From NCBI RefSeq assembly GCF_038404985.1, contig NZ_JBBKBA010000001.1, positions 186,001-250,000 on the forward strand: 64,000 nt of DNA, read 5' to 3'. The translations under genes and the position numbers were made by a program. Shown piece by piece: positions 1 through 64,000 of the stretch. This stretch comes from Ferrovibrio sp. MS7. Lineage in GTDB: Bacteria > Pseudomonadota > Alphaproteobacteria > Ferrovibrionales > Ferrovibrionaceae. Below the pieces are notes generated by a model. The model did no database searches. It was not told where the DNA came from and saw only the letters and a program-made list of their open reading frames with translations. Each line of letters opens with the position of its first letter. Within the stretch, counting starts at the first letter, position 1.

Positions 1-264
1 GATGGCGATATGCAACGTCACCAGCAGTTCGCTGAAGTAGTAGCGCCACTCGCGGAAATCCGGCGGGAAGAAGTCGCGCGCGAAGGTGGCCATGTTGCCG
101 GCATCGCGGATAAGGTTGCCGGGATTTATCTCGGCCCCCTGGTAGGACCAGACCAATACAGCGCAGGCCAGGGCATAGCCGAATAGTTTCAGCAGCGAGG
201 ACTTTAGACCCTGCTTCGGCGGGTGGATCGGATAGTCGGTCTGGATCGCGGCGGTCTGGGACAT
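1..264 (-). CDS. phnE: Phosphonate ABC transporter permease PhnE, N-terminal part (cut by window edge)
   Basis: Only the first 88 codons lie in the window; the rest continues past position 1. The visible part has a short cytoplasmic N-terminus rich in Pro/Lys and one hydrophobic segment at about residues 24-42, followed by a periplasmic-looking stretch, as in PhnE permeases. The family forms the membrane channel of the PhnCDE phosphonate importer. It lies 61 nt downstream of phnD, separated by a strong hairpin, and is the third gene of the phnCDE operon. The start ATG at 264 is the first in frame after the phnD stop. Assignment rests largely on gene order, so it is firm for the operon but the protein itself is mostly unseen. 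Confidence 0.8.
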   Translation of the reverse strand, partial: MSQTAAIQTDYPIHPPKQGLKSSLLKLFGYALACAVLVWSYQGAEINPGNLIRDAGNMATFARDFFPPDFREWRYYFSELLVTLHIAI

Positions 265-283
265 CGGCAGCCTCACATAGAGA

Positions 284-314
284 AACGCCGGGGAGGTTTT
301 CCCACCCCGGCGTT
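284..314 (-). promoter_or_regulatory. Intercistronic stem-loop between phnD and phnE
   Basis: A perfect 10-bp inverted repeat, AACGCCGGGG at 284-293 and CCCCGGCGTT at 305-314, encloses an 11-base loop. It sits immediately after the phnD stop and 20 nt before the phnE start, with no U-tract, so it is more likely an mRNA-stabilising or attenuating hairpin than a full terminator. Such hairpins commonly keep binding-protein transcript in excess over permease transcript in ABC operons; that role is inferred here. Confidence 0.75.
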
Positions 315-325
315 CATTGCTTGCT

Positions 326-1309
326 TCAAGAACCAAGCTGCTTGTTCAGTTCGGCGAGCTTGGCGTCGATCTCAGCCAGCTTCTTGGCCTTTTCGTCGGC
401 AGCCATGTTGGCATCGCCTTCCAGCTTTATCTTGTCGCGGAACAGGCCGAGCTGGCGGATCGGCAGCAGCTGCTTGTTGGAGGATTCCTTGAACGGACCC
501 CATTGCAGGTCGGCAAGCACCTTCTTCTCGCGCTCATCCTTGGTGCCATAAGTCATGAAGAACGTCTTCACGGCCTTCTTGGTCTCTTCCGGCAGATCCT
601 TGCGCCATACGATCGGGTCGGAAGCGATCAGCGGCGACTTCCAGATCGCCTTCACCTCCTTGGCCTTCTCGGGCATGGTCTTCTGCAGACGCTCGAGATT
701 CTCGGTGTTGTTGGTGGCGATATCGACCTGCTTGTTGGCAACGGCGAGCGCGTTGGTCTCGTGATTGGCCGCCACAACGCGGGTGAAATGCTTGCGGATA
801 TCGATATTGTTCTGGCCCCAGGCGTAGTAGCTCGGCACCAGGAAGCCCGAGGTCGAGTTCGGATCGCCGTTGCCGAAAGTGTATTTGCCCGGCGCCTTGA
901 CGATATCTTCCAGCGAATTGATCGGGCTGTCCTTGTGCACCAGCAGCAGCGACCAGTAGCCCGGCGCGCCATCCTTGGAGGTGGTCTGCACGAACACTTC
1001 GCCATCGGCGCGATCCACCGCCTGCATAGCAGAGGCATTGCCGTACCAGGCAATCTGCACCTTGTTGAAGCGCATGCCTTCAATCACGCCGGCATAGTCG
1101 GGGGCAAAGAAGGCATTGATCTTCATGCCGGTCTGCTTCTGCATGTCGGCGAGGAACGGCTCCCAGATGGTCTTCAGGTTGGCGCTCGATTCGGTCGAGA
1201 TGATGCCGAAGTTGAGTTCCTTCAGACCCTGGGCCTGAGCCGGGGCAGTGCCGGCGAAGCCGAGCAGCAGCAGCGGTAGTGTTGCCTTAAGCAAGTTGCG
1301 GCGAAGCAT
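326..1309 (-). CDS. phnD: Phosphonate ABC transporter substrate-binding protein PhnD
   Basis: A 327-residue periplasmic binding protein that captures phosphonates for PhnC/PhnE. Residues 1-26 form a signal peptide with an RR near the start, a hydrophobic core and an AQA cleavage site. The mature part has the PhnD-family pattern: a pocket region near residues 62-95 (FAPDYAGVIEGMR, then QIAWYGNASA), a GDPNSTSG segment near residues 147-154 that matches the phosphate/phosphonate-contacting Ser-Thr-Ser loop, and a Lys-rich C-terminus. The length is normal for the family. GGGAG lies 9 nt before the ATG. The gene is 41 nt downstream of phnC and ahead of phnE in the same operon. Confidence 0.93.
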   Translation of the reverse strand: MLRRNLLKATLPLLLLGFAGTAPAQAQGLKELNFGIISTESSANLKTIWEPFLADMQKQTGMKINAFFAPDYAGVIEGMRFNKVQIAWYGNASAMQAVDRADGEVFVQTTSKDGAPGYWSLLLVHKDSPINSLEDIVKAPGKYTFGNGDPNSTSGFLVPSYYAWGQNNIDIRKHFTRVVAANHETNALAVANKQVDIATNNTENLERLQKTMPEKAKEVKAIWKSPLIASDPIVWRKDLPEETKKAVKTFFMTYGTKDEREKKVLADLQWGPFKESSNKQLLPIRQLGLFRDKIKLEGDANMAADEKAKKLAEIDAKLAELNKQLGS

Positions 1310-1350
1310 GGATAATTCTCCCGTTGGCTACGAAGTAATCGTGAAAAGGA

Positions 1351-2205
1351 TCAGGCGATGGCCGCCTGCAGCGGACGTGCCCGGTATTCGGCGGCCTTAG
1401 GCTCCTCGACTTCTGGCGTGCCGAGCGAGCCGAAATCGAGGTCGCTGTTATCGCCATAGAGGTCGCGCAGCAATGGCGCGGTGACGCTGGCGGCCGGGCC
1501 GTCATACATCACGCGGCCATCGCGCAGCGCGACGACACGGCGGCAGTATTTCAGCGCGAAATCCACCTGATGCAGCGACACCACGACGGTGACCCCATCG
1601 GTGCGGTTGATATCGGCCAGAGCCGCCATGACGCGGCGTGAGGATTCCGGATCCAGCGAGGCAATCGGCTCGTCGGCCAGAATGACAGCAGCTTTCTGCA
1701 CCAGGGCGCGGGCGATGGCGGCGCGCTGCTGCTGACCGCCGGAAAGGGTGGAAGCACGCTGGAAGGCGCATTGCGCGATACCGACGCGGGCCAGGGCCTG
1801 CACCGCATCGCGGCGCTGCTCGTCGGTGAACCAGCGGAGCAGGCTGCGCCACAGCGGCAGGCGGCCCAGATTGCCGGCCAGCACATTGGTGATCACCGAG
1901 AGCCGGCCAACCAGATTGAATTGCTGGAACACGAAGCCGATACCGGCACGGGTCTCACGGATGCCCCGGCCAAGCTTGCCGGCCTGCTGCACCATGCGGC
2001 CATTCACCGCCACCTGGGCCTGGGCATCGCGGTCGCCCTGCATCAGCCCGGCGACATGGCGGAGCAAGGTGGATTTGCCCGAACCGGAGGCCCCGATCAG
2101 GGCGACCATTTCGCCGGGCTGGATTACGAGATTGATCTTGTCGAGAGCGCGCTTGCCGGTGGCAAAGGTTTTCGATAGATGAACGATCTCGATTGCGGCA
2201 CGCAT
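1351..2205 (-). CDS. phnC: Phosphonate ABC transporter ATP-binding protein PhnC
   Basis: A 284-residue ATPase that powers the PhnCDE importer. Walker A (GASGSGKST) is at residues 38-46, the Q-loop reads FVFQQFNLV, the ABC signature is [15 protein letters not shown], Walker B is [11 protein letters not shown], and the switch His is in VSLHQVD. The frame stays open further upstream, but the ATG at 2205 has AGGAGA six bases before it and gives the canonical N-terminus, so I reject the longer version. It is the first gene of phnCDE and diverges from the DUF1045 gene across a 129-nt gap. Confidence 0.94.
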
Positions 2206-2334
2206 ACATGCTCTCCTGATGCCCTCGGGCCTGGATGGCTTAGCAACGCCACATGACACTTCCGTTGCGCTTCGGCGACGGGATGGTGAAATCGCCCCGG
2301 CGGCCGGTTCGCTGCCGAGTTACCCACAGGACGA
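2206..2334. promoter_or_regulatory. Divergent promoter region of phnC and the DUF1045 gene
   Basis: The 129-nt gap between two divergent genes must carry both promoters. Reading toward phnC there is a TGTCAT half-site near 2250-2256, which resembles half of a Pho box, but no convincing second half was found. No copy of the phnG/phnF palindrome was seen here. Confidence 0.4.
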
Positions 2335-3051
2335 TTGCAGCACTTGTCTATCCCCTCGCCGCGCTACGCCCTCTACGCCGCTCCCGCCACCAGCGATCCG
2401 TTGCATGGCTTTGCCGCCCGCTGGCTGGGGCATGATCCGGATTCGGGGGAAAGTTTCCGCGCCGGGGTGCCCGGCTTCGATGCCGCCTGGCTCGACCGCA
2501 TCACCGCCGAGCCGCGCCGCTATGGCTTCCACGCCACCTTGAAACCGCCCTTCCGGCTGGCCGAAGGCAAGTATGAGGCCGGACTGATCAGGGCCTTGGC
2601 CGCTTTCGCCAGCAGCTTCCCCAGCGTGCTGCTGCCGCGCCTGAGCGTAGAAGCCCTGGGCAGTTTCTTGGCGCTGCGCCCCTCGCAGCCCTGCCCTGGC
2701 GTGAACCGGCTGGCGGCTGATTGCGTGCGCCGCTTCGACAGCTTCCGGGCGCCCGCCAGCGCCGCCGAACTGGCCAAACGCCGCGCCATAGGTTTGACCG
2801 CGCGGCAGGAGGCATACCTCACCGAGTGGGGCTATCCTTACGTATTCGATGAATTCCGGCTGCATTTCACGCTGACCGGCAAGATCGAGGATGCCGGCAC
2901 ACGCCAGCGCCTGCTCGATTACCTTAAAAATGCCACAGCGCCGCTGCTCGGCGAGACGCTTATGCTTGGCGAGCTATGCCTGTTCCGCCAGGCATCAGAG
3001 CGGGAGAATTTTCGCGTGCTGCGCCGCTTCGCCCTGGCTCCTGCAGAGTAA
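2335..3051 (+). CDS. DUF1045 family protein, predicted 2H phosphoesterase of phosphonate metabolism
   Basis: A protein of about 235 residues of the DUF1045 family, which is known almost only from phosphonate operons. It carries two H-x-T motifs about 110 residues apart, HAT at residues 66-68 and HFT at 177-179 (counted from the TTG at 2335), the hallmark of the 2H phosphoesterase fold that opens cyclic phosphates. The cluster has no phnP in view, so I infer that this enzyme may open 5-phosphoribosyl 1,2-cyclic phosphate, the PhnP step. There is no ATG start: TTG at 2335 or TTG at 2344 are the options, with AGGA at 2328-2331. Its last 57 nt overlap the convergent phnN gene. Confidence 0.85.
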   Translation: MQHLSIPSPRYALYAAPATSDPLHGFAARWLGHDPDSGESFRAGVPGFDAAWLDRITAEPRRYGFHATLKPPFRLAEGKYEAGLIRALAAFASSFPSVLLPRLSVEALGSFLALRPSQPCPGVNRLAADCVRRFDSFRAPASAAELAKRRAIGLTARQEAYLTEWGYPYVFDEFRLHFTLTGKIEDAGTRQRLLDYLKNATAPLLGETLMLGELCLFRQASERENFRVLRRFALAPAE

Positions 3052-3612
3052 TCCTGGCTCCTGCAGAAGACTGACCAGCCGCGCCACGCCTTGCTCCAGC
3101 GGGCCATCATTGGCCAGAATCGCCACATCGTCGCCGGCCAGATCGAAGGCGGCAGCACGCGCCAAGCGCTGCACGATATCGGCGGGGCTTTCACGGCCAC
3201 GCGCTTCAAGCCGCTGACGCAGCACGTTGGGCGACGCGGTGACACCAATGATCAAGCGGTTGGCATAAAGCCGCCGCAGATCCGGCAGGATGGCGCGGGA
3301 AACATTCACCACCACCTGAATACCGGCACGGAGATCATCGTCTATCGAGCGCGGTATGCCGTAAAGCAGACCATGCGCCGCCCAGGACAGGGCGAAAGCA
3401 CCGCGCTCCTGCTCGGCCTGGAAGGCGGCTTCATCCAGCGCGATATAATCCTCGCCGCCGAGATCCGGCGCCCGCGTCACCACGCGGCGCGGGAAACGGA
3501 TGGTGGGATTCGTCCCTAATACCGCACGCGCACCAGCCAGCAGGCTGTCCTTGCCGACGCCGCTGGGGCCGACAACGACGACGAGACGGCCAGGATGGAA
3601 TGTACCGCCCAT
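2995..3612 (-). CDS. phnN: Ribose 1,5-bisphosphate phosphokinase PhnN
   Basis: A 205-residue guanylate-kinase-like enzyme that phosphorylates ribose 1,5-bisphosphate to PRPP, the last step that recycles the ribose of C-P lyase intermediates. A P-loop (GPSGVGKDS) lies at residues 15-23, followed by the family's TRAPD/GGEDY segment and a conserved ALSWAAHG motif near residue 75. The length is close to E. coli PhnN. The start codon abuts the stop of the upstream HD-domain gene (TGAATG), so the two are translationally coupled. It is the last gene of the phnG-to-phnN operon and converges on, and overlaps by 57 nt, the DUF1045 gene. Confidence 0.92.
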   Translation of the reverse strand: MGGTFHPGRLVVVVGPSGVGKDSLLAGARAVLGTNPTIRFPRRVVTRAPDLGGEDYIALDEAAFQAEQERGAFALSWAAHGLLYGIPRSIDDDLRAGIQVVVNVSRAILPDLRRLYANRLIIGVTASPNVLRQRLEARGRESPADIVQRLARAAAFDLAGDDVAILANDGPLEQGVARLVSLLQEPGLLCRSQGEAAQHAKILPL

Positions 3613-4167
3613 TCAGGCCGCGTTGCCGAGGGACCGGGCGATGAAGCTGCGGTAATAGGCGAGATCGGGGGTGCGCAGCTTCGGTGTTTTGGCGGCATCA
3701 TCCCAGCGCCGCAGCATCACGGCATCCTGGGCAAAAGGCTGGGCGATGAATGCCGCCGCTTCGGCCTCGCTGTAGATGCCGCCCTGCACTTCCAGGCTGG
3801 TCTTGGAGGCTTGCGACAGGCCGGCCCAGTAGTGCTGCTCGGCGCGGCAGAGATAGCGCTTGGCATTGACATGCAGCCGCACCGGCTCGGCCACCGCTGC
3901 CGGGAAATACTGCGCCAGCCAGTCGGCGGCGATGGTCTCATGCTGTGCATCGACACCCTGCTCGGCCAGGCCCTCGTCGCCCTGCCCGACCAGATGGCCG
4001 ATATCATGTAGCAGCGAGGCGGTGATCAGTTCCGGGCTGGAGCCGCTACGTTCGGCATGCATGGCGCATTGCAGGGCGTGTTCCAACTGGCTCACCGCCT
4101 CCATGCCGTAGCGCTCGGCGCCGGCCTTTTCCAGAAGTCCTACCACGGTGTCAAGAATATCCGGCAT
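3613..4167 (-). CDS. PhnZ-like HD-domain mixed-valent di-iron oxygenase (phosphonate-operon HDIG protein)
   Basis: A 184-residue HD-domain protein of the family called phosphonate degradation operons associated HDIG protein. It keeps the spacing of the PhnZ iron and substrate residues as I recall them: Tyr20 and Glu23, His30, His54-Asp55 with His58 (LLHDIGH), His76, His99, Lys103 and an Asp near 156. PhnZ splits the C-P bond of 2-amino-1-hydroxyethylphosphonate with O2; a relative, TmpB, acts on a trimethylated analogue. No PhnY-type hydroxylase gene is in the window, so the substrate is open. ATG at 4167 is chosen for the GGGAGGA five bases upstream; the longer frame overlaps phnM. It lies 11 nt after phnM. 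Confidence 0.85.
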   Translation of the reverse strand: MPDILDTVVGLLEKAGAERYGMEAVSQLEHALQCAMHAERSGSSPELITASLLHDIGHLVGQGDEGLAEQGVDAQHETIAADWLAQYFPAAVAEPVRLHVNAKRYLCRAEQHYWAGLSQASKTSLEVQGGIYSEAEAAAFIAQPFAQDAVMLRRWDDAAKTPKLRTPDLAYYRSFIARSLGNAA

Positions 4168-4178
4168 TGCATCCTCCC

Positions 4179-5324
4179 TCACATAACCCGCTGGCCCTCG
4201 CGCCACACGCTACGCACCACCGGGAACCCGTCCACGACGCTGACGCGGATCAGGTCGGCCCGGCGGCCCGGCTCGATGGCGCCACGATCTGTAAGGCCGA
4301 TGGACTCGGCCGGGTTGCGCGTTACCATCGCGACTGCCTGGGGTAGCGAAATATCGGGCACCTGGCTCGGCAGCAGGAAAGCGGAATGCAGCATGCTGCT
4401 GGGCACGTAATCCGAGGAGATGATATCCAGTTCACCGGCCTCGGCCAGCGATCTGGCTGAAATATTGCCGGAATGGGAGCCGCCGCGCACCACATTCGGG
4501 CCGCCCATCATCACCTTCATGCCATGCTGGCGGGACAGCGTGGCCGCGGTCTTGGTGGTGGGGAATTCCGCCACCACCATGCCATCGGCGGCGGCTTCGG
4601 CGACATGCTCGGCGGTGGCATCGTCATGGCTGGCGAGCGGCAGGCCCTTGGCACGGCAGAGATCGACCACGGCGCGGCGGTTGCGGACGCCATTGGCTTC
4701 GGCTGCCGCGATCTGGCTGGCCATGAATTCATCCATCTGGGCATCCGAGAGGCCGAACTTGCCTTGATAATATTCGCGATACTTGGCCGGATTGACGAAT
4801 TGCCGCTGGCCCGGGCTGTGATCCATCACCGAGATCAAACGCAGCCACGCCAATTCGGTCATGGGCTCGACCAGCGCCATCAAATCCTTGAAGGAAATTT
4901 CGCAGCGCAGATGCAGCAGATGCTCGGCCCGCAGCATTCCGGCCTGCTGCGCCCCGTCGATGGCCTGGATCATCTCGCGCAGCATTTCCATACGCACAGC
5001 ACCTTCGCGCACATCACCCACCGCTACCGCATCCAGCACCGTGGTAATCCCGGCGGCCGTGACCTGGGCATCATGGCTCATCACCGCCAGGCGACCGGGC
5101 CAGCGCACCCCGGGGCGCGGGGCGAAATGCTTTTCCATATGGTCGGTATGCAGCTCCACCAGGCCCGGCAGCAGATAATCACCATCGAAATCAATGGCAT
5201 CGGCGGCGTTGCTGGCACCGGCATCGATGGCTTTGATGCGGCCCTCCGCCATGCTGAGGCAGCCCTGCTCGATCATCGCCTCGGGCGTGACCAGGCGGGC
5301 ATTGCGGATCGTGACGGCACTCAT
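4179..5324 (-). CDS. phnM: Alpha-D-ribose 1-methylphosphonate 5-triphosphate diphosphatase PhnM
   Basis: A 381-residue amidohydrolase-fold enzyme that removes pyrophosphate from ribose-1-alkylphosphonate 5-triphosphate, giving the C-P lyase substrate. The metal site is visible as LHTDHMEKH at residues 58-66, with later ligands in SHDD (about 230) and in SSDYVPSSM near the C-terminus. The length matches the family. The start codon overlaps the phnL stop (ATGA), so they are translationally coupled. It sits in the canonical order phnJ-phnK-phnL-phnM. Confidence 0.95.
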   Translation of the reverse strand: MSAVTIRNARLVTPEAMIEQGCLSMAEGRIKAIDAGASNAADAIDFDGDYLLPGLVELHTDHMEKHFAPRPGVRWPGRLAVMSHDAQVTAAGITTVLDAVAVGDVREGAVRMEMLREMIQAIDGAQQAGMLRAEHLLHLRCEISFKDLMALVEPMTELAWLRLISVMDHSPGQRQFVNPAKYREYYQGKFGLSDAQMDEFMASQIAAAEANGVRNRRAVVDLCRAKGLPLASHDDATAEHVAEAAADGMVVAEFPTTKTAATLSRQHGMKVMMGGPNVVRGGSHSGNISARSLAEAGELDIISSDYVPSSMLHSAFLLPSQVPDISLPQAVAMVTRNPAESIGLTDRGAIEPGRRADLIRVSVVDGFPVVRSVWREGQRVM

Positions 5325-6016
5325 GCGGCGGCTCCAAGGGCTTGCAAAGGTAACAGGCGGGTGGCGATGGCAGCCCGGGTCTCGTCGTCATGCACAATGG
5401 CGACGATGGCGGTGCCGCGTCGGCGCGCAGTTTCGATCAGATTTATGACAATGGTGCGATTGCCAGCATCAAGCGAGGCGGTTGGCTCATCCAGCAGCAG
5501 CATTGGATGATCGGCGCAGAACCCCCGCGCGATATTGATCCGCTGCTGTTCGCCGCCGGAGAAAGTGGCCGGCGGCAGGCTCCATAGCCGCTCCGGGATA
5601 TTGAGTTCGCTGAGCAGTGCGGCCGCCCGCTGCCGGGCAGCCTGCTCAGCCTCGCCGCGCGCCAGCAAGGGTTCGGCGACGATATCCAGGGTGGCGACGC
5701 GCGGGATGACGCGCAGGAACTGGGTGACATAGCCCAAGCTGCGGCGGCGGATATCGAGCAGCACACGCGGCTGGGCCTGGAGAATATCCACCAGCTCGCC
5801 TTCATGGCGCAGCAGAATACGGCCCTGCTGCGGCCTGTAATTGCCATAGATCGAACGCAGCAAAGTGGATTTGCCGGCGCCCGAGGGGCCATGCAGCACC
5901 ACGCATTCGCCGGCCTGTACGCTCATGCTGGTATGGCGCAGCACCGGCAGCGAAATGCCGCCGCGCAGATGCAGGGTGAAGGTCTTGCTCACATCCTCGA
6001 CGCGAATCATGTCCAT
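5321..6016 (-). CDS. phnL: C-P lyase system protein PhnL (ABC-type ATPase)
   Basis: A 231-residue ABC-family ATPase of the C-P lyase assembly, not a transporter subunit. Walker A is GPSGAGKST near residues 44-52, the signature reads FSGGEQQRINIARGF, Walker B is LLLDEPTASLD, and the switch region is AIVHDDETR. The usual switch His is kept. PhnL functions with PhnG, PhnH and PhnI in joining ATP and phosphonate, and PhnK/PhnL bind the core complex in E. coli. Overlapping start/stop with phnM and a 7-nt gap to phnK place it in the middle of the operon. Confidence 0.94.
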   Translation of the reverse strand: MDMIRVEDVSKTFTLHLRGGISLPVLRHTSMSVQAGECVVLHGPSGAGKSTLLRSIYGNYRPQQGRILLRHEGELVDILQAQPRVLLDIRRRSLGYVTQFLRVIPRVATLDIVAEPLLARGEAEQAARQRAAALLSELNIPERLWSLPPATFSGGEQQRINIARGFCADHPMLLLDEPTASLDAGNRTIVINLIETARRRGTAIVAIVHDDETRAAIATRLLPLQALGAAA

Positions 6017-6023
6017 GGGGGCC

Positions 6024-6806
6024 TCACACGCTCAAGACCGAGGAGACCAGCAACTGCGTGTAGGCATGCTGCGGATCGTCGAGCAATTGGTCGGTAAGGC
6101 CGGCCTCCACCACCTCGCCGCGCCGCATCACCATCAGGCGATGCGCCAGCAGGCGGGCAACGCCAAGGTCATGGGTAACGACAATCACCGCGACATTATG
6201 TTCCTGCACCAGGCGGCGCAGCAGGTCTAGCAGGCGCGCCTGCACCGAGACGTCGAGGCCGCCGGTCGGCTCGTCCATCAGCACGATGCGTGGCCGCGTC
6301 ACCAGGTTGCGGGCGATCTGCAGGCGCTGCTGCATGCCACCGGAGAAACGGCGCGGCTGGTCGTCAATACGCTCGGCGGGTATCTCCACGGCATTCAGCC
6401 AGTGCAAGGCGGTGCCGCGCAATTCGCCATAATGCTTATTCCCCAGCGCCATCAGGCGTTCGCCGATATTGGCGCCGGCTGAAAAGGTCATGCGTAGGCC
6501 ATCGCGGGCATGTTGCTGCACGAAGCCCCATTCGGTGCGCATCAACTGACGGCGCCGCGCCTCATTGGCGGTGAGCAGATCAACGATCTCATCATTGCCG
6601 GCCCGGTAAAGCACCCGGCCGGCATCGGCGGCGATGCGCCCGGCCAGGATATTCAGGAGCGTCGACTTGCCCGAGCCGGATTCGCCGACAATGCCGAGCA
6701 CCTCGCCCGGCCACAGCTCGAACGAGATGTCGCGGCAGGCCGCCTGGCGACCGAAGCTCTTATGCAATTCCTCGACGCTGAGCAGCGGCATTTCCTGCGC
6801 AATCAT
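6024..6806 (-). CDS. phnK: C-P lyase system protein PhnK (ABC-type ATPase)
   Basis: A 260-residue ABC-family ATPase that binds the PhnGHIJ core complex in E. coli. Walker A is GESGSGKST at about residues 40-48, the Q-loop is FVQQHARDGLRM, the signature is FSGGMQQRLQIARNL, Walker B is VLMDEPTGGLD, and the switch His is in VVTHDLGVARLLA. The sequence resembles dipeptide-transporter ATPases, as is usual for PhnK, but the gene order leaves no doubt. Its start overlaps the phnJ stop by 4 nt. Confidence 0.94.
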   Translation of the reverse strand: MIAQEMPLLSVEELHKSFGRQAACRDISFELWPGEVLGIVGESGSGKSTLLNILAGRIAADAGRVLYRAGNDEIVDLLTANEARRRQLMRTEWGFVQQHARDGLRMTFSAGANIGERLMALGNKHYGELRGTALHWLNAVEIPAERIDDQPRRFSGGMQQRLQIARNLVTRPRIVLMDEPTGGLDVSVQARLLDLLRRLVQEHNVAVIVVTHDLGVARLLAHRLMVMRRGEVVEAGLTDQLLDDPQHAYTQLLVSSVLSV

Positions 6807-7714
6807 GCCGCAGTCTCCTTCTCATAAGGTGCAGCCAGCGCACCATGATGGCCGGCTTCGCGGCGGTCGTTGCAGTAATCCGTATCGGAGCAGACGAACA
6901 TGCGGCCGCCCTGGTCATCCAGGATCACTTCATCGAGGAAACTGTCGCTGGCGCCGCAGAGCGCGCAGGGCTGTACCCAGCGTTCGATGCTGAACGGGTG
7001 GTCGGCGAAATCCAGCGGCTGCACATCCGTGTAGGGCGGCAGGGCGTAGATGCGCTTTTCGCGACCGGCGCCGAAAAGCTGCAAGGCGGCATTCATATGC
7101 AGTTTCGGCGTATCGAATTTCGGAATCGGCGAGCAGCGCATCAGGTAGCGGCCATTCACCAGCACCGGGTAGTCATAGGATGTCGCGATATGGCCGTGCT
7201 GTGCGATATCCTCATAGAGCTTCACATGCATGACGCCATATTCCGACAGCGCATGCATCACGCGGGTTTCGGTCTCGCGTGGCTCCAGCCAGCGCAGCGG
7301 CTCCGGGATCGGCACCTGGTAAACCAGGATCTGGCCCTCACTGAGCGGCGTTTCCGGCACGCGGTGGCGGGTCTGGATCAGGGTGGCGGCACGGGTACGC
7401 TCGGTGGTGGAAACCCCGGTCATGCGCTGGAAGAAGCGGCGGATCGACACGGCATTGGTGGTGTCGTCGGCGCCCTGGTCGATCACCTTCAGCACATCGT
7501 CGCTGCCGATCACCGCCGCCGTCACCTGCATGCCGCCAGTACCCCAGCCGTAAGGCAAAGGCATTTCGCGGCTGCCGAACGGCACCTGATAGCCGGGAAT
7601 CGCCACCGCCTTGAGGATGGCGCGGCGCAGCATGCGCTTGGTCTGCTCGTCCAGGAAGGCGAAATTGTAACCGGCTAGCTGTGCACTGCCTTGATACGCT
7701 TGCGTCAAGTTCAT
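6803..7714 (-). CDS. phnJ: Alpha-D-ribose 1-methylphosphonate 5-phosphate C-P lyase PhnJ
   Basis: The 303-residue radical SAM enzyme that cleaves the carbon-phosphorus bond. The four functional cysteines are Cys250, Cys253, Cys275 and Cys281; their spacing (3, 22, 6) is the same as Cys241/244/266/272 of E. coli PhnJ, which hold the 4Fe-4S cluster and provide the thiyl radical residue. A GWGTGGMQ glycine segment lies near residues 56-63. No truncation is seen, so the enzyme should be active. Its start overlaps the phnI stop by 4 nt and its end overlaps phnK. Confidence 0.97.
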   Translation of the reverse strand: MNLTQAYQGSAQLAGYNFAFLDEQTKRMLRRAILKAVAIPGYQVPFGSREMPLPYGWGTGGMQVTAAVIGSDDVLKVIDQGADDTTNAVSIRRFFQRMTGVSTTERTRAATLIQTRHRVPETPLSEGQILVYQVPIPEPLRWLEPRETETRVMHALSEYGVMHVKLYEDIAQHGHIATSYDYPVLVNGRYLMRCSPIPKFDTPKLHMNAALQLFGAGREKRIYALPPYTDVQPLDFADHPFSIERWVQPCALCGASDSFLDEVILDDQGGRMFVCSDTDYCNDRREAGHHGALAAPYEKETAA

Positions 7715-8805
7715 TGCGCGGCCTCCGCCAGTTCGTTGCCGGCTTCCAGTTCGGCGCGCATGGTACGGATCAGGGTGAGTTCCGACTGGAAGTCGACATG
7801 GTGCGGCAGCTTGAGATGCTGCACGAAGCCGGAAGCCTCGACATTGTCGGCATGCGACAGCACGAATTCCTGATCCTGCGACGGCGCGGTGATATCCTCG
7901 CCCAATTCCTCGGCACGCAAGGACCGGTCAACCAGCGCCATGGCCATCGCCTTGCGCTCGGCGAAGCCGAAGCTCAAGCCATAGCCACGGGTGAATTTCG
8001 GCGGTTCGCTGCGCGAGCCACGGAACTGGTTTATCATCTGGCATTCGGTGACGGTGATATCGGCGATATCGACAGCGAAGCCGAGTTCGGGGATGTCAAT
8101 TTCCACAGTCACATCACCACTGCGGATTTCACCGACGAAAGGATGCGATTTGGCATAGCCACGCTGGGTGGAATAGCCAAGCGCCAGCAGATAGCCCTCA
8201 TCGCCGCGCGCCAGATTCTGCAATCGCAAGGCCCGGTCGGCCGGAAACATCAGCGGCTCGCGCGTCAGGTCGCCTACTGGCGCCTCATCGGCATCGGGTA
8301 GTTCCGGCTCGATCAGGCCTTCCGCGTTGAGCAGGTCGACCACCTGCGGCATCTGGCTTGGCAGGCTGCCTTGGCCGGCGAGCGGCGCCGCTTCCTGCTC
8401 GCCCATCAGCGCGAAATCCAGCAGACGATGGGTATAGTCGAAAGTCGGGCCGAGCAACTGTCCGCCCGGCAGGTCCTTGAAGGTGGAGGAGATGCGCCGC
8501 ATCACCCGCATGCACGTGGTATCGATCGGCCGCGTGACGCCGAGGCGCGGCAAAGTGGTGCGGTAGGCGCGCAGCAGGAAGATCGCCTCCACCTGGTCGC
8601 CGCGCGCCTGTTTCAACGCCAGGGCGGCAAGATCAGGATCATAAAGCGAGCCTTCGGTCATCACCCGGTCGACACCCAGGCTCATCTGCTCGCGGATCTG
8701 CTCGATGCCGATTTCCGGCACTGTGCGGTCGCCACGGCGTTCCTCTGCCAGCAGCTTGTGGGCATTCTCGATAGCGGCCTCGCCGCCTTTCACTGCCACA
8801 TACAT
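7711..8805 (-). CDS. phnI: Phosphonate C-P lyase core protein PhnI
   Basis: A 364-residue subunit of the PhnGHIJ core, the nucleosidase/transferase that displaces adenine from ATP with phosphonate. I start it at ATG 8805 (MYVAVKGGEAAIENAHKLL), the canonical PhnI N-terminus, preceded by GGGAG and placed 1 nt after the phnH stop; the open frame extends 46 codons further into phnH but is not needed. The C-terminal half contains the family's conserved REPLMFP and LGYSTQRGYAKSHPF segments. It sits between phnH and phnJ, both overlapping or abutting. Confidence 0.95.
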   Translation of the reverse strand: MYVAVKGGEAAIENAHKLLAEERRGDRTVPEIGIEQIREQMSLGVDRVMTEGSLYDPDLAALALKQARGDQVEAIFLLRAYRTTLPRLGVTRPIDTTCMRVMRRISSTFKDLPGGQLLGPTFDYTHRLLDFALMGEQEAAPLAGQGSLPSQMPQVVDLLNAEGLIEPELPDADEAPVGDLTREPLMFPADRALRLQNLARGDEGYLLALGYSTQRGYAKSHPFVGEIRSGDVTVEIDIPELGFAVDIADITVTECQMINQFRGSRSEPPKFTRGYGLSFGFAERKAMAMALVDRSLRAEELGEDITAPSQDQEFVLSHADNVEASGFVQHLKLPHHVDFQSELTLIRTMRAELEAGNELAEAAQ

Positions 8806-8806
8806 G

Positions 8807-9421
8807 TCAGGCTCCCTTGGTGCCGAGTTGAACCTGCGTGCTGCGCGGCAGGCCGAGGACGGCATCCGCCGCCACCAGATAGATATCGACGCCGCGCGGG
8901 AAGGCATCGCGCATCGCCGCGCGCTGGCGCCAGAAATCGTCACTTAGGCCGCAACCACTAACCGGCTGGCGCTCGCGGATGCCGGGGCCGGTCAACACCA
9001 GATCGGCGGCACCATCGAAGCCCTCGACGGCCAGCAACAGTGTGGCGCCGCGCTCGGGTGCCACATCGCTGCCCCAGCCAAGCTCTTCCAGAACCGGCAG
9101 CGCAACAGCCACGGCAATCGCAGCATCGCTGGCCTGGGCGGTGAGCGGCGCACCGGTATGGAAACGCAACCAGGTGGCGGTTTCCGCATCGTCGCAGCCC
9201 GGCCCGAGCCACACCGGGGTATCGAGATCGCAAAGCGTGAGTAAAGCTGCCGCCATGGCGGGCGTCAGGCCGGCGGGATGGCCGGCTTGCAGCGGCATGG
9301 GGATGATGCGGCCGGGATGGGCCAGGGCCTGCAGCAGATGGCGAAAGGCCTGTTGGCTCTGCTGCACCGGATCGTTGAAACCGGCAGCGGGCGTTGAGGG
9401 CACAAATGCATTCATGCTCAA
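8807..9421 (-). CDS. phnH: Phosphonate C-P lyase core protein PhnH
   Basis: A 204-residue core-complex subunit, slightly longer than the E. coli protein. It shows the PhnH features: an FRHLLQALAHPGRI segment near residues 26-39, a central LLTLCDLDTPVW motif and a C-terminal GVDIYLVA stretch. PhnH dimerises and is needed for the first step that joins phosphonate to ATP. The gene overlaps phnG by 4 nt and ends 1 nt before the phnI start, so translation of the three is coupled. Confidence 0.94.
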   Translation of the reverse strand: MSMNAFVPSTPAAGFNDPVQQSQQAFRHLLQALAHPGRIIPMPLQAGHPAGLTPAMAAALLTLCDLDTPVWLGPGCDDAETATWLRFHTGAPLTAQASDAAIAVAVALPVLEELGWGSDVAPERGATLLLAVEGFDGAADLVLTGPGIRERQPVSGCGLSDDFWRQRAAMRDAFPRGVDIYLVAADAVLGLPRSTQVQLGTKGA

Positions 9422-9909
9422 TCCTCCCCGCGTACCATGGTGAAGAAATCCACCTTGGTCGCCGCCACCTTGGCTTCACGCGCCGCCTGAGCCTGGTTCA
9501 ATTCGCTTTCCAGCGGCGCGAACAGGCTGGCTTCGAGGGCGGCGGCCATCGCGGCGCCCTGGCTCAAGGCATCGAACAGCGCCACCAGTTCCGCCTTGCG
9601 CTGATCCCGCCCTGGCACATAGCCGACGCCCATGACGCCGCTGGCCTCCAAGGCCACGACGCAGCGGCTGATGGTCATCTCGCCGAGATTGAAACGCTGC
9701 CCAACGCCGCCGGCACGGGCGCGCAGCATGGCAAGCCCGGTCTCCGGCTGCTTCAGCCGGCGGTAGCCCGGCTGCTGCGGCAAGGCGGCATAGACCTGTT
9801 CCAGTCGGCCGCGTTCGGCGCGCGCCAGCAGCCGCAGGCGGCGCTGGCGTGCGGCTATCGCCCCGTCGTTCGGGGAGTGCGGACTGGATTTTTGTGCGGC
9901 GGCGGACAT
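9418..9909 (-). CDS. phnG: Phosphonate C-P lyase core protein PhnG
   Basis: A 163-residue first gene of the C-P lyase operon. Conserved PhnG segments are visible: a RARAGGVGQRFNLGEMTISRC block near residues 85-105 and a GYVPGRDQRKAELVALFDAL block near 118-137. PhnG sits at the periphery of the PhnGHIJ core. The 15 nt upstream of its ATG lead directly into a 26-bp palindrome, the likely PhnF operator, so transcription of the whole operon is probably controlled here. Confidence 0.94.
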   Translation of the reverse strand: MSAAAQKSSPHSPNDGAIAARQRRLRLLARAERGRLEQVYAALPQQPGYRRLKQPETGLAMLRARAGGVGQRFNLGEMTISRCVVALEASGVMGVGYVPGRDQRKAELVALFDALSQGAAMAAALEASLFAPLESELNQAQAAREAKVAATKVDFFTMVRGED

Positions 9910-9924
9910 GTAGACCTCTTGCGC

Positions 9925-9950
9925 AGATGTCTAAATTCATCTAGACATCT
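9925..9950. promoter_or_regulatory. Perfect inverted repeat, likely PhnF operator
   Basis: AGATGTCTA (9925-9933), 8-base spacer, TAGACATCT (9942-9950): both arms are perfect. It lies in the 127-nt gap between divergent phnG and phnF. GntR/HutC-type regulators usually bind short palindromes with a central TA/AC pattern beside their own gene, so this is the natural PhnF site. Further TAGAC-like half-sites flank it (TAGAC at 9911-9915). Binding is inferred. Confidence 0.7.
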
Positions 9951-10036
9951 ATACGAATAAGCCGAGGCCGCACGCCAATCAAGCACGGTTTCAGCGAAGT
10001 TTTTATGACACCCAGAGGAATGGCTGAGCGGCAGCG

Positions 10037-10759
10037 ATGGTTGAACGCGGCAACGGCATGGCGGTGTGGCGGCAGATTGCCGCCGAAATGGAGCGCATGA
10101 TCCGGCGTGGCGATTATGCCCCCGGCGCGCAATTGCCGACCGAAAAGCACCTGGCGACGGAATTCGGCGTCAACCGCCATACCGTGCGGCAGGCGATGAA
10201 CCGGCTGGAAGAAACCGGGCTGGTGAGCATCGAGCAGGGCCGCGGCATGTTTGTCGCCGAGCGGGCGCTGGATTATGCACTCGGCGCCCGCACCCGCTTT
10301 ACCGAAAACCTGCGCACGCGCCAGAAACAGCCCTCGCGCGAACTGATCTTCGCTGAACAGATTGCGGCACCCGCCGATATCGCCCGCGCCATGGGCCTGC
10401 CGATTGGTGCCCGGCTATGGCAGCTGGAATTGCTGAACCGCGCCGATGACAAATGCATCAGTGTCAGCAGCCATTATGTGGCGCAGGAGCGTTTCCCGGA
10501 AATGCCGGAACTGTTCCGCCGCGCCGGCTCGATCACCGGCGCGCTGCAGGCCGGTGGCGTCACCGATTTCCGCCGTCGCTCAACCCGGGTGGCGGCGAAG
10601 CTGATCGCGTCGGGCGATGCGCGTTTGCTCGGCCTGCCGCGCACGCGGCCTATCCTGCTCAGCGAAACCGTGAACGTGGATGCCCAAGGCCGGGCAGTGG
10701 AATATGTCCGCTCGCGCTTTGCCGCCGATCATGTCGTGCTCACCATAGAGCACGAGTGA
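10037..10759 (+). CDS. phnF: GntR/HutC-family regulator PhnF
   Basis: A 240-residue repressor-type protein. Residues 9-75 form a GntR winged helix-turn-helix (LPTEKHLATEFGVNRHTVRQAMNRL), and the C-terminal two thirds form a UTRA/HutC effector domain ending in VEYVRSRFAADHVVLTIEH, the typical PhnF tail. PhnF proteins control phn operons in response to a phosphonate or a related ligand. It diverges from phnG with the 26-bp palindrome between them. The ATG at 10037 has a weak ribosome site; an ATG at 10058 is an alternative. It ends 3 nt from the convergent cysW stop. Confidence 0.9.
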   Translation: MVERGNGMAVWRQIAAEMERMIRRGDYAPGAQLPTEKHLATEFGVNRHTVRQAMNRLEETGLVSIEQGRGMFVAERALDYALGARTRFTENLRTRQKQPSRELIFAEQIAAPADIARAMGLPIGARLWQLELLNRADDKCISVSSHYVAQERFPEMPELFRRAGSITGALQAGGVTDFRRRSTRVAAKLIASGDARLLGLPRTRPILLSETVNVDAQGRAVEYVRSRFAADHVVLTIEHE

Positions 10760-10762
10760 TGC

Positions 10763-11596
10763 CTAGTGTGCGCGGGCGGTGCGGCTCTGCCGGTGTTCGA
10801 GAAACGCCTTGATCAGCAGAGTGAGCAGCGCGATCACGGTCAGCGTGGTGGCGGCGGCAAAGGCGCCGACGGCATTGTAATCGTGATACAGCAGCTCGAC
10901 CTGCAGCGGCAGCGTGTTGGTCTCGCCGCGCACATTGCCCGATACCACCGAGACAGCGCCGAATTCGCCAATCGCCCGCGCCGAGCAGAGCACGGCGCCA
11001 TAGAGCAGAGCCCAGCGGATGCTCGGCAAGGTGACGCGTCGGAAGGTCTGCCAGCCGGTGGCGCCGAGCGTGGCCGCTGCTTCTTCCGGCTCAGTGCCCT
11101 GGGCCTGCATCAGCGGGATCAATTCACGCGCCACGAACGGGCTGGTGACGAACAGCGTGACCAGGAAAATCGCCGGCAGCGCGAACATCAGACGGATGCC
11201 ATGATCTTCCAGGAAACCACCGAACAGCCCCTGCGCGCCATACAGCAGCAGATAGGTGACGCCGGCAACGATCGGTGAAATCGAGAACGGAATTTCCAGC
11301 AGGGTCAGCAGCAGCTTCTTGCCGGGGAATTCGAACTTGGCGATGGCCCAGGCTGCGGCGACGCCGAACAGGATATTCACCGGCACCACCACGATAGCGG
11401 TGAGGATGGTAAGCCCCATGGCATGCAGGGTTTCCGGCGCCTGGATACTGTGCAGATAGAAATCCCAGCCCTTGGAGAAAGCCTGCTCGAAAATCACCAC
11501 GATAGGCGCCAGGATGAAGCCGGCAGTGAGCAGTACGCCAATGCCGATCAGAAAGAGCGGCAGGCGGCCGAGTTGCGGTTTGCGGCGGTCGCTCAT
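10763..11596 (-). CDS. cysW: Sulfate/thiosulfate ABC transporter permease CysW
   Basis: A 277-residue inner-membrane permease with six predicted hydrophobic segments and the binding-protein-dependent transport loop (EEAAATLGATGWQTFRRVTLPSIRWAL split over residues 170-196). It pairs with CysT to form the sulfate channel. The conserved GEFGAVSVVSGN segment near residue 215 is typical of CysW. It lies 4 nt after cysT and is the last gene of the metY-cysA-sbp-cysT-cysW operon; its 3' end nearly touches the convergent phnF. Confidence 0.93.
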   Translation of the reverse strand: MSDRRKPQLGRLPLFLIGIGVLLTAGFILAPIVVIFEQAFSKGWDFYLHSIQAPETLHAMGLTILTAIVVVPVNILFGVAAAWAIAKFEFPGKKLLLTLLEIPFSISPIVAGVTYLLLYGAQGLFGGFLEDHGIRLMFALPAIFLVTLFVTSPFVARELIPLMQAQGTEPEEAAATLGATGWQTFRRVTLPSIRWALLYGAVLCSARAIGEFGAVSVVSGNVRGETNTLPLQVELLYHDYNAVGAFAAATTLTVIALLTLLIKAFLEHRQSRTARAH

Positions 11597-11600
11597 GATT

Positions 11601-12455
11601 TCAAGTCTTCTTCAGGGCGCGCATCTGCCAGGCTTGCAGCAGGTTGGCCAGCAGCAGCATGACAAAGGCGGTAAGCAGGATCACGGTGGCAATCGCCGCC
11701 GCTGCCGGATAATCGAATTCTTCCAGACGGATGAAGATCAGCAAGGCAGCGATTTCGGTCTTCATCGGCAGGTTGCCGGCAATAAAGATAATGGCGCCGA
11801 ATTCGCCCAGCGAACGGGCGAAAGCAAGCATGCAGCCGGTGAGATAGGCCGGCATGATCGCCGGCAGGATCACCTTGCGGAAAATCGTGAAGGGATAGGC
11901 GCCGAGCGTGCGCGCCGCTTCCTCGGCTTCCGGTGCCAGGTCTTCCAGCACCGGCTGCAGCGTGCGCACCACGAAAGGTGCCGAGGTGAAGGCCATGGCG
12001 ATGGCAACGCCGGTGATGGTGTAGACCACCTTGATGCCGGCCGGCTCCAGCACGCTGCCGAACCAGCCATTCTTGGCATAAAGCGCGGTGAGCGCGATGC
12101 CGGCGACAGCGGTGGGCAGCGCAAAGGGAATATCCATCAGCGCATCCAGCAGGCGACGGCCGGGAAATTCGTAGCGTACCAGAATCCAGGCCATCAGCAG
12201 GCCATAGATGGCATTGAAGGCCGTGGCCAGGACGGCGGAGCCGAGCGTGAGCTGGAACGAGGCCAGCGCGCGGGGCGAGCTGACGAGCTGCAGGAATCGC
12301 GCCGGACCGATCTCGGCGGATTTCAGCAGCAACGCCGCCAGCGGCAGCAGCACGATGACGGTGAGATAGAGCAGCGTGGCGCCGAGCGTGAGCCCGAAAC
12401 CAGGAAGCACATGCCGGGCCTTCGGCGGCCCGGCATGGCGGATGGCAAGTGACAT
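11601..12455 (-). CDS. cysT: Sulfate ABC transporter permease CysT (CysU)
   Basis: A 284-residue permease with six hydrophobic segments. The family hallmarks are GFGLTLGATLLYL near residue 20, a DIPFALPTAVAGIAL motif and the EEAARTLGAYPFTIFRKVILP ABC-contact loop, followed by SLGEFGAIIFIAGN. Together with CysW it makes the membrane part of the sulfate importer. It follows the binding-protein gene by 43 nt, a gap that contains a GC-rich hairpin, and precedes cysW by 4 nt. Confidence 0.94.
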   Translation of the reverse strand: MSLAIRHAGPPKARHVLPGFGLTLGATLLYLTVIVLLPLAALLLKSAEIGPARFLQLVSSPRALASFQLTLGSAVLATAFNAIYGLLMAWILVRYEFPGRRLLDALMDIPFALPTAVAGIALTALYAKNGWFGSVLEPAGIKVVYTITGVAIAMAFTSAPFVVRTLQPVLEDLAPEAEEAARTLGAYPFTIFRKVILPAIMPAYLTGCMLAFARSLGEFGAIIFIAGNLPMKTEIAALLIFIRLEEFDYPAAAAIATVILLTAFVMLLLANLLQAWQMRALKKT

Positions 12456-12469
12456 GTCTAAACCCGGCG

Positions 12470-12482
12470 CGGGGCGGCCCCG
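12470..12482 (-). promoter_or_regulatory. Small GC-rich hairpin between sbp and cysT
   Basis: CGGGG (12470-12474) and CCCCG (12478-12482) can pair around a 3-base loop in the 43-nt gap after the sulfate-binding protein gene. No U-tract follows. It may protect the sbp transcript end, as proposed for the phnD-phnE hairpin, but the stem is short. Confidence 0.35.
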
Positions 12483-12498
12483 GCTTTAAGATTAACGC

Positions 12499-13497
12499 TT
12501 AGCGGTTGACGAAGACCTGATCGAGGATGCCGCCTTCGGCGAAATGCACCTTGTTGGCCTGTTCCCAACCGCCGAACACGGCTTCGATGGTGACGAGGCG
12601 CAGGGTGGGGAATTGCGCCTTGTACTTCTCGAGCACCTTAGGATGATGCACGCGGTTATAGTTCTGCGCCAGGATTTCCTGGCCGGCTTCGCTGTAGAGG
12701 AAATCCAGGTACGCCTTGGCCACCGCCTGGGTGCCCTTGCGCTCGGCCACCTTGTCGACCACGGCCACCGGGAATTCGGCGAGCAGGCTGACCGAGGGAG
12801 TCACCAGCTCGAAGCCCTTGTCGCCATATTCGCGCTTGATGCCGTTGGTCTCGGCCTCGAAAGTGATCAGCACATCGCCGATTTCGCGGTCGACGAAGGT
12901 AGTGGTGGAGCCGCGGCCGCCGGTATCGAACACCGGCACATTGCCAAGCAGGGTCTTCACGAAGGCATTCGCCTTCGCCACATCGCCCTTGTTCTGCTCC
13001 AGCGCGAAGGCATAGGCGGCAAGATATGTGTAGCGCGCGTTGCCCGAGGTCTTCGGGTTCGGGAACACCGACTGCACGTCCTTGCGCACCAGGTCGGACC
13101 AGTCCTTCACGTTCTTCGGGTTGCCTTTGCGCACCAGGAAGGCCGGCAGCGAGTAATAAGGCGAAGCATTGTTCGGGAACCGCTTCTGCCAGTCGGCGGC
13201 CACCAGCTTGCCACGGTCATGCAGGATCTGCACGTCCAGTACCTGATTGAAGGTGACGACGTCGGCCTGCAGACCTTCCAGGATCGAGCGGGCCTGGCGC
13301 GAGGTGCCGGCGTGGCTCTGCTTGATCTCGACCACCTGGCCGGTCTTGGCCTTGTAGTCGGCTGCGAAGACCGGGTTGATCTGGGCGAACAGCTCGCGTG
13401 CGATATCGTAAGAGACGTTGAGCAATTCGACCGTCTGGGCCTGGGCACCGCCGGACAGCAGGGCAAGCACGGCAGCGACGGAGAGAAGACGCTTCAT
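12499..13497 (-). CDS. sbp: Sulfate-binding periplasmic protein Sbp
   Basis: A 332-residue periplasmic sulfate-binding protein. Residues 1-20 are a signal peptide ending AQA. The mature protein shows the family blocks: YDIARELFAQINPVF near the start, a QSHAGTSRQAR loop and the NPKTSGNARYTYL sulfate-site segment, plus EAVFGGWEQANKVHFAEGG at the C-terminus. I start at ATG 13497; the frame is open upstream through the end of cysA but that part is an out-of-frame overlap without homology. Sbp and CysP are close relatives, so thiosulfate is possible. It is preceded by cysA (25 nt). Confidence 0.93.
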   Translation of the reverse strand: MKRLLSVAAVLALLSGGAQAQTVELLNVSYDIARELFAQINPVFAADYKAKTGQVVEIKQSHAGTSRQARSILEGLQADVVTFNQVLDVQILHDRGKLVAADWQKRFPNNASPYYSLPAFLVRKGNPKNVKDWSDLVRKDVQSVFPNPKTSGNARYTYLAAYAFALEQNKGDVAKANAFVKTLLGNVPVFDTGGRGSTTTFVDREIGDVLITFEAETNGIKREYGDKGFELVTPSVSLLAEFPVAVVDKVAERKGTQAVAKAYLDFLYSEAGQEILAQNYNRVHHPKVLEKYKAQFPTLRLVTIEAVFGGWEQANKVHFAEGGILDQVFVNR

Positions 13498-13522
13498 GGG
13501 AGGTAATCCTTTCTTCTGATAC

Positions 13523-14629
13523 TTACTCGCCCGCCGCGCCGCGCTGAGCGGCATAGGCGGCGGACTGATTGGCGGGATGCAGGGCGGGCGAAAAGACGCG
13601 GCCTTCGCGGATATGCACCCGCACCGCATCGCCCTGGCGCAGATTGCGCCGCCGCGCCTGTTCGCGCGGCAATTCGACTTCCAGATGCTTCGCCGCACCC
13701 GGCAGGGCCACGTCATAACGCAGCACCGGGCCGCTGGAGGTGACGGCCTGGATACGCGCCGGCGCATCGCTGGCGGGCTCAAGGTCGATCTCCTGCAGGC
13801 GAACGAAAAGCTGGATGGCACCATCGCCGGCGGCGATACGGTCGAGCGAAGCGGTCTCGGCACCGGCAACGACAACACGGCCATCATTGATCTCGGCGGC
13901 GATCTCGTTGACGCCGCCGAGGAAGCGGGCAACGAAGGGGCTGGCCGGCTGCTCGTAGATTTCATCCGGGGTGCCGACCTGCTCGATGCGGCCTTCGCCC
14001 ATCAGCACGATACGGTCGGCCAGTTCGAAGGCTTCTTCCTGGTCATGGGTGACGAAGATGGTGGTCATGCCGAGCTGGTCATGCAGTTCGCGCAGCCAGC
14101 GCCGCAGGTCCTTGCGCACCTTGGCATCCAGCGCGCCGAACGGCTCGTCCAGCAGCAGCATCTTCGGCCGGATGGCGAGCGCGCGGGCAAGCGCCACGCG
14201 CTGACGCTGGCCGCCGGAAAGCTGCGCCGGGAAACGGTCGCCGAGCGCCCCGATCTGCACCAGGCCGAGCAATTCCTCGACCCGGGCCTTGATCTCGTCC
14301 TTGCCTGGGCGTTCGCCACGCGGCAGCACATCGAGGCCGAAGGCGATATTGTCACGCACCCGCATATGCTGGAACAACGCGTAGTTCTGAAACACGAAAC
14401 CGACATGGCGCTGCTGCGCGGTCAGCGACAGCCAGTCGGCACCATCCACATCCACGTTGCCAGCATCAGGCCATTCCAGGCCGGCCAGGATACGCAGCAG
14501 GGTGGTTTTGCCCGAACCCGAGGCACCGAGCAGCGCGATCAATTCGCCATCCTTGATGTCGAGATCGATGCCGCGCAGCACCGGCGTGGCGCCGAAGCTC
14601 TTGGTGATGCCGTGAATGCCGATAGCCAT
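13523..14629 (-). CDS. cysA: Sulfate/thiosulfate ABC transporter ATPase CysA
   Basis: A 368-residue ATPase. Walker A is GASGSGKTT near residues 34-42, the Q-loop is FVFQNYALFQHM, the signature is LSGGQRQRVALARAL, Walker B is LLLDEPFGALD and the switch His is in FVTHDQEEA. After the nucleotide-binding domain (about 1-235) there is the TOBE-type C-terminal region found in CysA. It energises CysT/CysW. It lies 5 nt downstream of metY and 25 nt upstream of sbp, so the importer is co-transcribed with the sulfhydrylase gene. Confidence 0.94.
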   Translation of the reverse strand: MAIGIHGITKSFGATPVLRGIDLDIKDGELIALLGASGSGKTTLLRILAGLEWPDAGNVDVDGADWLSLTAQQRHVGFVFQNYALFQHMRVRDNIAFGLDVLPRGERPGKDEIKARVEELLGLVQIGALGDRFPAQLSGGQRQRVALARALAIRPKMLLLDEPFGALDAKVRKDLRRWLRELHDQLGMTTIFVTHDQEEAFELADRIVLMGEGRIEQVGTPDEIYEQPASPFVARFLGGVNEIAAEINDGRVVVAGAETASLDRIAAGDGAIQLFVRLQEIDLEPASDAPARIQAVTSSGPVLRYDVALPGAAKHLEVELPREQARRRNLRQGDAVRVHIREGRVFSPALHPANQSAAYAAQRGAAGE

Positions 14630-14634
14630 GGTCG

Positions 14635-15921
14635 TCAGAGGCTCCCGAGTGCCGCCGTGAGATCGGCGAGAATGTCGTCGATATGCTCGATGCCGACCGA
14701 CAGCCGCACATAGCCGGGCGAAACGCCGGCGGCGAGCTGTTCGTCGCCGCTCAACTGGCTATGGGTGGTGCTGGCCGGATGAATTGCCAGGCTGCGCGCA
14801 TCGCCGATATTGGCGACGTGATAGAACAGCTTCAGGCCATCGATGAACTTGCGGCCAGCTTCCAGGCCGCCCTTCAGCTCGAAGCCGAGCAGGCCGCCAT
14901 AGCCGCCCTTGAGATAGGCATCGGCGCGACGCCGGCTCTCGCCCTGCTGCAGGCCGGGATAGATCACGCTGGCGACCTGCGGATGCTTGGCCAGGAAATC
15001 GGCAACGGCAGCGGCGTTGCGGTTATGCTCACGGATGCGCAGCGGCAGGGTTTCCAGGCCCTGAATGGTCTGGAAAGCGTTGAACGGACTCAGCGCCGGG
15101 CCGAGATCGCGCAGCAGCGTGACGCGCGCCTTGATGATATAGGCCACCGGGCCGATCGGCTTCACCGACTCGGTCCATACCGCGCCGTGGTAGCTCGGAT
15201 CAGGCTTGTTCAGCAAAGGCTGTCGCTGCGGTACCGCCGCCCAGTCGAAATTGCCGCCATCGACGATCAGGCCGCCGATGGAGGTACCATGGCCGCCGAT
15301 ATACTTGGTGGTGGAATACACCACCACGGCGGCGCCATGCTGCAACGGCTTGGCGATGATCGGCGCGGCGGTGTTGTCGACGATCAGCGGAATGCCGAGC
15401 GGACGGCCGATGGCGGCGACTTCGGCAATCGGGAACACCTGCAGCTTCGGGTTCGGCAGCGTCTCGGCGTAATAGGCGCGGGTGCGGGCATCGGTGGCGC
15501 GGCGAAAATTCTCCGGATCGACCGGATCGACGAAGCGCACTTCGATGCCCTGCTGCTTCAGGGTATTGGCGAAAAGGTTCCAGGTGCCGCCATAGAGATC
15601 GGTGGAGCTGACGATATTGTCGCCCGCCACGGCCAGATTCTGCAGCGCCAGCGCCGAGGCCGCCTGGCCCGAGGCCACCGCCAGCGCGGCGGCACCACCT
15701 TCCAGTGCCGCGATGCGCTGCTCCAGCACATCGGTGGTCGGGTTCATGATGCGGGTATAGATGTTGCCGAATTCCTTCAGCGCGAAGAGGTTCGCGGCAT
15801 GCTCTGCATCGCGGAACTGATACGACGTGGTCTGGTAGATCGGCACCGCCACGGCGCCGGTGGTCGGGTCGGCGCGGTAGCCCGCATGCAGTGCGATGGT
15901 CTCAGGATGGGTGAACGGCAC
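14635..15921 (-). CDS. metY: O-acetylhomoserine sulfhydrylase (MetY-type, PLP enzyme)
   Basis: A 428-residue Cys/Met-metabolism PLP enzyme that makes homocysteine from O-acetylhomoserine and sulfide. The PLP lysine is Lys206 in VVYSTTKYIGGHG, a motif typical of MetY; the length (about 430) also fits MetY better than cystathionine enzymes (about 390). The start is GTG at 15921, with AGAGGAG 8 bases upstream. It leads the sulfate importer operon, which ties sulfate uptake to methionine synthesis. An AT-rich leader lies upstream. Confidence 0.93.
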   Translation of the reverse strand: MPFTHPETIALHAGYRADPTTGAVAVPIYQTTSYQFRDAEHAANLFALKEFGNIYTRIMNPTTDVLEQRIAALEGGAAALAVASGQAASALALQNLAVAGDNIVSSTDLYGGTWNLFANTLKQQGIEVRFVDPVDPENFRRATDARTRAYYAETLPNPKLQVFPIAEVAAIGRPLGIPLIVDNTAAPIIAKPLQHGAAVVVYSTTKYIGGHGTSIGGLIVDGGNFDWAAVPQRQPLLNKPDPSYHGAVWTESVKPIGPVAYIIKARVTLLRDLGPALSPFNAFQTIQGLETLPLRIREHNRNAAAVADFLAKHPQVASVIYPGLQQGESRRRADAYLKGGYGGLLGFELKGGLEAGRKFIDGLKLFYHVANIGDARSLAIHPASTTHSQLSGDEQLAAGVSPGYVRLSVGIEHIDDILADLTAALGSL

Positions 15922-16061
15922 GACGCAAACTCCTCTTGCCCAGGGAACGATCCCAGGCTTATTTCACATACATTATGTGGCAACAATTTATTTTAACAAT
16001 AGTTTTAGCAAATAAATCTAAATACACTAAAATATTATGTTATATTTACCAGGCAATATCA
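15922..16061 (-). promoter_or_regulatory. AT-rich promoter/leader of the metY-cys operon
   Basis: This 140-nt gap is strikingly AT-rich at 15960-16060 compared with its neighbours, as expected of a promoter. It contains a 15-bp inverted repeat, CACATA-cat-TATGTG, at 15965-15979, and a short hairpin (GGGA/TCCC) near 15943-15954. The inverted repeat is a candidate operator for a sulfur or methionine regulator. I looked for a SAM-II riboswitch, common before metY-type genes in this class, and could not match its conserved loops. Confidence 0.5.
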
Positions 16062-17204
16062 TCAGTTTTCCGGCATAAATTCCTTTCTGATCGCCGCCGT
16101 ATGCTGGCCGATGGACGGCACCGGACCCGCTGTTTCTGCTAAATCAACCCAGCGCACCGGACCCGCCACCAGGTCGACAGGCCCGGTCGGGGTATCGGCT
16201 GCAATGCGGCGAAGCTGTGGATGCCGGGCCAGATCCTCTGGCGTGTTGAGGTTGCCATAGGCGACCTTGGCCTTGTCCAATGCCGCCACCGCCTCGGCAT
16301 GGCTTAAAGCGCCAAGGGCCGCCGCCACTAGGCCATCGCAGGCCGGACGGTTGGCGACGCGGTCGGCATTGCTGCGGAAACGCGGATCCTCGATCAGCGC
16401 GGCATCGTTCAGCGGCCCACGGCAGAGCGAGGCCCATTCGCGATCATTCTGGATCGACAGGATCACCTGGCGGCCATCCCGGGTGGCGAAGGCGCCATAG
16501 GGAGCGATGGAGGGATGCGCCAGGCCGACGCGGCGCGGGCTCTTGCCGCCATAGACCGTATGCATCAGCGGCACCGTCATCCAGTCGGCCAGGCTGTCGA
16601 ACAGCGACACCTGCAGGCCGCTGCCCTGCCCTGTCCGGCCACGCAGCAGCAGGGCCTGCAGGATGCCGGCATGCGCATTCATGCCGCAGGCAATATCTGC
16701 CACCGAAACCCCGACGCGGCCCGGCGCTTCCGGGGCGCCGGTGATCATCGCCAGGCCAGACTCGCCTTGGATCAGCAGGTCATAGGCCTTCATGTCGCGG
16801 TAGGGCCCATCCTCGCCATAGCCGGAAATGTCACAGGTGATCAGGCGCGGATATTTCGCGCGCAATTCAGCCGAGCCGAAGCCGAGCCGGCCCGCGGCAC
16901 CCGGCGCCAGATTCTGCACGAAGATATCGGCCTTCTCGACCAGCCGGCCGAGCAGGGCAATGTCATCCGCCTGGCGCAGATCCAGCACCAGGCTTTCCTT
17001 AGCCCTATTGAGCCAGACGAAATACGAACTTTCGCCATGCACGACATGATCATAGCCGCGCGCGAAATCGCCTTCCGGCCGCTCGATCTTGATGACGCGC
17101 GCGCCGGCTTCCGCCAGCCGCATGGTGCAGAGCGGCGCCGCGACTGCCTGTTCCAGCGCGACGACCAACAATCCTTCCAAAGGACGTGTAGCGGGGGGGT
17201 GCAT
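16062..17204 (-). CDS. CaiB/BaiF (type III) CoA-transferase
   Basis: A 380-residue CoA-transferase that moves CoA between two acids. The catalytic aspartate is Asp170 in GVSVADIACGMNAHAG; the N-terminal LEGLLVVALEQAVAAPLC and the RPEGDFAR block near residue 42 are typical of the family. Start at ATG 17204 lies 2 nt after the stop of the acyl-CoA dehydrogenase gene, so the longer open frame is rejected. The substrate is unknown; pairing with the dehydrogenase suggests activation followed by oxidation of one acid. Confidence 0.88.
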   Translation of the reverse strand: MHPPATRPLEGLLVVALEQAVAAPLCTMRLAEAGARVIKIERPEGDFARGYDHVVHGESSYFVWLNRAKESLVLDLRQADDIALLGRLVEKADIFVQNLAPGAAGRLGFGSAELRAKYPRLITCDISGYGEDGPYRDMKAYDLLIQGESGLAMITGAPEAPGRVGVSVADIACGMNAHAGILQALLLRGRTGQGSGLQVSLFDSLADWMTVPLMHTVYGGKSPRRVGLAHPSIAPYGAFATRDGRQVILSIQNDREWASLCRGPLNDAALIEDPRFRSNADRVANRPACDGLVAAALGALSHAEAVAALDKAKVAYGNLNTPEDLARHPQLRRIAADTPTGPVDLVAGPVRWVDLAETAGPVPSIGQHTAAIRKEFMPEN

Positions 17205-17206
17205 GG

Positions 17207-18358
17207 TCAGAAACTCTTGGGCAGGCCAAGCACATGGGTCGCGACATGCGAGAGGATCAGGTTGGTGGAAATCGGCGCCACCTGATAGAGCCGCGTCTCG
17301 CGCCATTTGCGCTCGATATCGTATTCCTCGGCGAAACCGAAGCCGCCATGGATCTGCAGGCAATGGTCGCCGGCGAACCAGGAGGCCTCGGAAGCCACCA
17401 GCTTGGCCATGTTGGCTTCCGTGCCGCAGGGCGCGCCGTTATCGAACAGGCGCGCCGCGCGCTCGATGAACAGCATCGCGCCCTCGGTCTGCACCTGGGC
17501 GCGGGCGATGGCGAACTGTACCGCCTGATTGCGCCCGATCGGTGCACCGAACACTTCGCGCTCCTTGGCATAGGCCGAGGCGCGATCAATGAAGAAGCGG
17601 GCATCGCCCAGGCATTCGGCGGCGATCAGGATGCGCTCGGCATTCATGCCATCGAGAATATACTTGAAGCCCTTGCCTTCCTGGCCGATCAGGTTTTCCG
17701 CCGGCACTTCCAGATTCTCGAAGAACAACTCGGTGGTGGCGTGGTTGATCATGGTGCGGATCGGCCGGATGGTGAGGCCGTTGCCGCGCGCCTGGCGCAG
17801 ATCCACCAGCAGCACGCTCATGCCATCGGACGGCTTCGACACCTGGTCGCGCGGCGTGGTGCGCACCAGCAGCACCATCAGGTCGGAATGCTCGGCCCGC
17901 GAGATCCACACCTTCTGGCCATTGACGATATACTTATCGCCGCTCCGCTCGGCGAAAGTGCGGATGCGGGTGGTATCGGTGCCGCTGGTCGGCTCGGTGA
18001 CGCCGAAAGCCTGCAGCCGCAAACTGCCATCGGCGATGCCGGGCAGATAGGCGCGCTTCTGCGCCTCCGTGCCATGCCGCAGCAAAGTGCCCATGGTGTA
18101 CATCTGGGCATGGCAGGCGCCGCCATTGCAGCCGGAGCGGTGGATTTCCTCCAGCACGGCGCAGGCCGCCTGCACGCCGAGGCCGGAGCCGCCATAGCTT
18201 TCCGGAATCAGGATCGAGAGAAAGCCGGCCTCGGTAAGTGCGCGTACGAACTCGGTAGGATAGGCACGTTCGGCATCCAGCTTGCGCCAATAGGCGCCGG
18301 GGAAATTGGCGCAGAGGCGGCGCACCGCCTCGCGGATATCGGCATGCTGTTCGGCCAT
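17207..18358 (-). CDS. Acyl-CoA dehydrogenase
   Basis: A 383-residue FAD enzyme that desaturates an acyl-CoA. The FAD/substrate block AFGVTEPTSGTDTTRI and the C-terminal block HGGFGFAEEYDIERKWRETRL are the two family signatures; the first is the middle-domain motif and the second carries the flavin-contacting glycines. The ATG at 18358 is chosen for its GGAGG 9 bases upstream; a GTG three codons earlier has no room for a ribosome site. It is the first gene of a two-gene operon with the CaiB transferase and diverges from a LysR gene. Confidence 0.88.
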   Translation of the reverse strand: MAEQHADIREAVRRLCANFPGAYWRKLDAERAYPTEFVRALTEAGFLSILIPESYGGSGLGVQAACAVLEEIHRSGCNGGACHAQMYTMGTLLRHGTEAQKRAYLPGIADGSLRLQAFGVTEPTSGTDTTRIRTFAERSGDKYIVNGQKVWISRAEHSDLMVLLVRTTPRDQVSKPSDGMSVLLVDLRQARGNGLTIRPIRTMINHATTELFFENLEVPAENLIGQEGKGFKYILDGMNAERILIAAECLGDARFFIDRASAYAKEREVFGAPIGRNQAVQFAIARAQVQTEGAMLFIERAARLFDNGAPCGTEANMAKLVASEASWFAGDHCLQIHGGFGFAEEYDIERKWRETRLYQVAPISTNLILSHVATHVLGLPKSF

Positions 18359-18434
18359 GGTCTCCACCCTCCAGGATTCATCTTTCGGGCATGGGTTCTA
18401 GGGCAGACACAGCCATAGCACAAATATATATTCA

Positions 18435-18449
18435 GTATGGTCGATATAC
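18435..18449. promoter_or_regulatory. Candidate LysR-type operator (T-N11-A dyad)
   Basis: GTAT-N7-ATAC at 18435-18449 contains the T-N11-A pattern of LysR-family sites, and a wider TATAT-N12-ATATA dyad spans 18427-18448. It lies in the 106-nt gap between the dehydrogenase start and the LysR start. A LysR protein usually binds between itself and its divergent target, so this is the natural place; binding is inferred. Confidence 0.45.
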
Positions 18450-18464
18450 TTTTGGAGCATGATC

Positions 18465-19400
18465 ATGGAATTGCGCGACCTGGAGCATTTCCGCCTTGTG
18501 CTGCAGACCGGCAATATCTCGAAAGCCGCCTTGCAGCTCGGCCTGGCGCAGCCGGCCCTGTCGCGACAACTGAAGCAGTTGGAAGAGGAATTGGGCGTTG
18601 CGCTGCTTACCCGCCATAGCTGGGGCGTGCAGCCGACCGCCGCCGGGAGCCTGCTGGCCGAACAGGCAGAGCGCGTGCTGGCGGAAGCGCGGCGTACCCG
18701 CGAACTGGTGCAGGGCTTGCAGGCCGAGCCCTCCGGTGCCCTGACCCTGGCGGCGCCAACCTCGTTCAGCGCCGTGCTGTTTCCCGAGATTGCCCAGGCG
18801 ATGCGCCAGCGCTATCCAAAAGTGCGGCTGCATCTGCGCGAAGGCTTCAGCGCCGTGATCCATGACTGGGCTTTAAGCGGCCAGACTGATCTGGCGGTGC
18901 TGTATGAGACCCGCGCCATGGGGCCGCTGGCCACCGAACCGCTGTTGCAGGACAGCGTGGTGGTGCTCGGCCCGGCGGGGCATTTCGCCAAACGCGCCAG
19001 CTTGAAGCCGGCAGCACTCGCTGCCCTGCCGCTGATCCTGCCGGCACGGCCGCATCGTCTGCGGCTGCTGGTGGATGAAATCTGCGCCGGCCAGCCCAGG
19101 AACACGAAGCAGCATGGCCGCATGAATTTGATTTACGAAGTCGATGCCCTGCCGGTGCTGATCGACATGGTGCGGCGCCGTCTCGGCTTCACCGTGCTGC
19201 CCTATTCCAGCGTGCATGCCCTGTTGCGTGCCGGCGATCTGAGCTTTGCCACGCTGCAATCCGCCAGCACGTTGCGCCGGCTCTGCCTGGCACGCCCCGC
19301 CGAGCGCGCTCCAGCGCCGGCCTTACTGGCTTTGCGCCATACCATTATCGATCTGGTACGGAGCGGCGCCGCAGAACTGCGCTGGACGCCGCTGATCTGA
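18465..19400 (+). CDS. LysR-family transcriptional regulator
   Basis: A 311-residue regulator. Residues 1-60 form the LysR helix-turn-helix (MELRDLEHFRLVLQTGNISK, then AALQLGLAQPALSRQLKQLE), and residues 90-300 form the LysR substrate-binding domain. The N-terminus resembles the Cbl/NAC-like and aromatic-acid regulators, but I cannot assign a ligand. ATG at 18465 is preferred over 18459 because GGAG at 18454-18457 then has a 7-base spacing. It diverges from the acyl-CoA dehydrogenase/CaiB pair and probably regulates it. Confidence 0.87.
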   Translation: MELRDLEHFRLVLQTGNISKAALQLGLAQPALSRQLKQLEEELGVALLTRHSWGVQPTAAGSLLAEQAERVLAEARRTRELVQGLQAEPSGALTLAAPTSFSAVLFPEIAQAMRQRYPKVRLHLREGFSAVIHDWALSGQTDLAVLYETRAMGPLATEPLLQDSVVVLGPAGHFAKRASLKPAALAALPLILPARPHRLRLLVDEICAGQPRNTKQHGRMNLIYEVDALPVLIDMVRRRLGFTVLPYSSVHALLRAGDLSFATLQSASTLRRLCLARPAERAPAPALLALRHTIIDLVRSGAAELRWTPLI

Positions 19401-19403
19401 AGC

Positions 19404-19775
19404 CTACTGGACCGGTGCTACGCGCACGACACGGAAGGTGTGCTGCTCACCTTCCGGTTCGGTGATGGAGAGATACTCGCCGGCGCGGATAGTGTGGCGA
19501 TCCAGGCGAAAGATCGCTTCATCGTCAGTGTCGGTCGCGGGGTCGTAGGAGAAAGCCCAGCGGCCACCTTTTGTGTGAATCAGTTCACCCTGGCGATCAT
19601 CCTCGCCCACCCAGAAGCGGCGCATCAGGCATTGCCGCCGCGCCTGGCGCCACTGCGCCGCATCAAGATGACCAAGTTCATCCAGCGGCGCGGTGAATTC
19701 ATAGCCATGGCGCTCGCTGCCGGTCGGGTGATCTTTCTCGCGCGCCAGTTCCAGGCGGACATGATACAGCGTCAT
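19404..19775 (-). CDS. Conserved hypothetical protein, probable FNR target
   Basis: A 123-residue soluble protein that I do not recognise. It is rich in charged residues, with no signal peptide, no transmembrane segment and no CxxC motif; a CLMRRFWVG segment lies in the middle and the C-terminus has a beta-rich look (EHTFRVVRVAP-like). Start at ATG 19775 has GGAGGA 6 bases upstream. An FNR-type palindrome lies 52-65 nt upstream with a -10-like hexamer at the right distance, so it is probably induced at low oxygen. It lies just downstream of the cco cluster, in the same direction. Confidence 0.72.
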   Translation of the reverse strand: MTLYHVRLELAREKDHPTGSERHGYEFTAPLDELGHLDAAQWRQARRQCLMRRFWVGEDDRQGELIHTKGGRWAFSYDPATDTDDEAIFRLDRHTIRAGEYLSITEPEGEQHTFRVVRVAPVQ

Positions 19776-19826
19776 TGCATTCCTCCATTTGCCGCCAGCA
19801 GTGTATGCCGCCGACGGCAATGGACC

Positions 19827-19840
19827 TTGACGCAGGTCAA
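19827..19840 (-). promoter_or_regulatory. FNR/FixK-type box upstream of the 19404-19775 gene
   Basis: TTGAC-GCAG-GTCAA is a perfect palindrome at 19827-19840 and matches the FNR consensus TTGAT-N4-ATCAA at 8 of 10 arm positions. Its centre is about 41 bp from the expected start of a transcript whose -10-like hexamer TACACT (minus strand) sits at 19800-19805. This is the class II layout of an FNR-activated promoter. Confidence 0.65.
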
Positions 19841-19846
19841 ACCGAC

Positions 19847-20053
19847 TTACTTCTCGCCAGAACTATGAGTGTGCGGGCTATGGGTGCGGTCGATGGCGAA
19901 ATAGACGAATAGCACCGCAAAAGCAGCCAGCGACAGACCGAAGGACAGTATCGCGTTGTCCACGGCCCCAACCGCCAGCACGATCCCGATGATGCCGAGC
20001 ACCACCGAGAGCGCCGACATCACCCAATAGCCGATCAATTCTTCCGTATCCAT
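19847..20053 (-). CDS. Small two-helix membrane protein downstream of ccoS
   Basis: A 68-residue protein with two hydrophobic helices (about residues 9-29 and 35-53) and a His-rich tail (RTHSPHTHSSGEK). ATG at 20053 lies 4 nt after the ccoS stop, with the run GGAGTGAG in front of it; the longer frame reads into ccoS. I do not recognise the family. Position at the end of the cbb3 assembly cluster suggests a role in oxidase maturation or copper handling, and the His tail could bind metal; both are inferences. Confidence 0.65.
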   Translation of the reverse strand: MDTEELIGYWVMSALSVVLGIIGIVLAVGAVDNAILSFGLSLAAFAVLFVYFAIDRTHSPHTHSSGEK

Positions 20054-20057
20054 GGTC

Positions 20058-20222
20058 TCACTCCTTCTTGCGCAAGTCGGCATCGGCATCATCGAACAGG
20101 ATGCGCGATCCGGCGGTATCGAGATCGTCGAATTGCCCGTTATTCAGGGCCCAGAGAAAACACCACATGCCAAGGCCACCAAGCGCCAGGGCAGCCGGTA
20201 TCAGCAACAGCAGGATGGTCAT
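20058..20222 (-). CDS. ccoS: cbb3-type oxidase assembly protein CcoS
   Basis: A 54-residue single-helix protein. The N-terminal hydrophobic helix is followed by the family motif FLWALNNGQFDDLDTAGSRIL, which is the CcoS/FixS signature, then an acidic tail. CcoS is needed to insert heme b and copper into cbb3 oxidase. It was missed as a separate frame because a longer open frame hides it; the start at 20222 overlaps the ccoI stop (ATGA). Confidence 0.92.
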   Translation of the reverse strand: MTILLLLIPAALALGGLGMWCFLWALNNGQFDDLDTAGSRILFDDADADLRKKE

Positions 20223-22621
20223 GGCGCCGCCTCCTTGCGCTTGCCAAAATCGAGCCGCAATGCATTCAGCACCACGATCAGCGAGGAACTGGACATCGCG
20301 ATGGCAGCGATCAGCGGTGTCACCAGACCAGCGATGGCGAGCGGCACGGCAAACATATTGTAGCCGAGCGCCAGGCCCAGATTCTGCAGGCTGAGCTGGC
20401 GGTTGCGCCGCGCGACCTCGAGGAATTCCAGCACCGCGCCCAGCCGCTCGCCCTGGAACACGGCATCGGCGGCATTCTGTGCGATATCGAGACCCGAAGA
20501 CGGCGACAGCGACGCATCCGCCACGGCCAGGGCCACGGCGTCGTTTAGGCCATCGCCGACCATCAGCACATGACGGCCCGCGGCCTTGAAACCGGCAACC
20601 GCATCGGCCTTGCCGCGCGGATCGATCCCGGCCTGCCAACGCGTGATGCCGAGCACATCGGCAACTCGGGCGACGGCATTGGCATGATCGCCGGAAAGGA
20701 TCACTGGCTCGATGCCGGCATCTTTAAGCCTTGCAATGACCTCAGCGGCATCGCTGCGCAGATCGTCACGGAAAGCAAAACGATAAGGCGCGATATCCGG
20801 GCCGCTGAACCACAATTCGCTGCAGCCATCCTGCGCCTCAGCCCTGGCGCCGATGAAACGGGCATGGCCCAGGCGATACGCGCCGGCCTGCATGCCCTGC
20901 CCCGGCAATTCCATCGCGTCCGTGCGCGGTAGCGCATCCGGGCAGGCTGCCAGCAGGGCACGGCACAGCGGATGCCGGCTGCGTGCCGCCAATGCCGCTG
21001 CCAATGGCAACAGCTTTTCTCCGGCCGCATCGGGCGCTACCAGACGCGGACGGCCAAGCGTCAGCGTGCCGGTCTTGTCGAACACCACCATGTCAATGGC
21101 AGCAGCACGCTCCAGCGCGGTGGCGGACTTCATCAGGATGCCGTGACGCATCAGCCGGCTGCTGGCCACCACCTGCACCACCGGCACCGCCAGCGCCAAT
21201 GCACAGGGGCAGGTTATGATCAGCACGGCAGCGGCTATCAGCAAGGCGCTGCGCCAATCGGCATCGCCGATCAGCAGCCAGCCAAGAAAGCTGAGCAACG
21301 CTGTGACATGCACCACCGGCGCATACCAGCGCGCGACAGACTCGGCCAGGCGCACGAAGCGGCTGCGGCCCTGTTCGGCGGCTTCCATCAGCCGCGTCAT
21401 CTCGCCGACCAGCGTGGCACTGCCAACGGCGGTAACGCGCAGGCTCAGTGGCGCATCGATATTCACCGCCCCGGCATGCACCTGTGCCCCGGGACCGACC
21501 GGCTGCGGCAGGCTTTCGCCGGTGAGCAGGCTGGCATCGACTGCCGACTGGCCCTGCAGCACCACACCATCGACGCCGATCCGCTCGCCCGCCGCCACCA
21601 GCACGGTTTCGCCGAGCGCCACGCGCTGCGCCGGGCGATGTGCAATACCCTCGGGGGTCTGCACCGCCACCGGGCGGCTGGTCCAAGCCAGCAGCCGCTC
21701 CGCCGTGCGATGTGCGAAGCCACGCGCGCGGGTATCGAGGTAGCGGCCGACCAGCAGGAAGAACAGCAGCGTGATCGCCGCATCGAAATAAGCATGCGGG
21801 CCGGAGCGGAGGAATTCCGCCACGCTGACCAGCACCGCCAGAATGACACCGATCGAGATCGGCACATCCATGTTGCTGCGGCCCTGACGCAATGTCTGCA
21901 CCGCCGAGCGGAAGAAAGGCCGGCCGGCATAGGCGATGGCGGGAATGGCGATCAACGCCGAGACGGCGTGGAACAGATCGCGGGTGCCGGGTGTCATCTC
22001 GCCGCCATGGCCGGACCAGACCGAAACCGATAGCAGCATGATATTGGCAGCAGCAAAGCCGGCCACACCCATGGCACGCAGCAATTCGCGCTCGACAGCC
22101 AGGCCCTGCTGTTCGATGGCTTCGGCAGTCACCGGCAGGCAGCGGTAACCGAGCCGGGTCACCACCGCGACAAGCTGGCTCGCCGCCTCAGGCGCCCCTT
22201 GCCATTCGATCACCAGCCGCTTGGTGGCGCCCGAGAGCCGCGCCGCCGTAACGCCGGGTTGGGCGCGCAGGGCCTGCTCGATCAGCCACAGGCAGGCGGC
22301 GCAATGCATCGCGCCGACCAGCACCGTCAGACGCTGGCGGCCCTCGGCAAATGTCTCGGCGAATTCGCGCCAGTCGGTGACTGCCTCGTCCGCCGCTTCC
22401 ACCGGCGCCGCGCCTGTCGGCAAGATCTTGTCGCGCAGCTTGTAATATTGCTCCAGCCCCAGGCCCTTGATCAGGGCATGCGCCCCGGCACAGCCGGTGC
22501 AGCAATAGGCCGCACCCTGGCTCGGCGCACCGCAATGGGCGCAGAGCGTGGCGGCTTTTGCCTCCGCCTGCACGGCAGCGCCGTTTGCAACACGGGGCAG
22601 TATCAGCGGCGCGGTGGTCAT
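20219..22621 (-). CDS. ccoI: Copper-translocating P-type ATPase CcoI (FixI)
   Basis: An 800-residue P1B ATPase that supplies copper for cbb3 oxidase. The N-terminus carries a cysteine cluster (CAHC, CCTGC at residues 27-44) found in CcoI, then a heavy-metal-associated domain with MHCAAC at 105-110. The membrane metal site CPC is near residue 470, the phosphorylation motif DKTGT near 514, and GDGLNDA near 689. Start ATG at 22621 is coupled to the ccoH stop; the longer frame is ignored. It lies in the order ccoG-H-I-S. Confidence 0.95.
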   Translation of the reverse strand: MTTAPLILPRVANGAAVQAEAKAATLCAHCGAPSQGAAYCCTGCAGAHALIKGLGLEQYYKLRDKILPTGAAPVEAADEAVTDWREFAETFAEGRQRLTVLVGAMHCAACLWLIEQALRAQPGVTAARLSGATKRLVIEWQGAPEAASQLVAVVTRLGYRCLPVTAEAIEQQGLAVERELLRAMGVAGFAAANIMLLSVSVWSGHGGEMTPGTRDLFHAVSALIAIPAIAYAGRPFFRSAVQTLRQGRSNMDVPISIGVILAVLVSVAEFLRSGPHAYFDAAITLLFFLLVGRYLDTRARGFAHRTAERLLAWTSRPVAVQTPEGIAHRPAQRVALGETVLVAAGERIGVDGVVLQGQSAVDASLLTGESLPQPVGPGAQVHAGAVNIDAPLSLRVTAVGSATLVGEMTRLMEAAEQGRSRFVRLAESVARWYAPVVHVTALLSFLGWLLIGDADWRSALLIAAAVLIITCPCALALAVPVVQVVASSRLMRHGILMKSATALERAAAIDMVVFDKTGTLTLGRPRLVAPDAAGEKLLPLAAALAARSRHPLCRALLAACPDALPRTDAMELPGQGMQAGAYRLGHARFIGARAEAQDGCSELWFSGPDIAPYRFAFRDDLRSDAAEVIARLKDAGIEPVILSGDHANAVARVADVLGITRWQAGIDPRGKADAVAGFKAAGRHVLMVGDGLNDAVALAVADASLSPSSGLDIAQNAADAVFQGERLGAVLEFLEVARRNRQLSLQNLGLALGYNMFAVPLAIAGLVTPLIAAIAMSSSSLIVVLNALRLDFGKRKEAAP

Positions 22622-23106
22622 TTCACCACAATCCGTTCGGCGGCAAGGAAATGCTGCCCATCGCGCTGCGCTTCGATGCCGATATTCCACACGCCCTGGC
22701 GCGGCAGATGCAATACGGCCTCGTAGCGACCGCCAGCCACTTCCAACATCCTGGCCTGAATGGCCGGCATATTCTCGACTGGCCGCTCGGCTTCCAGCGC
22801 GATGGCGAGACCACTCAGCGCGAGGCCAGCCTGATCCTGCCAGGTCAGCACCAGGCGGAGGCCGCCATCCGGCTGGCTTTCAGTACTGAGGCGGTATTTC
22901 CAATGCAGTGCCTTCTGACCTTCCAGCGACTGCTGCATCTGCGTGTATTCGATGCCCTTCTTGTAGGGATGCTCCACCACCAGGCCACTGAAGCTTTTCG
23001 TGGCGAAGGTGATCAGCGTCGCATTGACCGCAATCACCACCAGGAAGCCGAACACGAACAGCGAGGGAATCCAGCGTTGCTTGAGGAATGACTTGGCGTT
23101 TTCCAT
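22618..23106 (-). CDS. ccoH: cbb3 oxidase assembly membrane protein CcoH (FixH)
   Basis: A 162-residue protein with one N-terminal transmembrane segment (about residues 13-34) and a periplasmic beta-rich domain. The family motif KSFSGLVVEHPYKKGIEY follows the helix. FixH proteins are needed to mature the oxidase and interact with CcoI. The ATG at 23106 is preceded by GGGGTGA; a GTG at 23115 is an alternative that would overlap the ccoG stop. It is between ccoG and ccoI. Confidence 0.88.
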   Translation of the reverse strand: MENAKSFLKQRWIPSLFVFGFLVVIAVNATLITFATKSFSGLVVEHPYKKGIEYTQMQQSLEGQKALHWKYRLSTESQPDGGLRLVLTWQDQAGLALSGLAIALEAERPVENMPAIQARMLEVAGGRYEAVLHLPRQGVWNIGIEAQRDGQHFLAAERIVVK

Positions 23107-23111
23107 AGCGA

Positions 23112-24596
23112 TCACCCCGGTATGGCAAATTGTGTGCCGAGACGGATGACTTCCCGTCCTTCGGCGTTGCGCAACACGAAATCGAACGGTTCAAGCGCAT
23201 TGCCCTGTGCGCCTGGCACCACATGGCGCGGCGCCTTCACGAAGACATGGAATTCCGCCACGGCATCCGCCGCAACGGCAATATCCAGGCTTTCGCGCGC
23301 CCCCGGCGCACCGGCCAGGAACAGCCCGGCGCCGGCCAGCCTGTCGGTCGACAGCGACAGGTGCATCGGCGCACGGGTCTTGTTTGCCACCTTGACAACA
23401 TAGCCGTTGCGCAGGCTGCCATCGGACAGCACGACGAAGAGCGGGTTGCGGTCCTGCAGCACATTCAGCGCCAGATCCGACCGCAGCATCAGCGCCGTCA
23501 GCATCACGCCGGCAACGATGAGCAATAAGGCGGCATAGATCACGGTACGGCTGCGCAGCAGCTTCAGCCCGGTCGGCTGGCCCTTGGCGCGGCGGTCAAG
23601 GTTGTCGAGCGACACGAAATCGATCAGCCGCAATGGTCGGCCAACCTTGCCCATGATCTCATCGCAGGCATCGATGCAGAGGGCACAGCCAATGCATTCG
23701 AGCTGCGGTCCATTGCGGATATCGATGCCGGTGGGGCAGACATGCACGCAGGCGCGGCAATCGACGCAATCGCCACGGCCTTCCCAGCTTTCGCCGGCCT
23801 TGTGCTTGCCGCGGGTCTCGCCGCGCCAGCCCTGATAGGTAACAACCAGCGAATGCTCATCCTGCATGGCGCCCTGGAAGCGCGGCCAGGGACACATATA
23901 GGTGCAGACCTGTTCACGCGCCCAGCCGGCCAGGCCGTAGGTAGTGAACGTGAACATACCGAAAAAGAAGTACGTCGCCAGCGAGGCCTGGCCGGTGACA
24001 ATCTCGCGTGTCACCGTGGGCGCATCCTGGAAATACATGATCCAGGCGCCACCGGTCGCGGCCGCGATCAGCAGCCAGGCGAAATGCTTTGCCGTCTTGC
24101 GCCAGACCTTGTCGAACGAAACCGGCTGGCCATCGCGGCGGATGCGGGCATTGCGGTCGCCCTCGATCCAGCGTTCGACCGCGAGGAACAGGTCGGTCCA
24201 CACCGTTTGCGGGCAGGTATAGCCACACCAGATGCGGCCGAACAACGCCGTTGCGAGAAACAATCCTACGGCGCCAAGGATCAGCAGGCCGGTGATGTAG
24301 TAGACCTCCTGCGGCCAGATCTCGATATTGAAGAAATAGCCACGCGGGCCGGACATATCGAGCAGCAGGGCCTGGTCCGGCGCTCCAGGACCGCGATCCC
24401 AGCGCAGCCAGGGCAACGTATAGTAGATGCCGAGGCAGAGGATCAGCACCGCCCATTTCAGGTTCCGGAACAGCCCTTTGACGGCGCGCGGATAGACCTT
24501 CACATGATCGGCATAAAGCGACGGCGCAAAGATGCCGAGCAGGCTATCCTCGGCATCCTGCGTCTTGGCTGATGGATCGGGCGGCATGGCATTCAC
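23112..24596 (-). CDS. ccoG: cbb3 oxidase accessory iron-sulfur protein CcoG (FixG)
   Basis: A 494-residue membrane ferredoxin-like protein, reported to act as a Cu(II) reductase for oxidase assembly. It has five or so hydrophobic segments, a CGYTCPQ motif, a TYMCPWPR motif and two 4Fe-4S clusters (CVDCRACVHVCP at about 280 and CIGCALCIDAC about 26 residues later). A C-terminal immunoglobulin-like domain follows. The length fits the family. It is the first gene of ccoGHIS, 14 nt downstream of ccoP. Confidence 0.95.
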   Translation of the reverse strand: MNAMPPDPSAKTQDAEDSLLGIFAPSLYADHVKVYPRAVKGLFRNLKWAVLILCLGIYYTLPWLRWDRGPGAPDQALLLDMSGPRGYFFNIEIWPQEVYYITGLLILGAVGLFLATALFGRIWCGYTCPQTVWTDLFLAVERWIEGDRNARIRRDGQPVSFDKVWRKTAKHFAWLLIAAATGGAWIMYFQDAPTVTREIVTGQASLATYFFFGMFTFTTYGLAGWAREQVCTYMCPWPRFQGAMQDEHSLVVTYQGWRGETRGKHKAGESWEGRGDCVDCRACVHVCPTGIDIRNGPQLECIGCALCIDACDEIMGKVGRPLRLIDFVSLDNLDRRAKGQPTGLKLLRSRTVIYAALLLIVAGVMLTALMLRSDLALNVLQDRNPLFVVLSDGSLRNGYVVKVANKTRAPMHLSLSTDRLAGAGLFLAGAPGARESLDIAVAADAVAEFHVFVKAPRHVVPGAQGNALEPFDFVLRNAEGREVIRLGTQFAIPG

Positions 24597-24610
24597 CCCT
24601 GATGCTGCCG

Positions 24611-25477
24611 CTATTCGCCGCCGCCTAGAGAATGCACATAGACTGCCAGCATCTTGATGGTCGCCTCATCGAGGCGGCCGGTCCAGGCCGGCATCACACC
24701 GTTGCGCGACTGCGCGATGGAATGTGCAATGCTCGTACGATCACCGCCATAGACCCACACCTTGTCGGTGAGGTTCGGCGCGCCAAGCTCACGGTTACCC
24801 TTGCCCGCATCGCCATGGCAGGCGACGCAATTATCGGCGAAAAGCGCCTTGCCGCGCGCCACGTTGGCAGCGTTGCCGGGCTCGCGGCCAGACAGGGTGA
24901 GGACGTAATCCGCGACCGCCTCGACATCCTTGGCCGGCAGCAGGCCATCGGCAAGGAAGCGCGGCATCTGCGACTGGCGTGCCTCGTCATGGCCCGAGCG
25001 GATGCCATAGCGAATGGTGCGTTCGATATCCGCAAGCGAGCCACCCCACAGCCAGTCGTCATCGGCGAGGCTGGGATAGCCCTTGGTGCCGACGCCGCCA
25101 GACTGGTGGCAACCGGCACAATTCTCGGCGAACAGCACGCGACCACCGGCAATGGCGAAACGATAGAGTTCGTCATTGGCCTTCACATCCTGCACACCCA
25201 GCGCCTTGATGCGGTCGCGGTAGACCGCCTGGGCGTCTGCGGCCTGCTTCAGGTCCTGCTCCACGGCATCGCGCTGCGTATAGCCCAGCGTGCCGCCGAA
25301 GTAGCTGCGGAAACCCGGAACGCTGGGATACAGCACAGACCACACGATGGCGAACACCACCGTGACATAGAAGGTGTAGAGCCACCATTTCGGCAGCGGG
25401 TTGTTCAGTTCCTGGATGCCGTCCCATTCATGGCCGGTGGTATCCTTCGGATCGGGCTTGGTGCTCATGTCAGTCAT
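24611..25477 (-). CDS. ccoP: cbb3 oxidase di-heme subunit CcoP
   Basis: A 288-residue subunit with one N-terminal membrane helix (about residues 32-52) and two cytochrome c domains, each with one CxxCH (CAGCHQSGG near residue 120 and CVACHGDAG near 218). It passes electrons from cytochrome c to CcoO/CcoN. The start at 25477 has GAGGG 6 bases upstream and overlaps the ccoQ stop by 4 nt. Fourth gene of ccoNOQP. Confidence 0.95.
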   Translation of the reverse strand: MTDMSTKPDPKDTTGHEWDGIQELNNPLPKWWLYTFYVTVVFAIVWSVLYPSVPGFRSYFGGTLGYTQRDAVEQDLKQAADAQAVYRDRIKALGVQDVKANDELYRFAIAGGRVLFAENCAGCHQSGGVGTKGYPSLADDDWLWGGSLADIERTIRYGIRSGHDEARQSQMPRFLADGLLPAKDVEAVADYVLTLSGREPGNAANVARGKALFADNCVACHGDAGKGNRELGAPNLTDKVWVYGGDRTSIAHSIAQSRNGVMPAWTGRLDEATIKMLAVYVHSLGGGE

Positions 25478-25665
25478 GCTCTGCCCTCTTTGGCACCGGC
25501 CTCTTTGGCTTCGGCCTCTTCACGCAACGGTATCTGCCCCAGCTCGGCCCAGCGCGCGCGGCGCGATGGCCACAGCGTCCAGGTCACCACGCCGACGAAC
25601 AGCAGGAAGAACCATGCCGTCCACAGCGACTTGAGCCAGGGATAATGTTCCAGCAAGGCGATCAT
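25474..25665 (-). CDS. ccoQ: cbb3 oxidase small subunit CcoQ
   Basis: A 63-residue single-helix protein. The helix (about residues 14-33) is followed by a WPSRRARW basic stretch and a charged tail, as in CcoQ. The protein stabilises CcoP in the complex. It lies between ccoO (12 nt) and ccoP (overlap 4 nt). Small proteins of this family are poorly conserved, so identity rests partly on position. Confidence 0.85.
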   Translation of the reverse strand: MIALLEHYPWLKSLWTAWFFLLFVGVVTWTLWPSRRARWAELGQIPLREEAEAKEAGAKEGRA

Positions 25666-25677
25666 TGCGGGCCTCCG

Positions 25678-26403
25678 TTACTGGCGCAGGCCGCCGGGCT
25701 GCGTGCGGTCGAATTCGACCAGCCGGCCCAGCATCTGCAAATAGGCAATCAACGCATCCATCTCGGTGAGCCGGGTCGGATCGCCGTCGAAATCGCCGAG
25801 CGCCGCCTTCGGGTAACGCGCCGCGATGCCATCGGTGTCGGCATTGGGATCACCCTGAGCCACGAGGTCGGCCTTGGCATTCGCTACCATCTCATCGCTG
25901 TAGGGCACACCGACGACGCGCAGCGCCTTCAGGTCACCAGCCACGTTGCGCGTATCCAGCGAGCGCTCGGCCAGGAAGGCATAGCCCGGCATGATTGACT
26001 GCGGCACCACGGCGCGCGGGTCAGCCATGTGGGCGGCATGCCATTCGTTGGAATACTTGCCGCCGACGCGGGCGAGATCCGGGCCGGTGCGCTTCGAGCC
26101 CCACTGGAAGGGATGGTCATACATGCTTTCGGCGGCAAGGCTGTAATGGCCATAGCGTTCGACTTCATCGCGCAGCGGGCGAATCTGCTGGCTGTGGCAG
26201 AGATAGCAGCCCTCGCGGATATAGACATTGCGGCCCGCCAGTTCGAGCGGCGAATAGGGCCGCATGCCCTGCACGCGCTCGATCGTGGTTTCAATGGTGA
26301 ATAGCGGCACGATCTCCACCAGGCCACCGATAGCGACGGTGAGCAGGGTGAGCACGGAGAGCAGGATGGTGTTGCGCTCGATGGTGGCATGTTTGATGAA
26401 CAT
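25678..26403 (-). CDS. ccoO: cbb3 oxidase mono-heme subunit CcoO
   Basis: A 241-residue membrane-anchored cytochrome c. An N-terminal helix at about residues 10-30 is followed by the heme motif CYLCHSQ near residue 67 and by the family blocks [22 protein letters not shown] and [16 protein letters not shown]. It receives electrons from CcoP and delivers them to CcoN. ATG at 26403 has AAGGAG 9 bases upstream. Second gene of the operon, 12 nt after ccoN. Confidence 0.96.
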
Positions 26404-26415
26404 GATGCTTGCTCC

Positions 26416-27912
26416 TTAGCGCGCCACGGGTTGCGCCAGCGGCACAGTCGGGTAATGCACCGTTTCCGCTTCCTCGCGCAGATCGCCGCGCACCGTGCGC
26501 CACAGGTTATAGGCCATGATCAGCGCGCCGCTGAGGAACAGGATGCCGCCAAGCGCACGGATGATGTAGAATGGATGCATCGCCTGCACCGTCTCGACGA
26601 ACGAGTATTGCAGGAAGCCGAGCTGGTCATAGGCACGCCACATCAAGCCCTGCATGATGCCGGACACCCACATCGCGGTGATGTAGAGCAGGATGCCGAT
26701 GGTGGCGATCCAGAAATGCAGCGACACCAGACGCAGCGAGTAGAGCCGCTGGCGGCCCCACAGGACCGGCACGAGATAGTAGAGCACGCCGAAGGTGATG
26801 AAGGCGTTCCAGCCCAGCGCACCGGAATGCACATGGCCGATGGTCCAGTCGGTGTAGTGGCTGAGCGCATTGACCTGGCGGATCGACATCACCGGGCCCT
26901 CGAATGTGGCCATGCCGTAGAAGGCCACGGCAGTGATCGAGAAGCGCAAAGCCGGATCGGTGCGCAGCTTGTCCCAGGCACCCGACAGGGTCATCAGGCC
27001 GTTGATCATGCCGCCCCAGCTCGGCATCCACAGCATCACCGAAAACACCATGCCCAGCGTGGAAGCCCAGTCAGGCAGCGCGGTGTAATGCAGGTGGTGC
27101 GGGCCGGCCCAGATATAGAGGAAGATCAGCGACCAGAAATGCACGATCGAGAGGCGATAGGAATAGACCGGGCGGTTCGCCTGCTTCGGGATGAAGTAGT
27201 ACATCATCGCCAGGAAGCCGGCGGTGAGGAAGAAGCCGACCGCGTTATGGCCGTACCACCATTGCGTCAGCGCGTCCTGCACACCGGCAAAAGCCGAGTA
27301 GCTCTTGGCGCCGAACACCGTGACCGGGATGGCCAGGTTGTTGACGATATGCAGCATCGCCACGGTGATGATGAAGGCGAGGTAGAACCAGTTCGCCACA
27401 TAGATATGCGGTTCCTCGCGGCGCAGCAGGGTGCCGGCGAAGACGATGAGATAGATCACCCAGATCAGCGTCAGCCAGAGATCGACATACCATTCCGGCT
27501 CGGCATATTCCTTGCCCTGGGTGACGCCGAAGACATAGCCAAGACCGGCCAGCAGAATGAAAAGCTGGTAGCCGAAGAACAGGAACCAGGCCACCGCCGA
27601 ACCGCCGAACAGCCGCGCCCGGCTGGTGCGCTGCACCACATAGATCGAGGAACCGATCAGGGCATTGCCGCCGAAGGCAAAAATCGCCGCCGAGGTATGC
27701 AGCGGGCGGAGACGGCCGAAGCTGGTCCATTCCAGGTCGAGATTGAGCACCGGGAAAGCCAGTTGCAGCGCGATCAACACACCGACCGCGAAGGCAGCAA
27801 TGCCCCAGAACATGGTGGCGATCACGAAGGCGCGGACCGCATCCTCGACATAGGCGGGATGGGGCCTGGCGGTGTGATGCGGCAGGGGGGCGCTGGCAGC
27901 GATGGCTGTCAT
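26416..27912 (-). CDS. ccoN: cbb3 cytochrome c oxidase catalytic subunit CcoN
   Basis: A 498-residue heme-copper oxidase subunit with about 12 membrane helices. Typical CcoN blocks are visible: [19 protein letters not shown] near the N-terminus, [20 protein letters not shown], the [18 protein letters not shown] heme/copper His region and the [15 protein letters not shown] copper His pair. It reduces oxygen with high affinity. ATG at 27912 is used (GAGGA 8 nt upstream) rather than a TTG two codons earlier. First gene of the operon, with an FNR box about 95 bp upstream. Confidence 0.97.
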
Positions 27913-27974
27913 GGTCAATCCTCGATAGAAGCCGCTGGCCCCGGGGCTGCGATGCCTGGGGGCCGCGATGGCTG

Positions 27975-28016
27975 ACTATCGCCGGACGAGCCAGCCGGAA
28001 CATTGATGCAGGTCAA
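27975..28016 (-). promoter_or_regulatory. FNR-type promoter of ccoNOQP (box and -10)
   Basis: TTGAT-GCAG-GTCAA at 28003-28016 differs from TTGAT-N4-ATCAA at one arm position. On the minus strand GATAGT at 27975-27980 (4 of 6 matches to TATAAT) lies exactly where a -10 box should be if the FNR box is centred at -41.5, giving a start near 27968 and a 56-nt leader. The same box could also serve the divergent DUF2189 gene, with CATGAT at 28038-28043 as its -10. Confidence 0.75.
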
Positions 28017-28084
28017 TGGAATCCGGCGAGGATGGTGCATGATGGCGCCAAGCCTGTGGTTTAATGCCGCAGCCGGAGGAAAGC

Positions 28085-28882
28085 ATGCCCGAGGGGCAGA
28101 TAACTGCGGAGAAGCAGATGACCGAAGTCACCCCTGCCTTGGCCTATGTCACTGATATCAGAACCATTCCAGAGGACGCCCCCTGGACCTGGCTGCACAA
28201 GGGCTGGCAGGACCTCACCGCTGTGCCGCTGGTCAGCCTGACTTACGGCGCCGGCATTGTGGCTGCTGGCTGGCTGATTTCGGGCCTATTCTGGTGGACC
28301 GACTGGACCTATCTGGTGCTGCCGCTGGCCGGCGGCTTCCTGCTGATTGCACCCCTGGTCGCAGTCGGGCTCTACGACACCAGCCGGCGCCTGCAGGCCG
28401 GTGAACCGGTGAGCCTGGCCAAGGCTTTGCTGGCCTGGCGCCGGCCGCTGCAGGTGGCCATCTTCGGCCTGGTGCTGCTGCTGCTGCATTTGGCCTGGAT
28501 GCGCACCGCTTTGCTATGGTTCGTGCTGTATTTCCATGGCGGCACGCCGCCGCTGCAATACCTGCCGCTGTATCTGCTGGAAGCGCAGAATCTGCCTTTC
28601 CTGGTCATCGGCACCCTGCTCGGGGCCGGCTTCGCCGCCCTCACCTTCGCGATCTCGGTGGTGTCGCTGCCACTGCTGCTGGACCGTGATGTGGATGTGG
28701 TGACCGCTATCCTGGCCAGCCTGCATGCGGTGCGGCGCAACCCGAAGGCGATGGCGCTGTGGGCCGGCCTGATCGCGCTCTTCACCGCTGTCGGCCTCGC
28801 TACGTTCTTTTTCGGCCTCGGCCTGCTGTTTCCGCTGGTGGCACATGCCACCTGGCATGCCTATCGAGACCTTGTCGCCTAA
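28085..28882 (+). CDS. DUF2189 family integral membrane protein
   Basis: A 265-residue protein with about six hydrophobic segments and a soluble N-terminus (about residues 1-45). The FHGGTPPLQYLPL loop and the WKGWQDL-type motif (HKGWQDLTAVP here) are typical of DUF2189, a family of unknown function often near cbb3 oxidase or cytochrome genes. ATG at 28085 has GGAGGA 4 bases upstream; upstream in-frame ATGs have none. It diverges from ccoN, sharing the FNR box, and overlaps the convergent SafE gene by 4 nt. Oxygen-regulated expression is inferred. Confidence 0.82.
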   Translation: MPEGQITAEKQMTEVTPALAYVTDIRTIPEDAPWTWLHKGWQDLTAVPLVSLTYGAGIVAAGWLISGLFWWTDWTYLVLPLAGGFLLIAPLVAVGLYDTSRRLQAGEPVSLAKALLAWRRPLQVAIFGLVLLLLHLAWMRTALLWFVLYFHGGTPPLQYLPLYLLEAQNLPFLVIGTLLGAGFAALTFAISVVSLPLLLDRDVDVVTAILASLHAVRRNPKAMALWAGLIALFTAVGLATFFFGLGLLFPLVAHATWHAYRDLVA

Positions 28883-29655
28883 CGCAGCAGCCAGCGCAGC
28901 GCGAGCAGCAAGAGCAGCACCGCATTGAGCAGCAGCACCGGCGCCAGCCAGGGCTTCAGCGCGGCGCGCCAGCGTGCGCCGATGGCGGCACCAAAAAAGC
29001 CGACCAGCAGCAAGCCCGGCACGGTACCGATGGCGAAGGCCAGCATCATCAGCCCACCCTGGCGCCAGTCGCCGCTGGCGCCGGCCAGCAGCAGGGCGGA
29101 ATAGATCAGGCCGCAGGGCAGGAAACCAAGGCCAAGGCCGAGCAGATAGCCGTTCAGGCCGGTAGGCCGACGGAACAGACCGCGCATTCCGGACCAGCCG
29201 AGCAGGCCGGCAGCAGATTGGCCACCACTCACCACGCCCAAGCGGCGGTAGGCAATCGCCAGCAACAGCAAGGCGGCCAGGGCGAGGGCCAGGGCTGGCA
29301 GCGCACCCTGCAGCAACACGCGCTCGACACCGCCGGCCAAACCGCCGGCTGCCGCCCCGAGCAGCGAATAGGTGGTAAGACGACCGGCATGGTAAGGCAG
29401 CAGGGCCATGCCGCGCAGCCGCGCCAGACCGTAGCTTTGGTCCAGCGGCAACTCAGCTAGCCGGCTGCCTACCTGGCTCAGCACGAAGGGCCCGCACATG
29501 CCGGCACAATGGCTGGCGCCACCGACCAAACCGAACAGCAGCAGCCCGAGCGGACGGCCAAGCCATGGCCAATCACTCTCCAGCCAGCCTGCGGTTAGCC
29601 AAGCCGGCGCCAGCGAGCTGCAAGCAGCGAGGAAATCGGACCAAAGACCATGCAT
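28879..29655 (-). CDS. SafE/DsbD-like membrane protein (sulfite exporter TauE/SafE family)
   Basis: A 258-residue protein with six to seven hydrophobic segments. The GGASHCAGMCGPFVLS motif near residues 40-55 with its Cys-x3-Cys pair is the signature of the SafE/DUF2189-neighbour family that often accompanies cbb3 oxidase genes and is proposed to act in copper or thiol handling. ATG at 29655 has GGAGGA 8 bases upstream; the longer frame covers the FNR box and is rejected. It overlaps the DUF2189 gene by 4 nt at the 3' end. The function is not established. Confidence 0.82.
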   Translation of the reverse strand: MHGLWSDFLAACSSLAPAWLTAGWLESDWPWLGRPLGLLLFGLVGGASHCAGMCGPFVLSQVGSRLAELPLDQSYGLARLRGMALLPYHAGRLTTYSLLGAAAGGLAGGVERVLLQGALPALALALAALLLLAIAYRRLGVVSGGQSAAGLLGWSGMRGLFRRPTGLNGYLLGLGLGFLPCGLIYSALLLAGASGDWRQGGLMMLAFAIGTVPGLLLVGFFGAAIGARWRAALKPWLAPVLLLNAVLLLLLALRWLLR

Positions 29656-29689
29656 GGCGGCATCCTCCGCCACATCCCGGGCTGAAACC

Positions 29690-29730
29690 TTGATGTGGAT
29701 CAATGCCGCTAGCCACACCTTGCCTATCCT
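29690..29730 (+). promoter_or_regulatory. Perfect FNR box and -10 driving the hemerythrin-fnr pair
   Basis: TTGAT-GTGG-ATCAA at 29690-29703 is a perfect FNR consensus. TATCCT at 29725-29730 is a -10-like hexamer at the class II distance, giving a start at about 29737-29738, which is the ATG itself, so the transcript may be leaderless. The box lies between the divergent SafE and hemerythrin-like genes. Because fnr follows in the same operon, autoregulation is likely. Confidence 0.75.
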
Positions 29731-29736
29731 GTTGCC

Positions 29737-30294
29737 ATGAACCACCTGGCCTTTCCTGCCACCGCCATGGGGCGGATCGAGACCGCGCTTTCCGCACCCG
29801 ATGCTGGATTGTCGCCGCTCGACCGACTGATTGGCCGCCGGCTCGATCTGCAGGCCTTCTGCGCCATCCTCAAATTGCCACCAGTGGTGGGCTCCGGCCT
29901 GGCCCAGGCCCTGGCTGCCGCTGCAGCCACTTATCTGGCAGAGGACTTTCTTCTTCTGGTTGCCGAAGAGGAAGATAGCCTGTTACCATTGTTGCAAAGG
30001 CGCCTGCTGCTCGGCGATGATATGGATGAGTTGTTCCGCCAATTGAGCGACGAGCATAGTCAGGACCGCGCCCAGGCCCTGGGTCTGGCAGCACAATGTC
30101 AGGATTTCGCTGCTGGCGGAGCCGGCGACTGGCCAGACCTCTGCGACGCCCTGGGCCAGTTTGCCGAGCGACAGCGGCGCCATCTGGTTTGGGAAGATGC
30201 GACAATAATCCCCCTGGCGCGGGCGCGGCTTTCGGAAGACGATATGCAGAAGTGGCGTGGCCAGTTGCAAGCGCGGCGAGCGCGCCACGGTTAG
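29737..30294 (+). CDS. Hemerythrin-like (HHE) protein with degenerate iron site
   Basis: A 185-residue helical protein of the HHE cation-binding type. Late-motif elements are present (EEEDSLLPLL near residues 76-85, DEHSQD near 107 and RHLVWEDATIIPLA near 147-160), but the first-helix His and the His before the EEED block are replaced by other residues, so two of the expected iron ligands look missing. It may bind iron weakly or have another role. No ribosome site is seen, which agrees with the predicted leaderless transcript. It is followed 17 nt later by fnr. Confidence 0.7.
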   Translation: MNHLAFPATAMGRIETALSAPDAGLSPLDRLIGRRLDLQAFCAILKLPPVVGSGLAQALAAAAATYLAEDFLLLVAEEEDSLLPLLQRRLLLGDDMDELFRQLSDEHSQDRAQALGLAAQCQDFAAGGAGDWPDLCDALGQFAERQRRHLVWEDATIIPLARARLSEDDMQKWRGQLQARRARHG

Positions 30295-30311
30295 GAGAGG
30301 ATCGAACCGCC

Positions 30312-31088
30312 ATGGGCGAAATTCATGCGTTGCCGACACGGCGCGGTCCTGCAAGCCAGGCAATCGGTCAGGCTGTAGTGCACACGCCAAGCTCAGCCTG
30401 CCCGGAGCCGTGCAACAACTGCACCGCCCGTAGCCTCACCATCTGCGCGCCGCTGACGATGGATGAGCAGTTGCGCATGGCTGATCTCGCCACCACCGCA
30501 TGCCTGCGCCCACATCAAGTGCTGTTCGGTGAAGGCGATACCGCCGAGCATGTCTACAACATCACCAGCGGTTCGCTGTCGCTGTCGAAATCCATGGCCG
30601 ATGGCCGGCGCCAGATCACCGGCTTCCTCGGGCCGGGCGATTTCGTCGGCCTCAACACCCGTGAAGCCTATACGGTAAGCGCCGAGACGCTGACCGAAAC
30701 CCATGTCTGCCGCTTCCCGCGCCTGGCCTTCCGCAAGCTGATGGCGACGATGCCGGCGCTGGAACACAAGCTGCTGGCCCTGGCGGAAAGCGAACTGGCG
30801 ACAGCGCAGGAGCAGATCCTGCTGCTCGGTCGCAAGACCGCGATGGAGCGCATTGCTTCCTTCCTGCTGCTGCAATCGGAGCGTTGCCGCGCGCGCGGCA
30901 TGGCAGCCAATCCGATCCCGCTGCCGATGACCCGCGCCGAGGTGGCCGACTATCTCGGCCTCACCATCGAGACGGTAAGCCGCTGCTTCACCAAGCTGCG
31001 CAAGCTTGAAGTCATCGGCCTGCTGGCCGCGGATCGGGTGGAGATCAAGCAACCGGAACGGCTGCGCCATCTGGCGGAAGCCGCTTAA
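30312..31088 (+). CDS. fnr: FNR-type oxygen-sensing regulator (Crp/Fnr family)
   Basis: A 258-residue regulator. Cys30, Cys34, Cys37 and Cys45 form an N-terminal cluster, and a further Cys in the ETHVCRF segment matches Cys122 of E. coli FNR, so a 4Fe-4S oxygen sensor is expected. A cyclic-nucleotide-like beta-roll spans about 55-170, then a dimer helix, then a helix-turn-helix whose recognition helix TIETVSRCFTKL keeps the E-x2-S-R pattern that reads TTGAT. ATG at 30312 has GGAGAGGA upstream; the longer frame is rejected. It probably controls the three boxes in this region. Anr, FnrL or FixK-like naming is possible. Confidence 0.9.
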   Translation: MGEIHALPTRRGPASQAIGQAVVHTPSSACPEPCNNCTARSLTICAPLTMDEQLRMADLATTACLRPHQVLFGEGDTAEHVYNITSGSLSLSKSMADGRRQITGFLGPGDFVGLNTREAYTVSAETLTETHVCRFPRLAFRKLMATMPALEHKLLALAESELATAQEQILLLGRKTAMERIASFLLLQSERCRARGMAANPIPLPMTRAEVADYLGLTIETVSRCFTKLRKLEVIGLLAADRVEIKQPERLRHLAEAA

Positions 31089-31837
31089 GGCATTTTCTCG
31101 AAGCTTGCGGTACCGGACATGCCGGTGACGAGGTCTTTTGGTTTGGCTGGGAAGCCGCCGAAGACCTCGATGGTCTGGGAGACCGGATCGACGCGGGCGC
31201 CGATGCGGGTGAGCCTAGCCTGATATTTCTGTCCGGTCTCGTCGATCAGCAGGGTGAAGGGCGTGTTCGGCTTCAGCCAGCGCAGCCAGGCCGAGGGAAC
31301 GACGAGGCGGATCTCGGGGTTGGTATCGTCGAGCACCGCCAGCAGCGGCTGGCCGGCGGTGACGCTTTCATGCGGCTGCGCCTTGCGCGCCACGACGAGG
31401 CCACCGAACGGTGCCCGGATGACGCAGCGCTCGACCGGGATGCGGCTGACCTCGGCGCGGGCCTTGGCGCGCTCCAGTTCGGCCTCCGCCAGTGCGCTGG
31501 CCAGGATCGAGCCGGAGTTCAGCTTGGCCAGCTCGCGCGCATTCTCCAGCGTCACCTCCGCCGCCTTCTGCGCGGCGCGGGCCTCGGCCAAAGCGGCGCG
31601 GTAGGCGGCGCAGTCGAAGCTCACCAGCACATCGCCCTTGCGAAAGCGCTCGCCGGCATCCAGCGGCATGCTGTCGATCCGCGCCGCGATCTCGCCCGCC
31701 AGCACCGCCTCCTGCACCGGCGCCAGCAACGCCCGCACGCCCGTCGCATCTTGTGCCTGGGCCGGGGCCTGGATCAACACCAGCGAATAGGCGCCCAACA
31801 GCAATCCAGCCAAACCCAGCTTTACCTGCAGTCGCAT
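31085..31837 (-). CDS. Periplasmic adaptor subunit (membrane fusion protein, RND/HlyD type), short
   Basis: A 250-residue adaptor. Residues 1-28 are a signal peptide ending AQAQ with no membrane anchor after it. Next come a lipoyl-like half (APVQEAVLAGEIAARIDSM, then GERFRKGDVLVSF), a short coiled-coil hairpin (about 75-125), the second half (VIRAPFGGLVVARKAQPHESV) and a beta-barrel. The hairpin is short compared with typical RND adaptors. It links inner-membrane pumps to TolC proteins, but no pump gene is nearby. It follows tolC by 10 nt and overlaps the convergent fnr end by 4 nt. Confidence 0.85.
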   Translation of the reverse strand: MRLQVKLGLAGLLLGAYSLVLIQAPAQAQDATGVRALLAPVQEAVLAGEIAARIDSMPLDAGERFRKGDVLVSFDCAAYRAALAEARAAQKAAEVTLENARELAKLNSGSILASALAEAELERAKARAEVSRIPVERCVIRAPFGGLVVARKAQPHESVTAGQPLLAVLDDTNPEIRLVVPSAWLRWLKPNTPFTLLIDETGQKYQARLTRIGARVDPVSQTIEVFGGFPAKPKDLVTGMSGTASFEKMP

Positions 31838-31847
31838 GACTACTGAA

Positions 31848-33479
31848 TCAGTTTTTCACGGTGGCGGCACTCGCCAGCGGTAGGCTGGTGCGCTCGATAT
31901 CGTCGTCGCTGCGGCCAACCTTGGCCGGCTGCGGCTGCTGGGTCGCGGCCGCGCGGTCCCTGGCATCGGGGAGCGTGGAGCCATCGAACCAGCCCGCCAT
32001 GTTCTGCTTGATCTCGGCCGCCAGCGCCTTGATCTCGTAGCTCGTCACCTTGTTCGGCAGCGGATCCGCGCCCGCCGTCACGAACACCCGGCCCAGCGCG
32101 TTGTTCATCTCGGCAGCCGACAGGTCACGCCGCAACTCGGCTAGCAGACCGCTCATCTCAGCCGCGATCTGCTCCAGCTCGTTGCTGCGCCCGGTCTGGC
32201 TCGCCGCCCGGTTCTGCTGCAGGATCGCCACCTCGACCTGATACAGCTCCTCCGCCGTGCGGAACTCGCCGCGCGCCTGGTTATAGGCCAGCCACGAGAC
32301 CTGCGCCTGGGTCAGCACCGCCATCGAGAGCGCCAGACGCCGGGTGCGCGCCACTTCCTGCGCCGCCTCCGCCGCCCTTATCCGCGCCGGCGCCGTCACC
32401 AGCATGCCGATCAGGTTGCCCGTCACCTTGGCCGAGTAATCATACCAGGTCTGGTTCTGCGCATAGGAGTTGCTGTCGAAGTTGAACCCGGTGTCGAAGG
32501 TGATGCCCGGCAGCATCGACAGCATCGCCGCCCGCACGTCGTTGGCGCCGATCCGCGTCTGGTAGGATTCCTCCGCCAGTTCCGGCCGGTAGGTCAGCGC
32601 CAGCCGCTCGATATCCGCCAGCTGCAGCTTCAGCTCCGGCTCCTGGTACAGGCTCGGATCCTCCGCCAGGCGGAAGTCCTGGCCCGGCCGCAGGCCCATC
32701 AGCGCCGCCAGCTGCGACTTCGCCACCACCAGATCGCGCCGCAGGCTCTGCACCTGGCGCAGCTGGTCCAGCAGCCCACGGCGGTAGGTCAGCGCCTCCA
32801 GCGGCGGCTGCAGCCGGCGTTCCTCGATGGTGCGCGCATTGGCCAGCGCCGTGCCGACCCGCTGCACCATCGGGTCCAGCTTGGCCAGCAGCTTCTGCGC
32901 CGACAGCGCAAACCAGTAGGCCGAGCGCACATCCTGGATGATGTTGTGCACCACCTTGCGCCGGCGTTCCTCGATGATCAGGGCGCGGTCGGCGGCCTGC
33001 TTCGCCCGCACATAGCTCAGGCCGAAGTCCAGCACGTTCCAGGTCACGCCGAGATCGAACACCCGGCGGTCGCGGTCCTGCGAGGTCGAGGTCTCCAGCG
33101 ATTGCTGCCCGGTCAGGGTCGAGCGGCTGGATGAGGCGCCCGGCACGTTGCGGCCTTCATAGCCGCCCGAGGCCGCCAGGGAAGGCAGCATCTCCAGGTT
33201 GGCGACCGTGAGCTGCCGCGCCGTCAGGGCGCTTTCCATCAGCTTCAGCCGGTTGTCCAGATTGTACTTCAGCGCCCGCGCGATGGCTTCTTCCAGCGTC
33301 AGCGCGTTGCCCAGCGGCTCCTGCTGGGTGAACAGCTCCGCCAGGTCTTCCTTGACCCGCTGGCCATGTTCCGCACCGGTGATCGGCTGCAGGTCCACCG
33401 TGCAGCCCGCCAGCAGCAGCGCCAGCACCGACACGCCCGCCAGCGTCAGCTTATTGTTCGTCATTGCCTGCTTACCCAT
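31848..33479 (-). CDS. TolC-family outer-membrane efflux protein with lipobox
   Basis: A 543-residue outer-membrane channel protein. The N-terminus (MGKQAMTNNKLTLAGVSVLA and LLLAGC) is a lipoprotein signal with a Cys at about residue 26. Two long coiled-coil halves follow, each with the alternating heptads and YR.ELAEE-type repeats of TolC. The Lys/Gln-rich tail is unusual in length (about 55 residues). ATG at 33479 has an AGAGG 9 bases upstream; ATG at 33464 is possible. It is between the giant surface-protein gene (140 nt upstream) and the adaptor. Confidence 0.87.
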   Translation of the reverse strand: MGKQAMTNNKLTLAGVSVLALLLAGCTVDLQPITGAEHGQRVKEDLAELFTQQEPLGNALTLEEAIARALKYNLDNRLKLMESALTARQLTVANLEMLPSLAASGGYEGRNVPGASSSRSTLTGQQSLETSTSQDRDRRVFDLGVTWNVLDFGLSYVRAKQAADRALIIEERRRKVVHNIIQDVRSAYWFALSAQKLLAKLDPMVQRVGTALANARTIEERRLQPPLEALTYRRGLLDQLRQVQSLRRDLVVAKSQLAALMGLRPGQDFRLAEDPSLYQEPELKLQLADIERLALTYRPELAEESYQTRIGANDVRAAMLSMLPGITFDTGFNFDSNSYAQNQTWYDYSAKVTGNLIGMLVTAPARIRAAEAAQEVARTRRLALSMAVLTQAQVSWLAYNQARGEFRTAEELYQVEVAILQQNRAASQTGRSNELEQIAAEMSGLLAELRRDLSAAEMNNALGRVFVTAGADPLPNKVTSYEIKALAAEIKQNMAGWFDGSTLPDARDRAAATQQPQPAKVGRSDDDIERTSLPLASAATVKN

Positions 33480-33537
33480 GACCTCAAACCTCTTGTCCCC
33501 CGCCGGGCCGGTACTCAACCCGGCTCTCGGCCTCGTT

Positions 33538-33566
33538 ATATCCGTCACGCGGCATATCCGTCACGC
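33538..33566. repeat. Tandem direct repeat, 13 bp with 16-bp period, upstream of tolC
   Basis: The 13-mer ATATCCGTCACGC occurs at 33538-33550 and again at 33554-33566. The pair lies in the 140-nt gap between the giant surface-protein gene and tolC, 59-87 nt before the tolC start. Tandem sites at about one and a half helical turns could be a regulator-binding site or a relic of duplication. Confidence 0.6.
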
Positions 33567-33619
33567 TACGGCCCCTGGGCCGCCCTGCCTCACGCAGCCA
33601 GGGCTGCCCAGTATTCCGT

Positions 33620-36600
33620 TCAGGCAGCCAAGGCTGCCACCAGTCGCTCGATCTCCGCACTGCTCGCCGCCGTCGCCGCCGCGAGCTGGCTGCTGAAGTC
33701 GCCCTTGCCCAGCGCCGGGCCTTCAAGGCCCAGCCCCTCGGGCAGCGCCCGCCCAAGGCCTTCAGGCAGCGCCCGTCCAAGCCCTTCGGGCAGGGGCAGC
33801 GCGCCCGATGCAAACAGCACCGGGTCGAGTGCCAAGCCATCCAGCACGCGGCCACCCAAGACTCCGCCATCCAGGACTCCGCCATCCAGGGCCGCCTGCT
33901 GGTTGCCGCCAGGATCAATCGACCCCGTGCTGCCCGGCGGTGCCGGCGGTGCCGGTGGCGGCGGGGGCGGAGCCGGCGGCGGTGCGCCCGTGCCCGTGCC
34001 CGTGCCCGTGCCCGTGCCAGTACCCGTACCCGTACCCGTGCCCAGGCCAGTACCGAGACCTGTACCGAAGCCACTACCCAGGCCGCCCAGGCCGCCGCCG
34101 CCCAAGCTACTGCCGCCCAGGCCACCACCACCCAGGCCACCACCACCCAGGCTGCCGCCACCGAGGCCGCCGCCACCGAGGCCACCGGCGCTACCGCTGC
34201 CGCCGCCGGTACTGGTGCTGTTGCCGCTGCTGTTGCCCGGGGCCGCGTTGCTGGTCGAGATACTGTCAGAGCCGTAGCGCGCGCTCAGCGCCCCGTCGCC
34301 GCCCGACATCGAGGTGCGCACGATGCTGAACGCATTGGCGCCCGCCGACGGGTCGCTGGTCATGTTGCTGCCGGTGATGCCGCTGCCGCTGGTATTGCCA
34401 GCGCCAGACGCCGCCACCGAACCCGTGGTCTGCGACGTGATATTGCCGCCCGGCGGCGGCGGCGGCGGCGCCACTTCGACCGGCGCCACGTTGACCACTG
34501 CCAGCGCGGTCGGCGGCGGGGGTGGTGGCGGCGGCGGCGGTGGTGGCGGGGGTGGCGGGGGTGGCACCGCCGCCACCGTCACCTTCACATCCGTGGTTGC
34601 CGTGGCATTGCTGCCATCCGTCGCCGTCACCCGCACGGTATAGCTGCCGGCCGTCAGGTTGCCGGTCTTCCTGATCACCACTTCGCCGCCCACCACGGCT
34701 ACCGTGAAGGCGTTCGGCACCGTGTTGCCGCCAAGCAAGGTCACGCCGGTAATCGTCAGCGTGTCGCCGGTATCCACATCGGTGAACCGGCTCACCGGGA
34801 ACTTGATCTCCAGGCTGCGGTCCGCCTGCACGCTGCTATCCGTCACCGCCGGGCCGGCGAAGACCGGCGCGTCGTTCACCGCCGTGGTCACGATGCTCGC
34901 CGTCGAACTGGCGGTCGAGAACGCACTCGACCCGCCCGACGCGCTGGCATCCACCTTGGTGCCGAACCCGCCTGAGGTCTGGTCCCAGGCCTGGAAGCTG
35001 ACCGTACCGCCGCCGGCATTCTCGCCATTGGGCTGGAAGCGGATCTTGTCGCTCGGCCGCAGCAGCAAGGCCGAACTGCCGCTCACCGTCCCGACATTGC
35101 TCCAACTCGTGCCGCCATCGACCGAATACTGCCATACGCCGTTCGTCGCCGTCGTGCCATTCACCGCGATGCCCTGCACCGCGCCAGAATCAACATCCGA
35201 CACCGTGCCAATGAAATCCGAAACCAACTGACCCAGATTGCCAGACTGGTCCTCCGTCAGACCCGTCAGCGTCGGCGTCGAAGACGTCAGCACAGGCGCG
35301 TCGTTAACAGCATTGCTGGTGATGCTGGCAGTTGAAGACGCGGTCGAGAAGGCAGTGGTGCCACCCGACGTACTCGCATCAACCTTGCTGCCGGCCGTGC
35401 CGCTGGTCTGATCCCAGGCCTGGAAGCTGACCGAGCCACTGCCGCCATTTTCGCCATTCGGCTGGAAGCGCAGCTTGTCTGTGCTGCGCAGCAGCAGGGC
35501 GGAACTGGTGCTGACCGTGCCGACATCGCTCCAGTTGGTGCCGCCATCGGTGGAATACTGCCAGACGCCGTTGGTCGCTGCTGTGGTGTGGATGGCGATA
35601 CCCTGCACCGCGCCGGTGTCCACATCGGCCACGGTGCCGATGAAATCGGATACCAACTGGCCGGCATTGCCGCTCTGGTCTTCGGTGATCGCAGTCAGTG
35701 TCGGCGTCGCAGCCGTCAGCACCGGCGCGTCATTGACCGCCGTGGCGGTGATGCTGGCGGTGCTGGTGGCAGTCGAGAAGGCGCTGGTGCCACCCGATGT
35801 AGTCGCATCCACCTTATTGCCTGCGGTGCCGGAAGTCTGGTCCCAAGCCTGGAACGTTACAGAGCCCGAGCCGGCATTCTCGCCATTGGGCTGGAAGCGC
35901 AGCTTGTCTGTGCTGCGCAGCAGCAGGGCGGAACTGGTGCTGACCGTGCCGACATCGCTCCAGTTGGTGCCGCCATCGGTGGAATACTGCCAAATGCCAT
36001 TGGTGGCCGTGCTGGCATTGATGGCGATACCCTGCACGGCGCCGCCATCCGCATCCGTTACCGTGCCGATGAACGCCGATACCAGCTGACCGGCATTGCT
36101 GGTCTGGTCCTCGGTGATCCCGGTCAAGGTCGGGGTGGCAGAAGTCAGCACCGGCGCGTCGTTCAGCGGCGTGACGGTCAGGGTGATGTCGTTGTTGCTG
36201 GAGACGGTTGAGGTATTGTCGGTCAGCGTCACCCGCACGGTGCGGCTGCCACCGGTGGGATCGTCAGCATTGGTGTTCTGGTACTGGATCGCCTGCAACA
36301 AGGTCTGAACCCGGGCCAGGCTGGCATCCTGATTGAAAACAACCTTCAGGTCGTTACCGGCACTGATCGCATTCGCCAGGGTGCCGATGGTGACATAATT
36401 GTCGCCGCCGCCATCGAGATCGACCTGCACATTGCTGCCAGCGGTGGTGCCGGTGACATTGACGAAGCCGCCCGCACTGGCAAATGACAGCAGATCCTGG
36501 GCCGATACCTTGCCGCTGGTGATCGAAATCGTGAGATTGCCGTTATTGAGATTGGCGCTATCGGCATCGCTGACCGTGGCATTGCTGCCGGAATCAATCA

Positions 36601-39600
36601 GCACCGCACCGCCATTCTCGGTGAAGGTGACGCTATCGCCATTGAGATTGTCAATCACCGGCGGATTAGGCGTGATCGATACGGTGAAAGTGGCCGTGGT
36701 ATCGGCATCGCCGCCATTGCTGGTGCCATCGCCGTCATTCAGCGTCAGGGTGAAACCACGGTCACCGATGCCCGAAGGCGCCTGATAGCCGAGGCTGCGC
36801 AGCAAGGCCTGGATACTGGCGGTCGTTGCGGTGTTGTCGTCGAAAGCGATCTTCAGGCCGTGGCCGCTCTGGCCATCCAACGTGCCATCGACTACACCGA
36901 TGGCGGTGCCATCCACGGTGATGGTCTCGCCTGCGGCGATAGTACCGTCGTCTCCGGCTTTCACCACCGTGCCATCCAGGGTGAATTTGCCGTTGGTAGT
37001 GCCGCTGCCCTGGCTGATGGTGAGGAAACCACCATTGAAATTGGTCGAGTCAATATCCGTCAGCGTTGCATTGCTGCTGGCATCGATCAGCGCCGAAGCA
37101 CCGCTGCCGGCCACCGATGACGCCGTGTCGCCGGAAAGATTGGCGATTACCGGCGCGTCATTTACTGCCGTGATGTCGAGGTTGATGGTGCTTTCCGAAG
37201 AGGTCAGCGTGCCGCCGGTGCCGGTATTGCCGCCATCGCTGACTTTGACCTTGAGGGTCGCGGCATCGTTGCCATTCACGTTGCTGGCGCCGGTGTATTT
37301 CACGTTCGACGCCGTATCCAGATAGGTATGGATATTCGCCAGCGTGCCGGTCAGCGTCAGCGCCGCCGTACCCGAACCGCTCACCGTGACCGAGCCGCCG
37401 CTGGTGGCCGCCAGCGTGCCGGCCGAAGCCGTCAGAGTCACCGTCATGGTAGCGCTGGCGCCGGCATCGACATCGGCAAAGGTGATGCCGGAAAGATCGA
37501 TATTGGACGCCGTGTCCTCGATTACCGTCAGGTCGGTCGGGATGGTGCCACCCACCGTCGGCGCGTCATTCACCGCCGTGATACTGAAATTGCCGGTGAT
37601 GTTGGTGCCGGCCGCCTGGCTGCCGCCGGTACCGGTGTTGCCGCCATCGCTGAAGCTGACCGTGACCGCACGCGTCGTCGCGGTGCCCGCCACCGTCGGA
37701 TCATCATTCGTGCTGTTGAAGAACACCACCGCGTTCAGCACCGCCTGGACATTCGCCTGGGTCGCAGAGGCATTGAAGGCAATGACCAGATCGGCACCGT
37801 TGCCGCCGCCAGCCGTGGCAATCTGGGTGCCGCTGATGGTGACCGCGCCCGTGCCGGAATCGTAGGTGATGCCGGAAACATTGGCGATCGAGAGAATGTC
37901 GCCGCTTTGATACGTGGCGAACTTCACTGTTGCTTCGGCACCATTGTAGTTGCCGGCGCTGCCATCGTGGTCGACATCCGAAACAGTGAAGCCACTCAGC
38001 ACATAGGCCGAGGATACCTGCTCGGTATAGGCCGACGTCGCAACACTGCCGCTAATCGTCGGCGCATCGTTAACGGCGGATATATCGAGATTGATGGTGC
38101 TTTCCGACGAGGTCAGCGTACCGCCGGTGCCGGTATTGCCGCCATCGCTGATCTTGACCTTGAGGGTCGCGGCATCGTTGCCATTCACATTGCTGGCGCC
38201 GGTGTATTTCACGTTCGACGCCGTATCCAGGAAGGTGTGGATATTGGCAATGGTGCCGGTCAGCGTCAGCGCCGCCGTGCCAGAACCGCCCACCGTCACC
38301 GAGCCGCCGCTGGTGGCCGCCAGCGTGCCGGCCGAAGCCGTCAGCGTCACCGTGACATCGGACGAGCCGACATCCAGGTCGGCAAAGGTGATACCGGAAA
38401 TATCGATATTGGACGCCGTGTCCTCGGTCACTGTCAGGTCGGTCGGGATGGTGCCGCCCACTGTTGGCGCATCGTTGACGCCGGTGATCGATACCGATGC
38501 CGTACCGGTGCCGGGCGAGGTGCCATCCGTGAGGCTGAAGGCCAGCGTCACCGAACTCGGCGGCGCATCCGAGCTGTTGGCATAGGTGACATGCTGCAGC
38601 ACATCATTGACCAGCGCCGTGGTGGCGGCAGTGCCCGACGAGGTGAAAGTGACCGTGAGCGTGCCGTTGCTGCTGGTAAAGGTGGCGAAGGTCAGGCCGC
38701 CGGCCTGCAGATTGCTGCCGCTGATGGTGTAGCTGGTGCCGGCAGCCAGGGTGATGGTGTCATCCGTGTTGGCGCCGCCCTGGCGGTTCACGGTGAGCGA
38801 GGCACCGGAGAAATTGCCATTGCCGCTGTTGAGCGCATCCAGCTCGACATCGGCAGAGGTGACATCGCTATCGACGGTGACGGCGCTGCCGCCTTCGGTG
38901 AAGCTGGCGCCGCCGTTCAGGCCGGTGAAGACCGGCGTCTGATTGGTTGAAACCAGGACGGCGGCCGTGGAGCCGACCGAATTCAGCGTCAGGGCCGCAT
39001 CATTGCCGGCGGCATCCTTCAAGCTGCCGCCATTCGTGGAGAGAGTACCCACCGTGATGCCATCGGAATCATTGTCACCGATCTGGGTGGTATAACGGAA
39101 CAGCAAAGCCGTGCTGCCGGTGCCCGAGACATAGTCGGCATAGCGCGTGGTGGAACCGATAGTCAGCGCAATGCGAGGCGTGCCGCCCGAGGTATCGACG
39201 GTGATATTCTCACCGAAATTGACGGTGAAATCGAGATTCTGAGCCGCCGCATAGGTGTTGTTCGACGGCACCGACACACTGGTCACCGCCGGCGCGATAT
39301 TGTCCACCGTGGCATTGGTGGTATCGGCGGTGGTCTTGGTGTTGCCGGCATTGTCGGTGGCGGTGACCGAGACATTCTTGTTGGTGCCGTCGATCGAACC
39401 GGCGACAATGGTATAGGTGGCGGTCCAGGTGCCCGACGAATTGGTCGCCGTCACCGCCGAGCCGCCGCCGAAGGCGCTGAAATCCACCGCGACACTGCTG
39501 ATCGTGTCGCTGTTATTGTCGCCGCCCGCCGAGTTGTTCCAGGTCGCGGTGACCGTATCGCCAATCTTGTAGGCGCCGCCGGTGCCACTGGCGCCGGAAA

Positions 39601-41917
39601 TCGAAATCTTGGCGTCCGTCACCGTCGGCGCGATATTGTCCACGGTCGCATTGGTGGTATCGGCGGTCGTCGTCGTGTTGCCGGCATTGTCGGTGGCGGT
39701 GACCGAGACATTCTTGTTGGTGCCATCGACCGAGCCCGCGACGATCGTGTAGGTGGCGGTCCAGGTGCCCGACGAATTGGTCGCCGTCACCGCCGAGCCG
39801 CCGCCGAAGGCACTGAAATCCATCGCGACACTGCTGATCGTGTCGCTGTTGTTGTCGCCGCCCGCCGAGTTGTTCCAGGTCGCGGTGACCGTATCGCCGA
39901 TCTTGTAGGCGCCACTGGTGCCGCTGGCGCCGGAAATCGAAATCTTCGCGTCCGTCACCGTCGGCGCGATATTGTCCACCGTGGCATTGGTGGTATCGGC
40001 CGTGGTCTTGGTATTGCCGGCATTGTCGGTGGCGGTGACCGAGACATTCTTGCTGGTGCCATCGACCGAGCCAGAAACGATGGTGTAGGTGGCGGTCCAG
40101 GTGCCCGACGAATTGGTCGCCGTCACCGCCGAGCCGCCGCCGAAGGCGCTGAAATCCACTGTCACGCCGCTGATCGTGTCGCTGTTGTTGTCGCCGCCGG
40201 CCGTGTTGTTCCAGGTCGCGGTGACCGTATCGCCGATCTTGTAGGCACCGCTGGTGCCGCTGGCGCCGGAAATCGAAATCTTCGCGTCCGTCACCGTCGG
40301 CGCGATATTGTCGACGGTCAGGTTGCTGGTATCGTTCGTGGTGGTTGAACCGCCCGAACTGGTTGCCTTGACCGATACGTTGCGGTTTGTGGTGTCAACC
40401 GAACCAGACGTGATGGTGTAGGACGCCGTCCAGTTGCCGCTGGAATTGGTCGCCGTCACGGCCGTGCCGCCGCCGAACTGGCTGAAATCCATGGTCACGG
40501 CGGTGACGGTGACCGAATTGTTGTCGCCGCCGGCAGTGTTGTTCCACTTCGCCGTGACCGTATCGCCGATCTTGTAGGCGCCACCAGTGCCGCTGCCGGT
40601 GCTGGTGATGGTGATATTGGAGTCCGTTACCGTCGGCGCCGGATCACCGGCGAAATTCGTCGAGCAGACGTAGGAATTATTGAAGGTCGTTCCATAGAAC
40701 TGAGACGACGAATAATAGCCATACGTGGTGAAAGCCCCGCCACTACTGGTCTGAACATATTTCGAGTAGAACAGGGTGTTGTTAGCAAAGGCGCTTTTGT
40801 TCCAAAACCCAACCAGGATATTCGTGCCGGAGGTATTATTGAATATCTTCGTTGAACCTGCATAATATGAGTCATTGCCCGTGCCGGTCGGTGACCCTGT
40901 CTCACCGGTAATGACGCAGCCGAGGCAATGGCCGATATCCTGCATGCCGGAAAGCGTGAAGGGCAGCACGGTCTCGATGCTGCCGGTGCTGTATTCCAGA
41001 TCCCAGTCGCCATGGAGGCGGGTCGGGCCGGTGCGGTCATCGGAGGCCGCCACATCCACATCATCGCCCAAAGCCGCGGCCAGCTTATCGACATAGGCGC
41101 GGCCATCGGCATCGGCGGCGACCGTGCAGCCATAGAGCAGCACATCGCCGCCAGCGCGCAAGGAAGCACCGATCCGCGCCAGTGCATCGGCGTTGGCGTC
41201 GATGCCGGCGCTATCGAGATTGGTATTGGCCAGCAGGATGGCACCGTTGTGACCATGGGTGACGACATGAATCGCATCCAGGTTCTGATACGCGCTGAGC
41301 GCAGTGGCCAACGTGTCGAGATTGGTGCCGCGACCCATCACCAGCACCGGCGTGGACGGATCGACGCCATTGATCAACGTGCGCCAGTCTTCCACCGACC
41401 AATCGACCACGATGACCTGGCGCACGCCGCTGGTATCGGGCGGCAGAACGCCATCGGTGGCGGAGGCCACCAGCGTGGTGGCATCATCGTGACTGGCATT
41501 ATCCGAACCGGCGTCAGTGGCTTGCGGCGCCGCGATATCGCTGGTCGGATCGCCGACCGGGCTCGCACTCGCGTCACTCATCCCGGCCAGATTCATGCCA
41601 GCCAGGGCCTGGCTCAATTGCTGCTGATGCGCCGCGCTGTCATCAGCCGAAGTCGCAGCGGCATGATCAGCCGCCGCATCCTGCTGCGCCTGATCGGCCT
41701 GATCCTGCTGCTGCTGCGCCGTGGCCGCCGCCGCGGCGTCGAACATCATGCGCGGCTCCAGCGCCAGCGCCAGGAGCGGTTGTGAAACGGCAGTCTTAGC
41801 GGCCTTACCTTTCAGAGAGCTATCCATCGCTGGCCGCGCGGCCACGGGACGAGCATCACTGCGCAGGGCGAACGCAGAAGTGGCGGGACGGTTCAACCAG
41901 CGTTCAAAGCGACCCAT
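33620..41917 (-). CDS. Giant repeat-rich surface protein (LEPR motif, DUF4347, Ig/cadherin-like repeats)
   Basis: A 2765-residue predicted exported adhesin. It has no Sec signal; LEPRMMFD at residues 53-60 is the LEPR-type N-terminal motif of such proteins. A DUF4347 domain follows at about 165-315, with HGHNG near 221 and LLYGC near 260-264. Residues 425-877 hold four 112-residue repeats; cadherin/Ig-like repeats (NDAPT/NDAPV junctions) fill 880-2350, including three copies of a 143-residue unit. The C-terminus is low complexity: poly-Pro at about 2452-2469, Gly/Ser/Leu-rich, (GT)n near 2625, ALPEGLG repeats, then a helical end. No RTX calcium repeats were seen. It starts at 41917 with a weak ribosome site and leads the tolC-adaptor genes. 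Confidence 0.88.
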   Translation of the reverse strand: MGRFERWLNRPATSAFALRSDARPVAARPAMDSSLKGKAAKTAVSQPLLALALEPRMMFDAAAAATAQQQQDQADQAQQDAAADHAAATSADDSAAHQQQLSQALAGMNLAGMSDASASPVGDPTSDIAAPQATDAGSDNASHDDATTLVASATDGVLPPDTSGVRQVIVVDWSVEDWRTLINGVDPSTPVLVMGRGTNLDTLATALSAYQNLDAIHVVTHGHNGAILLANTNLDSAGIDANADALARIGASLRAGGDVLLYGCTVAADADGRAYVDKLAAALGDDVDVAASDDRTGPTRLHGDWDLEYSTGSIETVLPFTLSGMQDIGHCLGCVITGETGSPTGTGNDSYYAGSTKIFNNTSGTNILVGFWNKSAFANNTLFYSKYVQTSSGGAFTTYGYYSSSQFYGTTFNNSYVCSTNFAGDPAPTVTDSNITITSTGSGTGGAYKIGDTVTAKWNNTAGGDNNSVTVTAVTMDFSQFGGGTAVTATNSSGNWTASYTITSGSVDTTNRNVSVKATSSGGSTTTNDTSNLTVDNIAPTVTDAKISISGASGTSGAYKIGDTVTATWNNTAGGDNNSDTISGVTVDFSAFGGGSAVTATNSSGTWTATYTIVSGSVDGTSKNVSVTATDNAGNTKTTADTTNATVDNIAPTVTDAKISISGASGTSGAYKIGDTVTATWNNSAGGDNNSDTISSVAMDFSAFGGGSAVTATNSSGTWTATYTIVAGSVDGTNKNVSVTATDNAGNTTTTADTTNATVDNIAPTVTDAKISISGASGTGGAYKIGDTVTATWNNSAGGDNNSDTISSVAVDFSAFGGGSAVTATNSSGTWTATYTIVAGSIDGTNKNVSVTATDNAGNTKTTADTTNATVDNIAPAVTSVSVPSNNTYAAAQNLDFTVNFGENITVDTSGGTPRIALTIGSTTRYADYVSGTGSTALLFRYTTQIGDNDSDGITVGTLSTNGGSLKDAAGNDAALTLNSVGSTAAVLVSTNQTPVFTGLNGGASFTEGGSAVTVDSDVTSADVELDALNSGNGNFSGASLTVNRQGGANTDDTITLAAGTSYTISGSNLQAGGLTFATFTSSNGTLTVTFTSSGTAATTALVNDVLQHVTYANSSDAPPSSVTLAFSLTDGTSPGTGTASVSITGVNDAPTVGGTIPTDLTVTEDTASNIDISGITFADLDVGSSDVTVTLTASAGTLAATSGGSVTVGGSGTAALTLTGTIANIHTFLDTASNVKYTGASNVNGNDAATLKVKISDGGNTGTGGTLTSSESTINLDISAVNDAPTISGSVATSAYTEQVSSAYVLSGFTVSDVDHDGSAGNYNGAEATVKFATYQSGDILSIANVSGITYDSGTGAVTISGTQIATAGGGNGADLVIAFNASATQANVQAVLNAVVFFNSTNDDPTVAGTATTRAVTVSFSDGGNTGTGGSQAAGTNITGNFSITAVNDAPTVGGTIPTDLTVIEDTASNIDLSGITFADVDAGASATMTVTLTASAGTLAATSGGSVTVSGSGTAALTLTGTLANIHTYLDTASNVKYTGASNVNGNDAATLKVKVSDGGNTGTGGTLTSSESTINLDITAVNDAPVIANLSGDTASSVAGSGASALIDASSNATLTDIDSTNFNGGFLTISQGSGTTNGKFTLDGTVVKAGDDGTIAAGETITVDGTAIGVVDGTLDGQSGHGLKIAFDDNTATTASIQALLRSLGYQAPSGIGDRGFTLTLNDGDGTSNGGDADTTATFTVSITPNPPVIDNLNGDSVTFTENGGAVLIDSGSNATVSDADSANLNNGNLTISITSGKVSAQDLLSFASAGGFVNVTGTTAGSNVQVDLDGGGDNYVTIGTLANAISAGNDLKVVFNQDASLARVQTLLQAIQYQNTNADDPTGGSRTVRVTLTDNTSTVSSNNDITLTVTPLNDAPVLTSATPTLTGITEDQTSNAGQLVSAFIGTVTDADGGAVQGIAINASTATNGIWQYSTDGGTNWSDVGTVSTSSALLLRSTDKLRFQPNGENAGSGSVTFQAWDQTSGTAGNKVDATTSGGTSAFSTATSTASITATAVNDAPVLTAATPTLTAITEDQSGNAGQLVSDFIGTVADVDTGAVQGIAIHTTAATNGVWQYSTDGGTNWSDVGTVSTSSALLLRSTDKLRFQPNGENGGSGSVSFQAWDQTSGTAGSKVDASTSGGTTAFSTASSTASITSNAVNDAPVLTSSTPTLTGLTEDQSGNLGQLVSDFIGTVSDVDSGAVQGIAVNGTTATNGVWQYSVDGGTSWSNVGTVSGSSALLLRPSDKIRFQPNGENAGGGTVSFQAWDQTSGGFGTKVDASASGGSSAFSTASSTASIVTTAVNDAPVFAGPAVTDSSVQADRSLEIKFPVSRFTDVDTGDTLTITGVTLLGGNTVPNAFTVAVVGGEVVIRKTGNLTAGSYTVRVTATDGSNATATTDVKVTVAAVPPPPPPPPPPPPPPPPPPTALAVVNVAPVEVAPPPPPPGGNITSQTTGSVAASGAGNTSGSGITGSNMTSDPSAGANAFSIVRTSMSGGDGALSARYGSDSISTSNAAPGNSSGNSTSTGGGSGSAGGLGGGGLGGGSLGGGGLGGGGLGGSSLGGGGLGGLGSGFGTGLGTGLGTGTGTGTGTGTGTGTGTGAPPPAPPPPPPAPPAPPGSTGSIDPGGNQQAALDGGVLDGGVLGGRVLDGLALDPVLFASGALPLPEGLGRALPEGLGRALPEGLGLEGPALGKGDFSSQLAAATAASSAEIERLVAALAA
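33987..34046. repeat. Hexanucleotide repeat (CCCGTG/CCCGTA) in the surface-protein gene
   Basis: Five copies of CCCGTG are followed by CCAGTA, CCCGTA, CCCGTA and CCCGTG across about 60 bases. It encodes an alternating Gly-Thr run. Changes in copy number would add or remove two residues and keep the frame, so it would vary length without switching expression. Confidence 0.8.
34863..36150. repeat. Three tandem 429-bp units in the surface-protein gene
   Basis: Equivalent junction sequences (accggcgcgtc-like) occur at 34863, 35292, 35721 and 36150, an exact 429-bp (143-residue) period. Each unit encodes the same domain with an NDAPV start, a TEDQ segment, a WQYS-DGGT-WS centre and an RFQPNGEN segment. 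Copies are similar but not identical at the DNA level. Confidence 0.85.
37147..38465. repeat. Duplicated cadherin-like cassette interrupted by another domain
   Basis: Two near-identical cassettes of about 410 bp lie at about 37147-37560 and 38058-38465; each encodes the TVGGTIPTDLTV-EDTASNID domain ending in SESTINLDI. They are separated by a different, roughly 500-bp domain. Approximate bounds. Confidence 0.7.
39285..40629. repeat. Four tandem 336-bp units in the surface-protein gene
   Basis: The junction accgtcggcgc (or accgccggcgc) recurs at 39285, 39621, 39957, 40293 and 40629, an exact 336-bp (112-residue) period. The three units nearest 39285 are almost identical in DNA; the fourth, 40293-40629, has diverged. 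The pattern indicates recent tandem duplication. Confidence 0.9.
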
Positions 41918-42212
41918 GGTAAAGCATCCCGTAATTTATACTTTTGATGGCATTCCAGTTGAAATACGCGGAAAGGTTATGTCGCTCCGCGCACTGATGA
42001 TAGAGTACCACACGTTTAATGTATCAAAATCGGATAAACTAAGCCAGTATGCAATTCTGTCGGTTTGTGACACCCGGGCGGGTTTTTTCCTTTATGACAT
42101 TGAAGTTAGGGGCATATGCTGGCATTGATGGAGCCGGAAAAGGTATCATTGGATACCCCTGCCTTTGGCATCGCGGCAGCCAGCCATCCTGCATCAGGAG
42201 TCGAACTCAACC
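41918..42212. promoter_or_regulatory. Divergent intergenic region with surface-protein promoter candidate
   Basis: A 295-nt region, AT-rich in its first half. On the minus strand TATAAA at about 41935-41940 with a weak TTCAAC 17 bp upstream is a promoter candidate for the surface-protein gene. On the plus strand ACCC-GGGC-GGGT followed by T6 (42072-42088) looks like a weak terminator. Nothing else recognisable was seen. Confidence 0.35.
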
Positions 42213-43394
42213 TTGAGTGACATAGACCTGACTTTTACCACGCCGGATGATGGCAACGCTACTGACGCGGGCATAGCCTCCATACGCAAGGGAGAGGGGC
42301 TGATTCCGCCGCGCCTCCTGCCGTCGCCGGGCTTCGCGGCCTGGCTGGCAAATAGCGGTGGCACATTGGGTTTCACCACCTACCAGACCTCGCGGCTGTT
42401 TCTGCTCTCTGCGCCAGAAGGCGAGCTGCGCGCGCTGGAGCGCATCGTCGGATCGGCGATGGGGCTGATCCTGCGCGAAGGCGCCATCTGGGTGGCGAAC
42501 AAGGAACAGCTCTGGCGTTTCTCCCATGTCGGGCCCTTCAAAGGCAGTCTCGGTGCGGGCAAGGAGGTGGATTACAAGGCGCTCTACATGCCCCGGCTGG
42601 GCCATTTCCTGGGCCCCGTCGATACCCATGACCTGTTGGAATGGGCAGTCTATCGCGGCAAGCAGTATGAATTGCTGTTTGTAAATACAAATTTCGACTG
42701 TATCGCCACGATTGACCGCCATTACGGCTTCGTACCGGTGTGGAAACCAAGCTGGGTCGGCATCCTGGGGGGCGGCGATAAAAGCCACCTCAATGGCATG
42801 TGCGCCCGCGATGGCAAACTGGCCTATGCCACCGCCTGTGCCCGCAGCGACACGCCGATGGGCTGGCGCAAGCAGCAGAAGGATGGCGGCGTGGTGATCG
42901 ACATCCAGGCCGATGCAGTGGTGGGTGAAGGCTTCTCGATGCCGCATTCGCCGCGTTGGCATGATGGCCGCCTGTGGCTGCTGGATTCCGGCCACGGCGA
43001 TTTCGGCTATCTCGACCCAGCCAGCGGCCGCTTCGAAAAAGTGGCGCTCTGCCCCGGCTTTGCGCGCGGCCTGTGTTTCGTCGGCAAGCATGCGGTGATC
43101 GGCCTGTCAAAGCTGCGCGCCAGCTCGTTCACCACCAACATGCCGCTGAAACAGCGCCTGGAGGCACGCAACGTGCCCGAGACCTGTGGCCTGCTGGTGG
43201 TGAATCTGGAAACCGGCCGGACCGATCACTGGCTGACGATCGAGAATACCGTGACCGAGCTTTACGACGTCGCCTTCATGCCCGGCCGCGACGATATCTA
43301 CACGCCAGGCTTCAGCGAGCCGGCGCTGCATCGGGCGCTGCATCACCGCCCGCTGGATGCGGAAGGTGGCAACGGCATTCCCGATCCCCTGTAA
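42213..43394 (+). CDS. TIGR03032 family protein, predicted beta-propeller
   Basis: A protein of about 393 residues of the TIGR03032 family, unknown in function. Recognised blocks are SPGFAAWLANSGGTLGFTTYQ near the start, NTNFDCIATIDRHYGFVPVWKP in the middle and MPHSPRWHDGRLWLLDSGHG later, the repeating strands of a propeller. No ATG starts fit: TTG at 42213 has AGGAG 12 bases upstream and is the best guess; the frame is open to a TTG at 42165. It lies between the surface-protein gene and the tail-collar genes, on the opposite strand to the former. Confidence 0.83.
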   Translation: MSDIDLTFTTPDDGNATDAGIASIRKGEGLIPPRLLPSPGFAAWLANSGGTLGFTTYQTSRLFLLSAPEGELRALERIVGSAMGLILREGAIWVANKEQLWRFSHVGPFKGSLGAGKEVDYKALYMPRLGHFLGPVDTHDLLEWAVYRGKQYELLFVNTNFDCIATIDRHYGFVPVWKPSWVGILGGGDKSHLNGMCARDGKLAYATACARSDTPMGWRKQQKDGGVVIDIQADAVVGEGFSMPHSPRWHDGRLWLLDSGHGDFGYLDPASGRFEKVALCPGFARGLCFVGKHAVIGLSKLRASSFTTNMPLKQRLEARNVPETCGLLVVNLETGRTDHWLTIENTVTELYDVAFMPGRDDIYTPGFSEPALHRALHHRPLDAEGGNGIPDPL

Positions 43395-43535
43395 TCCAGG
43401 ATCATCTTCAATCAACCAGTGTCGTCGCCAGCCGGACTGCAGAACGGCCTGGAAGCCTGTTGCTCAAGGCAAGAGCCAGAACATACATAAAATTGTATTC
43501 AGTTATTTTTAATATCTTTATTGTTGCTTTTCTTC

Positions 43536-43564
43536 TTTACAGAAACCCGTATTAAGAGCATTAT
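43536..43564 (+). promoter_or_regulatory. Sigma-70-like promoter for the tail-collar genes
   Basis: TTTACA (43536-43541) and CATTAT (43559-43564) are spaced 17 bp and match the consensus at 5 of 6 and 4 of 6 positions. They lie in an AT-rich part of the 239-nt gap after the TIGR03032 gene, giving a start near 43571 and a 63-nt leader. Confidence 0.45.
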
Positions 43565-43587
43565 TTTTGCAAGCATGGATCATCCCT

Positions 43588-43604
43588 GGCGACAACCGGT
43601 CGCC
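43588..43604 (+). promoter_or_regulatory. Leader hairpin before the first tail-collar gene
   Basis: GGCGAC (43588-43593) and GTCGCC (43599-43604) form a perfect 6-bp stem around a 5-base loop, 29 nt before the start codon and 15 nt before the strong GGGGGAGG ribosome site. It could affect translation; no function is known. Confidence 0.5.
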
Positions 43605-43633
43605 GGACATGGCATCATCCGGGGGAGGCAATT

Positions 43634-44200
43634 ATGGAGCCGTTTGTAGGAGAAATTCGGATTTTCGGCTTTAACTGGGCCCCCACTGGCTGGGCCATAT
43701 GCGATGGCACTGTGATCCCGATACGGCAAAACCAAGCCCTTTTCGCCCTGCTCAATTACACGTATGGCGGGAGCGTGAATACCAGCTTTGCCCTGCCCGA
43801 TCTGCGCGGCCGCACCATGATCAGCCAAGGGCAGAACAAGAATTTCCCCAGCCTCACCACCAAGATCGGCAATACCGGCGGCAACGAAAGCGTGGCGATG
43901 ACCGCCGCCAACCTGACGATCCACAGTCACACGGTTGCCGTGGTGTCTAACACTGCCGCCAACGTACCGGTTCCAACCAGCAACCTGTTGGGCAAGGTGA
44001 CCGCGCCGACCAGCTACGCGGGACCGACCGCGCTGCCCTATACGGCCGTACCTGCGGATCCGACCACCCTGAGTCCAGTAATCCTGGATGCCTCGACAAT
44101 CGGCAATGCAGGCGCGGCCACGCCGATCCCCACCATGCAGCCGAGCCTGGTGCTGAATTGCTGCATCGCCACGAGGGGTATTTTCCCGACGCGGCCCTAG
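43634..44200 (+). CDS. Tail-collar domain protein (microcystin-dependent protein-like), copy 1
   Basis: A 188-residue protein with the phage tail-collar fold used by MdpB-like proteins. The signature is at residues 3-60: FVGEIRIFGFNWAPTGWAIC, then IPIRQNQALFALL, YGG and FALPDLRGR. The rest is Thr/Pro/Asn-rich and ends in CCIATRGIFPTRP. No Sec signal is seen. ATG at 43634 follows GGGGGAGG by 6 bases. It is the first of three paralogs in a row; their surface or tail-fibre-like role is inferred. Confidence 0.88.
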   Translation: MEPFVGEIRIFGFNWAPTGWAICDGTVIPIRQNQALFALLNYTYGGSVNTSFALPDLRGRTMISQGQNKNFPSLTTKIGNTGGNESVAMTAANLTIHSHTVAVVSNTAANVPVPTSNLLGKVTAPTSYAGPTALPYTAVPADPTTLSPVILDASTIGNAGAATPIPTMQPSLVLNCCIATRGIFPTRP

Positions 44201-44289
44201 CGGCGCCAGCGCCGCTGAACCCGGCGCCTGATTCTGGCCCCCAATCCTGGACCCCTGATCCCGACCTCAACGACAGAAGGAACACCGCC

Positions 44290-44826
44290 ATGGCTGAAGC
44301 CTATCTTGGCGAAGTCCGCGTTCTGGCCTGCAGCTATGCTCCCGAGAACTGGGCGCTGTGCCAAGGCCAACCCTTGCCAATCAGCCAATATGAGGCGCTC
44401 TACGCACTGATCGGCACGGTTTATGGCGGCGATGGCAGAACCAATTTCAAGCTCCCTGACATGCGCGGCCGGGTCGCCGTTGGCCAGGGACAAGGCACCG
44501 GGCTGACCAGCCGTGTTGTCGGTCAATATATCGGCACGGAGACCGCGCCATGCAGCAATGCCAACATGCCAGCGCATTCCCATGGCTTTCAGGCGGCATC
44601 GCAGGCCAGCCAGTCGACCAATATCCCGGCGGGCGCCATGCTCGGACCCGTGGCCAGCGACCAGCGCTTCTACGTTCCAGCGAATGCCGGCACGCCGGTG
44701 GCGCTGGACACCACGGCAGTTAGCAGCACCGGGAGCACTTCGTCGACAAGCATCCCTATCGTCGCCCCGATGCTGACGCTGAGTTACGTCTTCTGCGTTA
44801 CCGGCCTGTATCCGCAGCGCCCCTGA
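44290..44826 (+). CDS. Tail-collar domain protein, copy 2
   Basis: A 178-residue paralog of the preceding gene with the same N-terminal layout: YLGEVRVLACSYAPENWALC, QYEALYALIGTVYGG, KLPDMRGRVAVGQG, then a Ser/Ala/Thr-rich C-terminal half containing the HSHGFQ strand and ending in YVFCVTGLYPQRP. ATG at 44290 is chosen; the open frame upstream starts inside copy 1 and is rejected. It lies 89 nt downstream of copy 1. Confidence 0.87.
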   Translation: MAEAYLGEVRVLACSYAPENWALCQGQPLPISQYEALYALIGTVYGGDGRTNFKLPDMRGRVAVGQGQGTGLTSRVVGQYIGTETAPCSNANMPAHSHGFQAASQASQSTNIPAGAMLGPVASDQRFYVPANAGTPVALDTTAVSSTGSTSSTSIPIVAPMLTLSYVFCVTGLYPQRP

Positions 44827-44888
44827 AACCAGACAGCACCAGTCGTTTGACGGCCCTCTCGCTTTAACCGAACTTCGGGAGACTCAGC

Positions 44889-45452
44889 ATGGACGCCTAT
44901 ATTTCCGAGATTCGCCCTTTGGCTTTCGCCTTTGCGCCCGTGAATTGGGCGGTATGCGATGGCACTATACTTCCTACCAACCAGTATCAGGTGCTGTTTT
45001 CGTTGCTGGGGTCGCGCTTTGGCGGCGATGGCCGCAACACTTTCGGCTTGCCTGATCTGCGCGGCACCATGGTGAATGGCAGCGGTCAGGGTACCGGCCT
45101 GACAGTACGGACATTCGCGCAGGGCTATGGCGCGCCAACAGCGGCCAGCCCCCCGCTGCCCGCCCACAGCCACAGCCTGAACGCTCAGTCCCCCGCGGTG
45201 CCGGTGTTCAAGACCTCCGGCCAGGCCAGTCCGACAGCCGGCGTCATGTTCAGCCGCGCGACGGCCGGCGCGAATTTGAATGTCACCCTTTTCACCTACA
45301 GCAACGCTGCAGCGGATGAGACCCTGCATCCCTACACGGTGGCAGCGACCGGCAGCACCAATCCGGCGCCAATCCCGACCCAGCAGCCCTATCTGAGCAT
45401 CCTTTATGCCATCTGCATCGCCGATGCAGAGTATCCGATCAAGGCGGATTGA
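44889..45452 (+). CDS. Tail-collar domain protein, copy 3
   Basis: A 187-residue paralog with YISEIRPLAFAFAPVNWAVC, QYQVLFSLLGSRFGG and GLPDLRGTMVNGSGQG. The C-terminal half has PAHSHSLNAQ and ends in YAICIADAEYPIKAD. ATG at 44889 has GGGAG 8 bases upstream. It lies 62 nt after copy 2, and copies 1 to 3 probably form an operon. The three copies have diverged enough that each may contact a different partner. Confidence 0.88.
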   Translation: MDAYISEIRPLAFAFAPVNWAVCDGTILPTNQYQVLFSLLGSRFGGDGRNTFGLPDLRGTMVNGSGQGTGLTVRTFAQGYGAPTAASPPLPAHSHSLNAQSPAVPVFKTSGQASPTAGVMFSRATAGANLNVTLFTYSNAAADETLHPYTVAATGSTNPAPIPTQQPYLSILYAICIADAEYPIKAD

Positions 45453-45470
45453 TACCGGGTTGCCGCGCGG

Positions 45471-45806
45471 CTAATTGAAGCTGCATTGCAGCAGCAGCGG
45501 CTGCGTCATGTCGTGATTGTTGCCGCCAACCCGGCCCACCGGCACCAGGAACACCATCATCTTGCCGAGCGCCTTGTGATTGAGCGTGAGCGTGCCCTGG
45601 CCGACCTCGTAGCCCTGCGGACTGGCAAAGAACAGCGAAAACGGCGGGCGCTTGGCCCAGAGGAATTGCGGTTTGAATTGCGGTGTGTCGCTGATCGAGA
45701 GCAGGCGGAATTCCAGCTTTCCTGCCTGTTCATGCTCGACATAAAACGCCGAATTCACATGCGCCGCGAAATCCTGGGCGATACAGGTGCCGATATCGAT
45801 TGCCAT
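45471..45806 (-). CDS. DUF6916-like protein near the tail-collar genes
   Basis: A 111-residue soluble protein with a beta-rich look (AIDIGTCIAQDFAAHVNSAF, FRLLSISDT, PQGYEVGQGTLTLNHKALG, MMVFLVPVGR). It resembles the DUF6916 family, which I associate with tail-collar and repeat-protein neighbourhoods; the assignment is moderate. ATG at 45806 has GGAGG 5 bases upstream and a good promoter lies 40 nt further up. It converges on tail-collar copy 3 with an 18-nt gap. Confidence 0.6.
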   Translation of the reverse strand: MAIDIGTCIAQDFAAHVNSAFYVEHEQAGKLEFRLLSISDTPQFKPQFLWAKRPPFSLFFASPQGYEVGQGTLTLNHKALGKMMVFLVPVGRVGGNNHDMTQPLLLQCSFN

Positions 45807-45845
45807 GCCGCCACCTCCAATACACTTTAGAGAAGAGATGGCGGC

Positions 45846-45875
45846 ATTATACTCTGAATAGTGGTTATTATTCAA
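45846..45875 (-). promoter_or_regulatory. Sigma-70 promoter of the DUF6916-like gene
   Basis: On the minus strand TTGAAT at 45870-45875 and TATAAT at 45846-45851 are separated by 18 bp. The -10 is a full match and the -35 matches 4 of 6. The start codon is 40 nt downstream of the -10 box. This is one of the clearest housekeeping promoters in the window. Confidence 0.65.
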
Positions 45876-45903
45876 CTTATAAGGTTGTTTACCCCGTTAT
45901 GTA

Positions 45904-46893
45904 TCAATTCGCGAGGCGCTTGAGCGCGGCGCGGTATTCTTCCGCCAGACGCGCCACCAAATCGCCTGCAGGGACAATCTGCTTCACCGCGCCGATGCCC
46001 TGGCCGCAGCCCCAGATATCCTTCCACGCCTTGGTCGCCGAGCCGCCGAAATTCATCTTGCTGGGATCGGATTCCGGCAAAGCATCGGGATCGAGGCCGG
46101 CGGCCTTGATCGATGGCTTGAGATAATTGCCATGCACGCCGGTGAACAGGTTGGAATAGACGATGTCGTCGGAATTGCTTTCCACGATCATCTGCTTGTA
46201 GCCATCCGCCGCGCGGGCCTCATGGGTGGCGATGAAAGCTGAACCGATATAGGCGAAATCGGCGCCCATGGCGCGCGCCGCCGCCACCGCGCCACCCGTG
46301 GCTATCGAGCCGCTCAGGGCCACCGGGCCATCGAACCACTCACGGATTTCCTGGATCAGCGCGAACGGGCTCTTGACGCCGGCATGGCCGCCGGCACCAG
46401 CGGCAACGGCGATCAGGCCATCGGCGCCCTTCTCGATCGCCTTGCGCGCGAAGGTGTTGTTGATGATGTCATGCATCACCACGCCGCCATAGGCATGGAT
46501 CGCGTCGTTCACATCGGTGCGGGCGCCGAGCGAGGTGATGATCACCGGCACCTTGTATTTCGCCACCATCTCCATGTCATGCTCAAGGCGGTCGTTGCTC
46601 TTGTGCACGATCTGATTGATGGCGAATGGCGCTGCAGGGCGGTCCGGGTTGTCGCGGTTATAGGCGGCCAGGGTTTCGGTGATCTCGGCCAGCCATTCGT
46701 CGAGCTGCGCCGCCGGACGGGCATTCAGCGCCGGCATCGAGCCGATCACCCCGGCCTTGCATTGCGCAATCACCAGTTTCGGATTGCTGATGATGAAGAG
46801 CGGGGCGGCGATGATCGGGAGCGGAGATTGCGCCAGGGCGCCAGGCAGCTTCGACACGAGTATTTCCCGGTTGTTGTGGTGTGCGGCGGCCAT
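45904..46893 (-). CDS. Nitronate monooxygenase family flavoenzyme
   Basis: A 329-residue FMN enzyme of the 2-nitropropane dioxygenase family, a TIM-barrel. Typical FMN segments are APLFIISNPKLVIAQCKAGV near the start, AAGAGGHAGVKSPFALIQEI in the middle and ALSGSIATGGAVAAARAMGA followed by YIGSAFIATHE near residue 225. The family oxidises alkyl nitronates, and some members reduce quinones, so the true substrate is unknown. ATG at 46893 is chosen over an upstream alternative at 46920. It diverges from the iron operon that starts at 47075. Confidence 0.85.
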   Translation of the reverse strand: MAAAHHNNREILVSKLPGALAQSPLPIIAAPLFIISNPKLVIAQCKAGVIGSMPALNARPAAQLDEWLAEITETLAAYNRDNPDRPAAPFAINQIVHKSNDRLEHDMEMVAKYKVPVIITSLGARTDVNDAIHAYGGVVMHDIINNTFARKAIEKGADGLIAVAAGAGGHAGVKSPFALIQEIREWFDGPVALSGSIATGGAVAAARAMGADFAYIGSAFIATHEARAADGYKQMIVESNSDDIVYSNLFTGVHGNYLKPSIKAAGLDPDALPESDPSKMNFGGSATKAWKDIWGCGQGIGAVKQIVPAGDLVARLAEEYRAALKRLAN

Positions 46894-47026
46894 GGTGCCG
46901 GGGCATACCGGCCAACGCAAGCGCCGCCACAGCCTGCCGCTGCGGCAGCCGAGTAAAAATAAACCGGGAATATCAGTCCATTAAATAGCCATTACCGTTC
47001 GGGCTGGCAGCCTTGCCGATGCAATT

Positions 47027-47045
47027 GTTATTGATAATTATTGGC
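47027..47045 (+). promoter_or_regulatory. Fur-box-like sequence upstream of the imelysin operon
   Basis: GTTATTGATAATTATTGGC matches the 19-bp Fur consensus at 14 positions, and contains a TGATAAT-T-ATTGGCA 7-1-7 motif. It lies 29 nt before the imelysin start, in an AT-rich part of the gap. Imelysins and DHOR-type proteins are often iron-regulated, which fits. Alphaproteobacteria also use Irr and RirA, so the cognate regulator is uncertain. Confidence 0.55.
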
Positions 47046-47074
47046 AACTTCATCAAAGGCCCGGAGCTGCCGAC

Positions 47075-48361
47075 ATGACCAAGTTGCTTTTCGCCGTGCT
47101 GCTGCTAGTGGGGGGCCTTTGCCTGCCAGCCGGCACTCACGCACAGATACAGGCCCAGGCCCCGGTTCAGCCAGCCAGCCCCACCGCCGTATTGAACCAG
47201 TACAGCGATATCGCCCAAGCCATGTATGGCGATGCACTGGCGCGGGCCCGCCTGCTGCTCAAGCGCGTGGAAGCCTTGGTGGCGAAGCCCTCGGAGGCCA
47301 GCCTGGCTGCAGCGCGCGAAGCCTGGCTGAAGGCGCGCGAAATCTATCCGCAGACCGAGGTCTTCCGCTTCGGCAACAAGATCGTGGATGAATGGGAAGG
47401 CCGCGTGAATGCCTGGCCGCTGGACGAGGGCCTGATCGACTATGTCGATACCGGCCGCTACGGCGAAAGCTCGGATGCCAATCCATGGTACGCCGCCAAC
47501 ATTATCGCCCATCCGAAGCTGAGCATCGGCGGCAAGAGGGTGGAAACCGCACAGATCACCTGGCGCACCTTGCGCGGCCTGCAGGAAGCCGGCGGCGTGG
47601 AGGCCAATGTCGCCACCGGTTATCACGCCGTGGAATTCCTGCTCTGGGGCCAGGATCTCAACGGCACCAGGCCGGGTGCGGGCAACCGCCCCTGGACCGA
47701 CTATGCTCAAGGGTCCGCCTGCACCCACCCGCCCTGCAATCGCCGCGCCGCCTATCTGCAGGTGGCGACCCGGCTGCTGGTGGATGACCTGGCCTGGATG
47801 GCGACGCAATGGAGCAAGGAAGGGGAAGCCCGCAAGACCCTGCTTGCCGATCCTGTCGCCGGTATTTCCAGCATCGTTACCGGATTGGGCAGTCTGGCTT
47901 ATGGCGAACTCGCCGGCGAGCGCATGAAGCTCGGCCTGCTGCTGCATGATCCTGAGGAAGAACAAGACTGCTTCTCGGACAACACGCATAACTCTCACTA
48001 CTACAATGTCGTGGGTATGCAGGCGGTGTATCTCGGCCGCTATGGCAAGCTGCAAGGCCCAGGCCTTTCAGCACTCGTGGCGGCCAAGGCACCGGCGCTC
48101 GATGCCGAGATGCGCGGCAAGCTGGATGCATCGCTCGGCGCCATGACGGCACTGAAGCAGCGCGCCGAAACCGTGGAGCGCTATGACCAGATGCTGGCGG
48201 AAGGCAACACCGCCGGTGCTGCGGTGATCGAGACGGCGATTGCCGCGCTGATCGACCAGACCCGCACGCTGGAGCGCATCATCGCCGCGTTGCAGCTCGG
48301 CAAAGTGAAGTTCGAGGGCTCCGACAGCCTCGACGCACCGGCAAAGGTGGGTAAGAAGTAA
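47075..48361 (+). CDS. Imelysin-like periplasmic protein (iron-related, M75 family), copy 1
   Basis: A 428-residue exported protein. Residues 1-23 are a signal peptide (MTKLLFAVLLLVGG then THAQ). The imelysin GxHxxE motif is GYHAVE at residues 182-187, and a second conserved segment EEEQDCFSDNTHNSHYYNV lies near 305. Family members such as IrpA and Algp7 bind iron or bind alginate-like polymers; in this setting an iron-acquisition role is inferred. It is the first gene of a four-gene operon behind a Fur-box-like site, and its stop overlaps the next start. Confidence 0.88.
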   Translation: MTKLLFAVLLLVGGLCLPAGTHAQIQAQAPVQPASPTAVLNQYSDIAQAMYGDALARARLLLKRVEALVAKPSEASLAAAREAWLKAREIYPQTEVFRFGNKIVDEWEGRVNAWPLDEGLIDYVDTGRYGESSDANPWYAANIIAHPKLSIGGKRVETAQITWRTLRGLQEAGGVEANVATGYHAVEFLLWGQDLNGTRPGAGNRPWTDYAQGSACTHPPCNRRAAYLQVATRLLVDDLAWMATQWSKEGEARKTLLADPVAGISSIVTGLGSLAYGELAGERMKLGLLLHDPEEEQDCFSDNTHNSHYYNVVGMQAVYLGRYGKLQGPGLSALVAAKAPALDAEMRGKLDASLGAMTALKQRAETVERYDQMLAEGNTAGAAVIETAIAALIDQTRTLERIIAALQLGKVKFEGSDSLDAPAKVGKK

Positions 48362-49749
48362 TGCGACCGATGCCGCCGATAGCGCTGCTGCTGGTGGCGC
48401 TGCTGGCAGGCGGCACTGCCATCAGTGCGGCAGTTGCCAACGATACGACGCATCAGGGCGAAGACAAACCGGGCGGCGCGGCAACCAGCAAGGGGCCGCG
48501 CAACCGTTCGGCCTTTTCCAATCCGTCGGGCAACCTCTCCTTCGCGCGACAGCTTGATTTCAAGCTCGGCGACGGCGTGTTCCGCAAGCTCTGGGTGGCG
48601 GCACCCTCCTCCACGCGCAGTTCCGATGGCCTGGGACCACTGTTCAATGCCCGTGCCTGCCAAGCCTGCCATCTCAAGGACGGTCGCGGCCGGCCGCCCG
48701 GGCCGGAGGAACAGCCCTCCTCACTGCTGTTTGCCCTGGCACGGCCCGATGGCACGCCCGATCCGATCTATGGCAAGCAATTGCAGACCTTTGCCATCCA
48801 GGGCTTCGACGCCGAGGCCAGTGTGCATATCAGCCGCAAGCCGCGCACCGTCACACTTGCTGACGGCATGCGCGTCACCCTGCAGCAGCCGCAATATGAC
48901 TTGCGCGAGCTGGCTTATGGCGCCATCGACCCGGCCACCACTTTGTCGCCGCGCATCGCGCCGCCGATGATCGGCGTCGGCCTGCTGGAACTGATCCCGG
49001 AAGCCGACATCCTTGCCCGCGCCGACCCGGACGACAAGGATGGCGACGGAATCCGTGGCCGCGCCCACCTAGTGGCGAGTCCGACCAACAATGGCACGCA
49101 GTTGCTCGGTCGTTTCGGCTGGAAAGCCAATGCCGCCAGCATCGCCGACCAGACCGCCATCGCCTTTCTCAACGATATGGGGCTTTCGACACCGGTATTC
49201 CGTGATGGCTTCGGTGATTGCACGGCAGTGCAGGCGACCTGCCGCGCCGCGCCTGATGGCGCCGACGATGATGGTGTGGAAGTGCCGCAGAAGCTGTTCG
49301 ACCTCACCGTCTTCTATGCCCGCAATCTCGCCGTGCCGGCGCGCGAGGGCATTGATGCGCCACAGGTTCGCCGTGGCCAGAAACTGTTCGGCGATATCGG
49401 CTGCGCGGCTTGCCATGTGCCGCGCCATGTCACCGGCCCATCGGAAGACCGGCCCGAACTCGCCAACCAGGTGATCTGGCCCTATACCGACCTGCTGCTG
49501 CATGACATGGGCGATGAACTGGCTGATGCCGGCCCGGATGGCCGGCTCTGGCGCACGCCGCCGCTCTGGGGCCTGGGCCTGACCCGGCGGGTGAACGACC
49601 ACGATTTCCTGCTGCATGATGGCCGCGCCGATGGCGTGCTGCAGGCGATCCTGTGGCATGGCGGCGAAGCGGCCAAGGCACGCGACCGCGTGATCGCCAT
49701 GCGCAAGACCGACCGCGATGCCCTGCTCGCTTTCCTGGAGTCGCTATGA
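48361..49749 (+). CDS. Di-heme oxidoreductase (DHOR/DUF1111 family)
   Basis: A 462-residue exported protein with two CxxCH heme sites, CQACH at residues 100-104 and CAACH near residue 347, as in the di-heme oxidoreductase family. Residues 1-26 form a signal peptide. The central part has HVSRKPRTVTL-type and LLELIPEADILARADPDDKDGDGI-type blocks. It pairs with imelysins in many genomes and may reduce or oxidise iron in the periplasm; that function is inferred. The start overlaps the imelysin stop (TAATG) and the end overlaps the next gene. Confidence 0.88.
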   Translation: MRPMPPIALLLVALLAGGTAISAAVANDTTHQGEDKPGGAATSKGPRNRSAFSNPSGNLSFARQLDFKLGDGVFRKLWVAAPSSTRSSDGLGPLFNARACQACHLKDGRGRPPGPEEQPSSLLFALARPDGTPDPIYGKQLQTFAIQGFDAEASVHISRKPRTVTLADGMRVTLQQPQYDLRELAYGAIDPATTLSPRIAPPMIGVGLLELIPEADILARADPDDKDGDGIRGRAHLVASPTNNGTQLLGRFGWKANAASIADQTAIAFLNDMGLSTPVFRDGFGDCTAVQATCRAAPDGADDDGVEVPQKLFDLTVFYARNLAVPAREGIDAPQVRRGQKLFGDIGCAACHVPRHVTGPSEDRPELANQVIWPYTDLLLHDMGDELADAGPDGRLWRTPPLWGLGLTRRVNDHDFLLHDGRADGVLQAILWHGGEAAKARDRVIAMRKTDRDALLAFLESL

Positions 49750-50765
49750 TGCGCTACTGGCTTGCCACGCTGTTGCTGCTGTTCACCCTGCCAGCCCATG
49801 CCGCGCCGGACTATGCCGCCATCAACAAGGCGGCAGTGGAGAAACATATCCTGCCACGCCTTGATGCCCTGCAACAGGCAACCCAGGCTTTCGCCGCCAA
49901 CGCGGCCAAGGGCTGCGACGATCTTGACACACTGCGCCAGGGCTGGCGCCAGGCCAACCTCGCCTGGCAAAACCTGCAGCATATCCGTTTTGGCCCGGTG
50001 CTGCTGTTCAACCGGCTGCAGCGTTTCGCCTACTGGCCCGATCCGCGCAATAGCGTGGCACGGCAGATGGCTGAACTCTTCGCTGCCGGCAAGCTGCCGG
50101 ATTTCGGCATCGGCTCCATCGCGGTCCAGGGCCTCACGGCACTGGAGCGCGAATTGTTCGATGCAGCGGAAGTGACCAAGTTGCGGGCAGAGCCGTTCCG
50201 CTGCCAATGGGTGCAGGCAGCGGCCAGCAACCTCGCCACCATGGCAAGCGATGTCCGCGCCGATTGGGGCGCCGGTCGCGGCTATGCCGAGCAGTTCATC
50301 GCCGCCAAGGGCAATCTGGTGGTCTATGCCGGACCGGACGAGGCAACGCAGGACCTGTTCAAATCGCTGCATACCGCCATCGAACTGGTGGCCGACCACA
50401 AACTGGCGCGACCACTTGGCAAGACACCGCGTGAGCAAAAGCCGATGGCCGCGGAATACTGGCGCAGCGGCCAGTCCGGTGCCGCCATCGCCATCAATCT
50501 GGCCGCCGCACGCGATCTCTTTGCCCAGGCCATCGCGCCAAACCTTGCCGACAAGGCCCAGGCAGCCGAGCTCAGCCGGCGCTTCGAGGATCTGGCCCAG
50601 CGCACGCACGGCCTTGATTTCGAAAGCGCGTTGGCCAATCCGGCGCAGCGCGCGATGCTGGACAAGCTGCGCGCCGATGCCGGGGCGCTGAAAAATCTGC
50701 TGGCGGAAAAGCTGGCGCCGGCATTGGATATACAGGTGGGCTTCAATGCGCTCGATGGCGACTGA
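49746..50765 (+). CDS. Imelysin-like periplasmic protein, copy 2
   Basis: A 339-residue protein with a signal peptide (MMRYWLATLLLLFTLPAHA) and the imelysin-family helical layout; the GxHxxE motif is less clear than in copy 1, with GLTALERELFDAAE in a similar place. It is shorter than copy 1 and only moderately similar, so the pair are diverged paralogs. Its start overlaps the DHOR stop (ATGA) and its end overlaps the DUF1513 start, so the operon is translationally coupled. Confidence 0.83.
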   Translation: MMRYWLATLLLLFTLPAHAAPDYAAINKAAVEKHILPRLDALQQATQAFAANAAKGCDDLDTLRQGWRQANLAWQNLQHIRFGPVLLFNRLQRFAYWPDPRNSVARQMAELFAAGKLPDFGIGSIAVQGLTALERELFDAAEVTKLRAEPFRCQWVQAAASNLATMASDVRADWGAGRGYAEQFIAAKGNLVVYAGPDEATQDLFKSLHTAIELVADHKLARPLGKTPREQKPMAAEYWRSGQSGAAIAINLAAARDLFAQAIAPNLADKAQAAELSRRFEDLAQRTHGLDFESALANPAQRAMLDKLRADAGALKNLLAEKLAPALDIQVGFNALDGD

Positions 50766-51756
50766 GGCGATTGCACCGAGCCGGCGCGGCCTGCTGCTCG
50801 GCCTAGCCGCACTACCGCTGTTTGGCGCCGCAGCGATGGCTGAGACATCCCTGGTCTTGCTGGCCTGTGGCGGCGATGCCGAAGGTCAGGCCAGTTTCGG
50901 CCTGGATGCGACAGGCGATGTGCTGTGGCGCCACACCTTGCCAGGACGCGGCCATGGTATGGCCATGGCACCGGATGGCAGACATGCCGTGATCTCCGCG
51001 CGGCGGCCAGGACAATGGCTGCTGCAGCTTGATCTTGTGAGCGGCCACAGCGAAATCTGGCCCTGCGATGAACTCGCCTATGGCGGCCATGTCATCTATC
51101 TCGATGCCGCGAGATTGGCGGCAACCGCCAGCGACGCCGATGGCCAGGGCTGTATCGCCGTGCTCGATGCCAAGACCGGGCAGCGCACCGCGCTCTGGCC
51201 GACCGGTGGTGTCGATCCGCATGAATTGCTGCTCGTGAAGGGCGCACTGGTGGTCGCGAATGGCGGCGACGCGCTGGAACCCTCCAATCTGGTACGGCTT
51301 GATCCGCGGACCGGCGCGATGCTGGCGCGAACAGAAGTACCGGCGGAATTGCGCCGCCTCAGCCTGCGCCATATGGCGGCCCTACCCGATGGCAGCGTGG
51401 CAGTGGCAGCACAGGATCGCGGTGCCGCCGACCCGGCCGTGCCGCTGCTGGCTTTCTGGCACGGCGCGGATATCCGCTGGGCCGCGCTGGGCACCGAGCA
51501 GGGCGGCATGCGCGGCTATTGCGGCGCTGTTGCCGCATTGGGGCAAGAGAAGCTATGCGTCACCTCACCGCTCGGTGGCCAGGCTGTGCTGCATCCTGCC
51601 GGCAACGTGTTGCGTCTGCCCGATATCTGCGGGGTGACGGCCTTGCGGGATGGTTTCGCCCTCAGTGGCGGGCGCGGCGACCTGCTGCTGCCCGATGGCA
51701 GCCAGCGGCGCCATGCCATCGCCTGGGATAATCACCTGCACGCCCTGGCGGGCTAA
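50746..51756 (+). CDS. DUF1513 family protein with Tat signal
   Basis: A 336-residue protein with a twin-arginine signal (SRRGLLLGLAALPLFG near residues 12-27), which implies export in a folded, possibly cofactor-bearing state. The rest is a beta-propeller-like sequence with GHGMAMAPDGRHAVISARRPG and DPHELLLVKGALVVANGG blocks typical of DUF1513. The family often follows imelysin/DHOR genes. ATG at 50746 or 50755 are both possible. It is the last gene of the iron operon. Confidence 0.85.
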   Translation: MRSMATEAIAPSRRGLLLGLAALPLFGAAAMAETSLVLLACGGDAEGQASFGLDATGDVLWRHTLPGRGHGMAMAPDGRHAVISARRPGQWLLQLDLVSGHSEIWPCDELAYGGHVIYLDAARLAATASDADGQGCIAVLDAKTGQRTALWPTGGVDPHELLLVKGALVVANGGDALEPSNLVRLDPRTGAMLARTEVPAELRRLSLRHMAALPDGSVAVAAQDRGAADPAVPLLAFWHGADIRWAALGTEQGGMRGYCGAVAALGQEKLCVTSPLGGQAVLHPAGNVLRLPDICGVTALRDGFALSGGRGDLLLPDGSQRRHAIAWDNHLHALAG

Positions 51757-51759
51757 GAC

Positions 51760-52608
51760 TCAAGCGTTGCTGAGAATCCGCCGCGCCTGCAGCAGGTGCG
51801 GCACATCCACCATCTGGCCATCGAGCTGCGCCGCACCGATGGCACCATCCTGTAAAACATCGACGACGCGTCGCGCCCAGGCAATCTCCGCTGCCGTGTA
51901 GCTGAAGGCTGTGTTGATGACGGCCACCTGCGACGGATGGATCGCCGCCTTGGCGCTGAAGCCATCACGCCGCGCCACGCCCGCTTCCGCCGCCAGGCCT
52001 TCCGGGTTACGGATATCGGTGTAGACCGCGTCGATCGGCACCACGCCGGCGGCGCGGGCGGCAAACAGGCAGAGGTTACGTGCCAGTTGGAATGGCGCGG
52101 TGTAATGGCCCTCTGCATCGCGGTTGCCGCTGCTGCCGATGGCAGCAGCGAGGTCTTCCGCACCCCAGAGCAGGCCGGCGAGACGCGGATGTTTCCAGGA
52201 TTGCGCCGCCAGCGACAGCGTGCCGGCAGCGGTTTCCGAACAGATCGCGATAATGCGGGTCCGCCCGGCATCCGCCGGTGCTTCCAGTCCGGCCAGCAGC
52301 CGCGACAGCCGCTCGACATCCTGCGGCCCTTCCGGCTTCGGCAGCATGATGCCATCGGGCCGCGCTGGCATCACCGCCGCCAGATCATCGCCATGCCAGC
52401 CGCCATCCAGCGGATTGATGCGGACATAGAGCCGCTGTTCCGGCCGGCGTGGCGTCGCCAGAGCTTCGGCCACGGCGATGCGCGCTGCCGCCTTGGCGTC
52501 CGGCGCCACCGAATCCTCGAGATCGAGGATCACCACATCGGCATCGCCGGTCAGTGCCTTGGCCATCATCTTGGCCGAGGCACCGGGGGCGAAAAGCAGC
52601 GAGCGCAT
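51760..52608 (-). CDS. HpcH/HpaI-type (CitE-like) CoA-ester lyase/aldolase
   Basis: A 282-residue TIM-barrel enzyme of the CitE group. Residues 1-40 (RSLLFAPGASAKMMAKAL then VILDLEDSVA) carry the metal/CoA-binding signature LEDSV, and GIMLPKPEGPQDV near residue 88 is the CitE active-site block. Such lyases split malyl-, citramalyl- or similar CoA thioesters. It is the last gene of the catabolic operon, next to a MaoC hydratase (5 nt), which suggests hydration and then C-C cleavage of an acyl-CoA. Confidence 0.85.
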   Translation of the reverse strand: MRSLLFAPGASAKMMAKALTGDADVVILDLEDSVAPDAKAAARIAVAEALATPRRPEQRLYVRINPLDGGWHGDDLAAVMPARPDGIMLPKPEGPQDVERLSRLLAGLEAPADAGRTRIIAICSETAAGTLSLAAQSWKHPRLAGLLWGAEDLAAAIGSSGNRDAEGHYTAPFQLARNLCLFAARAAGVVPIDAVYTDIRNPEGLAAEAGVARRDGFSAKAAIHPSQVAVINTAFSYTAAEIAWARRVVDVLQDGAIGAAQLDGQMVDVPHLLQARRILSNA

Positions 52609-52613
52609 CGCAA

Positions 52614-53080
52614 TCAGGCTTTCGCCTGATCGACGGGCTTCTTGCGCATCAGTGCCTGACGCTCACAGCTCGCCACCATCTCGCCATGCTGATTGAAGGT
52701 TTCATGGAAGAAAGTGACAATGCCTTCCTTGGGCCGCGACTTGCTCTCGCGCTTGTTCAACACCGTGGTGCGTACGCGCACGGTATCACCCTGGAATAGC
52801 GGCTTGGGGAATTTCACATTGGTCATGCCGAGATTGGCCAGCGTGGTGCAGAAAGTGGTGTCGTTCACCGACATGCCGACCATCAGGCCAAGCGTGAGCA
52901 GGCTGTTGACCAGCGGCTTGCCCCATTCTGACTTGGCGGAATAATGCGCATCAATGTGCAACGGCTGCGTATTCATGGTCAGCAGCGAGAACCACATATT
53001 GTCGGCCTCGGTGATGGTGCGGGTCCATTCGTGATTGAACACCATGCCATCCTTGAACTCTTCAAACCATAAACCGGCCA

Positions 53081-53081
<1 letters not shown>
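52614..53081 (-). CDS. MaoC-family (hot-dog fold) enoyl-CoA hydratase
   Basis: A 155-residue single hot-dog-fold hydratase. The catalytic region reads TEADNMWFSLLTMNTQPLHI near residues 24-43, in which the Asp and the following His-containing HIDAHYS match the hydratase motif, although the usual Gly-Asp pair is replaced. It adds water to an enoyl-CoA. The stop codon of the alpha subunit gene overlaps its start (ATGA-type), so the two are coupled; the CitE-like lyase follows. Confidence 0.83.
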
Positions 53082-55120
<2,039 letters not shown>

Positions 55121-55131
55121 GATCCTCTCCC

Positions 55132-56733
55132 TCACATCCGGTAGACCGGCCGATTGCCGGTATCGTGCGGTTGCATGGCGCCGATGGCGAGGCAGAGGCC
55201 GAGCACGCCACGGGTATCCTGTGGCTCGATCAGGCCATCGTCCCAGAGCCGCGCCGTGCAGTAATAGGGGTTCGACTGCTCATCGAACATCTGCCGCAGC
55301 TTGGCCTCATAGGCTGCCAGTTCCTGCTCGCTGGCCGGATTGCGCGAAATGCTGGAGCGGCGCAGATCCATCAGCACCGAACTGCCGACATCCGGGCTCA
55401 TGGTGCCAAGCCGGGCATTCGGCCACATGAACATGAAGCGCGGGCGGAAACCGCGACCGCTCATGCCGTAATTGCCGGCTCCATAGGAGCCGCCGGTGAC
55501 CAGCGTATAGCGCGGCACCCGAGCATTGGATACGGCATAGACCAGCTTGGCGGAATTCTTCGCGATACCACCGCGCTCAGCTTCCGAGCCGACCATAAAG
55601 CCGGTGATATTCTGCAGGAATAGCAGCGGGATCTGGCGCTGGTCGCAGAGCTCGATGAAATGCGCGCCCTTCAGGGAGGAGTCGGAGAACAGCACGCCAT
55701 TATTGGCGATGATGCCGACCGGCAGGCCCTGGATATGGGCAAAGCCACAGACGAGCGTGTTGCCATAAAGTGGCTTGAATTCATGGAATTCACTGCCATC
55801 GACCAGCCGCGCGATCACCTCGCGCTGATCGAAGGGCCGCGTCAGATCAGCACCGACGATGCCAGGAATATCGGCGGCATCATAAAGCGGCGCCTTTGCC
55901 GGCTGCACCACGGCATGAATGGTCTGCGCCCGCTTGAGCGCGGCGACGATATCGCGGGTCTTGGCGATGGCTTCCAGTTCATCGCGGGCGAAATGATCCG
56001 AGACGCCGGAAACGGTGGAGTGCATTTCCGCGCCGCCCAGGCTGTCGCGGTCGATGATCTCCTTGATCGCTGCTTTGACAATCTGCGGCCCGCCGAGATG
56101 CACGCTGCTATTGCCCGCCACCATCACCACCTCGTCGGAAAGCGCCGGGATATAGGCGCCGCCCGCCGTGCATTCGCCGAACACGGCGGCGATCTGTGGG
56201 ATGCCGGCAGCCGACATGCGGCATTGCCGATAGAAAGCACCGCCGAAATGATCCTGATCCGGAAACACCTCATCGCCCTGGGACAGGTTGGCGCCGCCGC
56301 AATCGACCAGATAGACAATCGGCAGGCGGTTCTCGAAGGCGATATCCTGGGCGCGGATATGTTTCTTGATGGTTTCGCGGAAAAACGAGCCACCCTTGGT
56401 GGTGGCATCGTTGGCGATGATCATGCAGATGGTGCCGCGGATACAGCCGATGCCAGTGACCAGGCCGGCGGCGGGCACCTTGTTGTCGTAGAGACCCCAG
56501 GCAGCGAGCGGCGAGAGTTCAAGGAATGGCGACATCGGGTCGACCAGCAGGTCGATGCGGTCACGGGCAATGATCTTGCCACGCTCGCGATGGCGCTTGA
56601 CCATGGCTTCGCCGCCACCGGCCAAAGCCCAGGCATAGCGTTCGCGCAAGGTGCCGAGCAGGCCGTCATAAACGGCCTTGTTGGCTTTGAAGGCAGCGGA
56701 ACCGGTATCGATACTGCTGGAGAGGATGGCCAT
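55132..56733 (-). CDS. Acyl-CoA carboxylase carboxyltransferase beta subunit (methylcrotonyl-CoA type)
   Basis: A 533-residue carboxyltransferase with two crotonase-like halves. The acyl-CoA and biotin oxyanion-hole blocks are visible (GGAYIPALSDEVVMV near residue 190 and GGSYGAGNYGMSGRGFRPRF near residue 420), as is FLQNITGFMVG. Its family includes MccB/LiuB, so methylcrotonyl-CoA or a related enoyl-CoA is likely, but propionyl-CoA and geranyl-CoA carboxylases cannot be excluded. It is directly upstream of the alpha subunit. Confidence 0.9.
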   Translation of the reverse strand: MAILSSSIDTGSAAFKANKAVYDGLLGTLRERYAWALAGGGEAMVKRHRERGKIIARDRIDLLVDPMSPFLELSPLAAWGLYDNKVPAAGLVTGIGCIRGTICMIIANDATTKGGSFFRETIKKHIRAQDIAFENRLPIVYLVDCGGANLSQGDEVFPDQDHFGGAFYRQCRMSAAGIPQIAAVFGECTAGGAYIPALSDEVVMVAGNSSVHLGGPQIVKAAIKEIIDRDSLGGAEMHSTVSGVSDHFARDELEAIAKTRDIVAALKRAQTIHAVVQPAKAPLYDAADIPGIVGADLTRPFDQREVIARLVDGSEFHEFKPLYGNTLVCGFAHIQGLPVGIIANNGVLFSDSSLKGAHFIELCDQRQIPLLFLQNITGFMVGSEAERGGIAKNSAKLVYAVSNARVPRYTLVTGGSYGAGNYGMSGRGFRPRFMFMWPNARLGTMSPDVGSSVLMDLRRSSISRNPASEQELAAYEAKLRQMFDEQSNPYYCTARLWDDGLIEPQDTRGVLGLCLAIGAMQPHDTGNRPVYRM

Positions 56734-56758
56734 GGTGTGACCTATTCTTGTGCTTGAA

Positions 56759-57976
56759 TCATGGGGAGGCGTGACGCAGATCGCGCAACAATGGCGCGTC
56801 GGCGGGAAGGGTATCGCTGGGGACGATTTCGATATGGTCGAGTTGCAGGCGCGTGAGGCTGGTGAAAGCCTGGCGTAGCAAAGGTGTTACCGCTGCCTCG
56901 CTTGCCGCACCGGCAAGTGTGATCCTGGCCGTAATGGCATCACGATGACCTGTGCTGCCCACTTCCACCACGGCCCGCGCAAGGCCCGCGACGCGACGCG
57001 GCAAAGCCTCGACATGGCTGGGATAGATGAAGATTTCGCGCGCCTTCACCGCTTGGCCGACACGGCCTTGAAGGGCGCTGATCCGCGCCGCACCGCCATC
57101 GCTGGCGGTTTCCGTCGCTATCGCAACATCGCCCGTGCCGAAGCGGATCATCGGCCAGCCGCGCGACAGTGTCGTCACGACGATTTCGCCAGCTTCGCCC
57201 TGGGGCAGCGGCGCACCGCTTTCCGGGTCGCAGATCTGCACGAAGCGCTCAGGATGGATGCTGTAGCCATCCTTGCCCGCTTCCTCATAGCCGATCAGGC
57301 CGAAATCGGCGGTGCCATAGCAGGACCAGATTTTGATACCGTAGGTTTCTTCCAGCCGGCGGCGCTTGGCCGACCAGTCACCGAATTCACCGCCAAGGAA
57401 GGCGTGCCGCAGGCTCCAGGCATGTGGCAGCTTATGCCCCTCGCCTTCCAGCCGCTCGATCAGGGTCTGGAAAAAGGCCGTGGAGCCGAGAAAAGCTGTG
57501 ACCGGCAGTTTCAACAGCAGGTCGGCTTGCAGATCGCTGTTGCCGGTGCCGCCTGGAATCACGCCGGCGCCGACATGGCGCAGGCCCTGATCGAACAGCA
57601 GCCCGGCCGGCACCAGATGATAGGCCCAGGTGTTCAGCGCCAGATCGCCTGGGCCGAGGCCGGCAGCACGGAACATGTAATCCATGCCATGGCCGGTTTC
57701 GTCGGATTTGAGCGACGGCTCGAAGATCGGTCCCGGCGACACATATATATGAGCGATTTCCTGAAGGCCGCAGGCGAGATAGCCGGCAAAGGGCGGCTCG
57801 GCCTGCTGCGCCGCCATCAGCGCTTCCTTCTTCAGCACTGGCAGCCGCGACAATGCTGCCGCATTCACAATATCCGCCGGCGACAAGCCAGCCGCCTCGA
57901 AGCGGCGGCGCAAAGCCGGCGCCAGCGCAGCGGCGTCGCTGTATACTTCGCGGATATGATGAAAGCGGTCGGCCAT
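56759..57976 (-). CDS. Phenylacetate-CoA ligase-like AMP-forming acyl-CoA synthetase
   Basis: A 405-residue adenylate-forming ligase resembling PaaK. The C-terminal half has WSCYGTADFGLIGYEEAG, DPESGAPLPQGEAGEIVVT and RFGTGDVAIA, the AMP-binding A5 to A8 region, but the N-terminal P-loop of larger synthetases is absent, as in PaaK. ATG at 57976 is used and lies 2 nt after the livF stop; the longer frame reads into livF. It probably activates an aryl or other acid brought in by the neighbouring importer. Confidence 0.82.
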   Translation of the reverse strand: MADRFHHIREVYSDAAALAPALRRRFEAAGLSPADIVNAAALSRLPVLKKEALMAAQQAEPPFAGYLACGLQEIAHIYVSPGPIFEPSLKSDETGHGMDYMFRAAGLGPGDLALNTWAYHLVPAGLLFDQGLRHVGAGVIPGGTGNSDLQADLLLKLPVTAFLGSTAFFQTLIERLEGEGHKLPHAWSLRHAFLGGEFGDWSAKRRRLEETYGIKIWSCYGTADFGLIGYEEAGKDGYSIHPERFVQICDPESGAPLPQGEAGEIVVTTLSRGWPMIRFGTGDVAIATETASDGGAARISALQGRVGQAVKAREIFIYPSHVEALPRRVAGLARAVVEVGSTGHRDAITARITLAGAASEAAVTPLLRQAFTSLTRLQLDHIEIVPSDTLPADAPLLRDLRHASP

Positions 57977-57978
57977 GT

Positions 57979-58776
57979 TCAGCCCAGCCAGCGCTTGCGG
58001 CGGCGGTAATGCTTCACGTCGCGGAAATTGCGCCGCTCCTCGCCGATCGAAAGCCCGAGATAGAATTCCTGCACATCCTGGTTCTGCTCGAGCTGGGCGC
58101 GCGTGCCATGCAGCACGATGCGGCCACCATCCATGACATAGCCATAATCGCATTGCTTGATCGCGGCACGGGCATTCTGCTCGACTAGCAGCACGGTCAT
58201 GCCTTCTTCGCGATTGATACGACCGATCACCTCGAATAGCTGCTCAACCAGCATCGGCGCCAGGCCCATGGAAGGCTCGTCCAGGATCAGCAGCTTCGGT
58301 GCCGCCATCAGGGCACGGCCAATCAGCAGCATCTGCATCTCGCCGCCCGAGAGATAGCCGGCGGTACGGCCAAGCAGATCGGGCAGACGCGGGAAATAAT
58401 GGTAGACGCGCTCGAGATCGCGCTTCACCGCTGCGAGGTCGCTGCGGCGATGCGCGCCGATGCGCAGGTTCTGCTCCACCGTGAGGTGCTCCAGCACCTT
58501 GCGGCCTTCCAGCACCTGCACGATGCCCTTGTCGAAAATCGAGATCGGGTCGCGGTTGGTGAGGTTTTCACCGTTGAAAACGATGTCGCCGGCCGTCACC
58601 TCGCCGAGATCGGCATGCAGCAGGCCGGAAATCGCCCGCAGCGTGGTGGTCTTGCCGGCGCCATTGGAGCCAAGCAGAACCACCATCTTGCCGTCGGGCA
58701 CTTCAAGATTGGCACTGCGCAGCACCTGGATGACGCCACCATAGACGACATCGACATTGGTCAGGGTCAATCCCAT
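57979..58776 (-). CDS. livF: Branched-chain-type ABC transporter ATPase LivF
   Basis: A 265-residue ATPase of the HAAT/LIV importer family. Walker A is GSNGAGKTT near residues 35-43, the signature is YLSGGEMQMLLIGRALM, Walker B is ILDEPSMGLAP and the switch His/Gln region is LLVEQNARAA. LivF pairs with LivG on LivH/LivM. It is between the binding-protein gene (39-nt gap) and the PaaK-like gene (2-nt gap). Confidence 0.92.
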   Translation of the reverse strand: MGLTLTNVDVVYGGVIQVLRSANLEVPDGKMVVLLGSNGAGKTTTLRAISGLLHADLGEVTAGDIVFNGENLTNRDPISIFDKGIVQVLEGRKVLEHLTVEQNLRIGAHRRSDLAAVKRDLERVYHYFPRLPDLLGRTAGYLSGGEMQMLLIGRALMAAPKLLILDEPSMGLAPMLVEQLFEVIGRINREEGMTVLLVEQNARAAIKQCDYGYVMDGGRIVLHGTRAQLEQNQDVQEFYLGLSIGEERRNFRDVKHYRRRKRWLG

Positions 58777-58815
58777 GGCCGCGTCTCCCGGATGCTGCGC
58801 AATACCATTATCAAC

Positions 58816-60012
58816 TCACCACTTCTCGAAAGCCGGAACCGGCAGCCATTCCTCGGTCAGCGGCTGGATCTTGCCATCCACCACCACCTGAGCCTTGGCC
58901 TTGATGGCGCCGATCGGGAACGGGGCGCTGTCGTCGAAATCCAGCTCCGGCAGCACGCCGAGCAATTCCTGCTCGGTGAACTTGTTGGCGAGCAGGGCGT
59001 CATACATCGCCTGACCGGTCACCTTGTCCTTGCCGACCTTGGCAACGGCCTTTTCCAGCACGCGGAGCGCCAGCAAAGCCTGGGCCGCGGACTGCGTGGT
59101 AATGATGCCCCACTGGCCGTTGCCGACCTTGTTGGCTTCATAGATATCGCGCAGCGGCAGCTTGGGCTGATTGTCCGGCGTGAACGAGAAGGCCGAATAG
59201 GAACCGTTCATCTTCTTCAGATCATAGCCCTTGGCGACCTCGGTAAGGCCGTTATGGGTCGAATTGATGATCGGCACCTTGGCATTCAGTTCTTCCAGCG
59301 CCGCCGCCGTGGCGGTGACCTGGGCCGTGGTGCCACCCACCAGGATGACATCCGGCTTCTTCTCCAGCATGGCGCGGATGTTGCTGGTCATCGACACCGG
59401 GCTGGCAGCCACCCATTGCGTATCCACTACCTCGAAGCGGTCCGGATAGGTGGCGGCGAATTTTTCGACGCCCTTGACCTGATCGACGAAGCCGGCCGCC
59501 GTCTGGGTCGAGACCGCGCCGATCTTCAGCTTGCCGCCCTGCTTCTTCTGCAGGTAATCCAGCAGGCCAACGAATTCATGGCTGTAGGTCGGGCGGATCG
59601 AGAAATGCCAACCCTGCGGCTTCCACACCATGCTGACCATCGCGGTGCCGATCAGCATCGGCACCTTGTCGTTCGGCAGGCGGGTCATCAGGGTGGTGAG
59701 ATCGGGCGAGCCGAAGCCGAGATGCATGATCGGCTGGTCGCGCGACAGAATGGTCGGCCAGGTGCGGGCGATCACGGCAGCGTCATAGCGCATGTCGTAG
59801 ATCTTGATATTCACCTTGACGCCGAGCTTGGCACCGACTTCCTTGTTCCACCAAGCGGTGACGCTTTCGATGCCGGACATGGCATTCGGCATCACGTCGG
59901 CGAAGGGGCCGGAGAAGTCGGCCGAGGCCGACATGGTGTACTCCGCCGAATAGGCGGGCAGTGAAACCGCGGCCAGCATCGCTGCCGCAGCAAAAGTGGT
60001 CCTGAACGCCAT
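58816..60012 (-). CDS. Periplasmic substrate-binding protein of the LIV-type importer
   Basis: A 398-residue binding protein of the LivJ/amide-family. A signal peptide (MAFRTTFAAAAMLAAVS then AYSA) is followed by the SADFSGPFADVMPNAMSGIE block that usually opens the ligand cleft and by VILVGGTTAQVTATAAALEEL. The family binds branched-chain amino acids, amides, urea or aromatic acids; the neighbouring CoA ligases suggest a carboxylic acid. It lies between livM and livF. Confidence 0.88.
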   Translation of the reverse strand: MAFRTTFAAAAMLAAVSLPAYSAEYTMSASADFSGPFADVMPNAMSGIESVTAWWNKEVGAKLGVKVNIKIYDMRYDAAVIARTWPTILSRDQPIMHLGFGSPDLTTLMTRLPNDKVPMLIGTAMVSMVWKPQGWHFSIRPTYSHEFVGLLDYLQKKQGGKLKIGAVSTQTAAGFVDQVKGVEKFAATYPDRFEVVDTQWVAASPVSMTSNIRAMLEKKPDVILVGGTTAQVTATAAALEELNAKVPIINSTHNGLTEVAKGYDLKKMNGSYSAFSFTPDNQPKLPLRDIYEANKVGNGQWGIITTQSAAQALLALRVLEKAVAKVGKDKVTGQAMYDALLANKFTEQELLGVLPELDFDDSAPFPIGAIKAKAQVVVDGKIQPLTEEWLPVPAFEKW

Positions 60013-60034
60013 TGTTTCCTCCTGTTTTTATTGA

Positions 60035-60049
60035 GAGGCCGACGGCCCC
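60035..60049 (-). promoter_or_regulatory. Small hairpin between livM and the binding-protein gene
   Basis: GAGGCC (60035-60040) and GGCCCC (60044-60049) can pair (one G-U) around GAC in the 53-nt gap. It is similar in position to the other intercistronic hairpins of ABC operons in this window, here upstream of the binding-protein start. Weak evidence. Confidence 0.3.
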
Positions 60050-60065
60050 TGCTCTAGTGCCGCGC

Positions 60066-61118
60066 TCACTGGCGTGGGAACGGCCATAGCTGGAACGCAG
60101 CCCGGAGCACCGACCAGCGATGCGCCAAGCCGCGCGGTTCGAAGATCAGCGCCAGCAGGATGCAGGCGCCGAGCACGATATTGGTGGTGGCGAAAACCGC
60201 GCCGCCAACGGCATGGGACTGACCGCGCATGACCATGGTTGCCACTTCATGCAGGCCTTCCTGGAACAGCGTGATGAAGACCACGCCGAGAATGGCGCCA
60301 ACCGGGCTGTGCACGCCGCCGACGATCAGCATGCCGAGATACCAGACCGAGGCGAACAGCGTGAAACTCTCGATGGTGACAAACTGTAGGAACCATGCGG
60401 TACACGCCCCAGCAATGCCGGCGAACAACGACCCGGCGAAGAACGCCGTGATCTTGTAGCGCAGCACCGGAATGCCCATGACTTCGGCTGCCACGTCGTT
60501 GTCGCGCACCGCCTTGAAGGCGCGGCCCAAGCGGCTGCGATGCAGGTTGAACACCGCATAGCTCGACAACAGCATCAGCACGAAGGTGAAATAATAGAAC
60601 TGCTTCGGCGAGCCGATATTGTAGCCGGCGATGCTGAGCGGCTGCACCGGCAGACCGACAAGGCCGCCGAGCCAGTCCTGCGGCAGGCCGAGAATGACGA
60701 TGGGAAACAGCACCTGCGCCGCCAGCGTGGTGAGCGCCAGATAGAACCCCTTCACCCGCGCCGCCGGCAGCGCGAACAACACGCTGACCAGGCCGGTGAT
60801 GATGGCACTCAAGGGCAGCACGGCCCAGAAAGGCAGGCCGAGGCTGCTGAGCTTGGCGGCGGCGAAAGCACCGACACCAACAAAGGCCGATTGCGCGATA
60901 TTGATCTGCCCGGCCATGCCGACCGTGACATGCAGGCCATAGACTGCGATCAGGGTGATGAATATCTGGGTGCCAATGCCGACCAGATAGGGACCGGAAA
61001 GCAGCGGCAATGTTGCCAGGGCGAGCAGCAGCACGGCAACACCGAGCCTGGCGCGGCCGGTCTTGAGGATCGCCGCCTCGCCGGTATAGGAACTGAAATG
61101 AATGCCGGTCGGGAGCAT
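60066..61118 (-). CDS. livM: LIV-type ABC transporter permease LivM
   Basis: A 350-residue permease with about eight or nine hydrophobic segments. The family blocks are YGLHVTVGMAGQINIAQSAF near residue 75 and LGRAFKAVRDNDVAAEVMGI in the EAA-type loop. It pairs with LivH. ATG at 61118 has GAGAGG upstream and lies 2 nt after the livH stop; an ATG 9 codons upstream overlaps livH and is rejected. Confidence 0.9.
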   Translation of the reverse strand: MLPTGIHFSSYTGEAAILKTGRARLGVAVLLLALATLPLLSGPYLVGIGTQIFITLIAVYGLHVTVGMAGQINIAQSAFVGVGAFAAAKLSSLGLPFWAVLPLSAIITGLVSVLFALPAARVKGFYLALTTLAAQVLFPIVILGLPQDWLGGLVGLPVQPLSIAGYNIGSPKQFYYFTFVLMLLSSYAVFNLHRSRLGRAFKAVRDNDVAAEVMGIPVLRYKITAFFAGSLFAGIAGACTAWFLQFVTIESFTLFASVWYLGMLIVGGVHSPVGAILGVVFITLFQEGLHEVATMVMRGQSHAVGGAVFATTNIVLGACILLALIFEPRGLAHRWSVLRAAFQLWPFPRQ

Positions 61119-61120
61119 GC

Positions 61121-62020
61121 TTAGAGCCTCTCGATCTTCTTCCAACCGAACAGACCCTGGGGGCGGATCAGCAGAACGCCGATCATCACCACGAAGGGCA
61201 GTACGTTGGAGGCAACGCCGTTGGTAAGGGGGTCGAGATAGGTCATCGCTACCGCCTCGCCGATGCCGATCAGCACACCGGCCAGCGGCGCACCCCGGAT
61301 CGATTCAAGGCCGCCAAGCAAAGCGACGGGCAATGCCTTGAAGCCGATGGCAGCGACTTCCAGGGATACGATGCGGCCAGAAAGAAAGACGATGGCGCCG
61401 AACGTGGCAACCACGGTGCCGAGAATCCAGGCCACCGCAATGGCGCCACGCACCGAGACACCGAGCGAGAGCGCCGTGTTGTGATCCTCAGCCACCGCCG
61501 CCAGGCGCAGGCCGCGCCGCGAGCGGGTGAAGAAAAGATGCAGGCCGATGGTGAGCAGGATCGTGAAAATCGCACCGATCAGCAGCTTGGTGGTGACCAC
61601 GAAGGGGCCAAGCTGCAACGCGCCTCCCGGCAGGAAAGCCGGGAAAGGCCGGGTTTCCGCGGTCCAGACAAGTTGTGCCGTACCGCGCAGCATCACCAGC
61701 AACGCTATACTGGCCATGAAGATGGCAAAAGCCGGCTGCCCGATCAGCGGCCGGAACACGAAGCGTTCCAGCAGCAGGCCGAAGGCGATGCAGGCGGCAA
61801 TGGTGATCAGCAGGCCGAGCCAGAGCGGCACATTGAAGCCGATGGCTTTCATGCCGAGCGTGAAGGTCCACAGGAACAGGGCGCCGAACACCAGCACCTC
61901 TCCCTGGGACAGATTGACGATCTTCGAGGCGCGGTAGATCACCACGAAGGAGATTGCGACCAGGCCATAGACCAGGCCGACCAGGGTACCGTCGATCAGT
62001 ACCTGGAGGAATTTGATCAT
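61121..62020 (-). CDS. livH: LIV-type ABC transporter permease LivH
   Basis: A 299-residue permease with about eight hydrophobic segments. Typical blocks are VLIDGTLVGLVYGLVAISFVV at the N-terminus, SKIVNLSQGEVLVFGAL and a GLESIRGAPLAGVLIGIGEA loop. ATG at 62020 overlaps the stop of the upstream ligase gene by 4 nt (ATGA), so the two are coupled; the longer open frame reads into the ligase gene. It pairs with LivM. Confidence 0.92.
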   Translation of the reverse strand: MIKFLQVLIDGTLVGLVYGLVAISFVVIYRASKIVNLSQGEVLVFGALFLWTFTLGMKAIGFNVPLWLGLLITIAACIAFGLLLERFVFRPLIGQPAFAIFMASIALLVMLRGTAQLVWTAETRPFPAFLPGGALQLGPFVVTTKLLIGAIFTILLTIGLHLFFTRSRRGLRLAAVAEDHNTALSLGVSVRGAIAVAWILGTVVATFGAIVFLSGRIVSLEVAAIGFKALPVALLGGLESIRGAPLAGVLIGIGEAVAMTYLDPLTNGVASNVLPFVVMIGVLLIRPQGLFGWKKIERL

Positions 62021-63966
62021 GGCATTGCCCCCACTACATTCACCGCCACCCGGGCGCGCAGACGGCTGACGCTGCCATCCTGGTATTTGACCTGTATCTC
62101 GCTGTCGCAATGGCTGGCGCCCTGATAGAGCGACTCGATCAGATCGTTGTAGCGTTCATGGATCGCCTCGCGGCGCAGCTTGCGCGAGCGCGTCAATTCA
62201 GACTCGTCGGCGTCCAGTTCCTTTGGCAGGGTGGCGAAACGCGTCACCCGCGCCCCCGGCGCCACCAGACGGTTCACATTGGTGATGATCGCGGCAATTT
62301 CAGCGCGGATTTCCGGCAACTGGCTCAGCTCCGTGAAAGTGCCGTAGGCCAGACCCTTCAATTCCGCAAAGCGGCCAGCGATCTCACTATCGATATTCAC
62401 CAGGGCGGTGACGAAATCGCGCTCGGCATCGCCAATTACGATGGCATCGCGGATCATCGAGGCCGCGCGCAGATGATTCTCGATGAATTGGGGCGGATAG
62501 GACTGGCCGCTGCGCAGCCGGCGCATGTCCTTCAGGCGGTCAAGGAAAATCAACTGTCCGCGCTCATCCAGCCGCACCGCGTCGCCGGTGGCGAAGCCAT
62601 TCGCGACTTGGCCTAGTTCCTGGGTCGCGGTCTCGTTCTTCAGGTAACCGGAGAAGGCCGGCAGGCGCAGACGAAGTTGATCCTGCTCATCCACCCAGGC
62701 TTCCATCGGCTCGGCAATGCTGGGATCGCAGGGCATCAATTCGCCCATGGTCTCCGGGCGATAATGCGAGCCGCGGCGATGCGCCGAGACCAGGCCGAGT
62801 TCGGTGGAGCCATAGAGATTGCCGAGCGGCACGCCGAAAGCATGGAAGCGCAGGAACAATTCCGCCGAAAGACCGGAGCCGCCGCTAAGCACACCGCGCA
62901 CTTCGGAAAGCCCGAGCAGGTCGCGCACGCCACGCAGGATCAGCAGATCGGCCAGCGGCGCCAGCAGCAGCCGGTCCAGCCAGTTGCCCTTTCCCATGGC
63001 ACGCTTGCGGCCTTGCGCCACGCCCCAGGCGAACAGCCAGCGGCGCAGCGTGCCAGCATCCATCATGCGCGCCTCGACGCTGGAGGCGAGCATTTCCCAC
63101 TGCCGGGGCGTGAACATGAGATAATGCGGCCCGGTCTCGCGCAGGTCGCTCTGCACCGTCTCCGGTTTCTCGGCGTAATACAGCGTCATCGGCGCCAGTA
63201 AGGCGAGGCCGATGCCGAAATACTGCTCGGCAGCCCAGGCCGGGGAAATGTAAGACAGGTATCGCGCGCCAGGTTCGGTGCCGAGTGTGCCCATCAGGCG
63301 ATAGGCGTTATCGAGAATAAAGGCATGCGACAGCATCGCGCCTTTCGGGCGCCCGGTGGTGCCCGACGTGTAGCAATAGACCGCGACATCATCCTGCCGG
63401 CCCTGATCGATCTCGGCATCCAGCCAGGCATCGTCACGATGTGCCGCACCGCGCTCGAGCAGGATATCCAGGGGATGCAGCTTGTCCTGCTTGTAGTCCC
63501 ACAGGCCACGGCCATCGATATGGAAGATGGCGCGGATCGCCGGGGCGCGCGGCAGGATGGCAAGAATCTTGTCGACCTGTTCCTGATCCTCGCCCACCAC
63601 CATGGCCGCCTCGGAATGCTCCAGCAGGTAGCCGAGTTCATCCACCGAGGCATCGGGATAAGCAGAAACCGTGCGGGCGCCGAGACAATGCGCCGCGAGT
63701 TCGAGCAGGAACTGCTCTTCCATGTTCTCGGATACCAGCGCCAGTACCTCGCCGCGCTTGAGGCCGCTGCCGGCCAGGCCACGGGCATAGAGCCGTACCC
63801 GGCGGTTCACTTCGCTCCAGTCATGCATCCGCCAGATGCCGGCGCGCTTGCTGCGGATCGCCGGCTTGGCGGCAAATTCACGAGCACGGTCGCGCAGCAA
63901 TTGCGGCAGGGTGCGGCCGGCGGCATTGCGGCTGTCATTGACCGGGGTGGCGCGCAAACTCTGCAT
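62017..63966 (-). CDS. AMP-dependent acyl-CoA synthetase (long-chain type)
   Basis: A 649-residue adenylate-forming ligase. The AMP-binding P-loop is CYTSGTTGRPKGAMLSH near residue 215, followed by GVLSGGSGLSAELFLRF and YGSTELGLVSAH, and the A8 region is LPAFSGYLKNE and GDAVRLDERGQLIFLDR. Its size fits long-chain acyl-CoA synthetases. It sits between livG and livH in a conserved LIV/ligase arrangement, so it probably activates the imported acid. ATG at 63966 has AAGGA 8 bases upstream. Confidence 0.9.
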   Translation of the reverse strand: MQSLRATPVNDSRNAAGRTLPQLLRDRAREFAAKPAIRSKRAGIWRMHDWSEVNRRVRLYARGLAGSGLKRGEVLALVSENMEEQFLLELAAHCLGARTVSAYPDASVDELGYLLEHSEAAMVVGEDQEQVDKILAILPRAPAIRAIFHIDGRGLWDYKQDKLHPLDILLERGAAHRDDAWLDAEIDQGRQDDVAVYCYTSGTTGRPKGAMLSHAFILDNAYRLMGTLGTEPGARYLSYISPAWAAEQYFGIGLALLAPMTLYYAEKPETVQSDLRETGPHYLMFTPRQWEMLASSVEARMMDAGTLRRWLFAWGVAQGRKRAMGKGNWLDRLLLAPLADLLILRGVRDLLGLSEVRGVLSGGSGLSAELFLRFHAFGVPLGNLYGSTELGLVSAHRRGSHYRPETMGELMPCDPSIAEPMEAWVDEQDQLRLRLPAFSGYLKNETATQELGQVANGFATGDAVRLDERGQLIFLDRLKDMRRLRSGQSYPPQFIENHLRAASMIRDAIVIGDAERDFVTALVNIDSEIAGRFAELKGLAYGTFTELSQLPEIRAEIAAIITNVNRLVAPGARVTRFATLPKELDADESELTRSRKLRREAIHERYNDLIESLYQGASHCDSEIQVKYQDGSVSRLRARVAVNVVGAMP

Positions 63967-63968
63967 CG

Positions 63969-64000
63969 CTATTCCTTCCCCAGATAGGCGGCGATCACCG
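63969..64000 (-). CDS. livG: C-terminal end of LIV-type ATPase LivG (cut by window edge)
   Basis: Only the last nine codons and the stop are present. They read VIAAYLGKE followed by TAG, which is the usual C-terminus of LivG-type ATPases (AYLG-x-E). The stop lies 2 nt before the acyl-CoA synthetase start, in keeping with one operon. Identity rests on this tail and on gene order. Confidence 0.7.
   Translation of the reverse strand, partial: VIAAYLGKE

Follow-up and report, generated by a model that had tools for sequence, protein, structure and literature searches.

Among described enzymes, the closest counterparts of the protein considered here are PhnZ and TmpB. PhnZ acts after PhnY*, and TmpB has TmpA as its partner. 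In both enzymes a glutamate of the lid touches the amino group of the substrate, as set out in the accessible part of PMC8177086. The Phn-HD family (TIGR03276) also includes PhnHD of Achromobacter, which is found beside phosphonate genes without a PhnY* partner, and for which (R)-2-amino-1-hydroxyethylphosphonate (HAEP) was modelled as the likeliest ligand, with caution urged; the accessible part of the same source describes some pseudomonads that carry the family and have no PhnY* (PMC11203657). According to the accessible part of PMC8154272, phnZ occurs without its partner in 15 of 1,186 phnWX clusters and in 24 of 75 phnWAY clusters, where it has been interpreted as a HAEP branch. Alphaproteobacteria have been described to possess a racemase that acts on the opposite HAEP enantiomer, and S-HAEP has been proposed to be commoner than appreciated (accessible part of PMC12366243).

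In this study we analysed a 64,000-nucleotide stretch of the genome of Ferrovibrio sp. MS7 (hereafter the window, to which all plain coordinates refer), in which a gene of this family, phnHD, lies within a C-P lyase operon. Its product has the same diiron and substrate residues as Achromobacter PhnHD and likewise no PhnY* was detected beside the gene; however, the Achromobacter gene adjoins phosphonatase genes, whereas phnHD adjoins those of C-P lyase (PMC11203657, accessible part). The phnZ genes of the phnWX and phnWAY clusters are similarly PhnZ-type genes added to another phosphonate route, thus widening its range, but the main route there is hydrolytic (PMC8154272, accessible part) and at the window locus it is the radical C-P lyase. 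Our literature search found no activity assigned to a C-P-lyase-linked Phn-HD protein, and the primary papers on PhnZ and TmpB may mention this context.

Results

The C-P lyase operon around phnHD

The genes on the minus strand run in the order phnG (9418..9909; TIGR03293, 161.2 bits), phnH (8807..9421; TIGR03292, 176 bits), phnI (7711..8943), phnJ (6803..7714), phnK (6024..6806; TIGR02323, 375.7 bits), phnL (5321..6016; TIGR02324, 335.7 bits), phnM (4179..5324; TIGR02318, 491.8 bits), phnHD (3613..4167) and phnN (2995..3612; TIGR02322, 213.1 bits), followed by the importer genes phnC (ATPase, 1351..2259), phnD (binding protein, 326..1309) and phnE (permease, 1..336). The phnJ product, the radical C-P lyase subunit, matched PF06007 (G000:C1:192857-193672, E 6.5e-148) and no NCBIfam model. 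The open reading frame at 7711..8943, whose true start probably lies further in, is taken by us to be phnI from gene order. The importer genes were assigned by similarity group, the representatives for phnC and phnD matching TIGR02315 and TIGR03431 and the group of phnE matching TIGR01097; phnE crosses the window start and continues outside it as L003:17452-18336. At one end of the operon, the regulator gene phnF (10037..10759, plus strand; TIGR02325, 252.4 bits) is divergent. The C-P lyase setting recognised from the sequence by a sequence-only reading of this DNA was therefore confirmed from phnG to phnM, together with phnCDE and phnF, with phnI included as our own assignment.

The start codon of phnHD (ATG at 4167, with GGAGGA immediately upstream) lies 11 bp from the phnM stop codon, and its stop codon, which ends at 3613, abuts the start codon of phnN. 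Scanning of window positions 1-11000 revealed no promoter-like site, and terminator-like sites were found there only at the level of shuffled sequence. Just past phnF, the minus strand of 10763-14629 holds what by the look of its translations is a sulfate-type ABC importer.

Between phnN and phnC lies a convergent gene on the plus strand (2335..3051), which overlaps the 3' end of phnN and encodes a DUF1045 protein (TIGR03223, 254.1 bits; PF06299) with a weak, below-cut-off Pfam match to LigT. No PhnP was found above the cut-off in the genome; the best match reached 62.8 bits against a cut-off of 272.25 and fitted the GPMC-system model better. Given this and the position of the gene, a role of DUF1045 as a cyclic-phosphate esterase fits, and the protein is likely to be a stand-in for PhnP. 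We infer that it corresponds to the phosphoesterase called 'RcsF' in the accessible parts of PMC10574752 and PMC3840354.

PhnHD has the active-site residues and the predicted fold of PhnZ

The phnHD product (184 aa) belongs to TIGR03276, curated as "phosphonate degradation HD-domain oxygenase", with 228.9 bits (cut-off 214.6, E 2.9e-68). The second-best curated model was NF052439 (GmPhnZ1, a hydroxymethylphosphonate dioxygenase) with 170.5 bits, and NF049941 (TmpB) gave 157.8 bits; both stayed below their cut-off of 300. In Pfam, the generic HD domain alone exceeded the cut-off. When the PDB was searched by sequence, TmpB (E 1.4e-31) and PhnZ (E 6.7e-31) were retrieved, the remaining matches being designed repeat proteins and one weak match. 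The protein is 39.9% identical to PhnZ (HAEP dioxygenase; 4MLM/4MLN) over 173 columns and 36.2% identical to TmpB (6NPA) over 177 columns, and its active-site letters are the same as in both. The alignment bore out every iron and substrate residue that the sequence-only reading had named, i.e., Tyr20, Glu23, His30, His54-Asp55, His58, His76, His99 and Lys103, each of which has the same letter in PhnZ (4MLM) and TmpB (6NPA); that list was correct and lacked Arg153 and Asp156, which, like Ser121 and Gln128, are also identical in the two enzymes. Thus, the protein carries the H...HD...H...H...D metal set (His30, His54-Asp55, His76, His99, Asp156) and the YxxE lid (Tyr20-Gly-Met-Glu23).

An AlphaFold2 model built from 15 sequences (pLDDT 89.1, pTM 0.87) was superposed on HAEP-bound PhnZ (4mln_A) with TM scores of 0.88/0.89 and an rmsd of 1.8; in a second comparison with HAEP-bound PhnZ the Z score was 26.3 (rmsd 1.7 over 177 residues). 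PhnZ was the closest fold, as TmpB gave a Z score of 25.2, myo-inositol oxygenase 10.9 and other HD proteins at most 9.3. The residues together with the modelled fold make the assignment of the phnHD product to the PhnZ-type chemistry class well supported. They also speak, indirectly, against the first refuting outcome that the sequence-only reading had named, a structure model without di-iron geometry.

A partner hydroxylase was sought in the neighbourhood and in the genome

The known partners of PhnZ and TmpB were not detected with phnHD. When one TmpA protein and the PhyH protein of this genome (P0002) served as tblastn queries, neither the window nor 14 related loci gave a match. No PhyH above the cut-off was located near phnHD, and TmpA had no match in the genome at E<=1e-20. 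PhnW was also missing above the cut-off in the genome (best 93 bits against 400.8). The absence of the hydroxylase, which had been read from the sequence, therefore holds in the neighbourhood, and genome-wide within the reach of the TmpA, PhyH and TauD searches. The search for a PhnY or TmpA homolog elsewhere, which the same reading had suggested, thus gave no TmpA at that threshold and one unlinked PhyH protein.

The latter, P0002, is the only PhyH protein in the genome and is encoded on contig 4. In its region (L004:9537-13902) the PhyH-family oxygenase gene has as neighbours a sulfonate-type importer and what looks like a GntR-type regulator. The nearest solved structure is MysH, and no phosphonate model is matched. 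At E<=1e-10 P0002 has no match in another genome of the genus (G171) and a 29% match in G249; both of these genomes carry the HD gene. It was matched in 10 of the 20 genomes with a C-P-lyase-linked HD copy (own genome included), with up to 56% identity outside its own genome, whereas the bare PhyH count over these genomes is uninformative, as all 20 have at least one. We judged P0002 unlikely to be a hidden PhnY in view of the lack of a phosphonate-model match, MysH as its nearest solved structure, the importer beside it and its missing or distant match in these two genomes with the HD gene. The genome also has seven TauD matches, and the TauD proteins were rejected as TmpA because the better of the two that were scanned reached 39.3 bits against the TmpA cut-off of 400 and the genome search for TmpA was empty at E<=1e-20.

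Phn-HD genes recur in C-P lyase loci of Alphaproteobacteria

In a sample of 289 alphaproteobacterial genomes (TIGR03276 threshold E<=1e-15), HD was found in 73 and PhnJ in 53. They occurred together in 44 genomes (odds ratio 34.9, p 1.2e-23 by a Fisher test, which assumes an independence that the genomes do not have), and in 19 they lay within 5 kb on the same strand. No PhnJ match was obtained for 29 of the 73 HD genomes, and no HD match for 9 of the 53 PhnJ genomes. In a sample of 397 genomes from the phylum, HD was present in 45, PhnJ in 103 and both in 22, with an odds ratio of 3.2 (p 0.0005, Fisher, again treating as independent genomes that are not); HD and PhnJ were within 7 kb of each other in four of them (G000, G469, G474, G641), once on opposite strands. 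This implies that close linkage is frequent within some parts of the Alphaproteobacteria and that the wider sample rarely shows it.

The 85 match rows of the class sample represented 83 HD copies, since the fragments of G072:C270 were merged into one and a 59-bit fragment in G027 was left out. Each copy was taken with up to 9 kb on either side, genes were called and grouped, and the main groups were named. The names PhnG, H, L, M, N, J and DUF1045 are based on the window's own members; one further group is presumably PhnI. Twenty-four copies adjoin TmpA, 20 lie in C-P lyase clusters, one is near PhnW/PhnA and 38 are elsewhere. TmpA adjacency took precedence over C-P lyase in this labelling, and a check showed that no case was hidden by it. 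Four of the TmpA-adjacent copies also lie by PhnW and PhnA (L086, L088, L090, L099). The copy L062 was counted as C-P lyase by PhnM alone, its PhnJ being on another contig; two copies were counted as 'other': L100, which is accompanied by phn genes and lies at a distance of 11 kb from PhnJ, and L059, which has a PhnM match within 6 kb and PhnJ on another contig.

HD directly follows phnM in 14 of the 20 C-P-lyase-linked copies, and in three (L092, L104, L107) it lies between phnC and phnF. DUF1045 is present in 12 of these loci, and PhnN in 10 by similarity group and 13 by tblastn, as the gene caller missed some genes. The closest loci (76-82% identical), which come from five Ferrovibrio MAGs and two alphaproteobacterial MAGs, have HD directly after phnM in all seven cases; HD is followed there by phnN in five, by the end of the locus in one, and in one no phnN match was found. 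The tblastn search detected TmpA in none of the 20 C-P-lyase loci and in 27 of the 83 HD loci overall. Three of the 20 genomes (G001, G128, G283) do possess an above-cut-off TmpA, and in all three it adjoins another HD copy, which is the best evidence that the C-P-lyase-linked copy is not the partner of TmpA; four further genomes have TmpA relatives below the cut-off only.

Some loci differ in arrangement. HD directly precedes phnN in L059 (G243) and also in L089, from a genome with no PhnJ match (G260). Two other loci resemble the published Achromobacter clusters: in L119 HD is beside a HAD-family hydrolase gene with a phosphonate LysR-type regulator nearby, and in L102 it is beside an FAD oxidoreductase gene with an importer ATPase nearby.

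Phylogeny and the lid residue

A quick tree was built from 97 rows, with L135, L140 and L065 (a duplicate of the window) left out. Its resolution was poor, 45 of 93 inner branches being open, and PhnZ stood on a long branch with unsure placement. The tree separated, with weak support (80), all 24 TmpA-adjacent copies and TmpB from 17 of the 19 C-P-lyase rows; the other two C-P-lyase rows lie on the TmpB side. TmpA adjacency required 4 changes (shuffled mean 20.7) and C-P lyase linkage 9 (shuffled mean 17.2). The split between the two contexts thus appears as a tendency and not as a clean clade.

In a sub-clade of 14 rows (support 92), the lid glutamate is replaced by Ser, Ala or Thr in 13 (L092, L104, L107, L116, L134, L126, L129, L077, L094, L115, L125, L083 and L102), whereas 83 of the 86 rows outside the sub-clade retain Glu, as does the window's protein (Glu23). 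The contact of this glutamate with the amino group of the substrate suggests that members of the lid-substituted sub-clade use another substrate, perhaps one without an amino group. The lid residue of the 20 C-P-lyase copies is Glu in 16, Ser in three and Gln in one; since four lack the glutamate, one substrate common to all C-P-lyase-linked copies is doubtful.

Three divergent second HD copies from one genus (L136, L137 and L138 in G136, G026 and G217) have Gln in place of His58, Ala-Gly in place of Ser121/Gln128 and Cys in place of the last iron ligand, Asp156. Judged by these substitutions, they may be degenerate or have another function.

Discussion

We propose that phnHD encodes an accessory PhnZ-type mixed-valent diiron oxygenase that would cleave (R)-1-hydroxyphosphonates taken up from outside, with HAEP as the likeliest substrate and phosphate and glycine as products, and we give this reading a probability of roughly 0.6. 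PhnCDE would import a mixture of phosphonates, the plain ones being handled by C-P lyase and the ready-made (R)-1-hydroxyphosphonates by Phn-HD. Upon substrate binding, Tyr20 would depart from the second iron and Glu23 would hold the amino group; O2 would then bind, the C1 hydrogen would be abstracted, and cutting of the C-P bond would release phosphate and glycine. PhnY would be unnecessary because the substrate would enter already hydroxylated. A hydroxylated phosphonate from another source was one of two explanations offered by the sequence-only reading, and it is the likelier one, given that the enzyme is of the PhnZ type, that its operon is that of C-P lyase and that no partner hydroxylase was detected. 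Against the proposal we counted the rarity of close linkage in the phylum sample, the two C-P-lyase rows on the TmpB side of the tree, the four C-P-lyase copies without the lid glutamate, and the presence in the genome of one PhyH and seven TauD proteins.

These last proteins are the basis of a different explanation, in which phnHD acts second in a two-step oxidation and the contig 4 PhyH or a TauD-family protein is the hydroxylase. PhnZ, GmPhnZ and TmpB all act downstream of such a hydroxylase (PMC10574752, accessible part), and half of the C-P-lyase genomes have a match to P0002. Nevertheless, the genome yielded no TmpA at E<=1e-20, P0002 matches no phosphonate model, has MysH as its nearest solved structure and stands beside a sulfonate-type importer, and two genomes that keep the HD gene have either no P0002 match or a distant one, which makes an elsewhere-encoded hydroxylase unlikely. 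The other explanation offered earlier, removal of an inhibitory intermediate, is one we consider improbable. A role in clearing a by-product of the C-P lyase pathway that is hydroxylated or inhibitory in some other way would agree with the location of phnHD between phnM and phnN, with the frequent placement of linked copies directly after phnM and with the strong co-occurrence of HD and PhnJ in the class; yet PhnJ was not matched in 29 of the 73 HD genomes, 24 of the 83 HD copies pair with TmpA, and nine PhnJ genomes gave no HD match. We know of no such by-product.

A phosphohydrolase function of phnHD within the C-P lyase pathway, such as replacing PhnP on the cyclic ribose phosphate, is very improbable, even though the genome lacks an above-cut-off PhnP and Pfam recognises only the generic HD domain. 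The YxxE lid together with the metal set is of the oxygenase type according to the accessible part of PMC8177086; the metal motif alone is described as not fully reliable in that of PMC11203657, but the modelled fold is also far nearer to PhnZ than to any hydrolase. In addition, the presence of DUF1045 in the operon and in most linked loci disfavours HD as a substitute for PhnP.

As a discovery the gene is ordinary: phnHD is a real gene of a curated family, it was read correctly, and its setting is found repeatedly in the class. The occurrence of a PhnZ-type gene in a C-P lyase operon, implied earlier to be novel, is real, but the family was already curated, members without a partner have been published, and the position is conserved in all seven closest loci. 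More tentatively, the partnerless, C-P-lyase-linked Phn-HD proteins might form a functional class of their own, each for a natural 1-hydroxyphosphonate not yet linked to an enzyme, the lid-Ser/Ala/Thr sub-clade being for a non-aminated one. If so, many alphaproteobacterial C-P lyase operons would be dual systems, radical and oxidative.

If the accessory oxygenase proposed here is right, many alphaproteobacteria use ready-made hydroxyphosphonates through O2 chemistry, in an operon usually taken as C-P lyase only. In metagenomes, AEP oxidation would in that case be overestimated when phnZ is counted as its marker, since a copy without its partner cannot use AEP as a starting point. Moreover, one gene and a small set of synthetic substrates would be enough to test what partnerless Phn-HD enzymes do.
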